Shown here piece by piece: positions 1-64,000 of a stretch of 64,000 nucleotides of DNA (position 1 is the first letter of the stretch; each line of letters begins with the position of its first letter). A model generated the notes under the pieces. That model made no database searches. It saw only the letters and a list, made by a program, of their open reading frames with translations, and was not told the origin of the DNA. The stretch is from Gammaproteobacteria bacterium (GTDB taxonomy: Bacteria > Pseudomonadota > Gammaproteobacteria > Burkholderiales > Gallionellaceae). Location of the stretch: the NCBI GenBank assembly GCA_018813765.1, contig JAHJBC010000006.1, forward strand, positions 62,001 through 126,000, written 5' to 3'. The position numbers and the translations under genes were made by a program.

Positions 1-2133
1 GCGCGCGTGGAGAAAGTCACCCACGATCTTTCAGGGAAAACCACCGGCCTGCTGGGCTTCTGCATCACCGAAAGCAAGCACGGCAAGGTACTCACCGGCA
101 TCACGCCGGACATGGCGATCTGCCCCGAGTGCCTGTCCGAGATGTTCGACCCGTCCAACCGGCGCTACCGCCATCCCTTCATCAACTGTGTCCACTGCGG
201 TCCGCGCTATACGATCACCGCGCGCCTGCCTTACGACCGCGTCAACACCAGCATGGCCGGGTTCAAGCAGTGCCAGGCCTGTCAGCTTGAATTCGACACG
301 CCTTCCACGCGCCGATTCCACGCGCAGCCGAACGCCTGCCCCAAGTGCGGCCCGCGCCTGAAGATGCTCGATGCGGATTGGAAAACTGTCGCCAGCGACG
401 ATCCCGTTGCGTCGACGGCCGTACTCATCAAGGCGGGGCGCGTCGTTGCCGTCAAAGGCGTCGGCGGCTTCCATCTGGTGTGCGATGCGCGCAACGCGGC
501 GGCCGTGGCACGCTTGCGCGGCGGCAAGCAGCGCGAGGAGAAGCCGTTCGCGGTGATGGTGCTGAACACGCTTTCCGCGCGGCACTACGCGCAGTTCCGC
601 GAACAGGATGCCGCGCTGCTGGAGACGGGCGAGCGTCCCATCGTGCTGCTGCGCCAGTCGAATGCCTGCGCGACCGAGTTGCAGGGCATCGCACCGGGCC
701 TCTCCGGCATCGGCCTGATGCTGCCGTACACACCGCTGCAATATCTGCTGTTCCACGAATTGCTGGGTCAGCCGGAAGGCACGGACTGGCTGCGGCAGAA
801 GACCACGCTGGCGTTGGTGATGACCAGCGCCAATCCCGGCGGCGAGCCGCTGGTAAAGGACGATACCGAGGCGCGTGCGTCGCTGTCCGGGCTGGCCGAT
901 GCCTTCCTCACCCACGACCGCGACATCCTGCACCGCTGCGACGACAGCGTGATGAAGTGGCAGGGCAAGGCGCCGACCTTCGTGCGCCGCGCGCGCGGCT
1001 ATACGCCGCGCCGCATCAAGCTGCCCTACACCGGCCCGTCGGTGCTGGCCTGCGGCGGCTGGCTGAAGAACACCGTTTGTCTCACGCGCGGCGACGATGC
1101 CTACGTGTCGCAGCATATCGGCGACCTTGATCATGCAGGATCGCGCGCGATGCTGGACGAGACGGTCGAGTACCTGTGCGACATCCTCGACGTGCTGCCG
1201 CAAGCGGTGGCGCACGACCTGCATCCCGATTTCTACAGCACCCAGTTCGCGCAGGCCTATGCCGCGCAGCGCAACTTGCCGCTGTTCGCCGTGCAGCATC
1301 ACCACGCGCATATCGCGGCAGTCGCGGCCGAGCACCGTGTCACCGAACCGGTGATCGGACTCGCGCTCGATGGCGTCGGTCTTGGGGCGGACGGCGGCGC
1401 GTGGGGCGGCGAGTTGTTGCAGGTGACAGGCACGCAATGCGAGCGCATCGGGCATCTTGCGCCGCTCACCCTGCCGGGCGGCGACCGCGCCGCGCGCGAA
1501 CCCTGGCGCATGGCGGCGGCGGCGCTATTCGAGATGGGCCGCGCCGAAGAGATCGCGCGCCGTTTCCCCGGTCAGGCCGGGTCGGCACTGATGGCCGACA
1601 TGCTGCAGCGCAAACTGAACTGCGTGGAGACGAGCAGCATGGGACGCTGGTTCGATGCGGCCGCCGGTTTGCTCGGCGTGAAAGAGATGCTGGATTACGA
1701 GGGGCAGGCGGCGATGCTGCTGGAGGGATTGGCCGAACGACACGGCAAGGTTGCGCCGCTTGCGCAAGGCTATATCCATACCGCGCAGAGCGAACTGGAC
1801 CTCCGGCCTCTGCTGGCACATCTCGCCGACTGCAAGGATGCGGGCTACGGCGCGGCGCTGTTCCATGCCACGCTGGCCGAAGGCCTGTGCGGCTGGGTAC
1901 AACTCGCTGCCGGTCGCACAGGGATCAAGCATGTCGCGCTGGGCGGCGGCTGCTTCCACAACAACATCCTGACGCAGTCGTTGACCGACAGTCTCACTAT
2001 GAGCGGTTTGGTCGTGCTGACCGCGCAACAGTTGCCGCCCAACGACGGGGCGATCGCATTCGGCCAGGCGAGTGTCGCGCTGCAACTCATTGCACAACCC
2101 CCTCTCCCGCTCGCGGGAGAAGGGAGTAACTAG
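1..2133 (+). CDS. hypF: Carbamoyltransferase HypF, 5' end outside window
   Basis: HypF makes the cyanide ligands of the [NiFe] hydrogenase active site: it transfers a carbamoyl group from carbamoyl phosphate, through an adenylate, to the C-terminal cysteine of HypE. The frame is open from base 1, so the N-terminal acylphosphatase domain lies upstream of the window. Visible in order are paired zinc-finger motifs (CPEC...CVHC and CQAC...CPKC, within about the first 120 residues seen), a YrdC-like nucleotide-binding domain, and a Kae1-like domain with HHHAHIAAV and the late GGGCFHNN motif. It is the first of the hypF-C-D-E genes. The last residues (PPLPLAGEGSN) are encoded by a copy of the CTCTCCCGC palindromic repeat, so the native C-terminus has probably been replaced or extended. 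The family assignment is secure. Confidence 0.97.
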   Translation, partial: ARVEKVTHDLSGKTTGLLGFCITESKHGKVLTGITPDMAICPECLSEMFDPSNRRYRHPFINCVHCGPRYTITARLPYDRVNTSMAGFKQCQACQLEFDTPSTRRFHAQPNACPKCGPRLKMLDADWKTVASDDPVASTAVLIKAGRVVAVKGVGGFHLVCDARNAAAVARLRGGKQREEKPFAVMVLNTLSARHYAQFREQDAALLETGERPIVLLRQSNACATELQGIAPGLSGIGLMLPYTPLQYLLFHELLGQPEGTDWLRQKTTLALVMTSANPGGEPLVKDDTEARASLSGLADAFLTHDRDILHRCDDSVMKWQGKAPTFVRRARGYTPRRIKLPYTGPSVLACGGWLKNTVCLTRGDDAYVSQHIGDLDHAGSRAMLDETVEYLCDILDVLPQAVAHDLHPDFYSTQFAQAYAAQRNLPLFAVQHHHAHIAAVAAEHRVTEPVIGLALDGVGLGADGGAWGGELLQVTGTQCERIGHLAPLTLPGGDRAAREPWRMAAAALFEMGRAEEIARRFPGQAGSALMADMLQRKLNCVETSSMGRWFDAAAGLLGVKEMLDYEGQAAMLLEGLAERHGKVAPLAQGYIHTAQSELDLRPLLAHLADCKDAGYGAALFHATLAEGLCGWVQLAAGRTGIKHVALGGGCFHNNILTQSLTDSLTMSGLVVLTAQQLPPNDGAIAFGQASVALQLIAQPPLPLAGEGSN
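2098..2128. repeat. CTCCCGC palindromic repeat, hypF-end copy
   Basis: Palindromic unit CTCTCCCGCTCGCGGGAGA flanked by C-rich and G-rich arms. Related units occur at 6437-6553 and 19672-19790. Here it overlaps the 3' end of hypF and supplies its stop codon region, 20 bases before hypC. Confidence 0.8.
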
Positions 2134-2152
2134 CTATCGATTGGAGAAAATC

Positions 2153-2407
2153 ATGTGTCTCGCCATCCCTGCCCGCATCGAAGAACTGACCACTCCGGGC
2201 AACGCCATAGTCAACCTCGGCGGCGTACGCAAAGAGATATCGCTGGCGCTGGTGGACGATGCCGCGGTCGGCGAATACGTCATCGTGCATGTCGGCTACG
2301 CCTTGCAGAAGCTGGATCAGGAAGAGGCTGAACGCACGCTGGAAATGTTTGCCGAGATGGGGCAGATGGATGAGCTTCGCGATGAACTGGCGGGGAGTGG
2401 AACATGA
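2153..2407 (+). CDS. hypC: Hydrogenase maturation chaperone HypC
   Basis: This small chaperone (84 residues) helps deliver the Fe(CN)2CO group, working with HypD, and binds the immature large subunit. The signature N-terminus MCLAIP carries the essential Cys2. The length and the acidic C-terminus fit the family. I chose the ATG at 2153 because it produces the conserved MCLAIP start and has a GGAG-type ribosome site in the 10-15 bases upstream; the frame is open further upstream, but those codons belong to the repeat at the end of hypF. It lies 19 bases after hypF and 139 bases before hypD, separated from hypD by a palindromic element. Confidence 0.96.
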   Translation: MCLAIPARIEELTTPGNAIVNLGGVRKEISLALVDDAAVGEYVIVHVGYALQKLDQEEAERTLEMFAEMGQMDELRDELAGSGT

Positions 2408-2416
2408 AACCAACCT

Positions 2417-2538
2417 CGTCATTCCGGCGCAGGCCGGAATCCAGCAAGAATATAAGACTGCGTAGCAGACAAAATACTGTTGTCCCGCTACGCGGGGATT
2501 GTCTTATCAACTGGATTCCGGCCTGCGCCGGAATGACG
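2417..2538. repeat. MITE-like element with 28-bp perfect inverted ends
   Basis: Bases 2417-2444 are the exact reverse complement of 2511-2538. Inside, ATAAGAC/GTCTTAT and GCGTAGC/GCTACGC form further nested stems, so the whole 122 bp can fold into one long hairpin. It sits between hypC and hypD and ends 8 bases before the hypD start. A related single unit lies at 3850-3877. No transposase gene is inside; this looks like a non-autonomous element. Confidence 0.85.
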
Positions 2539-2546
2539 GTGAACAT

Positions 2547-3659
2547 ATGAAATACGTCGACGAATTCCGCGACGGCGAACTCGCGAAGAACATCTCCACC
2601 AACATCGCGCGCGAGGCAGACCCTGAACGTAATTATCGATTAATGGAATTCTGCGGCGGCCACACGCATGCCATCTCGCGTTACGGTATCGCCGACCTGC
2701 TGCCGTCAAACGTGCGCATGATCCACGGCCCCGGCTGCCCGGTGTGCGTGCTGCCGATCGGCCGCGTCGACCAGGCCATCCGTCTGGCACGCGAGCACAA
2801 CGTGATCCTGTGTACCTATGCCGACACCGTGCGTGTGCCTGCCTCCGACAATCTCTCGCTGATGCGCGCCAAGGCCAAGGGGGCCGACGTGCGCATGATC
2901 TACTCGACCCAGGACGCGCTGAAGATTGCGCGCGACAATCCCGGGCGCGAGGTCGTGTTCCTCGCCATCGGCTTCGAGACCACCACGCCGCCGACCGCCG
3001 TTGCGGTGAAACAGGCCGCCGCTGAAGGCTTGAAGAACTTCAGCATCCTGTGTGACCACGTACTCACTCCCGCCGCTATGCATGCCATCCTCGCCGTCGA
3101 AGGCGGCGTGGCGATTGACGGTTTCGTCGGCCCCGCGCATGTCTCCACCGTCATCGGCAGCAAACCGTATGAGCCCTTCGCCGACGATTACGGCAAGCCG
3201 GTGGTCATCGCCGGGTTCGAGCCGCTCGACGTGATGCAGGCGATATTGATGCTGGTGCGTCAGGTCAACGATGGCCGCGCCGCCGTGGAGAACGAATTCA
3301 CCCGCGCCGTCACGCGCGAAGGCAACCTGAAAGCGCAGGAACTGGTGGCCGAGGTGTTCGAGTTGCGCGACGTATTCGAGTGGCGCGGATTGGGTAGCGT
3401 GCCAAACAGCGCGCTGAAATTGCGTCCCAAGTATGCCGCGTTCGATGCCGAGTTGAAGTTCAAGGTCGATTACGTCGCAGTCCCCGACAACAAAGCCTGC
3501 GAATGCGCCGCGATCCTGCGCGGCCAGAAACGCCCGCAGGAATGCAAGATCTTCGGCACGGTGTGCACGCCCGAGAATCCGGTGGGATCGTGCATGGTGT
3601 CGTCGGAGGGTGCCTGTGCGGCGCACTATAGTTATGGCAGATTCAGGGAGACTGCCTGA
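2547..3659 (+). CDS. hypD: Hydrogenase maturation protein HypD
   Basis: HypD is the [4Fe-4S] scaffold that, with HypC, assembles the Fe(CN)2CO unit before transfer to the hydrogenase large subunit. The 370-residue length is normal. Conserved cysteines are visible: FCGGHTHAI (Cys36) and GPGCPVCVLP (Cys64 and Cys67), plus the C-terminal cysteine cluster (CECAAILRG, ECKIFGTVCTPENP, GSCMVSSEGACAAH) that holds the iron-sulfur cluster. The ATG at 2547 gives the usual family N-terminus (MKYVDEFRD). An upstream in-frame start at 2499 would read through the palindromic element and is unlikely. The upstream element may carry or replace part of the ribosome site. Confidence 0.97.
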   Translation: MKYVDEFRDGELAKNISTNIAREADPERNYRLMEFCGGHTHAISRYGIADLLPSNVRMIHGPGCPVCVLPIGRVDQAIRLAREHNVILCTYADTVRVPASDNLSLMRAKAKGADVRMIYSTQDALKIARDNPGREVVFLAIGFETTTPPTAVAVKQAAAEGLKNFSILCDHVLTPAAMHAILAVEGGVAIDGFVGPAHVSTVIGSKPYEPFADDYGKPVVIAGFEPLDVMQAILMLVRQVNDGRAAVENEFTRAVTREGNLKAQELVAEVFELRDVFEWRGLGSVPNSALKLRPKYAAFDAELKFKVDYVAVPDNKACECAAILRGQKRPQECKIFGTVCTPENPVGSCMVSSEGACAAHYSYGRFRETA

Positions 3660-3660
3660 A

Positions 3661-3782
3661 ACCCAACCCCTCCCAACCTCCCCTTGTCAGGGGAGGAGCC
3701 GCTTGGTTCTCCCCCTGAAGTGGGGTAAGCAGGCAATCCGCGAAGCGGATGCTCGCACAAGGGGGAGTTAGAGGGGGTTAGA
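3661..3782. repeat. MITE-like palindromic element between hypD and hypE
   Basis: The left end (ACCCAACCCCTCCCAACC, 3661 onwards) and the right end (GGGGGAGTTAGAGGGGGTTAG) are imperfect inverted repeats. Inner hairpins CCCCTTGTCAGGGG and CCGCGAAGCGG are also seen. No coding capacity. Confidence 0.7.
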
Positions 3783-3849
3783 TTTTGTAGGGAGGGCACG
3801 TTTCAGGTGCCCACTCTACGTAGAACAAGAAGCATGTTGAAAAAAACCG

Positions 3850-3877
3850 CTGGATTCCCGCCTTCGCGGGAATGACG
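3850..3877. repeat. Short palindromic repeat before hypE
   Basis: A 28-bp unit (CTGGATTCCCGCC TTCGCGGGAATGACG type) with a GGATTCCCGC...GCGGGAATGA stem. It is a variant of the terminal repeat of the element at 2417-2538. It ends 21 bases before the hypE start, leaving only the ribosome site between. Confidence 0.75.
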
Positions 3878-3898
3878 TGGAGGAGGAAGTTTAGAACA

Positions 3899-4948
3899 AT
3901 GAGCACAGTCAAACCCAACTACACCCGCGCGCTCGACATCAAGAACGGCCGTGTCGATATGTCGCACGGTTCCGGTGGTCGCGCAATGGCACAGCTGATC
4001 ACCGAACTGTTCGCGGTCGCGTTCGACAACGAGTATCTGGCGCAGGGCAACGACGGTGCATTGTTGCCTTCCGCGAGCGGACGGTTGGTGATGGCGACCG
4101 ACAGTCATGTGGTGTCGCCGTTGTTCTTTGCGGGCGGCGATATCGGTTGCCTGTCGGTACACGGCACCATCAACGATGTGGCGGTGATGGGGGCAACACC
4201 TCTGTACCTGTCGGCAGGCTTCATCCTGGAAGAAGGTTTTCCGCTGGCCGATCTGAAGCGCATCGTCGAGTCGATGGCCAAGGCATCGCGCGAGGCGGGT
4301 GTGCCTGTGGTCACCGGTGACACCAAGGTGGTGGAGCAGGGCAAGGGCGACGGCGTGTTCATCACCACTACCGGTGTGGGCGTGCTGCGCGAGGGTGTGC
4401 ATCTCTCCGGCGACCTGGCCAGACCGGGCGACAAGATTTTGCTTTCCGGCACCATCGGCGATCACGGTATGGCCATCCTCTCCCAAAGAGAAGGGCTGAC
4501 TTTCTCTGCGCCCATCGTGTCGGACACAGCTGCTCTGCACGGGCTCATCGCCGCGATGCTGGACAGCGGCGCGAAGCTGCGCGTGCTGCGCGACCCGACG
4601 CGCGGCGGGCTGGCGACGACGCTGAACGAGATCGCCAAGCAATCCGGCGTCGGCATGATGCTGCAAGAGTCAGCCATCAAGGTGAACCAGCCGGTCGAGG
4701 CGGCGTGCGAGTTCCTTGGTCTCGATCCGCTGTATGTGGCGAACGAGGGCAAGCTGATCGCGATCTGCGCGCCGGAAGATGCGCCGCGATTGCTCGAAGT
4801 GATGCGTGCGCATCCGCTGGGTGCGGCTGCGTCCGTCATCGGCGAGGTATTGGAAGACGCGCATGGCTTCGTGCAGATGACCACCAAATTGGGAGGCCGT
4901 CGCGTGGTGGACTGGCTGGCGGGCGAACAACTGCCCAGAATCTGTTAA
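3899..4948 (+). CDS. hypE: Carbamoyl dehydratase HypE
   Basis: HypE accepts a carbamoyl group from HypF on its C-terminal cysteine and dehydrates it with ATP to a thiocyanate, the cyanide donor for the active-site iron. The 349-residue product ends in PRIC, the family signature with the reactive terminal Cys349. The N-terminal half shows the AIR-synthase-like ATP-binding pattern (MSHGSGGRAM, GNDGALL, ATDSHVVSPLFFAGGDIG, GTINDVAVMGATPLYLS). I chose the ATG at 3899 because a GGAGGAGG ribosome site lies about 10 bases upstream; the frame could extend to 3872, but that would read through the repeat. It is followed after 9 bases by the regulator gene. Confidence 0.97.
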   Translation: MSTVKPNYTRALDIKNGRVDMSHGSGGRAMAQLITELFAVAFDNEYLAQGNDGALLPSASGRLVMATDSHVVSPLFFAGGDIGCLSVHGTINDVAVMGATPLYLSAGFILEEGFPLADLKRIVESMAKASREAGVPVVTGDTKVVEQGKGDGVFITTTGVGVLREGVHLSGDLARPGDKILLSGTIGDHGMAILSQREGLTFSAPIVSDTAALHGLIAAMLDSGAKLRVLRDPTRGGLATTLNEIAKQSGVGMMLQESAIKVNQPVEAACEFLGLDPLYVANEGKLIAICAPEDAPRLLEVMRAHPLGAAASVIGEVLEDAHGFVQMTTKLGGRRVVDWLAGEQLPRIC

Positions 4949-4957
4949 GGAACATTC

Positions 4958-6406
<1,449 letters not shown>

Positions 6407-6436
6407 GAATCTTTCTTTCTTCGAATTGGTCCTATC

Positions 6437-6553
6437 ACCCCTCTCCCGCAAGCGGGAGAGGGGCAGGGGTGAGGGGCGTGGAGATTTAAATGCCTTGTTT
6501 CGGTACGCACAGACCCTCATCCCCAGCCCTTCTCCCGCTTGCGGGAGAAGGGA
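6437..6553. repeat. Inverted pair of CTCCCGC palindromic repeats
   Basis: Two palindromes, CTCTCCCGCAAGCGGGAGAG and TTCTCCCGCTTGCGGGAGAA, lie in inverted orientation. Their outer arms (GGCAGGGGTGAGGGG and CCCTCATCCCCAGCC) pair with each other, so the region can fold as one large cruciform. It fills the hoxA-hoxB gap and reaches to within 40 bases of the hoxB start. The same arrangement is seen at 19672-19790. Confidence 0.85.
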
Positions 6554-6589
6554 GTTGGCTGCGTGCATCGAGCGAAAGAAGGGGGGATC

Positions 6590-7609
6590 TTGACACTCGC
6601 TTTTTCACAAGAGCCGCTCAATCTTCTCTGGCTGCAATCCGGCGGCTGCGGTGGCTGTACGCTGTCGTTGTTGAACGCGGATTGCCGCAACCTGTTCGAC
6701 ACGCTCAAAGCTGCCGGCATCAACCTGCTGTGGCACCCGGCCTTGTCCGAGCAGAGCGCGGACGAGGCGCGCAAGATCATCGACGACTGCGCCAGCGGCG
6801 CGACGCGGCTGGACATCCTCTGTCTCGAGGGTTCGGTGTTGCGCGGTCCTTTCGGCAGCGGCGGATTCCATCGCACCACCGGCGGCAATTCGATGAAGAG
6901 CATGCTCGAACGTCTGGCGCACAAGGCGCGCTACACGGTCGCGGTGGGCAGTTGTGCGGCTTTTGGCGGCGTGACCTCCGGCGGCAGCAACCCGACCGAT
7001 GCCTGCGGCATGCAGTACGAGGGCGACGCGCAGGGCGGCCTGCTGGGCGAGGACTATCGCGCGGCAAGCGGCCTGCCGGTGGTCAACATCTCGGGTTGCC
7101 CGACCCATCCGAACTGGGTGGTGGAGACGCTGGCATCGCTGGCCGCCGGCCAGATGGGCGAAGATCAACTCGATGTCTACCGCCGTCCGCGCCTGTATGC
7201 CGACCATCTGGTGCACCACGGCTGCACGCGCAACGAGTTTTACGAATTCAAAGCCAGCGCGCACAAACCTTCCGACCTCGGCTGTCTGATGGAGAACCTC
7301 GGCTGCAAGGGCACGCAGGTGCATGCCGATTGCAACATCCGCCTGTGGAACGGCGAAGGTTCCTGCGTGCGCGGCGGTTATGCCTGCATCGCCTGCACCG
7401 AGCCGGGCTTCGAAGAGCCGGGACATCCATTCGGCGTGACGCCCAAAGTGGCGGGTATCCCCATCGGATTACCGACTGACATGCCGAAGGCGTGGTTCGT
7501 CGCGCTGGCCTCGCTGTCGAAATCGGCCACGCCGAAGCGCGTGAAGGAGAATGCGGTGTCCGACCATCAGGTGATCACGCCGGTGAGCAAGAGGACGAGG
7601 TTGAAGTGA
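6590..7609 (+). CDS. hoxB: Regulatory [NiFe] hydrogenase small subunit HoxB/HupU
   Basis: This is the iron-sulfur subunit of the cytoplasmic H2-sensing hydrogenase. It has the proximal-cluster start motif LLWLQSGGCGGCTLSLL within the first 30 residues, and no Tat signal peptide, which separates it from the small subunits of respiratory hydrogenases. Further cysteines consistent with Fe-S ligation are in SCAAFGG, SGCPTHP, HHGCTRNEFYE, GCLMENLGCKG and GSCVRGGYACIACTEPGF. The TTG at 6590 is preferred (G-rich ribosome site directly upstream, 339 residues as in the family); an alternative GTG at 6563 would add nine residues. The gene is next to hoxA, with hoxC 223 bases downstream across a palindromic element. 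Confidence 0.93.
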   Translation: MTLAFSQEPLNLLWLQSGGCGGCTLSLLNADCRNLFDTLKAAGINLLWHPALSEQSADEARKIIDDCASGATRLDILCLEGSVLRGPFGSGGFHRTTGGNSMKSMLERLAHKARYTVAVGSCAAFGGVTSGGSNPTDACGMQYEGDAQGGLLGEDYRAASGLPVVNISGCPTHPNWVVETLASLAAGQMGEDQLDVYRRPRLYADHLVHHGCTRNEFYEFKASAHKPSDLGCLMENLGCKGTQVHADCNIRLWNGEGSCVRGGYACIACTEPGFEEPGHPFGVTPKVAGIPIGLPTDMPKAWFVALASLSKSATPKRVKENAVSDHQVITPVSKRTRLK

Positions 7610-7670
7610 AAAACACGATTGAGCCACTGATAATCAACCAATCTGAAATTCATGCAGGGTTCCTCAATAC

Positions 7671-7768
7671 ACCCCCCTTTGAAAAAGGGGGGCAGGGGGG
7701 ATTTAAACTCTGTGTTGCATCGCTCGATTTCAAATCCCCCTCAATCCCCCTTTTCCAAAGGGGGAGGA
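7671..7768. repeat. MITE-like C-rich/G-rich palindromic element
   Basis: CCCCCCTTTGAAAAAGGGGGG at the left and CCCCCTTTTCCAAAGGGGG at the right are each hairpins. The inner arms AGGGGGGATTTAAA and TTTCAAATCCCCCT pair with each other. It lies between hoxB and hoxC. Confidence 0.75.
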
Positions 7769-7786
7769 TGCCACAAGCGATCAGTC

Positions 7787-7820
7787 ATCCGTGTTCCATC
7801 CGTGTCCATCCGTGGCTTAG
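7787..7820. repeat. ATCCGTG tandem motif, single arm
   Basis: Three copies of ATCCGTG(T/G) in a row (CATCCGTGTTCCATCCGTG and on) lead into the hoxC ribosome region. This matches one arm of the larger inverted element at 9925-10050. Confidence 0.6.
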
Positions 7821-7832
7821 AGGGTTTTCAAA

Positions 7833-9281
7833 ATGACCCGCCGCATCATCGGCCCCTTCAACCGCGTCGAGGGCGACCTCGAAGTCACGCTCGATATCGA
7901 AGGCGGCATCGTGCGCGCCGCCTATGTCAATTCGCCGATGTACCGCGGTTTCGAGCAGATCCTGCTCGGCAAGCATCCGCTGGATGCGCTGGTGTACGTG
8001 CCGCGCATCTGCGGCATCTGCTCGGTGGCGCAATCGGCCGCGGCGGCGCAGGCGCTGGCGCAGGGCATGGGCTTGCAGCCGCCCGACAACGGCCGCCTCG
8101 CCGCGAATCTCACCCTGGCGGCGGAGAACCTGGCCGACCATCTGAGCCACTTCTATCTGTTCTTCATGCCGGACTTTGCGCGCGACGGATATCGCGACCA
8201 CGCCTGGTTCGCCGACGCACAGGCACGCTTCAAGTCGGTGTCGGGCTCGGCCACCAACGATATGCTGCCGGTGCGCGCCAAGTTCATGAACGTGATGGCC
8301 TATCTGGCGGGGCGCTGGCCGCACACGCTGTCGCTGCAGCCGGGCGGGTCGTCGCGGCCGCTGGAAGAAGCGGAGAAGTTGCGCCTCAGGATGTTGCTGA
8401 ACGAGTTCCGCGCCTTTCTCGAACGCACGCTGTTCGGCGACACGCTGGAGGCGGTAGCCGCGCTGGATAGCGAGGCGGTGCTGTACGCATGGATGCAGCC
8501 GCGCGCCAGGTCCGCCGATTTCCCGCGCTTCCTGCATATCGCGCGCGATCTCGATCTGCAGCAGATGGGTCGCGCCGCCGACCGCTTCATGAGTTACGGG
8601 GCCTATCGCGATGGCGCGAGCGCATTGTTCCCTGCGGGCGTGTGGGCGGATGGCAAATTGCAGGCACTGGATATCACTGCCATCCGCGAGGATGTGAGCA
8701 GCAGCTGGCTGGTGGGCGATGCCGCACTCGCGCCGGACGAAGGCCGCACCCTGCCGCAGCCGGATAAAGAGGATGCGTATTCCTGGTGCAAGGCACCGCG
8801 TCTGTCCGGCGAAGTGGTAGAGACCGGTGCGCTGGCGCGGCAGATGATCGCGGGGCATCCACTGGCGCGCGATCTGGTGGGGCGTCACAGCGCCAGTGTG
8901 ACAGCGCGCGTGGTCGCACGTATGCTGGAACTCGCGCTGGTGATCCCGGCGATGGAATCGTGGCTGAGCCGGATACAGCCGGGCGCACCATTCTGTCTGC
9001 CTTTCGAAGAACTGGCGGATGTGCGCGGCATCGGCCTCATCGAAGCGGCGCGCGGCAGTCTCGGTCACTGGATGGATGTGCGCAAAGGCAAACTGCACAA
9101 CTACCAGATCATCGCGCCGACCACATGGAACTTCTCGCCGCGCGACGCGGCGGGCGTGCCGGGCGCGCTGGAGCAGGCGCTGGTCGGTCTGCCCGCGGAA
9201 GAAGGCGGCAACGCCGCACCGCTGGCGGTGCAGCATGTGGTACGTTCGTTCGACCCGTGCATGGTGTGCACAGTGCATTAG
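7833..9281 (+). CDS. hoxC: Regulatory [NiFe] hydrogenase large subunit HoxC/HupV
   Basis: This is the active-site subunit of the H2 sensor. The N-terminal NiFe ligand motif RICGIC is near residue 60 and the C-terminal ligand motif DPCMVCTVH forms the very end of the 482-residue protein. Catalytic hydrogenases carry a C-terminal peptide beyond this histidine that is removed by a maturation protease; its absence is diagnostic of the regulatory HoxC/HupV group. No membrane anchor or signal is present. With HoxB it is expected to signal H2 to the HoxJ kinase encoded two genes downstream. The HypCDEF proteins encoded upstream would mature it. Confidence 0.95.
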   Translation: MTRRIIGPFNRVEGDLEVTLDIEGGIVRAAYVNSPMYRGFEQILLGKHPLDALVYVPRICGICSVAQSAAAAQALAQGMGLQPPDNGRLAANLTLAAENLADHLSHFYLFFMPDFARDGYRDHAWFADAQARFKSVSGSATNDMLPVRAKFMNVMAYLAGRWPHTLSLQPGGSSRPLEEAEKLRLRMLLNEFRAFLERTLFGDTLEAVAALDSEAVLYAWMQPRARSADFPRFLHIARDLDLQQMGRAADRFMSYGAYRDGASALFPAGVWADGKLQALDITAIREDVSSSWLVGDAALAPDEGRTLPQPDKEDAYSWCKAPRLSGEVVETGALARQMIAGHPLARDLVGRHSASVTARVVARMLELALVIPAMESWLSRIQPGAPFCLPFEELADVRGIGLIEAARGSLGHWMDVRKGKLHNYQIIAPTTWNFSPRDAAGVPGALEQALVGLPAEEGGNAAPLAVQHVVRSFDPCMVCTVH

Positions 9282-9290
9282 AATCTTTTG

Positions 9291-9437
9291 TCCGCAGATT
9301 TCGCAGATTCACGCAGATTATGTCGTCTCACTCTGTGATTGCGTAGGATGGGTGGAGCGTAGCGATACCCATCGCTGTTTTGGTTGGCAGGTTATATGTG
9401 GGCTTAATCTGCGGAAATCTGCGTAATCTGCGGATGA
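9291..9437. repeat. CGCAGATT inverted repeat element
   Basis: The left arm (CCGCAGATTTCGCAGATT and on) and the right arm (AATCTGCGGAAATCTGCG and on) are inverted copies made of repeated CGCAGATT words. They enclose a second common motif, GGATGGGTGGAGCGTAGC. The element fills the gap between hoxC and nikR. Confidence 0.8.
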
Positions 9438-9459
9438 ATATTTTTTTGAAGGAATAATC

Positions 9460-9903
9460 ATGGAACGCTTCACCATCTCACTCGACGAAAAACTCGCCAG
9501 CGAGTTCGACCGCCTGATCCGCGAGCGCGGCTACCTCAACCGCTCCGAGGCGGTGCGCGACATGCTGCGCGGCAAGCTGGAGACGCTGCGCGTGCAGGAG
9601 AAACTGGCGCCGTACTGCGTGGCGAGCCTGTCCTATGTGTACAACCACCACGAGCGCGACCTGGCCGAGCGGCTGACCGGATTGCAGCACGACCACCACG
9701 ACCTGGTGGTGGCGTCGACCCATGTGCACCTCGATCACGAGAACTGTCTGGAGACGGTGATGCTGCGCGGCAAGACCGAGGTGGTGCGCCGTTTTGCCGA
9801 TGCGCTGATCGCCGAGCGCGGCGTGCGCCACGGCCAGGTGAATCTGGTGCCGGTGGATGCCGATACCGGCCACGGCCACGTCCACAGCCATCCATCGACT
9901 TGA
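9460..9903 (+). CDS. nikR: Nickel-responsive regulator NikR
   Basis: NikR is a ribbon-helix-helix DNA-binding repressor or regulator that responds to Ni(II). The 147-residue product has the N-terminal RHH segment (MERFTISLDEKLASEFDRLI) and a C-terminal ACT-like metal-binding domain. The high-affinity nickel ligands are all present: His77, His88, His90 and Cys96 (E. coli numbering His76, His87, His89, Cys95), within THVHLDHENC. The C-terminus is histidine-rich (GHGHVHSH), which could add metal capacity. AAGGA precedes the ATG. It lies inside the hydrogenase sensor cluster between hoxC and hoxJ, which suggests nickel control of hydrogenase or of the NiCoT permease at 15.6 kb; the target is inferred. 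Confidence 0.95.
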   Translation: MERFTISLDEKLASEFDRLIRERGYLNRSEAVRDMLRGKLETLRVQEKLAPYCVASLSYVYNHHERDLAERLTGLQHDHHDLVVASTHVHLDHENCLETVMLRGKTEVVRRFADALIAERGVRHGQVNLVPVDADTGHGHVHSHPST

Positions 9904-9924
9904 GAAATTATTCTGAAAAGCAAC

Positions 9925-10050
9925 TTAGCCACGGATAGACACGGATGAAACACGGATGGAAAGACAAAGCGTTTGAAGCCGGCTTGAATAATGCAAGCGG
10001 GGGCGGCGGTTGGTTTTATCCGTGTTTCATCCGTGTTCATCCGTGGCTAA
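9925..10050. repeat. CACGGATGAA inverted repeat element
   Basis: The left arm (TTAGCCACGGATAGACACGG and on) and the right arm (its near reverse complement, ending ATCCGTGGCTAA) are built from CACGGATG words. They flank a short unique centre, together forming a MITE-like element in the nikR-hoxJ gap. Confidence 0.8.
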
Positions 10051-10075
10051 TGGTTGTTTTATTTCTGAGACCTGA

Positions 10076-11422
10076 ATGAGTACTCGTTCCCACCCTACCC
10101 AATCCAGACTGCCCGTTCCGAGCGAGATCGAGCCGTTCTCGGAATCGGCCTGGATCGATGTCGTGCGCTCGATGGACGAGGTGTACAACGAGTTGCTGCA
10201 ATACGAGGTGGTGCTGGAACAGAAGAACTCCGAGCTGGAAGAGTCGCAGCAGTTCATCTACAGCATCCTCACCTCGATGTCCGACCTGCTGGTGGTGTGC
10301 GACCGCAACGCGGTGATCGAGGAGGTCAACCATTCGCTGCTGGCGTTCACCGGGCGCAGCGAGAAGGAGCTCAAGGGGGCGAAACTGGGTTCGCTGTTCG
10401 CCGACGAGAGCGGCTGCGACACGGCGAAACGCGTCATCTCCAGCCTGACCAGCGAACCGGCCAACGACATTGAGCTGCAGTTCAAGACACGCGATGGCGG
10501 CAGCACACCGGTGGCGTTGAATTTCACCCCGCGCCTTTCCGGCAACGGCAAGCTGCTCGGCGTGGTGATCACCGGACGCCCGCTGGGCGAGTTGCGCCGC
10601 GCCTATCACAAGTTGCGCGAGGCGCACGAAGAACTCAAGCGCACGCAGCAGCAGTTGCTGCAATCGGAGAAGATGGCCTCGCTCGGCAAGCTGGTGGCGG
10701 GTGTGGCGCACGAGCTCAACAACCCGATCAGCTTCGTGCTCGGCAACGTGCATGCGATGCAGAAATACACGCCGCGACTGAAACGCTATCTGGATGCGGT
10801 GCACGAGGGTGTGGCGGGTGCCGAGTTGCGCGCCCTGCGCGAGGAGTTGCGCATCGACCGCATCCTCGACGACCTCGCCCCGCTGCTGGCCGGAGCGGTG
10901 GAAGGTGCCGAACGCACGCGCGACATCGTGGACGGACTCAAGCGCTTCTCCGCCGCCGACCGCAACGAGAACATCGAATTCAACCTGGCCGAGGTCATCG
11001 AGCGTTCGGTGCACTGGGTCACGCGCGCCACGCCGGTCAATTTCCGCGTGCAGGTCGATGTGCCGAAAGACTTGCCGGTGTACGGTTCGCCCGGCCAGTT
11101 GCAGCAGGTCATCATCAACCTGGTGCAGAACGCGTCCGATGCCACCGAGCTGCAGAGCGACCCGCTGCTGACCATCACGGCCGAGCCCAACGACGAACGC
11201 GTGGTGATCCTGTTTCGCGATAACGGCAGCGGCATCCCCGAGCAGGAACTGGGCAAGATATTCGACCCCTTCCACACCACCAAACCGGTCGGCAAGGGCA
11301 CTGGCTTGGGCTTGTCGATCAGTTATGGCATCGTCGAACGACATGGCGGCGAGCTGTCGGTGAGCAATGTGGCGGGCGGCGGTGCGCAGTTCAAACTGTG
11401 CTTGCCGCGCGCGAAGCACTAA
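10076..11422 (+). CDS. hoxJ: PAS-domain histidine kinase HoxJ/HupT
   Basis: This is a soluble sensor kinase of 448 residues, lacking membrane segments. A PAS domain spans about residues 60-170, followed by a helical linker, the HisKA phosphoacceptor motif (GVAHELNNP, near residue 216) and a HATPase domain (N-box NLVQNASDA, G1 DNGSGIP, G2 GTGLGLSI). HoxJ/HupT kinases interact with the regulatory hydrogenase through their PAS region and phosphorylate HoxA/HupR when H2 is absent, switching off hydrogenase expression. The gene order hoxA-hoxB-hoxC-nikR-hoxJ supports that role here. Other PAS kinases share this architecture, so the name rests partly on context. Confidence 0.88.
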   Translation: MSTRSHPTQSRLPVPSEIEPFSESAWIDVVRSMDEVYNELLQYEVVLEQKNSELEESQQFIYSILTSMSDLLVVCDRNAVIEEVNHSLLAFTGRSEKELKGAKLGSLFADESGCDTAKRVISSLTSEPANDIELQFKTRDGGSTPVALNFTPRLSGNGKLLGVVITGRPLGELRRAYHKLREAHEELKRTQQQLLQSEKMASLGKLVAGVAHELNNPISFVLGNVHAMQKYTPRLKRYLDAVHEGVAGAELRALREELRIDRILDDLAPLLAGAVEGAERTRDIVDGLKRFSAADRNENIEFNLAEVIERSVHWVTRATPVNFRVQVDVPKDLPVYGSPGQLQQVIINLVQNASDATELQSDPLLTITAEPNDERVVILFRDNGSGIPEQELGKIFDPFHTTKPVGKGTGLGLSISYGIVERHGGELSVSNVAGGGAQFKLCLPRAKH

Positions 11423-11527
11423 CCACTTGGCATATCCGCCTGGGTCGCTGCCCAAACAAGTGCACAAGTTGATTTGCATGATGAGACAGGCATAATCCCG
11501 GAAGCAGCAACTGAAAAGGAGAAAACC

Positions 11528-11773
11528 ATGAACATGGACTTCAGGCCCTACATAACACGTGATCCCTTGATCTGCGGCGGAGAGCCTGTTATCACCGGCA
11601 CGCGGGTTACAGTGCGCACCGTACTCGCGAGCCTGGCCGAAGGGATGAGCACGGACGAAATATTGCAAGATTTTCCGACTCTCAGCCGTGATGCCGTGCG
11701 CGCCGTTGTCGCTTTTGCTGCGGTATCCGCAGAAGAAGACCTGCCGTTGCCGGCAACCCCTGTACTCGCATGA
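11528..11773 (+). CDS. DUF433-family antitoxin
   Basis: The 81-residue product matches the DUF433 pattern: ITRDPLICGGEPVITGTRVTVRTVLASLAEGMSTDEI then a helix-turn-helix-like region (FPTLSRDAVRAVVAFA). DUF433 proteins are usually antitoxins encoded just upstream of a DUF5615 (PIN-like) toxin. The ATG at 11528 has a GAAAAGGAG ribosome site. Its stop codon overlaps the start of the truncated toxin reading frame at 11770 (ATGA), the usual coupling for this pair. Confidence 0.85.
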   Translation: MNMDFRPYITRDPLICGGEPVITGTRVTVRTVLASLAEGMSTDEILQDFPTLSRDAVRAVVAFAAVSAEEDLPLPATPVLA

Positions 11774-11817
11774 AGATCAAACTCGACGAAAACTTGCCCA
11801 TTGGCAAAAGAAGCTAG
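11770..11817 (+). pseudogene. Truncated DUF5615 toxin remnant
   Basis: The reading frame starts inside the antitoxin stop codon (ATGA) and encodes MKIKLDENLPIGKRS before a stop. MKIKLDENLP is the typical start of DUF5615 PIN-like toxins, which are normally over 100 residues. Similarity stops at about base 11803, exactly where the direct repeat of 11803-11900 begins, so the toxin was cut by the event that placed the accessory array here. I could not find the missing toxin body elsewhere in the window. Confidence 0.7.
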
Positions 11818-11900
11818 GCTTGAATTATTTTTCGGGATGAGATGAAAAACGAAATGGGAATAATGATGAGTGGAAAAAACAATTCGAGGCCCCTTAGTTC
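11803..11900 (+). repeat. Direct repeat, copy 1 (pair with 12795-12894)
   Basis: About 98 bp beginning GGCAAAAG and ending CCCTTAGTTC, roughly four-fifths identical by eye to 12795-12894. The shared core has TTTTTCGGGATGA, then AAAAACGAAATGGGAA, then ATGATGAGTG and AAAACAATTC. In both copies the repeat is followed by a GTTAGGC site and then the start of a small gene. Both could encode a short peptide starting MMS(G/E)KNNS. Confidence 0.8.
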
Positions 11901-11911
11901 ACGCTTAATTT

Positions 11912-11918
11912 GTTAGGC
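11912..11918 (+). other. attC-like core site GTTAGGC
   Basis: GTTAGGC matches the integron core consensus GTTRRRY and is preceded by CGCTTAATTT, like the 3' half of attC sites. The next gene starts 5 bases after it, the short spacing typical of gene cassettes. The 5' half of a full attC is not recognisable. Confidence 0.5.
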
Positions 11919-11923
11919 ACCCC

Positions 11924-12430
11924 ATGCTACCTCGCGTATTCACTACTGCTGACGGTCTTCTCCCAGTTGACCTTGCTCACTGTGGCCTCGACCATCTGAC
12001 ATCTGCGCAAAGACTATTCAACAGTGGCCCAAGCCATTACGACTCAGCCGGATATCTCGCACATATTGGCATCGAGTTACTTTTCAAAGGATGGCTTCTT
12101 GAATCTACTGGGCGTTTTGAAGGTATACACAATCTCGGCACCTTGCACGGTCAGTTGGTTAGCTTCGCTGCTGCACCAACACTTGATGACCAATCTTCGA
12201 ATGTGCTCGTGCTACTAGACCAATACGAATCACTTCGCTACCCCAATCGAAAGAACCCTATCGAAGTTTGACAAGGTCATTGGTCAGTAATCGAAGCACT
12301 TGTTGGGTTGCTTTGTCGCTCTATGCCGCCGTCAATTGAACGAGAATTGGGCAACGTAGCGTTCGGGCATAAAGCAGGGAGAGTTCTCATGAAAAAGAAG
12401 GTCGAGAGTGGGGCTGGTGAAAGTCTTTAA
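11924..12430 (+). pseudogene. HEPN-like protein interrupted by in-frame TGA
   Basis: From the ATG at 11924, 115 codons encode a helical protein with a HEPN-like pattern (YLAHIGIELLFKGWLLES followed by GIHNLGTLHGQL). A TGA stops it at 12269-12271. The same frame then continues for 52 codons (QGHWSVIEALVGLLCRSMPP and on) to a TAA at 12428. The continuation reads as protein, so a point change (for example GGA to TGA) has probably truncated a gene of about 168 codons. A functional 115-residue product is the alternative. Its A/T-richer base composition than the flanking hox genes and its start 5 bases after a GTTAGGC site suggest a mobile gene cassette. The HEPN assignment is by pattern only. Confidence 0.5.
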
Positions 12431-12491
12431 TTCGGCAAGGTTATCTCGAAAAACGATGCGCGCTTCCTTCAATTGTTAATAGGATCAACAT

Positions 12492-12746
12492 ATGTCAGAG
12501 AACGTTTTTTGGGAATACAACGGATGGGCGATCCTGATAACGATTCTCGGCCCGATATATTCCATCATCCAAGCTGAATCGAAAATGTACGGTTTCCTGT
12601 TACGCAGTTGGCTACCACTTTTCTGGCTTGTTTCAATCGTTCTCCTGTTTGTTCTAAGTAACTGGATACCTGCTGCTCTGTATATTCCATGTTGGATTCT
12701 CGGCATTGTGCTGGCGTCGATAGTGAAGCACCGTGGTCTTGGCTAG
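12492..12746 (+). CDS. Small membrane protein, unknown
   Basis: An 84-residue product I do not recognise. It has three hydrophobic stretches (WAILITILGPIYSII; FLLRSWLPLFWLVSIVLLFVL; IPAALYIPCWILGIVLASIV) and a basic C-terminus (KHRGLG), so it is likely an inner-membrane protein. It begins 61 bases after the HEPN-like gene and is A/T-richer than core genes. Whether it belongs to the same cassette or its own is unclear, since no good attC is visible between them. Confidence 0.5.
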   Translation: MSENVFWEYNGWAILITILGPIYSIIQAESKMYGFLLRSWLPLFWLVSIVLLFVLSNWIPAALYIPCWILGIVLASIVKHRGLG

Positions 12747-12794
12747 TTCTCCGCGAAAGGGTGAGAGCGAGTGATTGCAAGGCAAATTGGGCTA

Positions 12795-12894
12795 GGCAAA
12801 AGGGGCTAAGCTCGAATTTTTTTCGGGATGAAACGAAAAACGAAATGGGAAAGATGATGAGTGAAAAAAACAATTCAGCCTGGCTCCTTAGTTC
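12795..12894 (+). repeat. Direct repeat, copy 2 (pair with 11803-11900)
   Basis: About 100 bp starting GGCAAAAGG and ending CTCCTTAGTTC. It follows the small membrane-protein gene. About 70 further bases with two hairpins (GCGGCTACCGC; GGGACGGGGAAGTCCC) separate it from the GTTAGGC at 12965, whereas copy 1 has only 11 bases before its GTTAGGC. Confidence 0.8.
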
Positions 12895-12964
12895 TTGCAT
12901 CATGGCACTTGTTGCCGTCTGCGGCTACCGCCGCAACCTCGGGACGGGGAAGTCCCTTTCATTC

Positions 12965-12971
12965 GTTAGGC
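12965..12971 (+). other. attC-like core site GTTAGGC
   Basis: GTTAGGC, matching GTTRRRY, lies 13 bases before the ATG of the next small gene at 12985. It is the expected position of a cassette boundary. The 5' half of the attC is not clear. Confidence 0.5.
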
Positions 12972-12984
12972 CGCTACCGAAAAC

Positions 12985-13347
12985 ATGACCGAGTCCACAC
13001 CAAAATCTCCCGGCGCAGCCGATTACGCCGCTGTTATTGCCTGTGCGGTCGTTCCTGTTGCGGTAATCGTGTGGGGCATGGGCTCAGGCAATCCTTACGG
13101 CTACTACGTCTTTCTGCGTGTTGTTGTCTGCTTTAGCGCAATTGTCTTTGCTGCTCTTGGCTCGGGTCATAAGCGCGACAACCTTTGGTTCTTGTTCGCA
13201 GCTATCGGGGTGCTATACAACCCATTCATTCCCTTCCATTTAGCTCGCGGCACCTGGCTGTTGTTCAACGCGGCAACAATCGCAGCATTCATCTATGGGC
13301 TGTTCTTTTGGTTGGCCGCTGTGCGTAAATCTCGTAACGCGGCCTAA
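12985..13347 (+). CDS. DUF6804-like membrane protein (gene cassette)
   Basis: A 120-residue protein with about four membrane segments (AAVIACAVVPVAVIVWGM; VFLRVVVCFSAIVFAAL; LWFLFAAIGVLYNPFIP; LFNAATIAAFIYGLFFWLA). The motif YNPFIPFHLARGTWLLFNAAT resembles DUF6804 family proteins, small membrane proteins of unknown function. The TAA stop lies inside GCCTAAC, the first box of a near-canonical attC, so this is a bona fide cassette arrangement: core site, gene, attC. Function unknown. Confidence 0.75.
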   Translation: MTESTPKSPGAADYAAVIACAVVPVAVIVWGMGSGNPYGYYVFLRVVVCFSAIVFAALGSGHKRDNLWFLFAAIGVLYNPFIPFHLARGTWLLFNAATIAAFIYGLFFWLAAVRKSRNAA

Positions 13348-13401
13348 CAATTCAGTCAAGCCGAAGCCACTTCGCGGCTCGGCTTAATTCAGGCGTAAGG
13401 C
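13342..13401 (+). other. Integron attC recombination site
   Basis: A 60-bp imperfect palindrome starting GCCTAAC (RYYYAAC box, overlapping the preceding stop codon) and ending GTAAGGC. The arms CAAGCCGAAGCC and GGCTCGGCTTAATT pair around CACTTCGC. Length, inner boxes and position match attC sites of integron gene cassettes. The terminal core reads GTAAGGC instead of GTTRRRY, a one-base departure that may reduce recombination. Confidence 0.85.
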
Positions 13402-13441
13402 GTACCGTATCGCCATTAATGCGGTAATTGAAAGGAGACTC

Positions 13442-13768
13442 ATGTCAACCAAATTCAATCGTGGCAAGGCATATCACGGAAGCAGTGCCGTAACCGAGGG
13501 GAAACTTCAAGGTGCTACGGATACCGACTACTTCTATTTTTTCTGTCCTGTTTGCGAGGGCAAGCAAATCATGCGACCGCTTGACTATGAGGTGCGCCAA
13601 GAGCAACCCGACAACCCATATAACGATCAGTTGAAATCAAAGGCGGTCAAAGGCTTTACTCTTGCCTTTAAGTTGCATTGCGAAAAATGCAACCTCACTG
13701 ACTTCGTTAAGGTTTCAAATCTCGGCTGGCAGGGTGGCGATTTTGAAGCTCGTGTTAAACCTGCCTAA
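13442..13768 (+). CDS. Zinc-ribbon-like protein, unknown (gene cassette)
   Basis: A 108-residue protein with two Cys pairs, FFCPVCEGK near residue 37 and LHCEKCNLTDFV near residue 80, suggesting one zinc ribbon split by a basic insert. No membrane segment or signal. The ATG at 13442 has an AAAGGAGA ribosome site. It starts about 40 bases after the attC at 13342-13401, and its TAA stop again lies inside GCCTAAC, so it is probably the last cassette of the array. I do not recognise a family with known function. Confidence 0.7.
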   Translation: MSTKFNRGKAYHGSSAVTEGKLQGATDTDYFYFFCPVCEGKQIMRPLDYEVRQEQPDNPYNDQLKSKAVKGFTLAFKLHCEKCNLTDFVKVSNLGWQGGDFEARVKPA

Positions 13769-13769
13769 C
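13763..13769 (+). other. attC 5' box GCCTAAC, truncated site
   Basis: GCCTAAC overlaps the stop of the zinc-ribbon gene, as in a complete cassette, but no inverted partner or GTTRRRY box follows in the next 150 bases. It looks like the broken right edge of the cassette array. Confidence 0.45.
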
Positions 13770-14035
13770 CCTGGGGTCAACCTAACGAACTTATATGTGT
13801 GAGGGTAAGTGGCAGTGATAATTGTCGGCAAAATTAGCGGCAGGTTCGAAATGTGGTATTTAATATAATGTCGGACATGCAGTTGATTGGACTTTGCGCA
13901 CATTTTGGATTGATTTATTGGTAAGTGGTCTGGCTTGCTTTAACAGTTATAACCATTCTTATAGCCAGAATCAGCAGCAGTTTGTTTTGTGCAAGTTAGC
14001 GTGAAAAAAAGGCTTGGCTCGTTTTGAATCACACC
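13770..14035. other. Noncoding A/T-rich stretch
   Basis: No convincing gene, RNA or repeat was seen. The base composition is clearly A/T-richer than the core genes, consistent with accessory DNA at the edge of the cassette array. Confidence 0.5.
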
Positions 14036-14437
14036 ATGTCGTTTATCCTGAAAGAGCTTGCCCGCCCGTGGAAATTGTTCACCCTTGGGGGCGGTGTCGG
14101 TCTACTGGTATGGGGCTCGTTCTATTACGTTGCCCCGGATTGGGATATTCCAATCAGTTTGATCATGGCTTTTTTCGCATATCTGACGGCAAGTTGGTCC
14201 ATGCACGTCATGGTCGAAAGAAAGTGGCGCGATTTTCCGTTGATGTTGCTTGCGACTTGGTGGACGGTGGATGGATGCTACTCGCTCTATTGGTATTACA
14301 AGGATCCCGTTGTTTGGGTATACATGCGCGAGGCAAATGCGCCTGCCTCGCTGTGCCTATATTGGATGTGCGGCCTAGTGTGGTTCTGGAATGGCTCGTT
14401 GAGAGAGCTTGCTGCAAGGCTTTCGCGAGAGAACTAA
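14036..14437 (+). CDS. Four-helix membrane protein, unknown
   Basis: A 133-residue protein, start MSFILKELARPWKLF. Hydrophobic segments near residues 15-32, 38-57, 66-85 and 103-122 suggest four membrane helices; tryptophan and tyrosine are frequent (DGCYSLYWYY). I do not recognise the family. ATG 14036 is preferred to a TTG four codons upstream. An overlapping frame across 14014-14514 is less likely because this frame alone shows a coherent membrane-protein pattern. It may be part of the accessory pocket, but no attC borders it. Confidence 0.55.
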   Translation: MSFILKELARPWKLFTLGGGVGLLVWGSFYYVAPDWDIPISLIMAFFAYLTASWSMHVMVERKWRDFPLMLLATWWTVDGCYSLYWYYKDPVVWVYMREANAPASLCLYWMCGLVWFWNGSLRELAARLSREN

Positions 14438-14725
14438 TCTATCAAGGAAGGGTAAAAAGGCAGGGTAAAAAGGTACCTGAGTCGAAAAGTTTTCTCCCTT
14501 CCACGTTGGACTGAAAAAGAGAGCGGAGCCAAAGGGGTCAGCCTCGCAATATCCCTGAAAACAGAATCGGTCGGAAATATCTCGGCGCGGTAGTGCGCAA
14601 TATCCAACGGGCATTGCGCCGTATGGAATTCAACATCCGTAGCAATTCTCTGTGCTTATTCCCTCCTGCACGAGATGGAGCGACGATTTGCAGGAACAGG
14701 GCGGCAGGCTTAGACTGTTCGCAAT

Positions 14726-15004
14726 ATGAAAATCATCTATCGACAACACGCTATCAAGCGGATGCACGAAAGAGGCATCTCGGAAGAAGAGGTAGAGCAG
14801 GCAGTAGCGAACGGGGCCATTATCGAGAGCTACCCGAACGACACACCGTTCGCCAGCGCTTTGCTTCTGGGAATGGCAGGAACCAGAGCAATACACGTAG
14901 TTTTTGCCGATGATGTTCAGGATGACATACGAATCATCATCACCGTTTATGTGCCAGACTGTACTATCTGGAATGAAGATTTAAAGACGAGGAGGCAAGC
15001 ATGA
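14726..15004 (+). CDS. DUF4258 toxin-like protein
   Basis: A 92-residue protein of the DUF4258 type, with the early pattern YRQHAIKRMHERGISEEEVEQAVANG and a following beta-rich half (IHVVFADD, IRIIITVYVPD). The Hx2KRMxERGI pattern is typical of RelE-like or MqsR-neighbouring toxins paired with a YgiT-type zinc-finger partner. Such a partner follows immediately and overlaps by 4 bp (ATGA), so this is likely the toxin of a type II module, encoded first as in mqsRA. Toxicity itself is inferred from family and arrangement. Confidence 0.82.
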   Translation: MKIIYRQHAIKRMHERGISEEEVEQAVANGAIIESYPNDTPFASALLLGMAGTRAIHVVFADDVQDDIRIIITVYVPDCTIWNEDLKTRRQA

Positions 15005-15222
15005 AATGCCCTATCTGCAAACACGGTAACACGCATGCCGGTGTTGCCAGCATCACGCTGGAGCGTGGCGATTCAACCGTAATGTTCAAGAGCGTGCCGG
15101 CTGAAATCTGCGACAACTGCGGCGAGGTATACCATGATGCGAAGGTAACAAAATCGCTCCTGGAGCAAGCCGATCTTGCAGCAAAAAGTGGTGTTGAAAT
15201 CGACGTTCGAAGATACGCCTGA
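15001..15222 (+). CDS. YgiT/MqsA-type zinc-finger antitoxin
   Basis: A 73-residue protein with the four-cysteine zinc motif CPICKHG near residue 3 and CDNCGEVY near residue 37, the hallmark of YgiT/MqsA N-terminal domains. The C-terminal helix-turn-helix of full MqsA is absent, as in many short partners of DUF4258 toxins. It overlaps the upstream toxin-like gene by 4 bp and is followed by a strong intrinsic terminator, so the two form one unit. Confidence 0.85.
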   Translation: MKCPICKHGNTHAGVASITLERGDSTVMFKSVPAEICDNCGEVYHDAKVTKSLLEQADLAAKSGVEIDVRRYA

Positions 15223-15235
15223 TATCCCAAACGCA

Positions 15236-15257
15236 AAAACCCGCTACGGCGGGTTTT
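15236..15257 (+). terminator. Intrinsic terminator after YgiT-type gene
   Basis: Stem AAAACCCGC/GCGGGTTTT with a TACG loop, ending in a T run. It lies 14 bases after the antitoxin stop. The A/T arms make it usable in both directions. Confidence 0.85.
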
Positions 15258-15558
15258 ATATTGCCCACAATTTTGGTGGGAGATCAGCGGGAACGGACAT
15301 GAGTTGCGTTCAAATTTCTACCCCCATCCCAGCCTTCCCCCTGCAAGGGGGAAGGAGTGAGGCGATGGCGTATTGTCTTGACTGAACCTGTCACAACCAA
15401 ACCGGTAACAAACCGGTAAGCAAACTTTCAGTTTCGTCATAATGTACCTGATGCTGGGCGCTGACCGGGGCAGGCTGGTCTAAAAATTATTCAATATAAA
15501 CATGGCAATGAAGGCGTGGTTGAGCCTTCCGTTTTCCCCGTCACTCTTCCCCCTCCAG
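15258..15558. other. Noncoding region upstream of nickel permease
   Basis: No gene was seen. It contains a C-rich/G-rich palindrome (CTTCCCCCTGCAAGGGGGAAG, near 15333) related to the other intergenic repeats, and a short direct repeat AAACCGGTAA at about 15402 and 15412. Confidence 0.55.
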
Positions 15559-15574
15559 TGGCATAATTCTTGTT
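15559..15574 (+). promoter_or_regulatory. Possible sigma-54 promoter of the NiCoT gene
   Basis: TGGCAT, five bases, then TTGTT fits the -24/-12 pattern (consensus TGGCAC-N5-TTGCA) with two departures, including the usual C at -12. It is 35 bases before the permease ATG. The HoxA-type regulator in the window belongs to the sigma-54 activator family, which makes the idea reasonable. Confidence 0.35.
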
Positions 15575-15608
15575 AAGAAGAGAAGCGGAATCTTCATACG
15601 GAGGCATT

Positions 15609-16421
15609 ATGGAAACGGTTAGCGGCAGCATCTATCCCCTGGTCGCGCTGGCGCTGGTGCTGGGCATGAAGCACGGCATGGATGCCGACCATCTCGCCAC
15701 CATCGACGGTCTTACCCGTTTCAACGCCGCCGCCGGTCGCGGCAAGCTGGCGCGTTTGTGCGGTCTGTTGTTCTCGCTGGGGCACGGTGTGGTGGTCTGC
15801 ATCGTCGCAGTCGCCACCGGCCTTCTGTTCCAGCAGGGCGCGGTGCCCGTGTGGATGGACGATGTCGGCGCTTGGGTGTCGGCGTTCTTTTTGATCACGC
15901 TGGGTGCGCTCAATCTGTATGCGGTGTTCACCACGCCCGCGCATGAGATGGTGCAAATGGTCGGGCTCAAGGGGCGCTGGCTGGGCAAGTTGCGGCACAC
16001 GGGCAATCCCGTGCTGATCGCCATGGTGGGGGCGCTGTTCGCATTCTCTTTCGATACGCTGTCGCAGGCCGCGCTGTTCTCCGCCACCGCCACGCAATAC
16101 GGCGGCGTACTTCCCGCGTTGCTGCTGGCGCTGTGCTTTATGCTCGGCATGATGGTCACCGATGCGGCCAACGGGCTGTGGATCTCGCATCTGCTGCGCC
16201 GTGCCGATGCCACCGCACGCGCCGCTTCGCGCATCATGGGTGTCACCGTGGCATTGCTGAGTCTGTTCGTGGCGGCGCTGGGATTGTCGCGCCGTTTCTT
16301 CCCCGAAGCATCCTCATGGCAGGAAGGACGCGAGCTGTTCATCGGCATATCCATCATTGCGGTGATCGCTGTCAGTTTCCTGTTCGCGCGCATGAGCCAG
16401 CGCGTATCCGCGCCGGCCTGA
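15609..16421 (+). CDS. hoxN: NiCoT nickel/cobalt permease (HoxN-like)
   Basis: This high-affinity nickel or cobalt permease belongs to the NiCoT family and would supply nickel for the hydrogenase. The 270-residue product has the signature HGMDADHLATID (H-x4-D-H) in the first helix region near residue 21, and the later family motif FSFDTLSQAALFS. About seven to eight membrane segments are visible. It has the shorter length seen in some bacterial members. The ATG at 15609 follows a GGAGG ribosome site. Its position near the hydrogenase sensor and NikR genes points to nickel rather than cobalt, but metal selectivity cannot be read from sequence alone. Confidence 0.92.
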   Translation: METVSGSIYPLVALALVLGMKHGMDADHLATIDGLTRFNAAAGRGKLARLCGLLFSLGHGVVVCIVAVATGLLFQQGAVPVWMDDVGAWVSAFFLITLGALNLYAVFTTPAHEMVQMVGLKGRWLGKLRHTGNPVLIAMVGALFAFSFDTLSQAALFSATATQYGGVLPALLLALCFMLGMMVTDAANGLWISHLLRRADATARAASRIMGVTVALLSLFVAALGLSRRFFPEASSWQEGRELFIGISIIAVIAVSFLFARMSQRVSAPA

Positions 16422-16439
16422 TGCTCGTCGAAGGGGGAG

Positions 16440-17864
16440 TTACTTCTTCTTGCTTGCGTATGCCGCGGCGATCTCGCGGAACTGCTTGAGTTCGGTCTCG
16501 ATGGTGGAGAGCTGGTAGTAGTCGTTGCCCGAACGCTTGGCCAGTTCCAGTTGCTCGATGGCGCCGTGCAGGTTGCCGTGCAGGATGTAGTTGTAGGCGA
16601 GCGCGTGGTGCTCTTCCTGGTGGCGACCGAGCGCCGAGTAGGCCTGCGCCTGCAATGCGTAGAGCTTGGCGTCGTTGCCGTCGATGGCGACCTGTTCGTC
16701 GAGCAGTTCGATGGCTTCCTTGTAGCGCTGTTCCTGCAGCAACACTTCGGCATAGTCGTAGATCAGCGCATGGTGGCGCGGGAATTCCTTCAGCGCCCTG
16801 CGATAGAAAGTCGCCACATCCTTGTCCTGCCTGTCCAGCCGCCTGATCTGTCCTTCCAGCGACACGATGGTCGCACTGCGCGGTGCCTGCTTCTTCAGCG
16901 TGGCGAATTCCTGCGACGCGCGTTTCACCTGGTTGCTGCGTAGCAGCGCCAGCACCAGGCCGTAGCGCTGGGCGACGGGGTTGCCGAACTTCTTTTCACC
17001 CAGTGCGGAGTCGAAATAGGCGATGGCTTCCTGCGGCTGTCTGTGCAGGGCGATCAGCCGTGCGCGCATGAGCTGGAAATCCAGGCTGTCCGGCACCAGG
17101 CGGTAGGGGATCTGCTGCACGCGGCCGTCGACGTCGGCGATGCGCTCGTTGGTGAGCGGGTGGGTGCGCAGATAGGAGGGGGTGCTGCCCTCCAGCAGTG
17201 AAGTGGCTTTCTGCATGCGCTCGAAGAAGCTCGGCATGGCGCGGGTGTCGAAGCCGGATTTCTCGAGGATGCCGATGCCGATGCGGTCGGCCTCTTTTTC
17301 GTGCTCGCGGGTGAAGTTGAGCTGGCGCTGGATGGTGCCTGCCTGCGCGCCGATGATGGCGGCATTGGCCGCCTCGGGGTTGCTGCGCGCGGCGAGGATG
17401 GCGACGGCGACGGTGGCCAGCGCGGCCAGCGAGTCGTAGCGCTGGCCGGACATCATGCGCGCGTAATGGTGCTGGGTGACGTGGGAGATCTCGTGGCCCA
17501 GTACCGAGGCGAGCTCGGATTCGCTCTGCGACAGTTGTATCAGGCCGGTGTTGACGCCGACGAAACCGCCGGGGATGGCGAAGGCGTTGATGGCGTTGTC
17601 GTTGATGGCGAAGAATTCGAACGGTTGGCCGGGTTCGTTGCTGTTGGCGACCAGCCGCGCGCCGAGGCGGTTGAGGTAATCGTGGATCTCGGGATCGTCC
17701 ATGTAACGCGGGTTGGCGCGTATCTGCAGCATGCTTTGCTCGCCGATCTGGCGTTCCATCAGCGGCGAGACGATCTCCTGCGACACGTCGCCCAGATCGG
17801 GCAGGCCGTCCGCTTGAACGAGGCAGGAAAGGAAGAATGAGGCCAATAACAGGATTTTTCTCAT
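16440..17864 (-). CDS. BepA-like M48 metalloprotease with TPR repeats
   Basis: A 474-residue periplasmic protease-chaperone of the BepA/YfgC type, which checks outer-membrane protein and LptD assembly. It has a signal peptide (MRKILLLASFFLSCLVQA), an M48 zinc protease domain with HEISH (HExxH, near residue 125), and a C-terminal half of TPR-like helices ending in a lysine-rich tail. Conserved segments such as NAINAFAIPGGFVGVNTGLI are typical. It faces the NiCoT gene (convergent, 18 bases apart). Confidence 0.92.
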   Translation of the reverse strand: MRKILLLASFFLSCLVQADGLPDLGDVSQEIVSPLMERQIGEQSMLQIRANPRYMDDPEIHDYLNRLGARLVANSNEPGQPFEFFAINDNAINAFAIPGGFVGVNTGLIQLSQSESELASVLGHEISHVTQHHYARMMSGQRYDSLAALATVAVAILAARSNPEAANAAIIGAQAGTIQRQLNFTREHEKEADRIGIGILEKSGFDTRAMPSFFERMQKATSLLEGSTPSYLRTHPLTNERIADVDGRVQQIPYRLVPDSLDFQLMRARLIALHRQPQEAIAYFDSALGEKKFGNPVAQRYGLVLALLRSNQVKRASQEFATLKKQAPRSATIVSLEGQIRRLDRQDKDVATFYRRALKEFPRHHALIYDYAEVLLQEQRYKEAIELLDEQVAIDGNDAKLYALQAQAYSALGRHQEEHHALAYNYILHGNLHGAIEQLELAKRSGNDYYQLSTIETELKQFREIAAAYASKKK

Positions 17865-18079
17865 GGGCTTTATGATAGCACCGACGCGAAGTAGTTCCTC
17901 GGGTGTGCGGTGAAATTTCGCAAAGGTGACACCCTCTTCCGGCCTTCCGCTGCTGGACAGCGTGGCGTTCAGCCCTCAGAATGCAAGCGGCTAAATAAAA
18001 AACTCGTGCAGCGATTCGTTCGTTCTTTCTCCGCAGGCGGGAGGGATTCGGAGAGAGTGATGCGCGAGGATGGGTACGA

Positions 18080-19372
<1,293 letters not shown>

Positions 19373-19609
19373 GTGAGCGCGGACGGATTCGATGCGGAAC
19401 TGGACGTGCGGCTACTGGCCTGCCCCTTGCCCATCCTGCGCGCCAAGAAATCGCTGTCGGCGATGAGTTCAGGTCAGGTGCTGAAAGTGGTGGCGACCGA
19501 CAAGGGTTCGCCCAAGGACTTCGGGGATTTCTGCGGCAAGACGGGGAACGAGTTGTTGGCTTCGACGGAAGAGGGCGGAGAATTCATCTTTCTGATTCGT
19601 CGCCGCTAG
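19373..19609 (+). CDS. TusA-family sulfur-carrier-like protein
   Basis: A 78-residue protein with the TusA/SirA/YeeD signature: DVRLLACPLPILRAKKSL, containing the C-P-x-P motif with Cys17, and the usual beta-alpha-beta-alpha-beta pattern (VLKVVATDKGSPKDFGDFC...EFIFLIRR). TusA proteins carry persulfide sulfur for tRNA thiolation, molybdopterin or sulfur oxidation. The GTG start follows the kinase TAA with no gap, so translation is probably coupled. Why a sulfur carrier is paired with a kinase is not known. Confidence 0.88.
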   Translation: MSADGFDAELDVRLLACPLPILRAKKSLSAMSSGQVLKVVATDKGSPKDFGDFCGKTGNELLASTEEGGEFIFLIRRR

Positions 19610-19671
19610 GAATTCAAAGGGAGCCCAGGCTGTTCGGCCTGAGAAGAAGCTGTGCGCCGCATTGTGTTGTT

Positions 19672-19790
19672 GCTCCCTTCTCCCGCAAGCGGGAGAAGGG
19701 CTGGGGATGAGGGGTTGGGGGCATATCGAAGATTGGTTTTGACTCAACAACCCTCACCCCAACCCCTCTCCCGCTTGCGGGAGAGGGGCT
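19672..19790. repeat. Inverted pair of CTCCCGC palindromic repeats
   Basis: The palindromes TTCTCCCGCAAGCGGGAGAA and CTCTCCCGCTTGCGGGAGAG have pairing outer arms (GGGATGAGGGGTTGGGG and CCCTCACCCCAACCCC). It has the same architecture as 6437-6553 and separates the TusA-like gene from the end of valS, where it could act as a two-way terminator. Confidence 0.85.
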
Positions 19791-19826
19791 TTAGTCTCTT
19801 TCAATTGCGGGGTTAGTTCGAACGAC

Positions 19827-22616
19827 TTACCCCAGCTTCTTGCGTTGCGCCTGCAACTGCACCACCGTGGTCCCGAACTCTTCCAGTCGCTTCTTCTCCT
19901 GCTCCACCACCGCCGCCGGGGCGCGTGCGACGAAACTCTCGTTGCCGAGCTTGGCATTGGCTTTGGTGATCTCGTTGGAAAGGCGCGCGATCTCCTTGTC
20001 CAGGCGCTCGCGTTCCGCTGCGACGTCGATCTCCACCTTCAGCATCAGTTTGAAGTTGCCGACGATGGAGACGGGCGCATCACCTTCCGGCAGTTCGGCG
20101 ACGACATGCACTTCGCTGAGCTTGCCGAGGCTGCTGATGTAAGGGGCGAGCGCGTTCAATGTGGCGGCATCACCGGCGGCGATCAGTGGCACGCGCGCGG
20201 CGGGCGACAGGTTCATCTCGCTGCGCAGGCTGCGGGTGGCGGTGACGAGTTCCTGCAGCAAGGCGATCTGGGCGATGGATGCTTCGTCGATCTTGCTCGC
20301 GTCGGCTTTGGGATACGCTTGCAGCATGATGCTGTCGCCCCTGGCATTCGCCATCGGTCCGACCGTCTGCCACAACTCTTCGGTGATGAACGGGATGATG
20401 GGGTGGGCGAGGCGCAGGATGGTTTCCAGCACACGCACCAAAGTTCTGCGAGTCCCGCGCTGCTGCGCTTCGCTGCCGTTCATCTGCACCTTGGCCAGTT
20501 CCACATACCAGTCGCAGTAGGTGTTCCACACCAGTTCGTACACGGCGCGTGCGGCCATGTCGAAACGGTAGTCGGCGAAATGTGTCGCCATCTCGGCTTC
20601 GGCCTTCTGCAGTTCGCCGATCATCCACTTGTCGGCAGCCGAGAACTCCAGCGGCAACGATTCGTCCTGACCAACGTCTTTACCTTCGCAGTTCATCAGC
20701 ACGAAGCGCGTGGCGTTCCACAGCTTGTTGCAGAAGTTGCGATAACCCTCGCAGCGCTGCATGTCGAACTTGATGTCGCGACCGGGCGAGGCGAGCGAAG
20801 CGAAAGTGAAGCGCAGCGCGTCGGTACCGAAAGCGGGGATGCCTTCCGGGAATTCCTTGCGGGTGCGCTTCTCGATCTTCTCGGCATCCTTCGGATTCAT
20901 CAATCCGGTGGTGCGCTTCTTCACCAGATCTTCGATGCCGATGCCGTCGATCAGGTCGATGGGGTCGAGCACGTTGCCCTTGGACTTGGACATCTTCTGG
21001 CCTTCCGCATCGCGGATCAGGCCGTGCACATAGACATCCTTGAACGGGATCTTGCCGGTGATGTGTTTGGTCATCATCACCATGCGCGCCACCCAGAAGA
21101 AGATGATGTCGAAGCCGGTGACCAGCACCGAAGATGGCAGGTATTGCTTCACGAACGCGTTCTGCGCGTCGAACGGCTTGCCCTCTTCCCAGTCCAGCGT
21201 GGAGAACGGCCACAGCGCAGAAGAGAACCAGGTGTCGAGCACGTCGTTGTCGCGGTCGAGTTGTCCGGCATAACCTGCCTTGTCTGCGAGCTTGCGTGCC
21301 TCGGCTTCGTCGCGCGCGACGAACACTTCGCCGTTGGTGCCGTACCACGCGGGGATCTGGTGTCCCCACCACAGTTGGCGCGAGATACACCAGTCCTGGA
21401 TGTTGTTCAGCCACTGGTTGTAGGTGTTGACCCAGTTCTCGGGATGGAACTTGATCTCGCCGGAAGCCACGCATTCCAGCGCCTGCTCGGTGATGGATTT
21501 GCCCTCGGGGCCCGCCTTGCTCATTGCGACGAACCACTGGTCGGTCAGCATCGGCTCGATCACCACGCCGGTGCGGTCGCCACGCGGCACCTTGAGTTTG
21601 TGCTTGTCGGCCTTGATGAACAGTCCGGCGGCTTCGAGGTCGGCGCAGATCTGCTTGCGCGCGGCGAAGCGGTCCATGCCCTGATATTGCTTGGGCGCGT
21701 GCTCGTTGATCTTCGCGTCCAAGGTCAGGATGGAGATCATGTCCAGCTTGTGGCGCTGTCCCACTGCATAGTCGTTGAAGTCATGCGCGGGCGTGACCTT
21801 CACCACGCCGGTGCCGAATTCCTTGTCCACGTAATCGTCGGCGATGACCGGGATGGTGCGGTCGCACAGCGGCAAAGTAACCTGCTTGCCGATGAGGTGC
21901 TTGTAGCGTTCATCCTCGGGATGCACCATCACGGCCACGTCACCCAGCATGGTCTCGGGGCGGGTGGTGGCAACGACCAGATGGCCGGAGCCGTCCGCCA
22001 GCGGATACTGGATGTGGTACATGAAGCCGTCTTCTTCTTCCTGCACCACTTCGAGGTCGGAGACAGCGGTGTGCAGTTTCGGGTCCCAGTTCACCAGGCG
22101 CTTGCCGCGATAGATCAGGCCTTCGTTGAACAGGCGCACGAACGTCTCGGTGACGGTCTTGTTCAGCTTCGGGTCCATGGTGAAGCGCTCGCGCGACCAG
22201 TCGGGCGAGGTGCCGAGGCGGCGCATCTGCTTGGTGATGGTGTTGCCGGAGTATTCCTTCCACTCCCAGACTTTTTCGATGAACTTCTCGCGGCCCAAGT
22301 CATGGCGCGAGATCTGCTGCGCATCAAGCTGGCGCTCCACCACGATCTGCGTGGCGATGCCCGCGTGGTCGGTGCCCGGCTGCCACAGCGTGTTGTCGCC
22401 GCGCATGCGGTGGTAGCGCGTGAGCGCATCCATCAATGTCTGGTTGAAGCCGTGGCCCATGTGCAGCGTGCCGGTGACGTTGGGCGGCGGCAGCAGGATG
22501 CAGAAATTCTCCTGTTTGCTTGCGTCGGTGCCAGCCTTGAAGTAGCCGGAGGATTCCCACTCGGGATACCAGCGGGCTTCGATGTCTTTGGGGTCAAAAC
22601 TTTTTGCGAGTTCCAT
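19827..22616 (-). CDS. valS: Valyl-tRNA synthetase
   Basis: A class I aminoacyl-tRNA synthetase charging tRNA-Val, 929 residues. Visible are the HIGH-type motif ([15 protein letters not shown]), the KMSKS motif ([12 protein letters not shown]), the editing-domain region ([28 protein letters not shown]) and the C-terminal coiled coil (about residues 855-925). The ATG at 22616 starts [16 protein letters not shown], the family N-terminus; an upstream TTG would add ten codons but lacks support. Confidence 0.98.
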
Positions 22617-22696
22617 TGCGGTCTTTTCGGGAGATGCGAGTGTCAAAGAGGGCGGGATTATACAGGCTAGGCAGGCCCGACAGGGCCGCGCCGGGT

Positions 22697-22966
22697 TCAG
22701 CGAGGTTTGTTTACAGACTGGCGGATGAGTTCGGGCAGGTCGCTACGCATCCGGCGCATGGCGGTTTGCCAGTCCGGCGTGGAATTGATCGCCTCCAGCA
22801 GTTTCGCTTCCAGCAAAGGGAACAGCACGTCGGCCAGTTTCCGGCATTGTCCGGCGTCGAGTAGTTGCTCCACGAACGTCTCGGTGAGCGTTGGCAACTC
22901 CAGCGGCTCGCCGCCGACGGTCTCGGTCAGGATGGGTAGGTCGTCAGGGCGGATGCGCTTGGCCAT
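22697..22966 (-). CDS. Conserved hypothetical protein downstream of holC
   Basis: An 89-residue protein (start [17 protein letters not shown]) with acidic and leucine-rich helices, no membrane segment and no recognised domain. It begins 2 bases after the holC stop codon and precedes valS, an arrangement I associate with betaproteobacterial holC-valS regions. Probably a real conserved small gene; function not known. Confidence 0.7.
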
Positions 22967-22967
22967 G

Positions 22968-23390
22968 TCAGTCTTTCTTTTTCAGGTCGAAATGGCGCAA
23001 CTCGTAGCCGCGATCCTTGTAGAACTTGTAGCGGTCGCGCCCCTGTTTAGCGTCCTCGTCGTCCTGCCCGACGATCTCGATGACGCGTTCGAAGCGGCTG
23101 AAAAAAGGCAGGCACTCATTGTGCAGGCTGATCAGCAACTCGGAATGCGGAAAGATCTCGTCGCGGCCGATGACCACCGGCATGTTGGCGGCATCGGCCT
23201 CATGACTGTGGCAGTGCGGCATGAAGGCGGTGGCAGGGAAGTGCCACAGCAACTGATCCAGCTTATGGGCGACGGATTCGTCCGGCGCGTGCAGCAGCAC
23301 GCGCAGGCCGTTCTGCATCGCCTTGTGGCTGAGCTGACAAGCGGTGCGCAGCTTGTCTTCGGAGCCGGTATAAAAATCGACTTTTGTCAT
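22968..23390 (-). CDS. holC: DNA polymerase III chi subunit
   Basis: The chi subunit links the clamp loader to single-strand-binding protein. The 140-residue length and N-terminus MTKVDFYTGSEDKLRTACQL fit HolC, as do the middle segment RVLLHAPDESVAHKLDQLLW and the HNECLPFFSRFERVIEIV segment. The ATG at 23390 is chosen because the upstream frame runs into the GTAGC-rich repeat. The usual chain pepA-holC-valS on one strand is seen here. Confidence 0.93.
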   Translation of the reverse strand: MTKVDFYTGSEDKLRTACQLSHKAMQNGLRVLLHAPDESVAHKLDQLLWHFPATAFMPHCHSHEADAANMPVVIGRDEIFPHSELLISLHNECLPFFSRFERVIEIVGQDDEDAKQGRDRYKFYKDRGYELRHFDLKKKD

Positions 23391-23471
23391 GGCTTGTGGC
23401 CTGTAGCTCGTGGCTGGTAGCAGTAGCAAAGCGGGTTTGCTACGCGCTACAAGCTACCGGCTACCAGCTTT
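23391..23471. repeat. TGTAGCTTGTAGC-type inverted repeat, copy 1
   Basis: Words such as CTGTAGCTCG and GGCTGGTAGC on the left pair with GCTACAAGCTACC and GGCTACCAGC on the right. The repeat overlaps the last six codons of pepA and fills the pepA-holC gap. Related elements lie at 30829-30902 and 31945-32037. Confidence 0.8.
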
Positions 23472-24941
23472 ATTGATCAAATACTGCGTCAACAGCGGCA
23501 CCGGACGTCCGGTCGCGCCCTTGTCCTTGCCCGACTTGTTGGCCGTGCCCGCGATGTCCAGGTGCGCCCAGCGGTACTCTTTGGTGAAGCGTGCCAGGAA
23601 GCAGGCTGCGGTGATGGTGCCGCCCGCGCGACCGCCGATGTTGGCCATGTCGGCGAAGTTGCTGTCGAGCAGCGACTGGTAGTCTTCCCACAGCGGCAGT
23701 TGCCACACGCGGTCATGCGATTGTTCGCCCGCAACGAGCAGTTCCTTGGCGAGTTTGTCCTCGTTGGCGAACATGCCGCTGGCGATGTTGCCCAGCGCGA
23801 TCACGCAGGCGCCGGTGAGGGTGGCGATGTCGATCACGGTGTCGGGCTTGAACTTTGCGGTGTAGGTGAGCGCGTCGCACAGGATCAATCGGCCTTCGGC
23901 ATCAGTGTTGAGGATCTCGATGGTCTGGCCGGACATGCTGGTGACGATGTCACCGGGTCTGGTGGCGGTGCCGCTGGGCATGTTCTCGCAGGTCGGGATC
24001 ACGCCGACCACGTTGATCGGCAGTTCCATCTCGGCGATGGCTTGCAGGGTGCCGAGCACGCTGGCGGCGCCGCTCATGTCGTACTTCATCTCATCCATGT
24101 CGGCGCCGGGTTTCAGCGAGATGCCGCCGGTGTCGAAGGTGATGCCCTTGCCGACCAGGGCGATGGGTTTCTGCGTCTTCGCCGCGCCGGTGTATTCCAG
24201 CGTGATGAGTTTGGGCGGCTGCACGCTGCCGCGCGTGACGGAGAGGAAGGAGCCCATGCCGAGCTTCTCCATGTCCTTCTTTTCCAGCACTGTGGTCTTG
24301 ATGCGCTTGTGCGCCTTGGCCAGCGCCAGCGCCTTGGCGGCGAGGTAGGTCGGGGTGCAGATGTTGGCGGGCAGGTTGGCGAGATCCTTGGTCAGTTCCA
24401 TGCCGCGAGCAACGGCGGCGGCCTGGTCGACGGCCTGCTTCAGCGCGTCAGTGGGGCGCTCCAGTGTGACGAAGGCGATCTGCTTGAGCGTCGCTGCCTT
24501 GGCGGGTTTGCTCTTCAGGCTGTCGGCGCGGTAGGCGCCGTCGGCGGCCGCGATCACGGCCTGCTTCAGCACCCAGCTCGTGCCCTTGCCGACGCCGTCG
24601 TCGGTGATGAACAGTGCGGCGTCCTTGGCAGAAGTGGCATGCAACGCCTTGAAGGTGGCGCGCAGGATGTCCACGCTGCTGCGGTTGTCCAGTTCGGCGG
24701 GCTTGCCCAGTCCGACCAGCAGCACGCGCTCGGCCAGTACGCCGGGTATCTTGTGCAACAGCAATGTTGAGGCGGATTTGCCGCTCATGTCGCCGCGGGC
24801 GATGACATCGCTGAGCGCGTGTTTGGCAGTCTTGTCGAGCACCTGCGCCGCTTTCGACAGTTTGCCGCCGTCGAACACGCCGACCACCACGCAACCGCTC
24901 TTCAGTTTTTCCGGACTGCCCTGTTTTATGCTAAATTCCAC
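23454..24941 (-). CDS. pepA: Leucyl aminopeptidase (M17)
   Basis: A cytosolic zinc/manganese aminopeptidase of 495 residues that trims N-terminal residues from peptides; in some bacteria it also binds DNA. The M17 signature NTDAEGRLIL and the metal-ligand region (GKGITFDTGGISLKPGADMDEMKYDMSGAA, cited in part) are present. The GTG at 24941 is preferred because GAGGAG lies at a suitable distance upstream and VEFSIKQ matches the family start. The last residues (NKAGSR) come from the repeat at 23391-23471. It is divergent from lptF. Confidence 0.97.
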   Translation of the reverse strand: MEFSIKQGSPEKLKSGCVVVGVFDGGKLSKAAQVLDKTAKHALSDVIARGDMSGKSASTLLLHKIPGVLAERVLLVGLGKPAELDNRSSVDILRATFKALHATSAKDAALFITDDGVGKGTSWVLKQAVIAAADGAYRADSLKSKPAKAATLKQIAFVTLERPTDALKQAVDQAAAVARGMELTKDLANLPANICTPTYLAAKALALAKAHKRIKTTVLEKKDMEKLGMGSFLSVTRGSVQPPKLITLEYTGAAKTQKPIALVGKGITFDTGGISLKPGADMDEMKYDMSGAASVLGTLQAIAEMELPINVVGVIPTCENMPSGTATRPGDIVTSMSGQTIEILNTDAEGRLILCDALTYTAKFKPDTVIDIATLTGACVIALGNIASGMFANEDKLAKELLVAGEQSHDRVWQLPLWEDYQSLLDSNFADMANIGGRAGGTITAACFLARFTKEYRWAHLDIAGTANKSGKDKGATGRPVPLLTQYLINKAGSR

Positions 24942-24976
24942 GCGCCTCTCCTCATATATTCTCTGAATCGATCCAG

Positions 24977-26110
24977 ATGCCGGATTATCCGCAATCCATG
25001 CCACTAAAGTCAAAGAAGCCGCGCAAGTACGGGGTCTTTCACTGGTCGTTGCTGCGCGAGTTTGCCAGCACGGGATTGCTGGTGTCGTCCATTTTGTTGG
25101 GTATCGTGGTGCTGACCCAGTTGATCCGCCTGCTGGGCGAGTCGGTGAGCGGGCTGCTGGCGGTGGATGGTGTACTGGCGATGCTTGGCTTCAGCGCGCT
25201 CAACTATCTGCCGGTGCTGCTCTCGATCAGCCTGTTCCTGTCGGTGTTGCTCACGCTGACGCGCAGCTACCGCGACAGTGAGATGGTGGTGTGGTTCACC
25301 TCCGGTATCGGGCTGACGCGCTGGATACGCCCGGTGATGTGGTATGCCCTGCCCATGGTGGGACTGATCGCGCTGTTCAGCCTGGTGTTGACGCCGTGGG
25401 CGTTGACGATGGCGGACGAGTACAAGCGCCGCCTGGAGAGTCGCGACGATGTGTCGAGCGCGACGCCGGGCACGTTCCGCGAGTCGAAGCAGGCGGATCG
25501 CGTGTTCTTCCTGGAAGAGATGGATGCGTCGCACAAGCGCGTCGCCAACATATTCGTGCGCTCGAAGCAGAACGGCAGGGAAGGAACGATGGTGGCACGG
25601 GAGGGTTATCAGGAGACTGCGCCCAACGGCGACCGCTTCCTGGTGCTGCTGAACGGCATGCGCTACGAGGGACTGCCGGGACAGGCGGACTACAGGATCG
25701 TCGAGTTCGAACGCTATGCCATGCGCATCGAACCGGCCGAACTGCGGCAAGCAGTTCCCAGTCAGAGAAGCTATCCCACCGCAGAGTTGATCAGAAATCC
25801 GACGACCTGGAACGTGGCGGAACTGGAATGGCGCATCGGGCTGCCGCTCAGTGCGCTGATCCTGACCTTGCTGGCGATTCCGCTGAGTTTCGTCAATCCG
25901 CGCGCCGGGCGCTCGCTCAACCTGATCGTCGCCATGGTGTTATTCATGTTCTATAACAACATGATCAGCGTCACCAATTCTTGGGTCGGGCAGGGCAAGA
26001 TGAATGCCGCCACCGGGTTGCTGGGCATCCATGCCTTCATGTTCGTGGTGATGCTGTTGATGTTCTTCCATCGTTCTGGCGTCAACCCGTGGAGGCGCTG
26101 GCGCAGATGA
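24977..26110 (+). CDS. lptF: LPS export permease LptF
   Basis: An inner-membrane permease that with LptG and the LptB ATPase lifts lipopolysaccharide into the Lpt bridge. At 377 residues it has the YjgP/YjgQ layout: membrane segments in the first 120 residues, a large periplasmic beta-jellyroll domain, then three membrane segments in the last 100. The sequence shows FASTGLLVSSILLGIVVLTQLIRLLGE and a final LLGIHAFMFVVMLLMFF. The stop overlaps the lptG start by 4 bp. Confidence 0.95.
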   Translation: MPDYPQSMPLKSKKPRKYGVFHWSLLREFASTGLLVSSILLGIVVLTQLIRLLGESVSGLLAVDGVLAMLGFSALNYLPVLLSISLFLSVLLTLTRSYRDSEMVVWFTSGIGLTRWIRPVMWYALPMVGLIALFSLVLTPWALTMADEYKRRLESRDDVSSATPGTFRESKQADRVFFLEEMDASHKRVANIFVRSKQNGREGTMVAREGYQETAPNGDRFLVLLNGMRYEGLPGQADYRIVEFERYAMRIEPAELRQAVPSQRSYPTAELIRNPTTWNVAELEWRIGLPLSALILTLLAIPLSFVNPRAGRSLNLIVAMVLFMFYNNMISVTNSWVGQGKMNAATGLLGIHAFMFVVMLLMFFHRSGVNPWRRWRR

Positions 26111-27183
26111 AGCTGCTCAACCGATACCTGGCGCGCGAGATCTATGCCAGCATCCTGCTGGTGTTTGCGGCCCTGCTCATGCTGTTCGCGCTGCTTGATC
26201 TGTTGCGCGAACTGAACGAGATGGGGCGCGGCAATTACAGCATCGGTTATGTGCTGCTGTTCGTGGCGCTGACCATGCCTGGTCATATCTACGAGTTGTT
26301 TCCGGTGGCGGTGCTGATCGGCACCATCTTCGCGCTGGTGCAGATGGCGGGCAATTCCGAACTGACCGTGTATCGCTGTTCCGGCGTGTCGGTCAAGCAG
26401 ATGGTGCTGGCTCTGTTCAAGATCGGGGTGCCGCTGGTGCTGCTGTGCCTGGCATTCGGCGAAGTCATCGCGCCGCCGAGCGAGCGGCTGGCGCAGCAGA
26501 TACGCCTCAAGGCGCAGAACCTCAAGGTGTCCATGAAGGAATTCCGCTCCGGCGTATGGGTGAAGGACGAGCGCAATTTCGTCAATGTGAAGGCGGTGCT
26601 GCCGGATACTTCACTGGTGGATGTGAGTATCTACGAGTTTGACCAGCAGCATCATTTGAGCAGCATCACCACGGCCGAACATGCGTTCTATCTGGACGAG
26701 GGCCGCTGGCAGATGGAGGGGGTCAAGCGAACCGCGTTCACCGAGCGGACGGCCAGCGTCAGCAGCCAGCCGGGGATGGAGTGGCGGTCTACGCTGAACC
26801 CCGACATCCTGAGCGTGCTGCTGATCGTGCCCGAGCAGATGTCGGCATGGAACCTTTACCAATATACCGGGCACCTGCGCGACAACCACCAGAAGACGGT
26901 GCGCTACGAGATCGCCATGTGGAACAAGCTGGTCTACCCGTTCGCAGTGCTGGTGATGATGCTGCTGGCCTTGCCGTTCTCGGCCTACCAGCGCCGCCAG
27001 GGCGGCATCAGCGGGAAGATATTCCTCGGCATCGTGCTCGGTCTGTCCTTCCATTTCGTTGGCAGGCTGTTTTCCAACCTTGGCGCGCTGAACGACTGGC
27101 CAGCGCTGCCCAGCGCCATGGCGATGAGCTGGTTGTTCCTGCTGCTGGCAATGGGTATGCTCTGGCGAACCGAGCGTCGCTGA
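26107..27183 (+). CDS. lptG: LPS export permease LptG
   Basis: The partner of LptF in the LptB2FG transporter. The 358-residue protein has the same layout of N-terminal helices (YLAREIYASILLVFAALLML, ELFPVAVLIGTIFALVQMAGNSEL), a periplasmic domain and C-terminal helices (PFAVLVMMLLALPFSAYQRRQGG, IFLGIVLGLSFHFVGRLFSNLG). The ATG at 26107 overlaps the end of lptF, showing translational coupling. Confidence 0.95.
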   Translation: MKLLNRYLAREIYASILLVFAALLMLFALLDLLRELNEMGRGNYSIGYVLLFVALTMPGHIYELFPVAVLIGTIFALVQMAGNSELTVYRCSGVSVKQMVLALFKIGVPLVLLCLAFGEVIAPPSERLAQQIRLKAQNLKVSMKEFRSGVWVKDERNFVNVKAVLPDTSLVDVSIYEFDQQHHLSSITTAEHAFYLDEGRWQMEGVKRTAFTERTASVSSQPGMEWRSTLNPDILSVLLIVPEQMSAWNLYQYTGHLRDNHQKTVRYEIAMWNKLVYPFAVLVMMLLALPFSAYQRRQGGISGKIFLGIVLGLSFHFVGRLFSNLGALNDWPALPSAMAMSWLFLLLAMGMLWRTERR

Positions 27184-27184
27184 T

Positions 27185-27577
27185 TCAGCGCGCTGGTGTT
27201 GTCGGCGGAACTGCGCTGGCCGCCTGAGCGGCTTGCTGTTCACGCACCATCTTTCTGACTTCCTCCCGCTTCTCCTGCGGCACTTGGCTGAACGCCCTGA
27301 ATTTCTCGCGTGCCCGTTCGCGCTGCTGCTGCGTCAATTTGCTCCATTGCTCGATATTTTCGCGCAGGCGAAGCTGCTTCTCGTGGCTCAGTCGGGGGTA
27401 ACTTTCCGCGATCCCGAGCAGTTTGTGCTGCTCATCTTCAGGCAAGCTATTCCACGAGCGTGCGAATGGTGCAAGCACGTCCTGCTGTTGACGGGTCAGT
27501 TCCTGCCATGATTCCGCCGGAGCAAGGGTTGGGAAGGACAGGGCCAGAACCAGCAGCAGGCGAACGGTGGCGGGCAT
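27185..27577 (-). CDS. DUF3106-like secreted protein
   Basis: A protein of about 130 residues with a signal peptide (MPATVRLLLVLALSFPTLAPA) and a mature part rich in Trp, Gln, Glu and Arg repeats (WQELTRQQQDVLAPFARSWNSL; WSKLTQQQRERAREKF; SQVPQEKREEVRKM), the DUF3106 pattern. Function unknown; similar proteins are periplasmic and occur next to sigma-factor/DUF3619 pairs. The start at 27577 is preferred; an ATG at 27592 would overlap the upstream gene. Third of three co-directional genes led by the sigma factor. Confidence 0.75.
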   Translation of the reverse strand: MPATVRLLLVLALSFPTLAPAESWQELTRQQQDVLAPFARSWNSLPEDEQHKLLGIAESYPRLSHEKQLRLRENIEQWSKLTQQQRERAREKFRAFSQVPQEKREEVRKMVREQQAAQAASAVPPTTPAR

Positions 27578-27581
27578 GAAC

Positions 27582-27917
27582 TTAATCCACATAGACGGCG
27601 ACCGGCATTTCGTCGGTCAGGATGGCAAGGTCGATGTTGCCATTGCCCTGCCCGGGGGGATGCCACTGTGTCAGGTTGATCAGCAACAGGGCAGCGACGA
27701 CAGTCGCGAAGATCCAGTACAAGGCGTGTTGGGAAAATTGCCGGTTCCCGGCGGACAGGATGTGGCCTTCGTTCAGCCATGCGGAAGGTTCCGGGCGCTG
27801 GCGCTGCAAGGCCTGGTGGCGGGCGGACTGGAGCGACTTCAGGGTGTGGCTATCCAGCCGGTCGGCGGAGCGATCCAGCAGATTGCCGATCTCGTGGCGA
27901 TTCAGTTCGACGTTCAT
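27582..27917 (-). CDS. DUF3619-like membrane protein, possible anti-sigma factor
   Basis: A 111-residue protein: a cytoplasmic N-terminal half with a helical, Arg/Gln-rich region (NRHEIGNLLDRSADRLDSHTLKSLQSARHQAL), one membrane segment (ALYWIFATVVAALLLINL, near residue 75), and a short periplasmic tail. It matches DUF3619 by pattern. Its start overlaps the stop of the sigma-factor gene (ATGA), and a single-pass protein with a cytoplasmic N-terminus encoded there would suit an anti-sigma role; that is inference. Confidence 0.72.
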   Translation of the reverse strand: MNVELNRHEIGNLLDRSADRLDSHTLKSLQSARHQALQRQRPEPSAWLNEGHILSAGNRQFSQHALYWIFATVVAALLLINLTQWHPPGQGNGNIDLAILTDEMPVAVYVD

Positions 27918-28537
27918 GTCAGGTCTATACCCCGTTTTTTCAGAATGGCGGCGAGCGCGTGGGTCGCGCGCGAACAATGGGTCTTGACGCTTCCTTCCGA
28001 ACAACCCATCGCGGCTGCCGTCTCTGCGGTGTCCATCTCTTCCCAGTAACGTAGCAGGAAAGCCTCTCGTTGACGAGCGGGCAATTGCGCCAGACCATCC
28101 TCGATGGCGGCGATCAGTTGCGACTGGGAGAGCGCATCATCGGGGCGGGCCGGCTGACTGGCGTTGTCATTGTCCTGCAGGGCGTCGAGCGGATCAAAGT
28201 CGTCGGCATCATGCTGCGGGGTGAAAGATGAGAACAGCGTGGTCCAGAACGAGCGCACCTTCTGGCGGCGGAAATGGTCGCGGATGGCGTTCTGCAGGAT
28301 GCGCTGGAACAGCATGGGGAATTCTTCCGCCGGGCGGTCGCCGTAGTTCTCGGCGAGTTTCAGCATGGCGTCCTGCACGATGTCCAGCGCCGCATGCTCG
28401 TCGCGCACGGCGAAAAACGCCTGTTTCCAGGCACGACGCTCGACCTGGGCGAGGAATTCTGAAAGTTGCTGTGGCGTGGACAGATCGGCGGCTTCCTGAA
28501 GGCGAGAGCGGATACTAGCAAATTCATGCGCGGACAA
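27914..28537 (-). CDS. ECF-type RNA polymerase sigma factor
   Basis: A sigma-70 family protein of 207 residues. Region 2 (AFFAVRDEHAALDIVQDAMLKLAENY, then FQRILQNAIRDHFRRQKVR) is followed by a long acidic linker and region 4 (LPARQREAFLLRYWEEMDTAETAAAMGCSEGSVKTHCSRA, cited in part), which shows the helix-turn-helix. Only a TTG start at 28537 gives a full N-terminus; low-efficiency initiation may be deliberate. It is divergent from ilvI and overlaps the DUF3619-like gene. Confidence 0.9.
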   Translation of the reverse strand: MSAHEFASIRSRLQEAADLSTPQQLSEFLAQVERRAWKQAFFAVRDEHAALDIVQDAMLKLAENYGDRPAEEFPMLFQRILQNAIRDHFRRQKVRSFWTTLFSSFTPQHDADDFDPLDALQDNDNASQPARPDDALSQSQLIAAIEDGLAQLPARQREAFLLRYWEEMDTAETAAAMGCSEGSVKTHCSRATHALAAILKKRGIDLT

Positions 28538-28569
28538 GGGATTTTGCCCTTTCCGGCGCGGTTCGGGGG

Positions 28570-28598
28570 TTGACCAAAACGCCGCCAGCCTTTATCTT
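28570..28598 (+). promoter_or_regulatory. Sigma-70-type promoter of ilvI
   Basis: TTGACC at 28570-28575, a 17-base spacer, and TATCTT at 28593-28598. The expected transcript start is about 30 bases before the ilvI ATG at 28638, too short for a peptide attenuator. Confidence 0.55.
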
Positions 28599-28637
28599 GC
28601 GCGGTCTTTCGTTGTTTTAATCTGGGGTAGTGGGTTC

Positions 28638-30344
28638 ATGGAACTGACGGGCGCAGAAATTACCATCCGCTGTTTGCAGGAGGAGGGGGTCGAGTACGTT
28701 TTCGGCTATCCCGGCGGCGCGGTATTGTTCATCTACGATGAGTTGTTCAAGCAGGAACAGGTCAAGCATGTGCTGGTGCGCCACGAACAGGCGGCGGTAC
28801 ATGCGGCGGACGGCTATGCCCGCTCTACCGACAAGGTCGGCGTCGCGCTGGTGACCTCCGGTCCCGGCGTGACCAATGCCGTCACCGGCATCGCCACGGC
28901 TTATCTCGATTCCATCCCGATGGTAGTGATCAGCGGTCAGGTGCCGACCAGCTTCATCGGCGAAGACGCCTTCCAGGAAGTGGACGCGGTCGGCATCACG
29001 CGCCCCTGCGTGAAGCACAATTTCCTGGTCAAGGACGCGAAAGACATCGCCAGCACGCTGAAGAAGGCGTTCTATCTGGCCAAGAGCGGACGCCCCGGCC
29101 CGGTGCTGGTGGATATCCCCAAGGATGTGTCGAACCAGAAAGCGGAGTATTCCTACCCCGCGACGGTGAGCATCCGTTCCTACAATCCGCAGGTCCAGGG
29201 CGACATCGGCCAGATCAAGCGCGCTGCGCAGATGCTGCTGGAAGCCAAGCGTCCGATGATCTATGCGGGCGGCGGCGTGATCCTGTCTGATGCCTCGAAA
29301 CAATTGACCGAACTGGTGCGTCTGCTGGGCGCGCCTTGCACCAACACGCTGATGGGGCTGGGCGGCTTCCCGGCCAGCGACAAGCAGTTCGTCGGCATGC
29401 TCGGCATGCACGGCACCTACGAAGCCAATATGGGCATGCAGAACTGCGACGTGCTGCTGGCGGTGGGCGCGCGTTTCGACGACCGTGTGATCGGCAACGT
29501 GGCGCATTTCAATTCCGTGCCGCGCAAGATCATCCACATCGACATCGACCCGGCTTCCATTTCCAAGCGCGTCAAGGTGGATGTGTCCATCGTCGGCGAC
29601 GTTGCGCATGTGGTGTCCGATCTGTTGGCGGCGCTGAACAGCAGCAAGCAGAAGCCGGATGCGGCGGCGCTGAAGGGCTGGTGGAAACAGATCGACGAGT
29701 GGCGCGGCGCGAACTCGCTGGTCTACAAGAATTCGACCGAGCTCATCAAGCCGCAATATGTGATCGAGACCCTGCACAAGATCACCCATGGCGATGCCTT
29801 CGTGACTTCAGACGTTGGCCAGCACCAGATGTGGACGGCGCAGTATTACAAGTTCAACGAGCCGCGCCGCTGGATCAACTCGGGCGGCCTCGGCACGATG
29901 GGCTTCGGCCTGCCTGCCGCGATGGGCGTGCAACTGGCGCATCCGGGTGCAACCGTGGCCTGCGTGACGGGCGAGGGCAGCATCCAGATGAACATCCAGG
30001 AACTGTCCACCTGCAAGCAGTACAACCTGCCAATCAAGATCATCGCGCTGAACAACCGTTATCTGGGCATGGTGAGGCAGTGGCAGGAATTCTTCCACGG
30101 CAACCGTTATTCGCATTCCTACATGGATGCGCTGCCGGACTTCGTCAAGCTGGCCGAGGCTTACGGCCATGTCGGCATCAAGGTGGAAAAGCCCGCCGAC
30201 GTGGAAGGAGCGCTGAAGGAAGCTTTCGCGCGCAAGGACGATCTGGTGTTTCTGGATTTCCGCACCGACTCCACCGAAAACGTGTACCCCATGGTTCCCG
30301 GCGGCAAGGGCCTGTCCGAAGTGATCCTGGCGGAGGACCTGTAA
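28638..30344 (+). CDS. ilvI: Acetolactate synthase large subunit
   Basis: The thiamine-diphosphate enzyme that condenses pyruvate, or pyruvate and 2-oxobutyrate, in valine, leucine and isoleucine synthesis. The 568-residue protein has the N-terminal pattern EGVEYVFGYPGGAVLFIYDEL with the catalytic Glu in HEQAAVHAADGYAR, the FAD-region segment in the middle, and the ThDP-binding GEGSIQMNIQEL...NNRYLGMVRQWQ motif. It forms an operon with ilvH (1 base apart). Confidence 0.97.
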   Translation: MELTGAEITIRCLQEEGVEYVFGYPGGAVLFIYDELFKQEQVKHVLVRHEQAAVHAADGYARSTDKVGVALVTSGPGVTNAVTGIATAYLDSIPMVVISGQVPTSFIGEDAFQEVDAVGITRPCVKHNFLVKDAKDIASTLKKAFYLAKSGRPGPVLVDIPKDVSNQKAEYSYPATVSIRSYNPQVQGDIGQIKRAAQMLLEAKRPMIYAGGGVILSDASKQLTELVRLLGAPCTNTLMGLGGFPASDKQFVGMLGMHGTYEANMGMQNCDVLLAVGARFDDRVIGNVAHFNSVPRKIIHIDIDPASISKRVKVDVSIVGDVAHVVSDLLAALNSSKQKPDAAALKGWWKQIDEWRGANSLVYKNSTELIKPQYVIETLHKITHGDAFVTSDVGQHQMWTAQYYKFNEPRRWINSGGLGTMGFGLPAAMGVQLAHPGATVACVTGEGSIQMNIQELSTCKQYNLPIKIIALNNRYLGMVRQWQEFFHGNRYSHSYMDALPDFVKLAEAYGHVGIKVEKPADVEGALKEAFARKDDLVFLDFRTDSTENVYPMVPGGKGLSEVILAEDL

Positions 30345-30345
30345 C

Positions 30346-30837
30346 ATGCGACACATCATTTCCCTGCTGATGGAAAACGAATCCGGCGCGCTGTCGCGCG
30401 TGGCCGGACTGTTCTCCGCGCGCGGCTACAACATCGAGTCGCTCAACGTGGCGCCGACCGAAGATCCGACCATGTCGCGCATGACCATCGTCACCAGCGG
30501 TTCCGACGACGTGATCGAACAGATCAACAAGCAGCTCAACAAACTGGTGGACGTGGTCACGGTGATGGACCTGACCGACGGCGACCACATCGAACGCGAA
30601 CTGATGCTGGTCAAGGTGCGCGCCGACGGCGCCGACCGCGAAGAACTCAAGCGCATGACCGACATCTTCCGCGGCCGCATCATCGATGTGACCGACAAGA
30701 CCTACACCATCGAACTGACCGGGACGGGCTACAAACTGGACCGCTTCCTGCAGGCGATCGAGCCGGGACTGATCCTGGAAACGGTGCGCACCGGGGCATC
30801 CGGGATCGGGCGGGGAGACCGGATTTTGAGCTTGTAG
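30346..30837 (+). CDS. ilvH: Acetolactate synthase regulatory subunit
   Basis: A 163-residue protein with an N-terminal ACT domain (MRHIISLLMENESGALSRVAGLFSARGYNIESL, cited in part) that binds valine for feedback control, and the second regulatory domain ending in SGASGIG-type residues. It raises the activity of IlvI. Its last three codons (LSL and the stop) lie in the GTAGC-rich repeat at 30829-30902. Confidence 0.96.
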   Translation: MRHIISLLMENESGALSRVAGLFSARGYNIESLNVAPTEDPTMSRMTIVTSGSDDVIEQINKQLNKLVDVVTVMDLTDGDHIERELMLVKVRADGADREELKRMTDIFRGRIIDVTDKTYTIELTGTGYKLDRFLQAIEPGLILETVRTGASGIGRGDRILSL

Positions 30838-30902
30838 CTTGTAGCTGGTAGCGCGTAGCCAACCGGCCTTGCTACCAGCCACAAGCTACTGGCTACGAGC
30901 TA
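30829..30902. repeat. TGTAGCTTGTAGC-type inverted repeat, copy 2
   Basis: AGCTTGTAGCTTGTAGC and GGTAGCGCGTAGCC on the left pair with GGCTTGCTACC-like and CAAGCTACTGGCTACGAGC words on the right. It overlaps the end of ilvH and fills the gap before ilvC. Confidence 0.8.
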
Positions 30903-30917
30903 TAAAATTTTTTCTGA

Positions 30918-31943
<1,026 letters not shown>

Positions 31944-31944
31944 G

Positions 31945-32037
31945 CTTGTAGCTGGTTGCTTGTAGCCTGTAGCTCCCTCTGCCTGCGGCAGAGGAGTCTG
32001 GTTCAAGCTACCGGCTACCCGCTACGGGCTACAAGCT
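31945..32037. repeat. TGTAGCTTGTAGC-type inverted repeat, copy 3
   Basis: GCTTGTAGCTGG and GCTTGTAGCCTGTAGC on the left, CTCTGCCTGCGGCAGAG hairpin in the centre, and CAAGCTACCGGCTACCCGC and GGGCTACAAGCT on the right. The right end directly abuts the psd start codon. Confidence 0.8.
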
Positions 32038-32676
32038 ATGAAAAACTACCCCCACCCCATCATTGCCCGCGAGGGCTGGCCGTTCCTGGCGATCTCGCTG
32101 GTGCTGGCCGTTGCCGTTTCCGCATGGTGTGTGACCTGGTCCATCCCGTTCTGGATCATCTTCCTGTTCGTGTTGCAGTTCTTCCGCGACCCGGCACGCG
32201 AGATTCCGCAGGGCGAAGGTCTGGTGCTGGTGCCTGCCGACGGTCGCGTCATCAAGGTCGAGCGCGCGAGTGATCCCTATGGCGAGCGCGATGCGATCCT
32301 GGTCAGCGTGTTCATGAACGTGTTCAACGTGCACTCCAATCGCAGCCCGGTCGATGGCACGGTACAAAAAGTGCAATATTTCCCCGGTAGATTCGTGAAT
32401 GCCGATCTGGACAAGGCATCGACCGAGAACGAGCGCAACGCGGTGGTGTTGAAGACCAACGACGGGCAGACCGTGACCTTTGTGCAGGTGGCAGGCCTGA
32501 TCGCGCGCCGCATCCTGTGTTACATCAAGGCGGGCGACGTGCTGGCACGCGGACAGCGTTACGGCTTCATCCGCTTCGGTTCGCGCGTGGATGTCTACCT
32601 GCCGCTGACGGCTACCGTCAAAGTCGCCATCGGTGATAAAGTGCGCGCTACCGAGACCCTACTGGCCAAGCTCTGA
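32038..32676 (+). CDS. psd: Phosphatidylserine decarboxylase proenzyme
   Basis: It makes phosphatidylethanolamine from phosphatidylserine. This is the short (212-residue) form, with two hydrophobic segments at the N-terminus ([31 protein letters not shown]), [17 protein letters not shown] in the middle, and [11 protein letters not shown] near residue 180, where self-cleavage at Gly-Ser creates the pyruvoyl group. The start codon directly follows a repeat, and no Shine-Dalgarno sequence is visible. The pssA gene follows after one base. Confidence 0.95.
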
Positions 32677-32677
32677 G

Positions 32678-33436
32678 ATGAACGAAACCCCCCAGCAAAG
32701 AAAGATGGACTTGCGTCGGCGCAGCATCTACCTGCTGCCCAACCTGTTCACCACGGCTGCGCTGTTCGCGGGTTTCTATGCCATCGTGCAGGCGATGAAC
32801 AGCAAGTACGAGTTCGCCGCCGTGGCCATCTTCATCGCCATGGTGCTGGACGGGCTGGACGGGCGCGTGGCGCGCATGACGCACACGCAGAGCGAGTTCG
32901 GCGCCGAATACGACAGTCTTTCCGATATGGTGTCGTTCGGCGTGGCACCCTCCATCCTGATGTACGAATGGGCCTTCCGCGATCTGGGCAAGTGGGGCTG
33001 GTTCGCCGCCTTCATCTTCTGTGCGGGCGCGGCATTGCGGCTGGCGCGGTTCAACACCAACATCGACATTGTCGACAAGTGCTATTTCCAGGGGCTGCCC
33101 AGCCCGGCGGCGGCGGCGCTGGTTGCCGGTTTCGTCTGGGTGATGCTGGACAACAACTTCACCGGTTTTGAACTGCGCTGGTATGCGGCTGCGTTGACCG
33201 TGTTCGCCGGCCTCTCCATGGTGAGCAGTCTGAAGTACTACAGCTTCAAGTCGATCAACATGCGCAAAAGCGTGCCGTTCATCGTCATCTTCATGTTCGC
33301 GCTGTTCTTCATCCTGATGTCGGTCAACCCGCCGCTGAACCTGTTCCTGCTGTTCTTCGGCTATTGCCTGTCTGGCTATGTGATGTGGCTGCTCAGCCTG
33401 CGCAAGCCCAAGACGCCGCCTGCCGCCCAACCCTGA
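32678..33436 (+). CDS. pssA: CDP-diacylglycerol-serine O-phosphatidyltransferase
   Basis: A membrane enzyme of 252 residues making phosphatidylserine, the Psd substrate. It has the CDP-alcohol phosphatidyltransferase motif DGLDGRVARMTHTQSEFGAEYDSLSD, cited in part as D-G-x2-A-R-x8-G-x3-D-x3-D, near residue 60, and six to eight membrane segments. Its coupling with psd gives a two-step route to phosphatidylethanolamine. Confidence 0.95.
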   Translation: MNETPQQRKMDLRRRSIYLLPNLFTTAALFAGFYAIVQAMNSKYEFAAVAIFIAMVLDGLDGRVARMTHTQSEFGAEYDSLSDMVSFGVAPSILMYEWAFRDLGKWGWFAAFIFCAGAALRLARFNTNIDIVDKCYFQGLPSPAAAALVAGFVWVMLDNNFTGFELRWYAAALTVFAGLSMVSSLKYYSFKSINMRKSVPFIVIFMFALFFILMSVNPPLNLFLLFFGYCLSGYVMWLLSLRKPKTPPAAQP

Positions 33437-33448
33437 CACTGCTGAAAA

Positions 33449-33559
33449 CGTAGCGAGGATGGCCAGATGCAAGGCGCACGGTGCGCAGGAACCGGAATGT
33501 ACAGGTAGTACATGAGGATTCCGAGCATCGCGCAACGCAGCAGATGGTCACCGCAGTAG
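33449..33559. repeat. Dispersed GTACATGAGGA repeat, copy 1
   Basis: A 110-bp sequence from CGTAGCGAG to CGCAGTAG, with inner GTACAGGTAGTACATGAGGA. It resembles 60127-60238. The flanks GCTGAAAAC and GTTTTCAACGC pair. It lies between convergent pssA and the adenosyltransferase gene. Confidence 0.75.
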
Positions 33560-33562
33560 TTT

Positions 33563-34093
33563 TCAACGCTGCCAGAGCGTTTCGGGCTGTCCCGCCGCTA
33601 GGTTCAAGACGCGGCATAACACGAACAACAGATCGGAAAGCCGATTCAAATATTGCAGCCCCTCGCGAGGGGCTATTTCATTTTGTACGAGGGAATTAAA
33701 GTCGCGCTCGGCCCGCCGCGCTACGCTGCGCGAGACATGACACAAGGCGGCGGCACGCGTGCCGCCGGGCAGGATGAATTCCCTGAGTGGCGGCAGGTCG
33801 GCGTTGTAGCGGGTGATTGCCTCGTCCAGACGTGCGAGCTTGCCCGCGTCGAACGGAGCCCCCGGCGTGGCCAGCATGCCGCCGAAGTCGAACAGGTCGT
33901 TCTGGATGCGCAGCAGTTCGGCGCGTACCTCGTCCGGCAATGCCTCGGTCAGCAGCAGTCCGAGATGGCTGTTTAGCTCGTCCACACTGCCGATGGCAAC
34001 GATGCGCGGGTGATCCTTGGGCAGGCGCGAACCGTCGGCCAGGCCGGTCGTGCCGTCGTCGCCCGTGCGCGTAGTGATCTTGCCCAGTCTCAT
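33563..34093 (-). CDS. Cob(I)alamin adenosyltransferase, PduO type
   Basis: It converts cob(I)alamin to adenosylcobalamin with ATP. The 176-residue protein shows the PduO motif TRTGDDGTTGLADGSRLPKD near the N-terminus, the middle motif SHLGLLL and the C-terminal signature SVARRAERDF...YLNRLSDLLFVLCR. The ATG at 34093 is the family start; its upstream neighbour overlaps by 4 bp. Confidence 0.95.
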   Translation of the reverse strand: MRLGKITTRTGDDGTTGLADGSRLPKDHPRIVAIGSVDELNSHLGLLLTEALPDEVRAELLRIQNDLFDFGGMLATPGAPFDAGKLARLDEAITRYNADLPPLREFILPGGTRAAALCHVSRSVARRAERDFNSLVQNEIAPREGLQYLNRLSDLLFVLCRVLNLAAGQPETLWQR

Positions 34094-34512
34094 TGTTTCT
34101 CCAGACAGGAAATGTAGACCGCCGCATCCGGCGCGGTCTTGTTGCGCTGCGCCTGCCAGATCATCTCGCCCAGGCAATCCATCATCGCATGCTGCGCCTC
34201 GTGTTCCGATTCGTATTTCTGTGTCAGCCGCGCGAACTGCTCGCGGATGCCGTGCGGCTGGCCGATGGAGATCTGCTCCTCGATGGTCAAGTGCATCATC
34301 AGGTGCAGGAAGGGGTTAAGCACATTGCCGTCCGGCGCGTAATCCTTGTCCTGGTTGCGCTCCGGGTCGGAGAACATCGCGTGGAATTCCGGGTGCTTGT
34401 CGATGAGCTGCGCGGTCAGGTCTTCCAGCGGTGTAAGCAACTCCCCGGCGCAGCGTTTGCGCCAGGATTCGAACAGAAAATTGCGCGCTTCGTCGCGGCT
34501 GGGATTGAACAT
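34090..34512 (-). CDS. DUF1841 protein
   Basis: A 140-residue conserved protein (start MFNPSRDEARNFLFESW) with the DUF1841 features HPEFHAMF, NPFLHLMMHLTIEEQISIGQP and HDAMMDCLGEMIW-like C-terminus (here HAMMDCLGEMIWQAQRN). Several conserved histidines suggest metal binding, but no function is established to my knowledge. It overlaps the adenosyltransferase gene by 4 bp. Confidence 0.88.
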   Translation of the reverse strand: MFNPSRDEARNFLFESWRKRCAGELLTPLEDLTAQLIDKHPEFHAMFSDPERNQDKDYAPDGNVLNPFLHLMMHLTIEEQISIGQPHGIREQFARLTQKYESEHEAQHAMMDCLGEMIWQAQRNKTAPDAAVYISCLEKQ

Positions 34513-34590
34513 GCGGTGTGCCTCGTTGGTGCGGCGGATTGTGCTTGGGGCGGGCGCTTCAGTCAACGAAGTTCATGTGGATGAAACAAC

Positions 34591-34612
34591 AACCGGCAGC
34601 AAGCTGCCGGTT
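34591..34612 (-). terminator. Hairpin after first Cys-rich protein gene
   Basis: A 22-bp perfect hairpin (AACCGGCAGC, AA, GCTGCCGGTT) located 42 bases past the stop of the Cys-rich gene at 34654-34935, followed on the minus strand by GTTGTTT. It is identical to 34999-35020. Confidence 0.7.
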
Positions 34613-34653
34613 GAATTTGTTAATGCCGATGTGTCAGAAGGCGTTCTGGCATA

Positions 34654-34935
34654 TCAACAAGCCTTGTATCCGGTAGCTGTTCTCTTGCAGCATACGACAG
34701 GCCCGCCCGGTGGCGGGCAATGTGCCAACACACAGCCTGTTGGACACATGGCAGCGAGGAGTATTGGCGAGGTTGAAGCAGTTTCACTGGAGTTGTACTT
34801 CTCACCGGTCATTGCGGGGGGGGGGGTAGTCTGCGCTGCAGTCGATTCCTGGCTTGTCGGCGCAACGGCGACATCTGCTGCAAAGGCAGGTACAACAACG
34901 GTCAAGGCCAGCAAAAACATTATTACGTTCTTCAT
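34654..34935 (-). CDS. Small secreted Cys-rich protein A
   Basis: A 93-residue protein. The signal peptide MKNVIMFLLALTVVVPAFAA is followed by a mature start DVAVAPT, a Ser/Thr/Pro-rich linker, and a C-terminal motif of six cysteines: C-P-x-G-C-x4-C-P-x7-C-C-K-x-T, then a last Cys as the final residue. The spacing is C-x3-C-x4-C-x8-C-C-x9-C. The same pattern with x5 and x7 gaps ends the next protein upstream (35060-35494), so the two are paralogues. The motif could form disulfides in the periplasm or outside, or bind metal. I do not recognise the family. Confidence 0.65.
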   Translation of the reverse strand: MKNVIMFLLALTVVVPAFAADVAVAPTSQESTAAQTTPPPAMTGEKYNSSETASTSPILLAAMCPTGCVLAHCPPPGGPVVCCKRTATGYKAC

Positions 34936-34998
34936 GGTTACACTCCTGTTGTGGTTAAGAAACAATCACGACATTGCTCATGCATGCCGTCCAGCAAC

Positions 34999-35020
34999 AA
35001 CCGGCAGCAAGCTGCCGGTT
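34999..35020 (-). terminator. Hairpin after second Cys-rich protein gene
   Basis: The same 22-bp hairpin as 34591-34612, 39 bases past the stop of the 35060-35494 gene. The flanks are also conserved (CAACAACCGG and GGTTGAATYTGTT), so the copying included the terminator. Confidence 0.7.
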
Positions 35021-35059
35021 GAATCTGTTGTGCGGGTGCGACTTGATGCACCCGCTATT

Positions 35060-35494
35060 TCAGCAGGGTTGATGCGTCGTCAATCTGCAGCACTTGGTGG
35101 TTATCGGACAAGGCATCAGATAGCATCCCGCCGGGCAAGCCTTGAGCATGGGTGCAGGAGAGATGTGCCAAGTCACTTTGTCCTGGGCGTTCTTCAACAG
35201 GTAGTCCATCAGTGCGCCGGAGGCGCTTGCGCAGGTGATTTGTGTCGACTCCGTCGTCCGTTTTTCGGAGCTGTGGAAGCATGCGTTCTCTTTATACAGT
35301 GCGGTCTTTTCCAGTTCATCCAGCAGCGTGCCCACATCCTCTTTCGTTCCCTTGAATTCGATGATTGCACCGGTCGCTACGGCAGGCGCTGTTTTCATGA
35401 CATCGGCTTTCATGGCAGCCGGCGCGACCGCAAGATCCCCGGCCCAGACAGATGTGGTGATAAAGACTGACAACAGCAGCAGCATGTATTTCAT
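35060..35494 (-). CDS. Small secreted Cys-rich protein B
   Basis: A 144-residue protein. The signal peptide MKYMLLLLSVFITTSVWA is followed by GDLAVAPA (compare DVAVAPT of the paralogue at 34654-34935), a central domain of about 70 residues with two cysteines (NACFHSS, ITCASAS), and the C-terminal six-cysteine motif CPAGCYLMPCP...CCRLTTHQPC (C-x3-C-x4-C-x5-C-C-x7-C). It lies 93 bases after the outer-membrane TPR-barrel gene, on the same strand. Function unknown; it may be exported or anchored with the barrel protein. Confidence 0.65.
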   Translation of the reverse strand: MKYMLLLLSVFITTSVWAGDLAVAPAAMKADVMKTAPAVATGAIIEFKGTKEDVGTLLDELEKTALYKENACFHSSEKRTTESTQITCASASGALMDYLLKNAQDKVTWHISPAPMLKACPAGCYLMPCPITTKCCRLTTHQPC

Positions 35495-35587
35495 GTTTTC
35501 TCTCCCTTTGCGGTTATTAAAGATATGGGACTACGCGCTGTTACAAGGACTGTTAGCCCATCACCTGCATGAAACAAGGCTGCGTCC

Positions 35588-38527
35588 TCACCAGCCCAGT
35601 TTGATTTTTGCATATACCAGTCGTCGGCTGCTGAACCGAGGGTTGAGCTTGTCGATTTCTGTGTATTGCATGCGCGCATCAGCGGCATTGCGTACACCGG
35701 CGGTCAACGAGCCATCCCTGCTGAATTTCCAGTTCAGGTCGGCATCCACCTGATTAAAACTATCCTGATGAGCGAATGATGCCGGGCCAAAAGTTATCAG
35801 ATCAATATCATATTGTTTTCTACCTGCGACCTGGTTATGGCTCCATGTCAAATTTGCCGTCCACTGCGCGCTGGCAAACCAGCGCAGCGCCAACTGCTGC
35901 GAACGCAAATGCTGTTCCTGCACGGAATCCTGTACAAAAACTTGATCATTCTGGATGCGCTCATCCTCGTAGGCCAAGCTTGCGGCCCAAGGGGTCCCCT
36001 GCGGTTGCCAGTGCAAAGCCAGCCGGGCTTCGTCGATCTCGGTCCTGAGTAGGTCCTGATCAGGGGCGGTGAGGACGACCGGCTGATCAGTCTGGCGCTG
36101 TTGAATTTCCGCCGTGATCAGCCAGTTCGGATTCAACTGCCTGTCTCCCCCCAGGGCGGCGGCCTGCACCAGTTGGCCGTTATCGCCGGGACGAGACAAC
36201 AGGAAACCGGCAAGGCTGACTGGCGCGAGTGTAGCGTCGCCCACGCCGTAAATCCCCAGGCTGCGCCAGACGGCGACGCGCACATGTGTTGCGCTGTCCG
36301 GCGCAAAGACCATGCCCAGACGGGGCAGCCAGCGCGCCAGTCCAAGGTTGTTGACCCCCCCGGTATCATCTCTGGTTTCGATCTTGCCCCAACCCAGGCC
36401 AGCATCCAGTTGCCAGGCATGATCCAGCGTCTGTTGCCAGGCAAAATAGTACTGGCGGGCTACTCTGGCATCGTCGGTGAAGACGGACCCTGTGAGCGTA
36501 TCCCAGTAAACCAGATTTCCCCGCGTCTGCAGCATTCCCAACTGAATCGCATGGGAAACCCCGCCGCGACGATATTGGAGTTCCGCGCTGCTCACCCTGT
36601 CGCTGCCGGACTGCGAGAAGGCGTTCGGCGGGACAAAGAAATCCAGATTGTCTCGCACTTGCTCGGTCTGCTGCCGACTCCATAAGCCGCGCAATTCGTC
36701 GTCGTCAGACAGATTATGGCGCAAGCCCAAGCGAGTTATTGTGCTCACATCTTCTATTGCAGAGTGGTAGCCGTAAAGGAAAGCCGGTTGAAATGTTTCG
36801 CCATGCTGCGAATTGAACGACTGGTGCGACACAAACATCTGCGTGGATTCGAGCGGTCGCCACTGCACAATGCCCTGCCACATGCGGTTGTCGAGATCCT
36901 CGAACGGTGCATTGCCGTCGGTCTTGAAACTGCGCTGTGCCAGGCTCAATCCCAGCGTATCGTTGCCAACACCCAGCCGGACCTGCTCACCCAAGGTGTG
37001 GTGGCTGGCTGCGGTGGCATCAACTTCCAGCGTGGTGGGCTGGCTGAATAGTTCGTCGTAGTTGTTATAGCTGGCCTGCTGTGCGCCGAGTCCGCTGACC
37101 ACGCCATGTTGCGGTGTGGCGGCGCCGGTCTGGCCTGCACCGTCGCCATACACGTCCAGTTCCGGCGGCAGGTTGCCCGGCCTGTCGTTGAACTGGCTTT
37201 GCAGCAGCAGGCTGCGCCGCGCCGATTCGCCGAAGCGTTGGCCCTGCAGCAGGCTGGCCTGGTCCTTCAGGTTGGCCGAGCTTTTTTCGCCGACCGAAGC
37301 GGACAGGGACTGGAACGCAAGCTGTTCCAGTCCCAACTGGCGTTGTACTTCGGCGAGGTTGGCTTGCAGCAATTGCTCGTCTTCCTTGAGCAGGCGTTCG
37401 CCGCGATACACGGAGCGATAAGCCAGCCGAGCCTGCGCTTCGCGCAGGGATTCGCGCGATTCCTGCGGGCGGTTGGCAAGCAGTTGCGCCTGTGCCTGAT
37501 ATAGCCAGGGAACGGGGTCCTTGGGGTCGGCCTGTTGGGCGCTGCGCCAGCTTGCCCTGGCGGCTTCGGTCTGGCCGAGTTGCAGTTGCGAGCGGCCCAG
37601 ATAGGTGAGTATCAGCGCGTTGCCGGGGTCGGCGTCATTGGCTGCCTGCAATCTTTCGTGGCCGGCGCGGAAGTTGCCGAGCTTGATCTCGGCCAGCCCC
37701 AGCCCCAGCAATGCCTTGGCATCACGGGGGTCGCGCTTGAGCGCGGTTTCGAACGCGGTCTTGGCTTGCTGTGCCTCACCATCGATCAGATAGACCAGGC
37801 CGTTCACGGCGACCACGTAGGGGTGGGCGGGATCTGCATGCTGTGCCTGTTGCGCCAGCGATCTGGCTTCATGGATATGGTCCAGCGTCAGCGCCAGTTC
37901 AGCTTCGCGCGCAAGGGCGACTGCAGATGCGGGGGCTTTGGCGTTGAAACTGGCCATCTCGTTGCGTGCTTCGGCAAGTTGACCGGAGCCCTGCAGGGCA
38001 TAGGACAGGGCCAGGTGAGGCAATATGCCGTCCAGCTCATGCGCATGACGGGCAGCATCAAGCGCTTCCTGCATCTTCCCTTGTTGCAGATGCGCCATGG
38101 CGGTTAGTGCGTAGGCATCTGCCGCATAGCGGGGCCGGGAAAAGAGAGGAGCAAGGACTTCCAGCGCTTCGCGGTGCTGGTTGCCTTCCAGCAGCAGGCT
38201 GCTGCGCAACAGGCTCAGTTCCGCTCCGGTATCGGTGTCGGCCTTCACGCCCTTGCTGGCTTCATCAAGCAATATCATCGCGTCGAGGAAACGGCCCTCA
38301 TGTTGCGCCTGCGAGGCGGCGTGCATGGCCGGAGTGGGTTTCGATGGATGAAATTGGGTTGTCGCCAGCGGCAAGGTCCAGATCGCGCTGCGGCCATGCC
38401 CCATGGATTGTTCCGACGGAGCGCTGATCTGCTGTAAAAACGCATCCTCTTCGGCAGCCTGCGCTGCTCCCGCGAACAGGCTCAGCCCGGCAATGCCTAT
38501 CAACAGTAAAGTACGTATATATTCCAT
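35588..38527 (-). CDS. TPR-containing outer-membrane beta-barrel protein
   Basis: A large 979-residue protein with a signal peptide (MEYIRTLLLIGIAGLSLFAGAAQA cited in part), an N-terminal superhelix of TPR-like repeats (about residues 60-400; examples: AHLQQGKMQEALDAARHAHELD, LGRSQLQLGQTEAARASWRSA), a linker, and a C-terminal half (about 460-979) of alternating beta-strands typical of a TonB-receptor-like or PgaA/BcsC-like barrel, ending in the outer-membrane signature KIKLGW. No TonB box or plug is visible. TPR plus barrel proteins such as PgaA, BcsC and PelB export polysaccharides. The two Cys-rich secreted proteins encoded immediately downstream could be its cargo or partners; that is inference. 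Confidence 0.75.
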   Translation of the reverse strand: MEYIRTLLLIGIAGLSLFAGAAQAAEEDAFLQQISAPSEQSMGHGRSAIWTLPLATTQFHPSKPTPAMHAASQAQHEGRFLDAMILLDEASKGVKADTDTGAELSLLRSSLLLEGNQHREALEVLAPLFSRPRYAADAYALTAMAHLQQGKMQEALDAARHAHELDGILPHLALSYALQGSGQLAEARNEMASFNAKAPASAVALAREAELALTLDHIHEARSLAQQAQHADPAHPYVVAVNGLVYLIDGEAQQAKTAFETALKRDPRDAKALLGLGLAEIKLGNFRAGHERLQAANDADPGNALILTYLGRSQLQLGQTEAARASWRSAQQADPKDPVPWLYQAQAQLLANRPQESRESLREAQARLAYRSVYRGERLLKEDEQLLQANLAEVQRQLGLEQLAFQSLSASVGEKSSANLKDQASLLQGQRFGESARRSLLLQSQFNDRPGNLPPELDVYGDGAGQTGAATPQHGVVSGLGAQQASYNNYDELFSQPTTLEVDATAASHHTLGEQVRLGVGNDTLGLSLAQRSFKTDGNAPFEDLDNRMWQGIVQWRPLESTQMFVSHQSFNSQHGETFQPAFLYGYHSAIEDVSTITRLGLRHNLSDDDELRGLWSRQQTEQVRDNLDFFVPPNAFSQSGSDRVSSAELQYRRGGVSHAIQLGMLQTRGNLVYWDTLTGSVFTDDARVARQYYFAWQQTLDHAWQLDAGLGWGKIETRDDTGGVNNLGLARWLPRLGMVFAPDSATHVRVAVWRSLGIYGVGDATLAPVSLAGFLLSRPGDNGQLVQAAALGGDRQLNPNWLITAEIQQRQTDQPVVLTAPDQDLLRTEIDEARLALHWQPQGTPWAASLAYEDERIQNDQVFVQDSVQEQHLRSQQLALRWFASAQWTANLTWSHNQVAGRKQYDIDLITFGPASFAHQDSFNQVDADLNWKFSRDGSLTAGVRNAADARMQYTEIDKLNPRFSSRRLVYAKIKLGW

Positions 38528-38702
38528 GGCCAGAATCGGGAAAAAGTCACGAAGCCCGAATACTAACCCAGAGTCGCGGGGTAGAGATTGACTGTGGTGT
38601 CAGGCCTATTCCCAGTCAGTGCCAAGCTGGGGTGCCGTCTGTGCGCGTCCGTACAGTACCGTTCTGGCCGGTTTGAGACGGAAGCCGGTGAGGTTGTGCG
38701 GA

Positions 38703-39338
38703 TCAGGCGAGATTCTTTTCGCGAAATTCGCACAAATCCTGAATGACGCACTCGCGGCATTTGGGTTTGCGCGCCACGCACACGTAGCGGCCGTGCAGGA
38801 TCAGCCAGTGATGCGCATCCTGTTTGAATTCTTCCGGCACGAATTTCATCAGTTTCTTTTCGACTTCCGCCACGTCCTTGCCGGGCGCAAGACCGATGCG
38901 GTTGCTGATGCGGAAGATGTGGGTGTCCACCGCGATGGTGGGCTGGCCAAAGGCGGTGTTGAGGATGACATTGGCGGTCTTGCGGCCCACGCCGGGCAAT
39001 GCCTCCAGTGCTTCGCGCGTCTGCGGCACTTCACCGCCGTGCTGTTCCAGCAGGATGCGGCACATGCCGATGATATGTTTGCTCTTGGTCTGATACAGGC
39101 CGATGCGCTGCACGTATTCGCGCAGCCCGGATTCGCCCAGATCGAGTATCTTCTGCGGTGTATTGGCGACAGGGAAGAGTTCGCGCGTGGCGAGATTGAC
39201 GCTCTTGTCGGTGGCCTGCGCCGAGAGGATCACTGCGACCAGCAGTTCGAACGGCGTCTTGTGTTCCAGCTCGGTAGTGGGGTGGGGGTCGGCTGCTTGC
39301 AGGCGCAGGAAGATCTCGCGGCGCTTCGCTGCGTTCAT
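38703..39338 (-). CDS. nth: Endonuclease III
   Basis: A DNA glycosylase/AP lyase for oxidised pyrimidines, 211 residues. It has the helix-hairpin-helix [13 protein letters not shown] with the catalytic Lys, the following [14 protein letters not shown] with the catalytic Asp, and the [4Fe-4S] motif C-x6-C-x2-C-x5-C near the C-terminus ([19 protein letters not shown]). It is the last gene of the rnf operon, overlapping rnfE by 4 bp, as in many proteobacteria. Confidence 0.97.
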
Positions 39339-40030
39339 GCGGCGACGCTGGCGCTTGCGGCGGATTCAGTGGTCGCTGCCTTGCGGCGTGCAGCGGCGCG
39401 CAGATTGAACCAGTTGTGCGCTGCGATCAGCAATCCCAGCCCGATGAATGCACCGGGCGGGAGGATGGCGATGAGGAAGCCGTGATAGTCGGGGATGACA
39501 TGCAGCACCCAGCTCTTCGCACCATCACCCAATGCCAGGTCGATGCCGGAGAACAGCGTGCCCTTGCCGATCACTTCGCGCATCGCGCCCAGTACGCCCA
39601 GTACCGCGGTCAGGCCCAGCCCCATGGCCATGCCGTCCAGTGCGGACGGCAGCGCCGCGTTCCGCGACGCGAAGGCTTCCACGCGCGCCAGCACGATGCA
39701 GTTGGTGACGATGAGCGGGATGAAGATGCCGAGCACGATGAACAGACCGTACATGTAGGCATTCATCAGGTATTGCACCACGGTGACCAGCACCGCGATG
39801 ATCAGGATGAACACCGGGATGCGGATCTCGTTCGGGATGTAGTTGCGGATGGGGGCGATGGTGCCGCTGCTCACCGTCATCACCAGCGTGGTCGCCAGGC
39901 CGAGGCTGACGCCGTTCACCACCGTACTGCTCACCGCGAGCAACGGGCACAGGCCGAGCAATTGCACGATGCCGGGATTCTGCTTCCACACCGCGTTGTA
40001 AAAGATGTCCTTGATCTCTTGAAAGGTCAT
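39335..40030 (-). CDS. rnfE: Rnf complex subunit E
   Basis: An integral membrane subunit, 231 residues, six membrane segments, with the RnfA/RnfE-type motif [23 protein letters not shown], cited in part. Part of the ion-pumping ferredoxin:NAD oxidoreductase or, in proteobacteria, the Rsx-type SoxR reducer. The C-terminal tail is Ala/Arg-rich. Confidence 0.95.
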
Positions 40031-40674
40031 TTCAATCCCTCCGGTTCTTCCGCAGTTTCCGCGAACAGTCTGTCGCGGTTCTCATCGAAATAGATCAGCG
40101 CCTTGTGCACCGCCTTGACCACGGCGCGCGGGGTGATGGTGGCGCCGGCCATGTAGTCGAACTGGCCGCCGTCCTTTTTCACCTTCCAGTCGGCGTCTTT
40201 ATACGCCGCGCGCGACTTGCCGTCGAAACCCTTGATCCACGGGCCCTTGGGCAGTTCGATGTAGTCGCCCAGTCCCGGCGTCTCCTTGTGCGACACCACG
40301 CGCACGCCGGCCAGTTCGCCGCTGGCGCGCACCGCGAGGATGAGCGAGATATTGCCGCCGTAGCCGTCAGGCGCGATTGCCTCCAGCACCACCGCAGAAG
40401 GTTCTCCCTTGAGCCGGGCGCGGTAGGCGGTGGTGGTGTCTGTCGTTCCCAGCAGCTCGCTGGCGGGAATGTCCAGCTTGTCGCGCATGATGTCGTTGTC
40501 GAACAACTCGGCGGGTGCGATCTGCATGACGAGCTTCAGCTTCGCGCGTTCCACGCTCTGCGCAATCGTGTCGCGCGTCAGGTAATAGGTCGAGGACAGC
40601 ACTGCCGTGGCGATCAGCGCGAAGAAGATCAGGTTGGCAGCCGTCTGCAGGGTGGAGCGGGCGATGCGTTTCAT
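40027..40674 (-). CDS. rnfG: Rnf complex subunit G
   Basis: A 215-residue flavin-carrying subunit. It has one N-terminal membrane segment ([18 protein letters not shown]) and a periplasmic FMN-binding domain with [11 protein letters not shown] near residue 175, where FMN attaches covalently to the threonine of the [S/T]GAT motif; the usual Ser is Ala here. It overlaps both neighbours by 4 bp. The ATG at 40674 is the family start. Confidence 0.94.
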
Positions 40675-41699
40675 TTGCCGTCCCCTTTCCTGCCGAATAC
40701 CTTCGGCTGCGTCCAGGTATCGATCAGCGGCACGCAGATGTTCATCAACAGCGCGGCGAAGGCCACGCCGTCGGGGAATCCGCCATAGCTGCGGATGAGC
40801 CAGGTGAGCAGTGCAGCACCGGCGGAATAGATCACCCTGCCCTTGATGGTGGTGGGCCCGCCGACCGGATCGGTGAAGATGAAGAAGGCGCCCAGCATCG
40901 CCGCGCCGGAGAACCAGTGGAACGTCGGCGCGACGTATGAAGCGGGATCGACCAGGTGGAAGAGGCCCGCGATGGCGAACAGCGTGCCGAGATAGATCAC
41001 CGGGGTGTGCCAGCTGATGATGCGCGCGTACAACATGTAGAGACCGCCGAGGCCGAAGCCGATCGCCACCATCTCGGTGCCTTTGCCCGCGAGGTGACCG
41101 TAGATCGGCATGTCGCGGATCTCGTTTACCGGCAGACCCAGATGCAGTTGCGTCTTCAGCGTGTCCAGCGGCGTGGCGGTGGTCAGCGCATCCAGCGTCG
41201 TGCTGGCAGGCAGGATGCCGTGGAAGATGTAGTTCAACTGGTCGGGGAAGGACAGCACGATCCCTTCCAGCCCGTGCGGCGTGAGCCAGTGCGTCATGTG
41301 GGCGGGGAAGGAGATGATGAGCACGGCATAGCCGACCATCGCCGGGTTGAACGGATTGTTGCCGAGCCCGCCGTAAAGATGTTTGGCGACGGCAATGCCG
41401 AAAGCCGTGCCGACCACCACCAGCCACCAGGGAGCGAGTGCCGGGATGGACAACGCCAGCAGCCAGCCGGTGAGCAGGGCGCTGTTGTCGGTCAGGAACG
41501 GTTTGAGCGGGCGGTTGCGCAGCTTGAGCATGAGCGCCTCGGTCGCCAGCGCCGTGATCGAGGCCAGCGTGATGGAGACGAGGATCGCCGGTCCGAAGAA
41601 CCACACATACATCGCGATGCCGGGGACCATGGCAAAGATCACGCGCAGCATGATCTGGCTGACGCTGGCTGGGGCGGATATGAATGGCGATGACCACAT
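40671..41699 (-). CDS. rnfD: Rnf complex subunit D
   Basis: An integral membrane subunit, 342 residues, eight to ten membrane segments, homologous to NqrB. The covalent FMN region is TLDALTTATPLDTLK (threonine in the ATPL context). It has the motifs KHLYGGLGNNPFNPAMVGYA and FTDPVGGPTTIKGR. Confidence 0.96.
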   Translation of the reverse strand: MWSSPFISAPASVSQIMLRVIFAMVPGIAMYVWFFGPAILVSITLASITALATEALMLKLRNRPLKPFLTDNSALLTGWLLALSIPALAPWWLVVVGTAFGIAVAKHLYGGLGNNPFNPAMVGYAVLIISFPAHMTHWLTPHGLEGIVLSFPDQLNYIFHGILPASTTLDALTTATPLDTLKTQLHLGLPVNEIRDMPIYGHLAGKGTEMVAIGFGLGGLYMLYARIISWHTPVIYLGTLFAIAGLFHLVDPASYVAPTFHWFSGAAMLGAFFIFTDPVGGPTTIKGRVIYSAGAALLTWLIRSYGGFPDGVAFAALLMNICVPLIDTWTQPKVFGRKGDGK

Positions 41700-41713
41700 G
41701 ATCGTTCGGCTCC

Positions 41714-43435
41714 CTATATTTGTTTCGGCGGCTCGTCATCCGCGCCGGCATCGGAAGCGATTTCGCGCAGCTTGGCCCGGCGGGCTTCGATCTCGGCGAT
41801 CTCGGCCTGTTGCTGCGGCGTCAGCGCATCAATGTTTTTCGGCTGGGCGGCGGCGGCCTGTTCCTTGGCGCGTGCGGCAGCGGCGTCGATGCGCAATTGC
41901 ATGTTGGCACGGGCGATGTCGGCATCCACACGCATCTGCAGGGTGTCGTCCGGGTCGGCATTGGCGGCGGCGGCAACCGGCAGAGGCGTTGCTACTGCCG
42001 GTTTTGCCGCCTGCGCCGCTTTTTCTTTTTGCGCCAGGCGCTCGGCTTTCTCCTGCTTCTCGCGTTCCTGCCGGAACATGCGGAACTCGTGCCGCTCGCG
42101 CGCGATCTCGGCGGCCTGCTGTTCATGCTCGCGCTGCCAGATCTCGCTCTTGGCGAAACGGAAGTACTGTACCAGCGGGATGTGGCTGGGGCAGACATAG
42201 GCGCAGGCGCCGCATTCGATGCAGTCGAACAGGTGGTACTCCTGCGTCTTGCCGAAATTCTTCGCCTTGGAGAACCAGTGCAGTTCCTGCGGCTGCAGGT
42301 CTGCCGGGCAAACCTGCGCGCAGCGGGTGCAGCGTATGCAAGGCATTGCGGGCGGCGGCGGCGGGAACAGTTGCGCCGACTTGGCGATGATGCAGTTGGT
42401 GCTCTTGACCGCCGGCAGGTGCAGGTCGTCCACCTCCAGTCCCATCATCGGCCCGCCGAGGATGTATCCGGTCGTGCCGGGCAGCGCTTCGGCGCACTCG
42501 ACCACTTCCGTCAGCGGCGTGCCAATCAGCACTTCGACATTCATCGGCGTGCGCACATTGCCGGTGACGGTGACCAGGCGCGAGATCATCGGCTCGCCGT
42601 GATCGACGAAACGGTGGATGGCATAAGCGGTCGCCACGTTGTTGCAGGCTACGCCGATGTTGGTCGGGCGGCCGCCGGAAGGCACTTCCTTGCCGGTCAG
42701 GATGCGGATGAGCTGCTTTTCGCCGCCGCTGGGGTAGAGCGTGGGCACCGCCACCACCTCGATGTCGCTGCCCGCACAGGCGGCGCGCATCGCCGTGATG
42801 GCCTGCGGCTTGTTGTCTTCGATGCCGACAAGCACTTCGCCCGCCCCGGAAAGGTGACGCAGCACCTCGATGCCGCGCACGATGCCATCGGCATGTTCGC
42901 GCATCAGACGGTCGTCGGTGGTGATCCAGGGTTCGCATTCCGCACCGTTGATGACCAGCGTGTCGATGCGCTGGCCGGAGGGCAGTCCGTATTTCACATG
43001 CGTCGGGAAGGTCGCGCCGCCCAGGCCGACGATGCCGGCATCGCGCAGCCGGTCCAGCAGCTCGGGTTTCGGCATGGCGCGGAAATCGAGTGCTGCACGT
43101 TCTATCCAGCGGTCTTCCCCGTCGGATTCGAGATGGATGCACAACCCGTCCAGACCGGAAGGATGAGGCACCGGATGCTGGGCGATGGCGGTGACCGAGC
43201 CCGAAGTCGGCGCGTGGATGGCGGCGCTGATCATGCCCTGCGCGCTGGCCAGCATCTGACCTTTCAATACCTTGTCGCCGACCTGGACCGCCACCTTGGC
43301 GCCGTTGCCGATATGCTGGTGCAGCGGCAGGATCAGCTTTTTGGGCAGCGGTGCGCGGCGCGCGGGCGCTTCCGAGGATTCGAGCTTGTGCTCTTCCGGA
43401 TGGATGCCGCCATGGAACCGGTACAGGGTCCTCAC
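41714..43435 (-). CDS. rnfC: Rnf complex subunit C
   Basis: The peripheral NADH/flavin subunit, 573 residues. It has the N-terminal [11 protein letters not shown] motif, the flavin/NADH domain ([32 protein letters not shown]), and two [4Fe-4S] motifs ([12 protein letters not shown] near residue 380 and [12 protein letters not shown] near 420). An Ala/Gln/Lys-rich tail of about 130 residues follows, longer and of low complexity compared with the minimal form. The GTG at 43435 overlaps the rnfB stop. Confidence 0.95.
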
Positions 43436-44007
43436 GATGCCTCCGCTTTCTGTGGATTGTTGCGAACGGGGGCGATCGCAAAGACCGGATAGGGCCACTT
43501 CCAGGTGGAGATGTCTTCCGGGATGGCTTGCATGCTGATGCAATCCACCGGGCAGGGCTCGACACAGAGTTCGCAGCCGGTGCATTCGGAAGCGACGATG
43601 GTGTGCATCTGTTTGGCCGCGCCGACGATGGCGTCAACCGGACAGGCTTGCAGGCACAGCGTGCAGCCGATGCAGGTGTTTTCGTCGATGAAGGCCACCG
43701 CCTTGGCGCGCGGCCCCTTGCCTTCGCCGAAAGGCTTGAACTCAACGCCCAGCAGCTCGGCCAGCTTGTGTATGCCTTCCTCGCCGCCCGGCGGGCACAG
43801 GTTGATGTCGGCCTCGCCCTTGGCGATGGCCTCGGCATAAGGCTTGCAACCGGGGTAGCCGCACTGGCCGCATTGCGTCTGCGGCAGCACTGCGTCGATC
43901 TTCTCCACCAGCGGGTTGCCCTCGACCTTGAAACGGATGGCGGAATAACCCAGCACGGCGCCGAGTACCAGCGAGATCCCGATCATCACCCACAAGGCAG
44001 AGATCAT
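43432..44007 (-). CDS. rnfB: Rnf complex subunit B
   Basis: A ferredoxin-like subunit of 191 residues. It has one membrane segment ([20 protein letters not shown]), the Fe-S cluster motif [15 protein letters not shown] with a later Cys, and two [4Fe-4S] ferredoxin motifs ([15 protein letters not shown] and [15 protein letters not shown]). It starts 4 bases inside the rnfA stop and overlaps rnfC. Confidence 0.96.
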
Positions 44008-44579
44008 TTCACCATGCCCGAGAATCCCATGAAGGCCAGGCTCATCAGTCCGGCGGTGACCATCGCGATGGCCGAACCCTTGAAGATGCCGGGCACATCC
44101 GCACCTTCCAGGCGCTCGCGGATGCCCGCGAACAGCACCATCACCAGCGTAAAGCCGACCGCGCCGCCGAAACCGAACAACAGCGATTCGACGAAATCGT
44201 GTTTGGCTTGCACATTGAGCAAGGGAATGCCCAGTACCGCGCAGTTGGTGGTGATGAGCGGCAGATAGATGCCGAGGATCTGGTACAGCTCCGGGCTGGT
44301 CTTCTTGATCGCCATCTCGGTGAACTGCACGATGCCCGCGATGACCACGATGAAGGACAGCGTGGTGAGGTAGGCCAGTTCGGGGCCGAGCAGGTAGTGC
44401 TGGATCAGGTAGCTGGCGCCGGATGCGAGGGTCAGCACAAAGGTCGTGGCGGCCCCCATGCCCAAGGCGGCCTCCAGTTTTTTGGACACGCCCATGAACG
44501 GGCACAGTCCCAGTATCTTCACCATCACGATGTTGTTCACCAACACCGTGCCGACGAGGATGAGCAGATAATCGGTCAT
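44004..44579 (-). CDS. rnfA: Rnf complex subunit A
   Basis: The first gene of the rnfABCDGE-nth operon on the minus strand. A 191-residue, six-helix membrane protein with the [23 protein letters not shown] and [12 protein letters not shown] motifs; paired with RnfE it holds the membrane iron-sulfur cluster. Expression is likely from the gap above 44579. Confidence 0.96.
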
Positions 44580-44677
44580 TCCAGCGATCCCATAAGAGCG
44601 GGCGATTATCCGCCGTTTCTAATATAGGTTCAACCGCTGCAAGGCCATATGTATATAACCATTCGAGGGCGAGGCGT

Positions 44678-44738
44678 TCAGCCCCTGTCTTGCCAAATCG
44701 AGGGATCGCGGCTGCTACAGGAAGATTGCGTGCTTCAT
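44678..44738 (-). pseudogene. Eroded RelE/ParE-like toxin remnant
   Basis: Directly after the antitoxin gene, an overlapping ATGA starts MKHAIFL and stops. In another frame a few bases further on, [11 protein letters not shown] followed by a stop resembles the C-terminus of RelE/ParE toxins (RDPxxWxxR). I read this as a toxin gene reduced by an internal deletion and frameshift. The similarity is by eye and short. Confidence 0.4.
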
Positions 44739-44962
44739 TGCATGACCTTGGCGAATACGGCTGCTTTTACTTCGTTCCAGGGGGTGACATCGTCAGGATT
44801 GGACAGATGTTGCGCGAAGCGGCGGTCAAGCTCCGCCTTTTGTGCGTCGGTAAGGGGAGGAGCCTCGCCGCGACTGGCGATGCCGTCCCAGATGGCTTCC
44901 ACCAAGTCGAGCTGTTCGCTGACATCGAGCTTGCGCGCTTGTTCCAGAAGTTGAGTGTTCAT
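44735..44962 (-). CDS. Addiction-module antitoxin (RelB-like)
   Basis: A 75-residue acidic protein with the Unstab_antitox/addiction-module pattern: [20 protein letters not shown] followed by [33 protein letters not shown], cited in part. Such proteins bind and block a RelE/ParE toxin encoded just downstream; only a fragment of one remains. It opens a small accessory pocket between rnfA and pyrD. Confidence 0.85.
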
Positions 44963-44997
44963 GATTTCCTTCCATCATGGGTGATTACGGCTCGATT

Positions 44998-45681
44998 CTA
45001 TCGATGAATTGCCTGAGCTGAGGGCTGCACAAACTTGATTACAGTTTCGACCTCATCGAAGGTCGTATCGAACCATTCCGTACCAGGAGCCTGTCGCTTA
45101 GAGCCACGGGCTTCAAGTGTCGAATGGATGGCGTCCTCAACGGCAGCAACCCGCTGCACTTCCCAAGTGCCAAGAATTATGGGGTACTCGAAACAGCAAG
45201 TTGTCTTGCATTGTTGCATTACTCGAGTGTCCGCATCGCCGGTTGTCGTGAGACCGATCTTGATGGGGAATCTGCCATCTTTTTTGACAATGGACGGGAA
45301 GGTATAGGCGTAGATGATTCCAGCATCGTCCGATTCGATATCGATGGCTGCAGCATCGGCTTCTGCAATTTCTTCTTCAAGGGAGATGTTCTTGAACATG
45401 CCGCCGCCCAAGTTCTCGAGAACTTTCAGGTTTTCAGCGAGGAACGGAATGTAGAAGCCGAAGATGTTGCTCATTTTCTCCGTCTTTTCAGATTGAGCCT
45501 TCTTGACCTTAATTTCCAGCTGTTCTGGCGTGTAGGTCTCGGCGAGAAGTTTTTTTGAAATCTCCCGCAGCAGGAACGGTTCGCCGCTAAAACTTTTCGC
45601 GATTTCTGCGATGCGGGGGAGCAGTTCATATCTGGCGGCGTTGTAGACGTAGGAGCGGGAAGCTTCGAAAGGAATGGTCAT
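44998..45681 (-). CDS. GIY-YIG/T5orf172-like protein
   Basis: A 227-residue protein. The N-terminal half is helical and charged. The C-terminal half has the GIY-YIG-like pattern: IIYAYTFPSIVKKDGRFPIKIGLT followed by RVMQQCKTTCCFEYPIILGTW and HSTLEARGSKRQAPGTEWFDT (parts cited). This resembles the T5orf172 group of GIY-YIG nuclease-like domains found in phage and mobile DNA. Function not known; a role in defence or replication of foreign DNA is possible. ATG 45681 is preferred to a longer frame. Confidence 0.62.
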   Translation of the reverse strand: MTIPFEASRSYVYNAARYELLPRIAEIAKSFSGEPFLLREISKKLLAETYTPEQLEIKVKKAQSEKTEKMSNIFGFYIPFLAENLKVLENLGGGMFKNISLEEEIAEADAAAIDIESDDAGIIYAYTFPSIVKKDGRFPIKIGLTTTGDADTRVMQQCKTTCCFEYPIILGTWEVQRVAAVEDAIHSTLEARGSKRQAPGTEWFDTTFDEVETVIKFVQPSAQAIHR

Positions 45682-45782
45682 GTCAGATGGTGATGGGGAA
45701 GATGGTATCGAAATTATCGCTGGAATTGGCCTACGAACCAACCATGTTCAGAGTGATTCGAATGGGGTGCGGTGGCAGGTTG

Positions 45783-46436
45783 CTACTGCAGCCACATAGC
45801 TATTTCTTGGGATGCATTACTCAACACAAGTCCAAAGAAAAGCCAAACTAAACCCATTAGGCTTATACGCACACCTCCTGTTGCCGTGGTTTCCAGTTGT
45901 TTGCGTGTAGCTTGATCCTCTAATGTTCGAACCTGCGTTTCCTGGGACAAGCTGGTCTTTACGTTACGAAACTCCGCGTCCATTTCCTTTTGAGTTTCAT
46001 CGATTCTCCCATTCATGGCTGAGATATTTTTCTCGATCGCAGCCAAACGAGACTCTACAGTTGGATTATCGCCAGCGCCGTAAATTTGATATCCGCGAGC
46101 TGAACTTGATGCATTAGCTTGCGAGGACGCTGACCCAGCCAACGTAACGCTTCTATTGAAGGTCGGAAAGCGACGCAGTAAAGCCATTCCGACCTTGAAT
46201 AAGGAAGGGTGCCCGAATTGTCTGCGTGTATCTGCAATTCCCCAAGCCACCGTAAGTAGACCGAGCATGTCCATGAACATGCCACACCATCGTATAGTTG
46301 GTTCCGACGTGCCGGGGCGGAACGAAATATACAGAGCCAAAGCGCAAATTCCGATTGTCAGCCACAGTGCATACGAATCTGCAAACCATCGGCCAATTGC
46401 GCGAAACCAATTCAATATCCGTTTGAAATAGTCCAT
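45783..46436 (-). CDS. Membrane protein with coiled coil, unknown
   Basis: A 217-residue protein with two N-terminal membrane segments (SYALWLTIGICALALYISF, WCGMFMDMLGLLTVAWGIA), a cytoplasmic Ser/Ala-rich linker, a coiled coil at about residues 120-180 (VESRLAAIEKNISAMNGRIDETQKEMDAEF, cited in part) and a C-terminal membrane segment (ISLMGLVWLFFGLVLSN). No family is recognised. Its base composition is lower in G+C than pyrD, suggesting recent arrival with the neighbouring GIY-YIG-like gene. Confidence 0.6.
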   Translation of the reverse strand: MDYFKRILNWFRAIGRWFADSYALWLTIGICALALYISFRPGTSEPTIRWCGMFMDMLGLLTVAWGIADTRRQFGHPSLFKVGMALLRRFPTFNRSVTLAGSASSQANASSSARGYQIYGAGDNPTVESRLAAIEKNISAMNGRIDETQKEMDAEFRNVKTSLSQETQVRTLEDQATRKQLETTATGGVRISLMGLVWLFFGLVLSNASQEIAMWLQ

Positions 46437-46473
46437 CGAGATTCCAATGTGGTCACTATGAAAGTCAGAACAG

Positions 46474-47523
46474 CTAAACGGGGTCGAATTGCCTCCCCCG
46501 CCTAACCTGTTTGATTGTCGCTGCGCACTCCGTCACCAGTTCCTGCCCGCGATACACCAGCCCGCTATACACCTGCACCAGCGCCGCACCCGCCTGCATC
46601 TTCTCCACCGCATCCGCACCTTTTAGAATGCCGCCCACGCCTATGATGGGCAGCGCACCGTTCAACTCGGCAGCGAGCTGGCGGATGACGGCGGTGGATC
46701 TGTCACGCACCGGTGCGCCGGAGAGGCCGCCGGTCTCGTTGCCGTGCGGCAGGCCTTCCACGCCCTCGCGCGACAGGGTGGTGTTGGTGGCGATGACGGC
46801 GTCGATGCGGTGCTTGGTGAGCAGGGCGGCGATCTGTTTGATCTGTTCGCTGTCGAGGTCGGGGGCGATCTTCACTGCCAGCGGGACGTATTTGCCATGT
46901 TGTTGCGCGAGCTTTTCCTGTTCCGCTTTCAGTTGGCCGAGCAGCGAGTCGAGTTCGTCGCCACCCTGCAACTGGCGCAGGTTCTTGGTGTTGGGCGAGG
47001 AGATGTTGATGGCGACGTAGCTGGCATGTTGATACACCTTGCGCAGGCCGATGAGGTAATCGTTCGCCGCTTTCTCGATCGGGGTGTCGGCGTTCTTGCC
47101 TATGTTGATGCCGAGGATGCCTTTGAACTTCGCGCGCTTCACATTGGCGATGAGGGCGTCCACCCCTTCGTTGTTGAAGCCCATGCGGTTGATGATGCCC
47201 TGCGCCTGCGGCAAACGGAACATGCGCGGTTTGGGGTTGCCGGGTTGTGCGCGCGGGGTGACGGTGCCGATCTCGATGAAGCCGAAGCCGAAAGCGGCGA
47301 GAGCGTCGATGACTTCGCCGTTCTTGTCGAGTCCCGCGGCGAGGCCGACGGGGTTGGGGAAGGTCAGGCCCATCACGGTGCGCGGATCGTCGGCAGGGCG
47401 CTTGAACATCAGCGATGTGAGGCCGAAGCATTGCGAGGTCTTGAGGCCTTCGATGGTGGCGTGGTGGGCGGCCTCGGCATCGAGCGCGAACAGGGCGGGG
47501 CGGAACAACTGGAATAACGACAT
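46474..47523 (-). CDS. pyrD: Dihydroorotate dehydrogenase (quinone)
   Basis: A class 2, membrane-associated flavoenzyme of pyrimidine synthesis, 349 residues. Features: N-terminal membrane-binding helix region, [41 protein letters not shown] (cited in part), NISSPNT with the catalytic Ser in SPNT context, and IGVGGI near the C-terminus. The ATG at 47523 overlaps the stop of the upstream gene. Confidence 0.97.
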
Positions 47524-48395
47524 CACTGGTCTTTCTTCGTAACAACAGAAATGGGAAAAGGTTTGCGTTTGAAAACTTCGCCGCGCGGTTTGCCGCGCCA
47601 GTGTTCGGCGACGATGTCGCCAATCTGCAGGCACAACAGGCCGAACAGGGCGAAGCCGTAAAGCAGTTGCCAGGTTTCGGCGGCGAGATAGATGTTGCCG
47701 CCGCCGGCACGGTAGGTCGCCAGGGCGATGCCGCAGACCAGGATGCCGGAAAGCGCGCCCAGCAGCAGGCGGCTCCAGTCGCCCTGCTGCAAGCCGTCGA
47801 AGACCGTGCTCTCGTTCCACAGCAGTTGCAATGCGACGAGCAGCAACAACGGCGACAGCCAGAACAGCCAGCCCAGATGTTCGATATGGATAGGCCCGAC
47901 CATCAGGCCGATGAATGCGGCCAGCAACAGCGATTTCGCGGCGGCCTCGGCAGGCAGGGCGGGCAGCGCGAGGCGGCGGGTGACCAGTTTCAACAGTCCG
48001 GATAGCCACAGGCGGGTGATCAATACGGCAGGCAACAGCGTGGTTGCGCAGAGCATGGCAAACAGCAGGGATGCGGATGCCGATGCGGACGGCGTGGCCC
48101 AGGAATCGGCGAACAGGTTCAGCCAGGCCAGCAGCATGCCCAGGATCGCTCCGGCCACAGCGCACCACAACAGGTAGCTGCGTTGCGCGCGCCACAGGCT
48201 GTGGCCGGTGCGGCGGAAGGTGAGCATGTCCAGCAAGGCGCCGAACAGGATCACGATGCCGGTTGCGAAAAAGGCGGGTAGCCAGGCGCTGCCTTCAAGA
48301 GGGGCTGGCGGTTGCCATTCCTGGCCGGCAAGTGTGAGCGCCAGCGGCGGCAGCAACAGCAAGGCGATGACGAAGGCGGTGAAGCGGTTCCTCAT
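47523..48395 (-). CDS. Multi-pass membrane protein upstream of pyrD
   Basis: A 290-residue protein with about eight membrane segments (for example [75 protein letters not shown]) and a basic C-terminal tail ([13 protein letters not shown]). It overlaps bpt upstream and pyrD downstream, so it is co-translated with both. No named family recognised. Confidence 0.7.
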
Positions 48396-49129
48396 GGGTT
48401 GTCTTTGGGGGCGATGGTTTGCCATCCGTCTTCCAGCAATCCTTCCAGCGGCTGGAAACGTTCTTTGTAAGCCATCTTGCGGCTGTCGGCGATCCAGTAA
48501 CCGAGGTAGAGATAGGGCAGTTGCAGCTTGCGGCACAGTTCGATCTGCCACAACACGTTGTAGGTGCCGTAGCTTGCGTGCGCGACATCGGGGTCGTAGA
48601 AAGTATAGACCGCAGACAGGCCGTCCTGCAGCACGTCGACCACGCTCATCATGCGCAGCACGCCCGCTTCGCGAAACTCGACCAGCATGGTGTCGACATG
48701 GCTTTGCAGCAGGAAGTTGCGGTACTGCTCCGGGCTGTCGTCGTCCATGCCGCCGTCGCGATGGCGTGCCGCCTGATAGCGGCGGTACAGCTCGAAGTAC
48801 TCCGGCTTGTCGTGCAGGGCGTGCAGTGTGGCGTTCAGATCGGCGTGCTGCTTGCAACTGCGCCGCTGCGAGCGTGAGGAGCGGAACGCGTCGACCACCA
48901 CACGCACCGGCACGCATTCCCGGCAGTTATCGCAACGCGGACGGTAGGTGAAGGTGCCGCTGCGGCGGAAGCCGTGGCGCACCAGCTCGGAATACACCGG
49001 CGTGGTGATGAGCAGGCTGGGCGTGGCGACCTGCGAGCGTGCCGAGCGGCCCTCCAGATAACTGCACGGATAGGGTGCAGTCAGATAGAGGTGCAGGGCG
49101 GAAAGCGGGATGTCGTTGAGCAGGCTCAT
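48392..49129 (-). CDS. bpt: Leucyltransferase Bpt (N-end rule)
   Basis: A 245-residue aminoacyl-transferase of the ATE/Bpt family. Bpt adds leucine to proteins starting with Asp or Glu, marking them for ClpSAP degradation. The N-terminal cysteine motif (PCSYLEGR, then [13 protein letters not shown]) and the C-terminal [10 protein letters not shown]...[11 protein letters not shown] motif are typical. It is divergent from the diguanylate cyclase gene, and aat, the other N-end-rule transferase, lies 1 kb away. Confidence 0.93.
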
Positions 49130-49276
49130 GCGCGGAGCTGGTGTACGGGGATGGCTGTCAGTGTATCAATTTCCCGGGCGCAGGCCATAACCCTATTCAA
49201 AAAACAGGTGAAATCCTCCCATGCAGAGGAGTAGTGTGCGGGGCACGGCCCGAAGAACAACAAACAAGGAGGGCTT

Positions 49277-50110
49277 GTGCAGGATAAACAGAACGACGAC
49301 GCACCAGAGCAGGGGCGAACTCTGGCGCCACGCCGGTGGCTGGGCAAAAGTTCGCGCAGGGTGGTCATGGGCGGTGTGTTGCTCGCGCCTGTGGTCTGGT
49401 GGGCGGATACGGCGGTGGATCATTTCATCTTCGGCGAAGGCGCCTCGTTCTTCGAATCCCTGTTGCACCCTACCCCGATGGAAATATGGGTCCGGCTCAT
49501 GGCGGGCTTCATGTTCATCACCTTCGGCGTCTATGCCGGTTTCCTGCTGGACCGCTCCGAACGCATTGAGGGCGAGTTGCGCGCAAGCAACCAGTTGCTG
49601 GAGCAGCTGAAGGCGGAGCTGGAGCAGCTGGTGGTGGTCGATCCGCTCACCGGTGTCTTCAACCGGCGCAAGTTCCATGAATACCTCGGCATGTCCATCA
49701 CCGCCGCGATGAGGCACAAGCAGCCCTTCGTCCTGCTGATGCTTGATATCGACAACTTCAAGCGGATCAACGATCGCTACGGGCATCAGCTCGGCGATGC
49801 CGTATTGCGCACGGTGTGCGAGTTGATCGGATCATCTGTCCGGGAAGCCGACCTGCTGTTTCGTGTTGGCGGTGAGGAATTCTGCCTGGTGGCGACATCA
49901 ATGGATCTGGCGCAAGCCAGGACACTTGGCGAGAAGATCCGTCAGGTCATCGAATCGCATCGCTTCCCCAAGGTGGGCGAGGTCACCATCAGCATCGGCA
50001 TCGCATCGTTCCGGGAAGGCGATACCCAGCAGAACATCTATGCTCGTGCCGACGGCGCGCTATATGTGGCGAAGCGCCGGGGACGCAATTGCGTATCCTG
50101 CGACGGGTAG
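49277..50110 (+). CDS. Membrane diguanylate cyclase (GGDEF)
   Basis: A 277-residue protein with two membrane segments (RRVVMGGVLLAPVVWWA, LMAGFMFITFGVYAGFLL), a short coiled coil, and a GGDEF domain with an intact active site GGEEF (near residue 200) and an RxxD inhibitory site (READ) five residues before it, so it should make c-di-GMP under product control. The GTG start has a strong AAGGAGGG ribosome site. The stop lies 3 bases before the end of the convergent aat gene. Confidence 0.93.
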   Translation: MQDKQNDDAPEQGRTLAPRRWLGKSSRRVVMGGVLLAPVVWWADTAVDHFIFGEGASFFESLLHPTPMEIWVRLMAGFMFITFGVYAGFLLDRSERIEGELRASNQLLEQLKAELEQLVVVDPLTGVFNRRKFHEYLGMSITAAMRHKQPFVLLMLDIDNFKRINDRYGHQLGDAVLRTVCELIGSSVREADLLFRVGGEEFCLVATSMDLAQARTLGEKIRQVIESHRFPKVGEVTISIGIASFREGDTQQNIYARADGALYVAKRRGRNCVSCDG

Positions 50111-50113
50111 GGG

Positions 50114-50809
50114 TCAGGCGAAGCGATAGTCGAAACGCCAGGGCGCGGGGATGCCGGGTAACTCGACCAGCGTTTGCAAACGCGATATGAATTCCCCGCG
50201 CGGGATCTCGCGCGCGCCCAGCGAGGCGAGATGGGGGGTGTTCATCTGGCAATCGATCATGCCGAAATCCCATTTCTCCAGTTGCGCCGACAGATGCGCG
50301 AGCGCGATCTTGGAGGCGTCCGTCCTGTGGCTGAACATGGATTCGCCGTAGAACATGCGGCCGATGCCGATGCCGTAGAGCCCGCCGACCAGTTCACCGT
50401 CCATCCAGGTTTCCACCGAATGTGCATGCCCGAGACGGTGCAGCTCGCCATAGGCGGCAACCATCTCCTCCACTATCCACGTGCCCGATTGTCCCTCGCG
50501 CGGTGCGCCGCATGCGCGCATGACCTGTTCGAAAGCGGTGTCGGTGCGTAATTCATACTGTCCCTTGCGCAGGGTCTTGCGTAGCGAATGCGACAATCTG
50601 AACTCGGCGGGGAGCAGCACCATGCGTGGGTCCGGGCTCCACCACAGGATGGGGTCGCCCTCGCCGAACCAGGGGAAGATGCCGTGGCGATAGGCTTCCA
50701 GCAGGCGTTCCGGGGAGAGGTTGCCTCCGGCCGCAAGCAGACCGTTGGGGTGACGCAAGGCCAAGGCCACATCGGGGAAAGAGGCGTCAGGCTGGAGCAG
50801 GGTGATCAT
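50114..50809 (-). CDS. aat: Leucyl/phenylalanyl-tRNA-protein transferase
   Basis: Aat (231 residues) attaches Leu or Phe to N-terminal Lys or Arg, the N-end-rule degron for ClpS. Visible motifs: [66 protein letters not shown] (parts cited). Convergent with the diguanylate cyclase gene. Confidence 0.97.
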
Positions 50810-50908
50810 TGTGCATATATCGGGTTATTGCCCTTCAGACATATGGTCACGGCAGGCGATTTATGCTTATATTATGCGCCAAGGGGTGCGAGGACGCAGG
50901 GGGTCGTG

Positions 50909-52441
50909 ATGTTGGGCATATTTGGCAAAAAATCGGACCATCCGCTGGCTGACATCAAGTCGGTGCAGGAATTGCTCAATGAGGTTCCCAAGAACGATGC
51001 ATTCACCGTAGTGCACGAGATGACGGACCTGATCGAGTCGCTGCTCGAACAGTCCGATGCATTCCGACTCGATCACCAGTTGACCGTGTTGCGCATGATA
51101 GACGAGGTGGCCCAGTCATTCGTGCGCAAGCTGTTGCGCGATTATTTTTCCGTGCAGCCCCCCCAGAAATTTCAAGAGAATCGTTTGTGGGGACAGCTGG
51201 ACCGGTTCTACACCCTGTCCTCACACGCCTACCATGATGTGCTCACCCGTTACCGCAACAACGGGCGTGGCGCTTCCACCATCAAACCGGAACTCGCGCT
51301 GCTGACCGTACGCGGCATCGGCGCTTTGACCGGCCGCCTGAAGATGGTCGCCGCGCGCTATGCCCTGGTCGATCCGACGGCGTGGCGGCAACTGGCCGAT
51401 TTCTACAACCATGCCGAGACCGCCGGATACCACGGCCAACAAGTGCCGCTGTATCCGGGGGTTGCGGGGACGACCTCGGTGACGCAGGAATTCGCCGCAC
51501 TGCTGGCGTGGTACGGCGTGAGCGCCGGGACGCTGAGCCCTTTGCGCGAACATATCTCGGAGCGTCTGATATCCCATGTCGGAAGCAAACTGACGCTGGG
51601 CAGGCAATTCGGCAGCGGTGTCCTGTTCGCGTTCGACCTGGCACAACCCACGCCGCCGATGCGTGCGAATCCGGAAAGCACCGTGCATGCGGCCGTGCGC
51701 TTCGTGGGATCGGGCGACGCGCTGAACCAGTTGAACGGATTGCTCAAGACGCTGGACAAGGACATCGTGCCCGACGACTTGAACATGTGCGGGGCAAAAT
51801 ACGATCCAGAACTGGTGGGCGAGGTCGCGCGCTATCTGATCGATGCGCTGACCCAGCCCTTGCCGATGCGCCGCAGCCCGAGGCGCAAGATCAACGTCAA
51901 CCTGAAGGTGGCCAGCGGGTTCTACAAGATGCTGGAACAGACCGATGTGGGCCTGAACTTCAGCAACGAGGAAGGCGCGCAGTGGGAAGTGGAGGACATC
52001 AGCGCCACCGGTTTCCGTAGCGTGATCCCGGCCAGTATCGCCGATGGAATCAAGATTGGGGCGCTGGTGGGCAGCAAGCCCGAGAATATCCAGAACTGGG
52101 GCGCGGGCATCGTGCGCAGACTGAGCCGTGACGCGAACAACAACCTGCATGTCGGAGTGGAAGTGCTGAGCCCGCAGATCATCGGTGTGCTGCTGTTCGA
52201 CCACGGTTTCGAGGTCGAGGAGATCCGCCAGATCGCCCTGTACCTGAACCGGCCCAACGATAACAGCGGCGAAGCGCTGCTGCTGATGCGCCCGGATACT
52301 TTCTCGCCCAGCCGTAGTCTGAGCATGGAGCTGAACGACAAAGGCTATCTGCTGTTGCCACTGGCACTGGTCGAGAGCGGCGAGGATTACGATCTGGCGC
52401 GTTTCCGGCTGATGGAACAGGACGCCTCGGCCGAGAATTAA
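50909..52441 (+). CDS. PilZ-like domain protein, unknown
   Basis: A 510-residue soluble protein. The first 350 residues are helical with no recognised domain. The C-terminal part has a PilZ-like pattern: RRSPRRKIN near residue 330 (RxxxR), then DISATGFRSVIP near 370 ([D/N]xSxxG) and later VGVEVLS. PilZ domains bind c-di-GMP. The adjacent diguanylate cyclase gene fits that, but the pattern is loose and binding is unproven. A GTG one codon upstream is also possible. Confidence 0.6.
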   Translation: MLGIFGKKSDHPLADIKSVQELLNEVPKNDAFTVVHEMTDLIESLLEQSDAFRLDHQLTVLRMIDEVAQSFVRKLLRDYFSVQPPQKFQENRLWGQLDRFYTLSSHAYHDVLTRYRNNGRGASTIKPELALLTVRGIGALTGRLKMVAARYALVDPTAWRQLADFYNHAETAGYHGQQVPLYPGVAGTTSVTQEFAALLAWYGVSAGTLSPLREHISERLISHVGSKLTLGRQFGSGVLFAFDLAQPTPPMRANPESTVHAAVRFVGSGDALNQLNGLLKTLDKDIVPDDLNMCGAKYDPELVGEVARYLIDALTQPLPMRRSPRRKINVNLKVASGFYKMLEQTDVGLNFSNEEGAQWEVEDISATGFRSVIPASIADGIKIGALVGSKPENIQNWGAGIVRRLSRDANNNLHVGVEVLSPQIIGVLLFDHGFEVEEIRQIALYLNRPNDNSGEALLLMRPDTFSPSRSLSMELNDKGYLLLPLALVESGEDYDLARFRLMEQDASAEN

Positions 52442-53127
52442 TCCTTCATTCTCTGCGTCAACCACTTCTCGATATCGTCGATCTCATCCTGGCACACCGA
52501 GTGCGGCATGGCGTATTCATGCCATTCCGGCGTATGGCCCAGTTGCCGCAATTTCCCGCATGAATCCTTGCCCAGTGTGTAGGGGACGACCGGATCATAC
52601 TGGCCGTGCGCCATGAAGATCGGAGTGCCTGTCGCCGCTTCGTTCATCTCGGTTGCGGTCGAACCCGCCAGCGGCAGATAGGTGGAGAGCGCAATGAACC
52701 CGCCCAGTCTTTCCGCATGGCGCAATCCGCTGTACAGCACCACCGCACCGCCTTGCGAGAAGCCGGCCAGAAAGATATGACTGGCTTCGATGCCGCGCTG
52801 TCTTTCCTGCGCGATCAGTTTCTCTATCTCGACCTGCGAGGCGAGGATGCCCGCGCCGTCCTCCATCCTGCCGATGTTGTCGGAGATCTCCGCCGAATCG
52901 GCGCTGGCGAGGATGTCGTACCAGGCGCGCATCACGAAACCGCCGTTGATGGTGACTGGGCGCTTCGGCGCATGCGGGAAGATGTAGCGCACCGCAGCGG
53001 GCAGGTGCATCGCCTCGGCGACAGGCACGAAATCGCTGCCGTCGGCGCCAAGGCCGTGCAGCCAGATGATGCTGTAACGCGGCTCGGGGCCGGTTTGCAG
53101 GGTGATGGATGGCAGGACTGTAGACAT
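52438..53127 (-). CDS. Carboxylesterase/phospholipase, alpha-beta hydrolase
   Basis: A 229-residue alpha/beta hydrolase of the carboxylesterase II/acyl-protein-thioesterase type: IIWLHGLGADGSDF oxyanion region, nucleophile GFSQGG near residue 120, catalytic Asp in MAHGQYDPVVP and His in YAMPHSVC. No signal peptide. Substrate unknown. Its stop overlaps the end of the convergent PilZ-like gene. Confidence 0.92.
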   Translation of the reverse strand: MSTVLPSITLQTGPEPRYSIIWLHGLGADGSDFVPVAEAMHLPAAVRYIFPHAPKRPVTINGGFVMRAWYDILASADSAEISDNIGRMEDGAGILASQVEIEKLIAQERQRGIEASHIFLAGFSQGGAVVLYSGLRHAERLGGFIALSTYLPLAGSTATEMNEAATGTPIFMAHGQYDPVVPYTLGKDSCGKLRQLGHTPEWHEYAMPHSVCQDEIDDIEKWLTQRMKD

Positions 53128-53171
53128 GCTGGAACTCTGGATATTCGGGATGCGGGAAGGAGGCCGGGCGC

Positions 53172-53693
53172 TTACTCGGGTTCCGGGATGATCTCGCGCA
53201 GTATCTGGAAGATCTCGCGGTAGCTCTTGGGAGGCTTATTGGCCTCCTTTTCCTTGTGCGCGTTGCGGATCAATGTGCGCAGATGTTGGGCGTCCGCTTG
53301 CGGATGCGCGGCCAGCAACTCAGTGAGCGCCTCCGGTTGTTCCAGCAGGCGGTCGCGCCAATGCTCGACCTGATGCAGCCAGGCGGTGTGCTGGCGCGAT
53401 ACGCCGTTCCACGCGTCCAGTTTGGCAAGGATGGGGGCGGGCTCCACGTCGCGCATCAGGCGGCCGATGTATTGCAACTGGCGGCTGAGCGCACCGAATT
53501 TGGTGATGCGCTTGTACTCCAGAATCGCGTCCAGCAGGTTCTCGTCCAGGTTGAGTTCGCGCAGCTTTTCGCTGGAGAGTGCGGTGAGTGTCTTGCCGAG
53601 GTCCTGCAATTCGAGCATCTGCTTCTTGATCTTGGTCTTGCTGGGGGGCAGTTCCTCTTCAGGCGTTTCGTTATGTTGTTGGCGATTGTTCAT
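53172..53693 (-). CDS. darP: Ribosome-associated protein DarP (YjgA)
   Basis: A DUF615 family protein of 173 residues involved in late 50S ribosome assembly. The signature segments PPSKTKIKKQMLELQDLGKTL near the N-terminus, ITKFGALSRQLQYIGRLMR in the middle, and the C-terminal YREIFQILRE are present. It is divergent from pmbA, the usual neighbour. Confidence 0.94.
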   Translation of the reverse strand: MNNRQQHNETPEEELPPSKTKIKKQMLELQDLGKTLTALSSEKLRELNLDENLLDAILEYKRITKFGALSRQLQYIGRLMRDVEPAPILAKLDAWNGVSRQHTAWLHQVEHWRDRLLEQPEALTELLAAHPQADAQHLRTLIRNAHKEKEANKPPKSYREIFQILREIIPEPE

Positions 53694-53760
53694 GGTGTCG
53701 GTAAGGTGCGGCGGATGTTGCTATGATAGCGCCTCCCGTCGACCCAGCCGCCCGAAATTT

Positions 53761-55110
53761 ATGAACGCCAGCGATTCAGCATCACCCACCAGCGCCGATA
53801 CCCTGCGGCAAATCGCCTCCGATGCCGTCGCCTATGCGCGCAAACAGGGCGCCTCCGCCTGCTCGACCGAAGTGTCGGAAGGTTTCGGCCAGGCCGTCAG
53901 TGTGCGCCATGGCGCAGTCGAGACCATCGAATACAACCGCGACAAGGGCATGAGCGTCAGCGTCTATCTGGGCCAGCGGCGCGGCAACGCCAGCACTTCG
54001 GATTTTTCGACCAAGGCGCTGCGCGACACCGTGGATGCCGCGCTCAACATCGCCCGCTATACCGCAGAGGACGATTGTGCCGGGCTGCCGGATGCCGACC
54101 AGCTCGCCACCGAATTCCCCGACCTCGACCTGTATCACCCGTGGAAGCTGGATGTGGAGCAAGCTATCGCGTTGGCGTGCGATTGCGAACGGGCCGCGTT
54201 CCGTGCCGACAAGCGCATCGTCAATTCCGAGGGCGCCACCGTCAACGTCAACGAGGGAACCTTTGTGCAGGCGAACAGCCTGGGTTTTAACGCCGGCTAT
54301 CCCAGTTCGCGCCACAGCGTGAGCTGTTCGGTGATTGCGGGCAAGAATGATGCGATGGAGCGCGACTACTGGTACAGCGTGGCGCGCAACGCAGCCGATA
54401 TATTGAAGGTGGAGGAGATCGGCCGCATCGCCGCCGAGCGCACCGTGCGCCGACTCAAGGCGCGCAAGCTCGACACCATGCAGTGCCCGGTATTGTTCGA
54501 GGCGCCGGTCGCCGCCGGCTTGATCGGTCATTTCGTCGGCGCGGTGAGCGGCGGCAGTCTCTACCGCAAGTCGTCGTTCCTGCTCGATCACCTGGACAAG
54601 CCCGTGTTCGCACCGCACATCGACCTGTTCGACGTGCCCGACATCCCGCGCGGCCTCGCCTCCAGTCCTTTCGACAGCGAGGGTGTGCGCGTGCGCAACC
54701 GCCGCATCGTCGAGCAAGGCGTGCTGCGCGGATATTTCCTCGGCAGCTATTCCGCGCGCAAGCTCGGCATGCAGACCACCGGCAATGCCGGCGGCAATCA
54801 CAACCTGATCCTGCGCTCGGCCAGGACGCGGACATTCGACGAATTGCTGAAGGAGATGGGGCGTGGCCTGCTGGTCACCGAATTGCTCGGCCATGGCGTC
54901 AACAGCGTCACCGGCGACTACTCGCGCGGCGCGGCGGGATTCTGGGTGGAACGGGGCGAGATCCAGTATCCTGTGCATGAGATCACCATCGCGGGCAACC
55001 TCAAAGACATGTTCCGCCACATCGCCGCCGTGGGCGACGATGTGCTGGTGCAGGGGTCGCGCCAATGCGGCTCGATACTGATCGAGAAGATGACGGTGGC
55101 AGGGCATTGA
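53761..55110 (+). CDS. pmbA: Metalloprotease subunit PmbA/TldE
   Basis: TldE/PmbA (449 residues) forms a heterodimer with TldD, which carries the zinc site; the pair processes modified peptides such as microcin B17. Family segments: SVSVYLGQRRGNASTSDF, GRIAAERTVRRL, GNAGGNHNL, GVNSVTGDYSRGAAGFWVE and IAGNLKDMF. TldD is not in the window. Confidence 0.95.
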   Translation: MNASDSASPTSADTLRQIASDAVAYARKQGASACSTEVSEGFGQAVSVRHGAVETIEYNRDKGMSVSVYLGQRRGNASTSDFSTKALRDTVDAALNIARYTAEDDCAGLPDADQLATEFPDLDLYHPWKLDVEQAIALACDCERAAFRADKRIVNSEGATVNVNEGTFVQANSLGFNAGYPSSRHSVSCSVIAGKNDAMERDYWYSVARNAADILKVEEIGRIAAERTVRRLKARKLDTMQCPVLFEAPVAAGLIGHFVGAVSGGSLYRKSSFLLDHLDKPVFAPHIDLFDVPDIPRGLASSPFDSEGVRVRNRRIVEQGVLRGYFLGSYSARKLGMQTTGNAGGNHNLILRSARTRTFDELLKEMGRGLLVTELLGHGVNSVTGDYSRGAAGFWVERGEIQYPVHEITIAGNLKDMFRHIAAVGDDVLVQGSRQCGSILIEKMTVAGH

Positions 55111-55131
55111 TGCCGCCGGCCGCCGGCGGAC

Positions 55132-55524
55132 TCAGTCTACGGTGAGCTTCTTCACTGAATCGATGTAATCGCGGTCCTCGCCCTTGATGTGGCTCTTCAG
55201 CCATCCCTTCAGCAGATTCAGCAGTTCCTGCGCCACGTCTTCTCCCTTGCTGGCGCGTTCCCTGAATGAGGCGACCTTCTTCATGAAGACCTCATGGATG
55301 CGCTGGTGAGCCTTGAGATAGGGGTAACCGGCTTTTTCCATGAGTTCTTCCTCGAATTCGAAATGGGTGACGGTGTAATTGAGCATCCCCTCCATGACCT
55401 GTTTTGCCAGGTCCATATTGCCGGTGCGGCAGGCTTCTTCAAGTTCGTTGATGTAATCGACGATCCGTCTGTGTTGCACATCGATGGCGGCAATGCCGGT
55501 CTCCATCTCGCGATCCCATTCCAT
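55132..55524 (-). CDS. Bacteriohemerythrin 1
   Basis: An oxygen-binding diiron protein of 130 residues. All ligand positions are present: His18, His54 and Glu58 (HFEFE), His73 and His77 (HQRIH), and the final HIKGED with His and Asp. It has only the hemerythrin domain. A second copy lies 172 bases upstream. It may buffer or deliver O2, useful in a microaerobic organism. Confidence 0.95.
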   Translation of the reverse strand: MEWDREMETGIAAIDVQHRRIVDYINELEEACRTGNMDLAKQVMEGMLNYTVTHFEFEEELMEKAGYPYLKAHQRIHEVFMKKVASFRERASKGEDVAQELLNLLKGWLKSHIKGEDRDYIDSVKKLTVD

Positions 55525-55696
55525 GGCTATCCTCCCTTTGATAAGTTCGTTTGTCCGAACAACAGGAACAACGACTTTTTATTTCAGGCAAAGATACCCG
55601 ATTTGGCTTGCGCTAGCTATGCATGATTTTGCCGCCACGCTTTCTGGCGATGTCGATGGAGTGGGGATGGTGGCGGGACTCAGGGCCCTGCCGGGC

Positions 55697-56152
55697 TTAT
55701 CTCGTGAAGCGGCGCAGCAGGTTCTTCATCCAGCCGACGGTTTCCTTGTCGGTACTGGCGGTCACCTTCCTGATGGACTCGACGTAATCCCGGTCCTCGC
55801 CCTTGATGTGGCTGGCGAGCCAGCCCTGCAGCAGCTTGAGCAGTTCCGGCGCCACGTCTTCGCCGCGATCTGAACGCGACCTGACATCGGCTACTTTCTT
55901 CATGAATATCTCGTGGATGCGGCGGTGCGCTTTGAGGAAAGGATAGTCTGCCTTCTCCTGCAGGCTTTCCTCGAATTCGAAATGCGTGATGGTGTAATTG
56001 AGCAGGCCTTCCATGACCAGGTTGGTCTCTTCGTGGTTGCCAGTGCGGCAGGCATCGTCCAGCTCGTTGATGAATTGAATAATGCGTTTGTGCTGGTCGT
56101 CGATTACGTCGATGCCGAACTCGAGCTCGCGAGTCCACTCCATGAATGCCAT
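55697..56152 (-). CDS. Bacteriohemerythrin 2
   Basis: A 151-residue hemerythrin closely related to the 55132-55524 copy (shared HFEFEE, AHRRIHEIFMKKVA, SHIKGEDRDY) with a 20-residue C-terminal tail ending in Arg-rich MKNLLRRFTR. The ATG at 56152 has a GGGGGAGA ribosome site. The two genes are a tandem duplication. Confidence 0.94.
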   Translation of the reverse strand: MAFMEWTRELEFGIDVIDDQHKRIIQFINELDDACRTGNHEETNLVMEGLLNYTITHFEFEESLQEKADYPFLKAHRRIHEIFMKKVADVRSRSDRGEDVAPELLKLLQGWLASHIKGEDRDYVESIRKVTASTDKETVGWMKNLLRRFTR

Positions 56153-56310
56153 GTTCTCCCCCTTTTTATATGTATTTGCGAGCAACGAACGAAGCACAGC
56201 GTCCGCAGGCCGGGAAAAGATACCTGAAATATTTTCCGGTATCCAGAACGATGGAGAGTGAAACGGAAACGGCAGAACCGCGGCTCGATTTGTCGGGTAT
56301 TCCGCATGCC
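56153..56310. other. Noncoding region after hemerythrin 2 start
   Basis: No gene was seen. It probably carries the promoter of the bacteriohemerythrin pair on the minus strand; I could not assign boxes. Confidence 0.4.
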
Positions 56311-56326
56311 CTGTACTTAAGTACAG
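56311..56326. promoter_or_regulatory. lux-box-like palindrome
   Basis: CTGTACTTAAGTACAG is a perfect 16-bp palindrome with the CTGTA-N6-TACAG core of the classic Vibrio lux box. It lies 191 bases before the PEP-CTERM gene and 158 bases before the divergent bacteriohemerythrin start, so it could serve either. No LuxR or LuxI gene is in the window. Confidence 0.45.
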
Positions 56327-56517
56327 TTGTTTGGCCTGAGTCGCGCTGATTTAATTCCCGCACTGAAAGCATGGTGAATGACCGGGCCTGTCGTCGTTGC
56401 ACTGTCTGCAAACGAGTCTTGCCGGGCTACTGTAGCGATCTCATTGTTGATGCGCTGTTCATCGTCCCGGCGAAACTGGCAATTACTGAATTACAAAAAA
56501 TCAAGGAGATATAGTCG

Positions 56518-57552
56518 ATGAAGCATCAATCAATTCTCGGTCACCTTCCGCTGGCCCTTTCCCTCGGACTTCTCGCAAGTCCGGTTCTTGCAGAGTCGCT
56601 GACGGGTGGCCAAGTGCTCCAGGAGTTCAATCTGGTGGTCATCGGCAACGCGACTTCCTCTTCCGAAGTGGATGGTCGCAGCTTCATCGGCGGGACGCTC
56701 AATGGGGGAATCTACGCCGGGCATCCTTCCGCTACGCCTGCCTCCGACTATGCGGGCCTGACGGTGCTGGGCGATGCCGGCAATGTCCAGGTCAACGGTT
56801 TTGGCGCGGTAATCGGCGGAAATCTGACCAATTCGATCATCAACAGCGGAAGTAGCGCCGTGTTCGGCAACGCCAGCGGCAATAATTTTAACGGGCCTGC
56901 TTATGTTGCGACGAACGGCGGCAACAATTTTAACGGGGGGCAGGATGCCTCTCTGGCCAACGCGACGGCGGTCACGGCGTCGACTTCCACTGATTTTGGC
57001 AGCGTCTTGACCGGCCTTTCCACCCAACTGAGCCAGTTGGCCGACACCGGTAGCACAGTCGTTTTTGATCCCTACGGCAAGGTGACATTCAATGCTGTCG
57101 CCAATGCGGGAGGCGTGGCGGTATTCGACCTTACCGGCGTCGACACGGCTGTATTCAATGCGCACGAGTATCAGTTCAACCTGAACGGCGCTACGACGCT
57201 GATCCTCAATAGCGACGAGTTAACACCGACCATCTCCGCAAACTTCATCGGCGGCGGCGCACAGGCCATCGGGGCTGCGACGCTATGGAATTTCTACGGC
57301 GCCACCAATCTGACGATCAACAATCAGTTCGGCGGCAGCGTGCTTGCACCTTTGGCGGCATTCAGTAATTACCAGAACATTGAGGGGGGCGTTTTCGTCA
57401 ACACTCTCGTCCAGAGAGGCGAGATTCATCTGCAACCGTTTAACGGTCAGATACCCCCCGTACCGGAACCCGAAAGTTATGCTCTGCTGCTGCTCGGCTT
57501 GGGGTTCCTCGGTGTCATTTCGCGCCGCCGCACCAGCGCATACCCCGCCTGA
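56518..57552 (+). CDS. Choice-of-anchor A family PEP-CTERM protein
   Basis: A 344-residue exported protein. The signal peptide is MKHQSILGHLPLALSLGLLA, cleaved near AES. Residues about 30-300 match the choice-of-anchor A domain (LQEFNLVVIGNATSSSEVDGRSFIGG cited in part, LNGATTLILNSD, FGGSVLAPLAAFSN). The C-terminus has the PEP-CTERM sorting signal: VPEPESYALLLLGLGFLG, then an RRR patch. Exosortase EpsH would cleave it, linking it to extracellular polysaccharide. An AAGGAG ribosome site precedes the ATG. Gly/Asn-rich repeats (GNNFNG) occur in the middle. Confidence 0.92.
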   Translation: MKHQSILGHLPLALSLGLLASPVLAESLTGGQVLQEFNLVVIGNATSSSEVDGRSFIGGTLNGGIYAGHPSATPASDYAGLTVLGDAGNVQVNGFGAVIGGNLTNSIINSGSSAVFGNASGNNFNGPAYVATNGGNNFNGGQDASLANATAVTASTSTDFGSVLTGLSTQLSQLADTGSTVVFDPYGKVTFNAVANAGGVAVFDLTGVDTAVFNAHEYQFNLNGATTLILNSDELTPTISANFIGGGAQAIGAATLWNFYGATNLTINNQFGGSVLAPLAAFSNYQNIEGGVFVNTLVQRGEIHLQPFNGQIPPVPEPESYALLLLGLGFLGVISRRRTSAYPA

Positions 57553-57614
57553 GTGCGAAGTGACCGGCTCTCCGGCGAAACCGGGGGGCTAAAGCAATGG
57601 TTTCGTTATGTCGC

Positions 57615-58516
57615 TCAGCGCGGTTCGATCTGCCACAGATGTTGCGACACCGAGAACCACGCACCCAGCCAGCCCAGATAAGAGGAGAAGCCCAGCAGCG
57701 TGATGCTGTCGGCGGGCGAGAGATGCTGCAGGCTGAAGTCGCTGGCATAGAGCTGGGTGAGTATGCCGACCTGGTAGTTGAGTAGCAGCAGGCTACCCGC
57801 CACCAGCAGCCAGGCCGCGATGCCGCCCAGCAATCCCTGGACGAGGCCGAAATAGAGGAAGGGGCGGCGGATGAAAGCGTCGGTCGCGCCGATGAGTTTG
57901 GCCACCTCGATCTCCTCGCGCCGCGTGAGGATCTGCAGGCGGATGGTGTTGAAGGTGATGGCGATGAGCGCGAAGCTCAGCAGCGCGGCGAGGATGACGA
58001 CCGCCATGCGCCCGAAACCCAGCAATGCTTCCAGTTTATGTATCCAGGCCGAATCGAGCTGCACATGTTCGAGATGCGGCCAGGCCTTGATCTCGTCGCG
58101 CAATGCTTCCAGCGCCTTCACACTGTCATCCCTGGGAAAGACGATGAACGCATCCGGCAACGGGTTCTGCGACAGGCCGCCGATCACGTCTGCCAATCCC
58201 GTGCTCTGCTGCAGTTTATTCAACGCCAGCTCGCGTGGCACGAATTCGATCCGTCCGATCGCCGCATGCTGTTTCAGCTTCTCGCCGATGCGCTCGATCT
58301 CGGCAGCGCTGGTGCCTGCGGCAATGAACACGCTGATCTGCGGCGTGCCGGCGATCTGGCCGCCGAGCGCCTGCATACTCTTCAGCAGCACATAGCCGCC
58401 GACCGGCAGGCTCAGCGCGATGCCGATGATCAGGATGTTGAGCAGCGTCGCGTTGGGGGTGAGCAGCAGGCGGCGCAAGGTGTATTGCAGCACGTGCAGG
58501 TGTTCGATGAGTGGCT

Positions 58517-58520
<4 letters not shown>
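57615..58520 (-). CDS. ftsX: Cell division protein FtsX
   Basis: The membrane partner of FtsE, 301 residues, with four membrane segments and a large periplasmic loop after the first (about residues 50-170) that in other bacteria activates septal hydrolases through EnvC. The family motif ATFNTIRLQILTRREEIEVAKLIGATDAFIRRPF is seen in variant form. It overlaps ftsE by 4 bp. Confidence 0.95.
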
Positions 58521-59166
<646 letters not shown>

Positions 59167-59170
<4 letters not shown>

Positions 59171-60114
59171 TGTTCAAGTCCCAGCAAAGCGGAAACAAAA
59201 TCCTCTGCCACGAACGGCCGCAGATCGTCCAGCCCTTCGCCCACGCCGATGAAGCGCACCGGGATGGGGTGTGCCTTGGCGATGGCGGCGATGACGCCGC
59301 CCTTGGCGGTGCCGTCAAGCTTGGTCAGCACCAATCCGGTGACATTCAACGCCTCGTCGAAGGCCTTGACCTGCGACAGCGCGTTCTGGCCGGTGTTGGC
59401 GTCCAGCACCAGCAGCACTTCATGCGGCGCGCCGGGCAGTGCCTTGTCGATGACGCGCTTCACCTTCTTGATCTCTTCCATCAGGTGCGCCTGCGTGGTC
59501 AGGCGTCCGGCGGTGTCGGCCAGCACCACGTCGATGCCGCGCGCCTGCGCCGCCTGCACCGCGTCATAGATCACCGCGGCGGCATCGCCGCTCTGCTGCG
59601 CGATCACGGTGACATCGTTGCGCTTGCCCCATTCCATCAGCTGTTCGCGTGCGGCGGCGCGGAAGGTGTCGCCCGCCGCCAGCAGTACCGACTTGCCCTG
59701 ACTCTGGAAATGTTTGGCCAGTTTGCCGATCGAAGTGGTCTTGCCCGCGCCATTGACGCCGCACAGCATGATGACGAAAGGTTGGTGCGCGGCAACGTCC
59801 AGCGGCTTGGCCAGCGGTTGCAGGAATTTGAGCAGCGCATGCGCCAGCGCTTCCTTCAGTTGTCCGGCCTCGGTCAGACGCTGTTCCTTCACCTGGTGGC
59901 GCACATCGGCCAGCAGGGCGCGTGTCGCGTCCATACCCACATCGCTGGTGATGAGTATGGTCTCCAGTTCCTCATAGAGGTCTTCGTCGATGCGGCCGCC
60001 GGGAACCAGCAGGGCGGCGAGCTGTCCACCGGTCCGCGCCAACCCGTCGGTCAGGCGATTCAGCCAACTTTTCGATTCGGCGGTGGCGGGTGATTTTTTC
60101 AGGAAACTAAACAT
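59167..60114 (-). CDS. ftsY: Signal recognition particle receptor FtsY
   Basis: An SRP-receptor GTPase of 315 residues, directing ribosome-SRP complexes to the translocon. It has a short N-terminal A region (MFSFLKKSPATAESKSW), the N domain, and G domain motifs GVNGAGKTTSIGKLA, DTFRAAAREQL, DTAGR, and TKLDGTAKGG. The ATG at 60114 is the family start; upstream frame lies in a repeat. Confidence 0.97.
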
Positions 60115-60126
60115 GGCGGCAGAAAT

Positions 60127-60238
60127 CGTAGCGAGCGGGCCGGCATTGGGGGAGCCCGGAGCACAGGCGCCGGAGTGTACGTGTCGGTACATGAGGACGC
60201 CGAGCACCGCGCGACCCCGATGCCGGTTCGCGCAGTAG
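60127..60238. repeat. Dispersed GTACATGAGGA repeat, copy 2
   Basis: From CGTAGCGAG to CGCAGTAG, with inner GTGTACGTGTCGGTACATGAGGA, clearly related to 33449-33559. It sits between divergent ftsY and the first M16 peptidase gene. Confidence 0.75.
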
Positions 60239-60343
60239 ATTAATGTCGCTATGTTTAAACATGCAAGAGTGTTCTGGAGTGAATGAAATGTCGCATAATG
60301 CGTGCGCATTTTATGCCGAATCGCGCATCCATGGGATAAGGAA

Positions 60344-61702
60344 ATGAGAGTACATCTGATCGTCATCGCGCTGTTGCTTCAGTTCGCGTCCGTTGCGCAG
60401 GCGGAAATCCACGAGCGGACCTTGTCCAACGGGCTCAAGGTCATCGTCAAGGAAGACCGGCGCGCGCCGGTCGTGGTGCAGCAGATCTGGTACCGCGCCG
60501 GCAGCATGGACGAACGTACCGGCACCACCGGCGTGGCCCATGTGCTGGAACACATGATGTTCAAGGGCACTCGGGATGTTCCGCGCGGCGAGTTCTCGCG
60601 CATCATTGCGGCGGCAGGCGGGCGCGAAAATGCGTTCACCAGCTACGACTACACGGCCTATTTCCAGCAACTGCACAAGTCGAAGCTGTCGCTGGCGATG
60701 AAGCTGGAAGCCGATCGCATGCACAATCTGCTGATGTCCGGCAAGGAGTTCGCCAAGGAGGTCAAGGTGGTGATGGAAGAACGCCGCTGGCGCACCGATG
60801 ACGATCCGCATGCGCTGCTGTTCGAGAATCTGATGGCGACGGCGTTCCTGCAACATCCCTACCACAATCCCATCATCGGCTGGATGGGCGACCTGGAGAA
60901 CATGACCGACGCCGACGCGCTGGGTTGGTACCGGACCTGGTATGCGCCCAACAATGCGACGCTGGTCGTCGCGGGCGACGTCAAGGCTAAGGAAGTGTTC
61001 GCGCTGGCGCAGCGCCATTATGGCGGCATCCCGGCAGTGAAGCTGCCGCAGCGTAAATCGATGGGTGAATCGCCGCAGCTCGGCATCAAGCGCATCACGG
61101 TCAAGGCGCCGGCGGAGCTGCCCTTCATCGCCATGGCCTGGCATGCCCCGACCTTGCGCGATGCGGAAAAGGACTGGAAGCCGTATGCGCTGGAAGTGCT
61201 GACCGGCGTGCTGGACGGCAACAGCTCCGCGCGCCTCAACAAGGTGCTGGTGCGCGAGCAGCAGGTGGCGATGGACGTGGGGGCGGGCTATGACAGCGTG
61301 GCGCGCGGCCCCGGCCTGTTCGTGCTGGAGGCGACGCCGCGCGAGGGCAAAACGGTAACCGATGTGGAGACGGCATTGCGCGGACAGCTGGAAGCGCTGG
61401 TGCGCGACGGCGTGAGCGCGGAAGAGTTGCAGCGCGTGAAGGCGCAGGTGACGGCGGGCGAGGTCTACAAACGCGATTCGGTGTTCTACCAGGCCATGCA
61501 GATCGGGCAGTATGAGAGCAGCGGACTTTCATACCATGCCATCCCGCTGGCGCTGGAGAAATTGCAGGCGGTCACGGCGCAGCAGGTGCAGGACGTGGCG
61601 CGCGAGATATTCAATGACGACCGCCTGACCGTCGCGATACTGGATCCGCAACCGCTTCCCGATAAACCCAAAGCCAATCCCGGAGCCGCCCATGCTCACT
61701 AG
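60344..61702 (+). CDS. M16 zinc peptidase, catalytic subunit
   Basis: A periplasmic peptidase of 452 residues with a signal peptide (MRVHLIVIALLLQFASVAQA) and the M16 inverted zinc motif HVLEHMMF (HxxEH) near residue 65, plus the downstream Glu region (EVKVVMEERRWR). It overlaps by 11 bases with a second, non-catalytic M16 subunit; such pairs act as heterodimers. The N-terminal half carries the active site. Substrate unknown. Confidence 0.93.
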   Translation: MRVHLIVIALLLQFASVAQAEIHERTLSNGLKVIVKEDRRAPVVVQQIWYRAGSMDERTGTTGVAHVLEHMMFKGTRDVPRGEFSRIIAAAGGRENAFTSYDYTAYFQQLHKSKLSLAMKLEADRMHNLLMSGKEFAKEVKVVMEERRWRTDDDPHALLFENLMATAFLQHPYHNPIIGWMGDLENMTDADALGWYRTWYAPNNATLVVAGDVKAKEVFALAQRHYGGIPAVKLPQRKSMGESPQLGIKRITVKAPAELPFIAMAWHAPTLRDAEKDWKPYALEVLTGVLDGNSSARLNKVLVREQQVAMDVGAGYDSVARGPGLFVLEATPREGKTVTDVETALRGQLEALVRDGVSAEELQRVKAQVTAGEVYKRDSVFYQAMQIGQYESSGLSYHAIPLALEKLQAVTAQQVQDVAREIFNDDRLTVAILDPQPLPDKPKANPGAAHAH

Positions 61703-63002
61703 AACCCTTTTTGCGGCGGCGCTGTCGCTGGCCGCGACCGTCGCGCTCGCCACGCCGCAGATCCAGCACTGGCAAACATCCGGCGGTGCGCGCGTGTATT
61801 TCGTCGAGGATCACGGCCTGCCGATGCTGGATGTGGCGGTCGATTTTCCCGCCGGCAACGGTTTCGATGCGGCGGGCAAGGTCGGCGTGGCCAACCTGAC
61901 CTACGGCATGCTCACGCTGGGTGCGCAGGGACTCTCCGAAGACGATATCGCGCGCAGGCTGGCGGATATCGGCGCGCAACTGGGCGGGCATTTCGACAGC
62001 GACCGCGCCGGCGTGCGGCTGCGCACGTTGAGCAATACGGCTGAGCGCGATGTCGCACTGGAGATCGTGGCGCGCATCCTGCAGCAGCCGGTCTTTCCGG
62101 AGCCGGTGCTGGCGCGCGAGAAGGCGCGCTGGATCGCTTCCCTGAAAGAGGCGGAGACGCAGCCCGACAGCATCGCCGACAAGGCGTTCGACGGCGCGGT
62201 GTTCGGTGTGCATCCCTACGGCTGGCATGTCGAAGTGGCGGACGTGGACAAGATCCAGCGCGAGCAACTGGAAGCGTTCTATCGCAGCCACTATGGCGCG
62301 CAGCATGCGGTCGTCTCGCTGATGGGCGACATCAGCCGGGCCGAGGCCGAGGCGATCGCGCAGCGCTTGACCGAGAACCTGCCGGCCGGCGGGGCCGATG
62401 CGCACATCCCGGCGGTGATGATCCGCATCCAGCCCGGCGAACAGCGCATCGCCCATCCGGCCAGCCAGAGCCATATCCTGATCGGCACGCCGGGCGTGGC
62501 GCGCAACGACGAGGACTATTTTCCGCTGTATGTCGGCAATTACATCCTCGGCGGCGGCGGCTTCGTCTCGCGGCTGATGAACGAGGTGCGAGAGAAGCGC
62601 GGCCTGGCCTACAGCGTGTACAGCTACTTCACGCCGATGCAACAGCCGGGCGCGTTCCAGATCGGCCTGCAGACCAAGAAAGAGCAGGCCGACGAGGCGC
62701 TGGCACTGGTACGCAAGACCCTGCGCACCTTCGTGGACAAGGGCGTTACCGAGAAGGAATTGCGCGCCGCCAAGCAGAACATCGTCGGCGGTTTCCCGCT
62801 GCGCATCGACAGCAACAGGAAGATCATCGAGTACCTCGGCGTGATCGGATTCTACGAACTGCCGCTGACCTACCTGGACGATTTCACCGCCCGTGTGGAG
62901 AAGGTCACTGCGGCGCAGATACACGATGCGTTCAAACGCCGCATCGATCCCGATGCGCTGGCGACGGTGATTGTCGGTGCGCCGGAGGGCACGGCCAAAT
63001 GA
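61692..63002 (+). CDS. M16 peptidase-like protein, non-catalytic subunit
   Basis: A 436-residue protein with an M16 fold and a signal peptide (MLTRTLFAAALSLAATVALA). The HxxEH position reads LTYGMLTLGA, lacking the zinc ligands, so it is likely the non-catalytic partner of the upstream subunit. It retains the later family segment GGGGFVSRLMNEVREKRGLAYS, cited in part. Confidence 0.93.
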   Translation: MLTRTLFAAALSLAATVALATPQIQHWQTSGGARVYFVEDHGLPMLDVAVDFPAGNGFDAAGKVGVANLTYGMLTLGAQGLSEDDIARRLADIGAQLGGHFDSDRAGVRLRTLSNTAERDVALEIVARILQQPVFPEPVLAREKARWIASLKEAETQPDSIADKAFDGAVFGVHPYGWHVEVADVDKIQREQLEAFYRSHYGAQHAVVSLMGDISRAEAEAIAQRLTENLPAGGADAHIPAVMIRIQPGEQRIAHPASQSHILIGTPGVARNDEDYFPLYVGNYILGGGGFVSRLMNEVREKRGLAYSVYSYFTPMQQPGAFQIGLQTKKEQADEALALVRKTLRTFVDKGVTEKELRAAKQNIVGGFPLRIDSNRKIIEYLGVIGFYELPLTYLDDFTARVEKVTAAQIHDAFKRRIDPDALATVIVGAPEGTAK

Positions 63003-63016
63003 ACTTCAAAGACATT

Positions 63017-63096
63017 TGTCCACGAAAGACACGAAATGCACGAACAGTTCTTGCTGCATGCCTTTTTTTCGTGCCTTTCGTGTCTTTCGTGGACAG
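63017..63096. repeat. CGAAAGACACGAAA inverted repeat
   Basis: TGTCCACGAAAGACACGAAA on the left and its near reverse complement (TTTCGTGTCTTTCGTGGACA) on the right enclose about 25 bases. It starts 15 bases after the M16 stop and ends 13 bases before the rsmD start, and probably forms a hairpin in the transcript. Confidence 0.8.
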
Positions 63097-63108
63097 TCTG
63101 ATTTTAAA

Positions 63109-64000
<892 letters not shown>

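Follow-up and report, generated by a model that had tools for sequence, protein, structure and literature searches.

We found that a locus in the window, the whole 64,000-nt stretch of Gallionellaceae DNA analysed here, encodes a 979-aa outer-membrane barrel protein and, downstream of it, two small secreted-type proteins with six-cysteine tails, and that barrel and small protein very probably form one functional unit. The pairing is well supported, the two partners seem to have diverged in step with each other, and the barrel is, by profile comparison, a FecR-less branch of the NsrA family. That the locus as a whole consists of an outer-membrane receptor-type barrel with dedicated small protein partners is a reading to which we give close to an even chance. 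No description of the pair was found in the open-licence literature.

All parts of the locus lie on the minus strand. The 979-aa protein (35588..38527; ORF, Pfam, AlphaFold2, fold match and HMM) starts with MEYIRTLLLIGIAGLSLFAGAAQA, ends in ...IKLGW, and comprises a signal peptide, a TPR solenoid (residues ~52-445, 37193..38374; Pfam TPR models and AlphaFold2 helices) and a barrel of the TonB-dependent receptor (TBDR) type with 22 predicted strands (residues 499-978, 35594..37033; AlphaFold2, with Foldseek and VIA matches to TonB-dependent receptors). The 144-aa protein (long type, 35060..35494; ORF and alignment) has a signal peptide, a middle domain and the tail C-x3-C-x4-C-x5-CC-x7-C (35063..35137), and the 93-aa protein (short type, 34654..34935; ORF and alignment), whose ORF has an ATG start with a Shine-Dalgarno sequence, has a signal peptide, a Pro/Ala/Thr-rich linker and the tail C-x3-C-x4-C-x8-CC-x9-C (34657..34746). 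The signal peptides of all three proteins were called from hydropathy and by eye. Identical terminator-like 24-nt hairpins with a 10-bp perfect stem follow the 144-aa gene (34998..35021) and the 93-aa gene (34590..34613), and these are the only two copies in the window when up to 3 mismatches are allowed. The sequence-only reading had described a 979-residue signal peptide-TPR-barrel protein ending in W and two small signal-peptide proteins with a common six-Cys C-terminal motif; both descriptions were borne out, the former by the ORF with its Pfam TPR and PF00593 matches, the latter by the shared ending CPxGC-x4-C...CC...C.

The Pfam search of the 979-aa protein (E up to 1) listed 14 families, with several TPR models and TonB_dep_Rec_b-barrel (PF00593, E 1.5e-8, residues 585-756) among them, and at that threshold it detected neither the Plug domain PF07715, nor the FecR domain PF04773, nor DUF560/SlipAM, nor an exporter barrel domain. 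The AlphaFold2 model consists of a helical solenoid (residues 52-445) and 22 beta-strands (residues 499-978), the barrel being modelled with medium confidence (pLDDT 72.8) and the linker, residues 446-495, poorly. The top fold matches of the barrel are TonB-dependent receptors, with Foldseek E values of ~1e-10 to BtuB, FpvA and OprC; polysaccharide-exporter chains were absent among the 50 VIA matches listed, which is no evidence by itself. Three candidate identities were rejected: NfrA, because NfrA_C (PF13283) had 0 matches in the window's own genome while the E. coli control did match, Slam/T11SS, because the barrel lacks the DUF560/SlipAM domain, and the polysaccharide exporters, because it lacks their domain.

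Among the small proteins the C-terminus is conserved and the N-terminal part varies. All six tail cysteines are present in 16/16 aligned small proteins of the window's family, in one of two spacings. A middle domain of ~70 aa in the 144-aa protein is common to homologues in three genomes (G503, G509, G447); no Pfam family was found for this protein, and the 93-aa protein had a weak New_glue match only. Searched against Pfam and NCBIfam, the 16 window-type proteins gave weak, scattered matches (best 1.6e-4), including acid_shock_Asr in 3 of them, which we take to be low-complexity linkers, and single matches to the CopL and CzcI families at E 0.007-0.01. Similarly, 31 small proteins from FecR-type loci had no Pfam match at 0.01, no PDB sequence match to the small proteins was found, and the model of one FecR-type small protein (L097, 83 aa, pLDDT 78) had no PDB fold match at E <=0.001 (best 0.24). 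As a single query the 144-aa protein had no clear relative besides itself among 61 genomes, and a profile of small proteins found more. When the window's small proteins were compared directly by BLAST with the ones in G299, G059 and G357, E was no better than 0.005, so their likeness rests on the cysteine spacing. The predicted extracellular loops of the window barrel contain 17 D/E vs 7 K/R, and 11/16 small proteins, the window's own two not among these, are clearly basic; binding through acidic extracellular loops has been proposed for NsrA and uL2 (PMC7529298). Binding of Lys-rich small proteins by acidic barrel loops was too weakly indicated by these counts to be used.

Among 158 genomes of the window's own family, the barrel was present in 19 and clear small-protein matches in 18 (profile cut-off E 1e-12, picked after the list had been seen). 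The two occurred together in 17 genomes (Fisher p 1e-19, uncorrected for relatedness), a count that is partly circular, as the profile was built from members in 14 of these 17; of the four clear small-protein genomes outside the profile (G439, G447, G460, G504), three have the barrel. The sequence-only reading had tentatively taken barrel and Cys-rich proteins as one system, against which barrels mostly without the small genes would speak; the opposite was found, 17/19. Moreover, 16/18 testable barrel copies are followed by the small gene at a distance of no more than ~510 nt, with the partial barrels G036 and G540 left out and G460 and G439 counted from profile-search coordinates. Because of this adjacency and the six tail cysteines in 16/16 proteins, the association is not chance. 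Two related genomes have a barrel without an adjacent small gene: no small gene was found anywhere in G494, and that of G447 sits on another contig than the barrel. The gene surroundings of the locus, compared by eye, are unlike between G000, G021, G034 and G036. On the barrel tree a single change separates the two cysteine spacings (found with 9 and 8 barrels), with support 96/98, and 0/500 shuffles gave so low a number; two genera contain both spacing types.

NsrA is an outer-membrane receptor of Sinorhizobium whose working partner is a CHASE2 adenylate cyclase; so far it has been regarded as the receptor by which rhizobia perceive a protein signal from the plant. A family HMM built without the window matched the 979-aa protein at E 1e-84 (model positions 215-1118, the alignment thus beginning past the FecR part), and the barrel half alone at 6e-28. 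For three rhizobial NsrA-like proteins this HMM gave E values of 3e-47 to 4e-45, chiefly through FecR and TPR, their barrel part being weak (domain E 1e-8 to 2e-5), and one ordinary TonB receptor used as control had no match. One of the three matches a gene annotated nsrA, with cyaK directly after it, on S. meliloti pSymB. NsrA and CyaK are reported as required for perceiving a protein signal in S. meliloti (PMC7529298). At four rhizobial NsrA loci (L163, L164, L165, L171) no small Cys-tailed gene was found beside the barrel or the cyclase. The window's own genome has CHASE2 at five places, none of them on the window's contig.

The family is present in records named from several phyla. A first contig scan queried with the 979-aa barrel gave no match; another query did match. 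In an even sample of the order, the barrel was found in 23/399 genomes, the window's genome being one of the 23, and 24 of the 30 retrieved loci had a complete barrel end; a small downstream ORF was present in 23 of these 24 copies, with a two-Cys tail in 19. From the named collection of 77 FecR-type loci, L092 (a long match, likely broken) was dropped, and of the remaining 76, 71 were counted with downstream and 64 with upstream sequence. A downstream small protein ending in the two-Cys tail, by a rule defined after inspecting sequences, was present in 54/71 loci vs 12/242 control genes, and 6 of the 12 positive control genes follow ORFs of ~3.3 kb, as long as a further barrel copy would be. 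A CHASE2 cyclase lies directly upstream of the barrel in 45/64 loci, and in L177 barrel and cyclase flank the small gene, whose ORF overlaps that of the cyclase by 4 nt. Of 66 downstream ORFs, 60 were clustered (<=270 aa, gap <=130). Of 60 small proteins in FecR-type loci, 22 have a lipobox, and 24 were counted as lacking an export signal; one of the latter (L125) was misassigned, as it does have a lipobox, hence 23-24. The two conserved tail cysteines of many partners are placed in a predicted beta-meander.

We therefore propose, for the receptor/partner mechanism as against export, a reading held at a little under even chances: the small protein would be secreted, its Cys tail would fold through disulfide bonds, and it may bind the barrel as a cognate protein ligand or surface co-receptor, while the barrel, together with its TPR arm in the periplasm, would report on or respond to it. 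The output in most FecR-containing relatives would be the neighbouring CHASE2 nucleotide cyclase and a cAMP-type signal; in the window's branch an unlinked CHASE2 cyclase could serve, the genome having several. Against the proposal, the NsrA loci without a small Cys-tailed gene indicate that NsrA itself works without one; neither FecR nor a linked cyclase accompanies the window barrel; two related genomes, G494 and G447, lack a small gene next to the barrel; the 24/60 proteins scored without an export signal fit a surface ligand poorly, and the 22/60 with a lipobox fit a diffusible ligand poorly.

The small proteins might be exported or displayed at the cell surface. As dedicated export, the TPR-barrel would carry the small Cys-tailed proteins out through the outer membrane, their conserved C-terminal tail serving as export tag, in a system like, but not being, type 11 (Slam/DUF560). 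We consider this unlikely but the strongest of the alternatives: architecture and gene order resemble those of TXISS as presented in PMC8406197, with periplasmic TPR and barrel beside lipidated or soluble cargo, the conserved C-terminus and variable N-terminal part suit a tag, and the TonB-dependent-transporter barrel Oar is reported as necessary for secretion of the protease PopC (PMC6434023), whereas the window barrel has no DUF560/SlipAM match and 22 model strands, not 14, the nearest characterised protein among the homologues found is a receptor, and Sec could not deliver to the barrel the 23-24/60 FecR-type proteins in which no export signal was recognised. It is improbable that the small protein is a separate plug or lid, closing or gating a TBDR-type barrel that lost its own plug domain; the undetected Plug, the 22-strand model and the pairing with matched divergence would suit this, but tails of ~25-31 residues and, in the short type, mostly low-complexity linkers look small for a 22-strand lumen, which barrel residues 446-495 (low-confidence model) may fill, and no such gene occurs at the NsrA loci seen. 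Metal handling, with the six-Cys proteins as metal binders and the TBDR-like barrel as the route of uptake, is more improbable still: the small proteins are Cys-rich and of secreted type and the fold is of the TonB-receptor type, yet the two tail cysteines in the predicted beta-meander of many partners look more like a disulfide, no Plug was found, and no known metal-binding family was found for the small proteins beyond the weak CopL/CzcI matches. It is very improbable that the small genes are incidental neighbours of a polysaccharide exporter like PgaA, BcsC or PelB, the comparison that the sequence-only reading drew for a chain with TPR and barrel; the barrel is not of that kind, given the lack of an exporter barrel family match and of NfrA_C in the genome, the 22 strands, the TBDR fold matches, the NsrA homology, the strong pairing of the small genes with the barrel, and the lack of synthase genes seen by eye among the ORFs from 31 to 43 kb of the window (presumably endonuclease III-like and Rnf-like on one side, cobalamin adenosyltransferase-like on the other).

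Returning to the receptor-type barrel with its partner, NsrA is placed in a large family in which most testable non-rhizobial relatives co-encode a small Cys-tailed protein, which offers a specific candidate for the molecule that barrels of the receptor type bind or carry. Tentatively, and with the odds against it, NsrA-type receptors that each have a self-encoded, fast-diversifying Cys-tailed ligand could represent a widespread, previously undescribed class of matched pairs in Gram-negative bacteria. If so, cells would be signalling across the outer membrane with peptides that they make themselves, in a circuit that in many species is wired to a CHASE2 cyclase, and the window's branch would be a reduced form that lacks FecR and the linked cyclase. 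Further, a family locus (L142) in Nitrosomonas europaea makes genetics possible in free-living, laboratory-grown ammonia oxidisers, beyond nodules.

Compared with known systems, the locus shares the TPR-plus-barrel layout with PgaA, BcsC and PelB, whose exporter barrel domain has 16 strands (window model: 22), but its barrel is of another type, with no matching domain and no synthase genes seen nearby. With type 11 secretion (Slam/NilB/HrpB, DUF560), whose cargo has a C-terminal eight-stranded barrel, it shares a TPR-plus-barrel chain beside small lipidated or soluble secreted proteins; it differs in the missing DUF560 match, in 22 strands vs 14, and in small proteins that are Cys-tailed and match no known cargo domain. 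With TonB-dependent receptors (BtuB, FpvA, OprC and others) it shares the 22-strand barrel, the PF00593 match and the best fold matches, a long periplasmic TPR solenoid being present instead of a detected Plug domain. Unlike NsrA-CyaK, the window protein has neither a FecR domain nor a linked cyclase, and it is accompanied by two six-Cys proteins, absent from the NsrA loci seen; however, its TPR region is homologous to that of NsrA, its barrel is weakly similar by profile, and its FecR-type relatives retain the CHASE2 cyclase neighbour.

The ORF for the 979-aa barrel protein (35588-38527, minus strand) is followed on the same strand by ORFs for a 144-aa (35060-35494) and a 93-aa small protein (34654-34935). 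In a domain scan at E up to 1, the 979-aa protein matched TPR models and, with E 1.5e-8, the TonB-receptor barrel family PF00593; no match was obtained to FecR, Plug, DUF560 or any domain of polysaccharide exporters. Each small protein opens with what resembles a signal peptide and closes with a tail of the spacing C-x3-C-x4-C-x5/8-CC-x7/9-C; no known family was found for the small proteins, whose database matches were weak and scattered. Two identical 24-nt hairpins with a 10-bp perfect stem are located one 3' of each small gene (34590-34613 and 34998-35021), with no third copy in the window at up to 3 mismatches. Because each small gene is followed by the same hairpin, the arrangement suggests a tandem duplication with putative private terminators.

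In profile searches of the 158 genomes of the window's family, the barrel was found in 19 (three-barrel profile, E up to 1e-40) and the small protein in 24 (16-protein profile, E up to 0.001), of which 18 were counted clear at E below 1e-12, a cut picked after the list was inspected. The remaining six matches (G009, G475, G513, G528, G533, G538; E 2e-6 or worse) reach no further than position 78 of the 95 in the profile and cover mainly its signal peptide and linker; the clearly readable case, G533 (locus L216), was rejected as an unrelated 303-aa protein. Barrel and small protein occurred together in 17 genomes (Fisher p 1e-19, which ignores relatedness), a count with some circularity, since the profile drew sequences from 14 of these 17; among the clear genomes outside the small-protein profile (G439, G447, G460, G504), three of four had the barrel. 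The barrel occurred without the small protein in G494 and G540 (the latter a fragment at a contig edge), and the small protein without the barrel in G504, 284 bases from the contig start. The small gene was next downstream in 16 of 18 barrel copies with a readable 3' end and downstream DNA (14 read from that DNA, G439 and G460 taken from profile-match coordinates), with a gap of mostly 43-100 nt, and longer in G509 (155), G539b (226) and G514 (503). The two exceptions, the copies of G447 and G494, form a sister pair in the barrel tree (support 99/97), and in G447 a long-type small protein sits on a different contig. By eye, the genes around the pair vary among the window's own genome (G000), G021, G034 and G036, so that its conservation is more than frozen synteny. 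We are highly confident that the pairing of barrel and small protein holds.

Tail cysteines of the small proteins are spaced in one of two ways: with a CC pair (type I) or without it (type II). On the maximum-likelihood barrel tree, whose rows include some partial barrels, one branch (support 96/98) parts 9 type I from 8 type II rows, and none of 500 shufflings reached as few spacing changes. Both spacings are present in the window's genus g1 (G000 type I, G021 type II) and in genus g29; therefore, cysteine spacing tracks the barrel, not the genus. The long type with an added middle domain, as in the 144-aa protein, was found again in G503, G509 and G447.

In the wider family, a FecR domain precedes the TPR part in more distant barrels (two scanned), and 23 of 399 genomes sampled evenly across the order match the family profile, one of them the window's own. 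A small ORF lies downstream of 23 of 24 complete barrel copies in this sample, 19 with a two-cysteine tail by a rule devised after the sequences were inspected. A scan that used five FecR-type members as queries, with the best 80 of 374 matches kept, yielded 77 named loci, a set leaning to Nitrosomonas: mostly Nitrosomonas and relatives, plus some records under the names Nitrospirota, Desulfobacterales and others. Of the 64 loci among these best 80 of 374 that had sufficient upstream DNA, 45 have a CHASE2 nucleotide cyclase there on the barrel's strand. A small ORF lies downstream in 66 of 71 (65 of them of at most 270 aa), and the two-cysteine tail, by the rule just mentioned, is present in 54 of 71 versus 12 of 242 control genes, six of these 12 sitting after ~3.3-kb ORFs that resemble further barrel copies. 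Sharing of a small-protein cluster in the named loci rises with barrel identity (2/301 pairs at 40-50%, 168/1037 at 50-60%, 141/324 at 60-70%, 33/35 at 70-80% and 14/14 above 80%), which would also be expected from plain co-descent. The clearest case, L177, has the order barrel, small gene, cyclase, with a 4-nt overlap of the last two ORFs. A ~3.3-kb ORF of second-barrel size with its own small Cys-tailed ORF was seen in L093, L097, L104, L111, L123 and L132. In L172 (G190, contig C160) the barrel gene reads as two ORFs of 396 and 704 aa, one beside the other, with a CHASE2 cyclase on one side and a small Cys-tailed gene on the other. In a Nitrosovibrio, L094:10383-12683 (minus), close to the barrel, encodes a TIR-domain protein whose long TPR array is NPHP3-like. 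A small protein of another family of the order (G299) has almost the same six-cysteine spacing as the window, and in G059 the small protein agrees with the window's at the first three cysteine positions; BLAST of the window small proteins against both gave no significant match (best E 0.005).

By the scoring used, an export signal was missing from about 23-24 of the 60 small proteins of FecR-type loci (e.g. L097, L101, L102, L103, L110), L125 being misclassified among the 24, as it has a lipobox; 16 of the 24 retain the two-Cys tail. These signal-less proteins (24 of 60 scored) count against any single envelope role. Nine others (L100, L106, L109, L118, L129, L138, L142 from Nitrosomonas europaea, L146, L152) cluster together and are anchored in the membrane at the N-terminus; seven of them carry S-x-x-A-x-A just before the Cys-rich tail, an arrangement that resembles a precursor from which a peptide is released.

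The window protein matches a family profile built without it (E 1e-84). Three rhizobial proteins of 1206-1256 aa match it too (E 3e-47 to 4e-45); their similarity is strong in the FecR and TPR parts but weak in the barrel (domain E 1e-8 to 2e-5). The control, one ordinary TonB receptor, gave no match. One rhizobial protein is 70.9% identical over 98% to the Sinorhizobium meliloti pSymB gene annotated nsrA, which cyaK follows. The window barrel is homologous to a receptor family, and its pairing with the small protein is tight, with matched divergence. Further, we tentatively propose, at somewhat less than even probability, a receptor and its partner: the small protein would be exported by Sec and become oxidised, and the barrel would recognise it, either as its ligand or as a co-receptor. 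In the main rival reading, which we hold to be less probable than the receptor reading, the small protein would instead be cargo that the barrel exports, its C-terminal tail serving as the tag; the analogous T11SS exports both lipidated and soluble cargo, according to PMC8406197.

The open-licence papers searched gave no description of the branch without FecR or of the Cys-tailed partners encoded with it; the barrel family itself is already known via NsrA. NsrA is reported in PMC7529298 and PMC13001267 to be a receptor of the outer membrane which, together with CyaK, senses a protein signal, the candidate being ribosomal protein uL2. CHASE2 cyclases directly follow the rhizobial genes, and no small Cys-tailed gene lies beside barrel or cyclase in the rhizobial loci L163, L164, L165 and L171. 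Five CHASE2 places are present in G000 on contigs C13, C3, C8 and C2, four of which also match the CHASE2-cyclase profile in its cyclase part, and they are possible unlinked partners of the window barrel. That barrel has neither FecR nor a linked cyclase.
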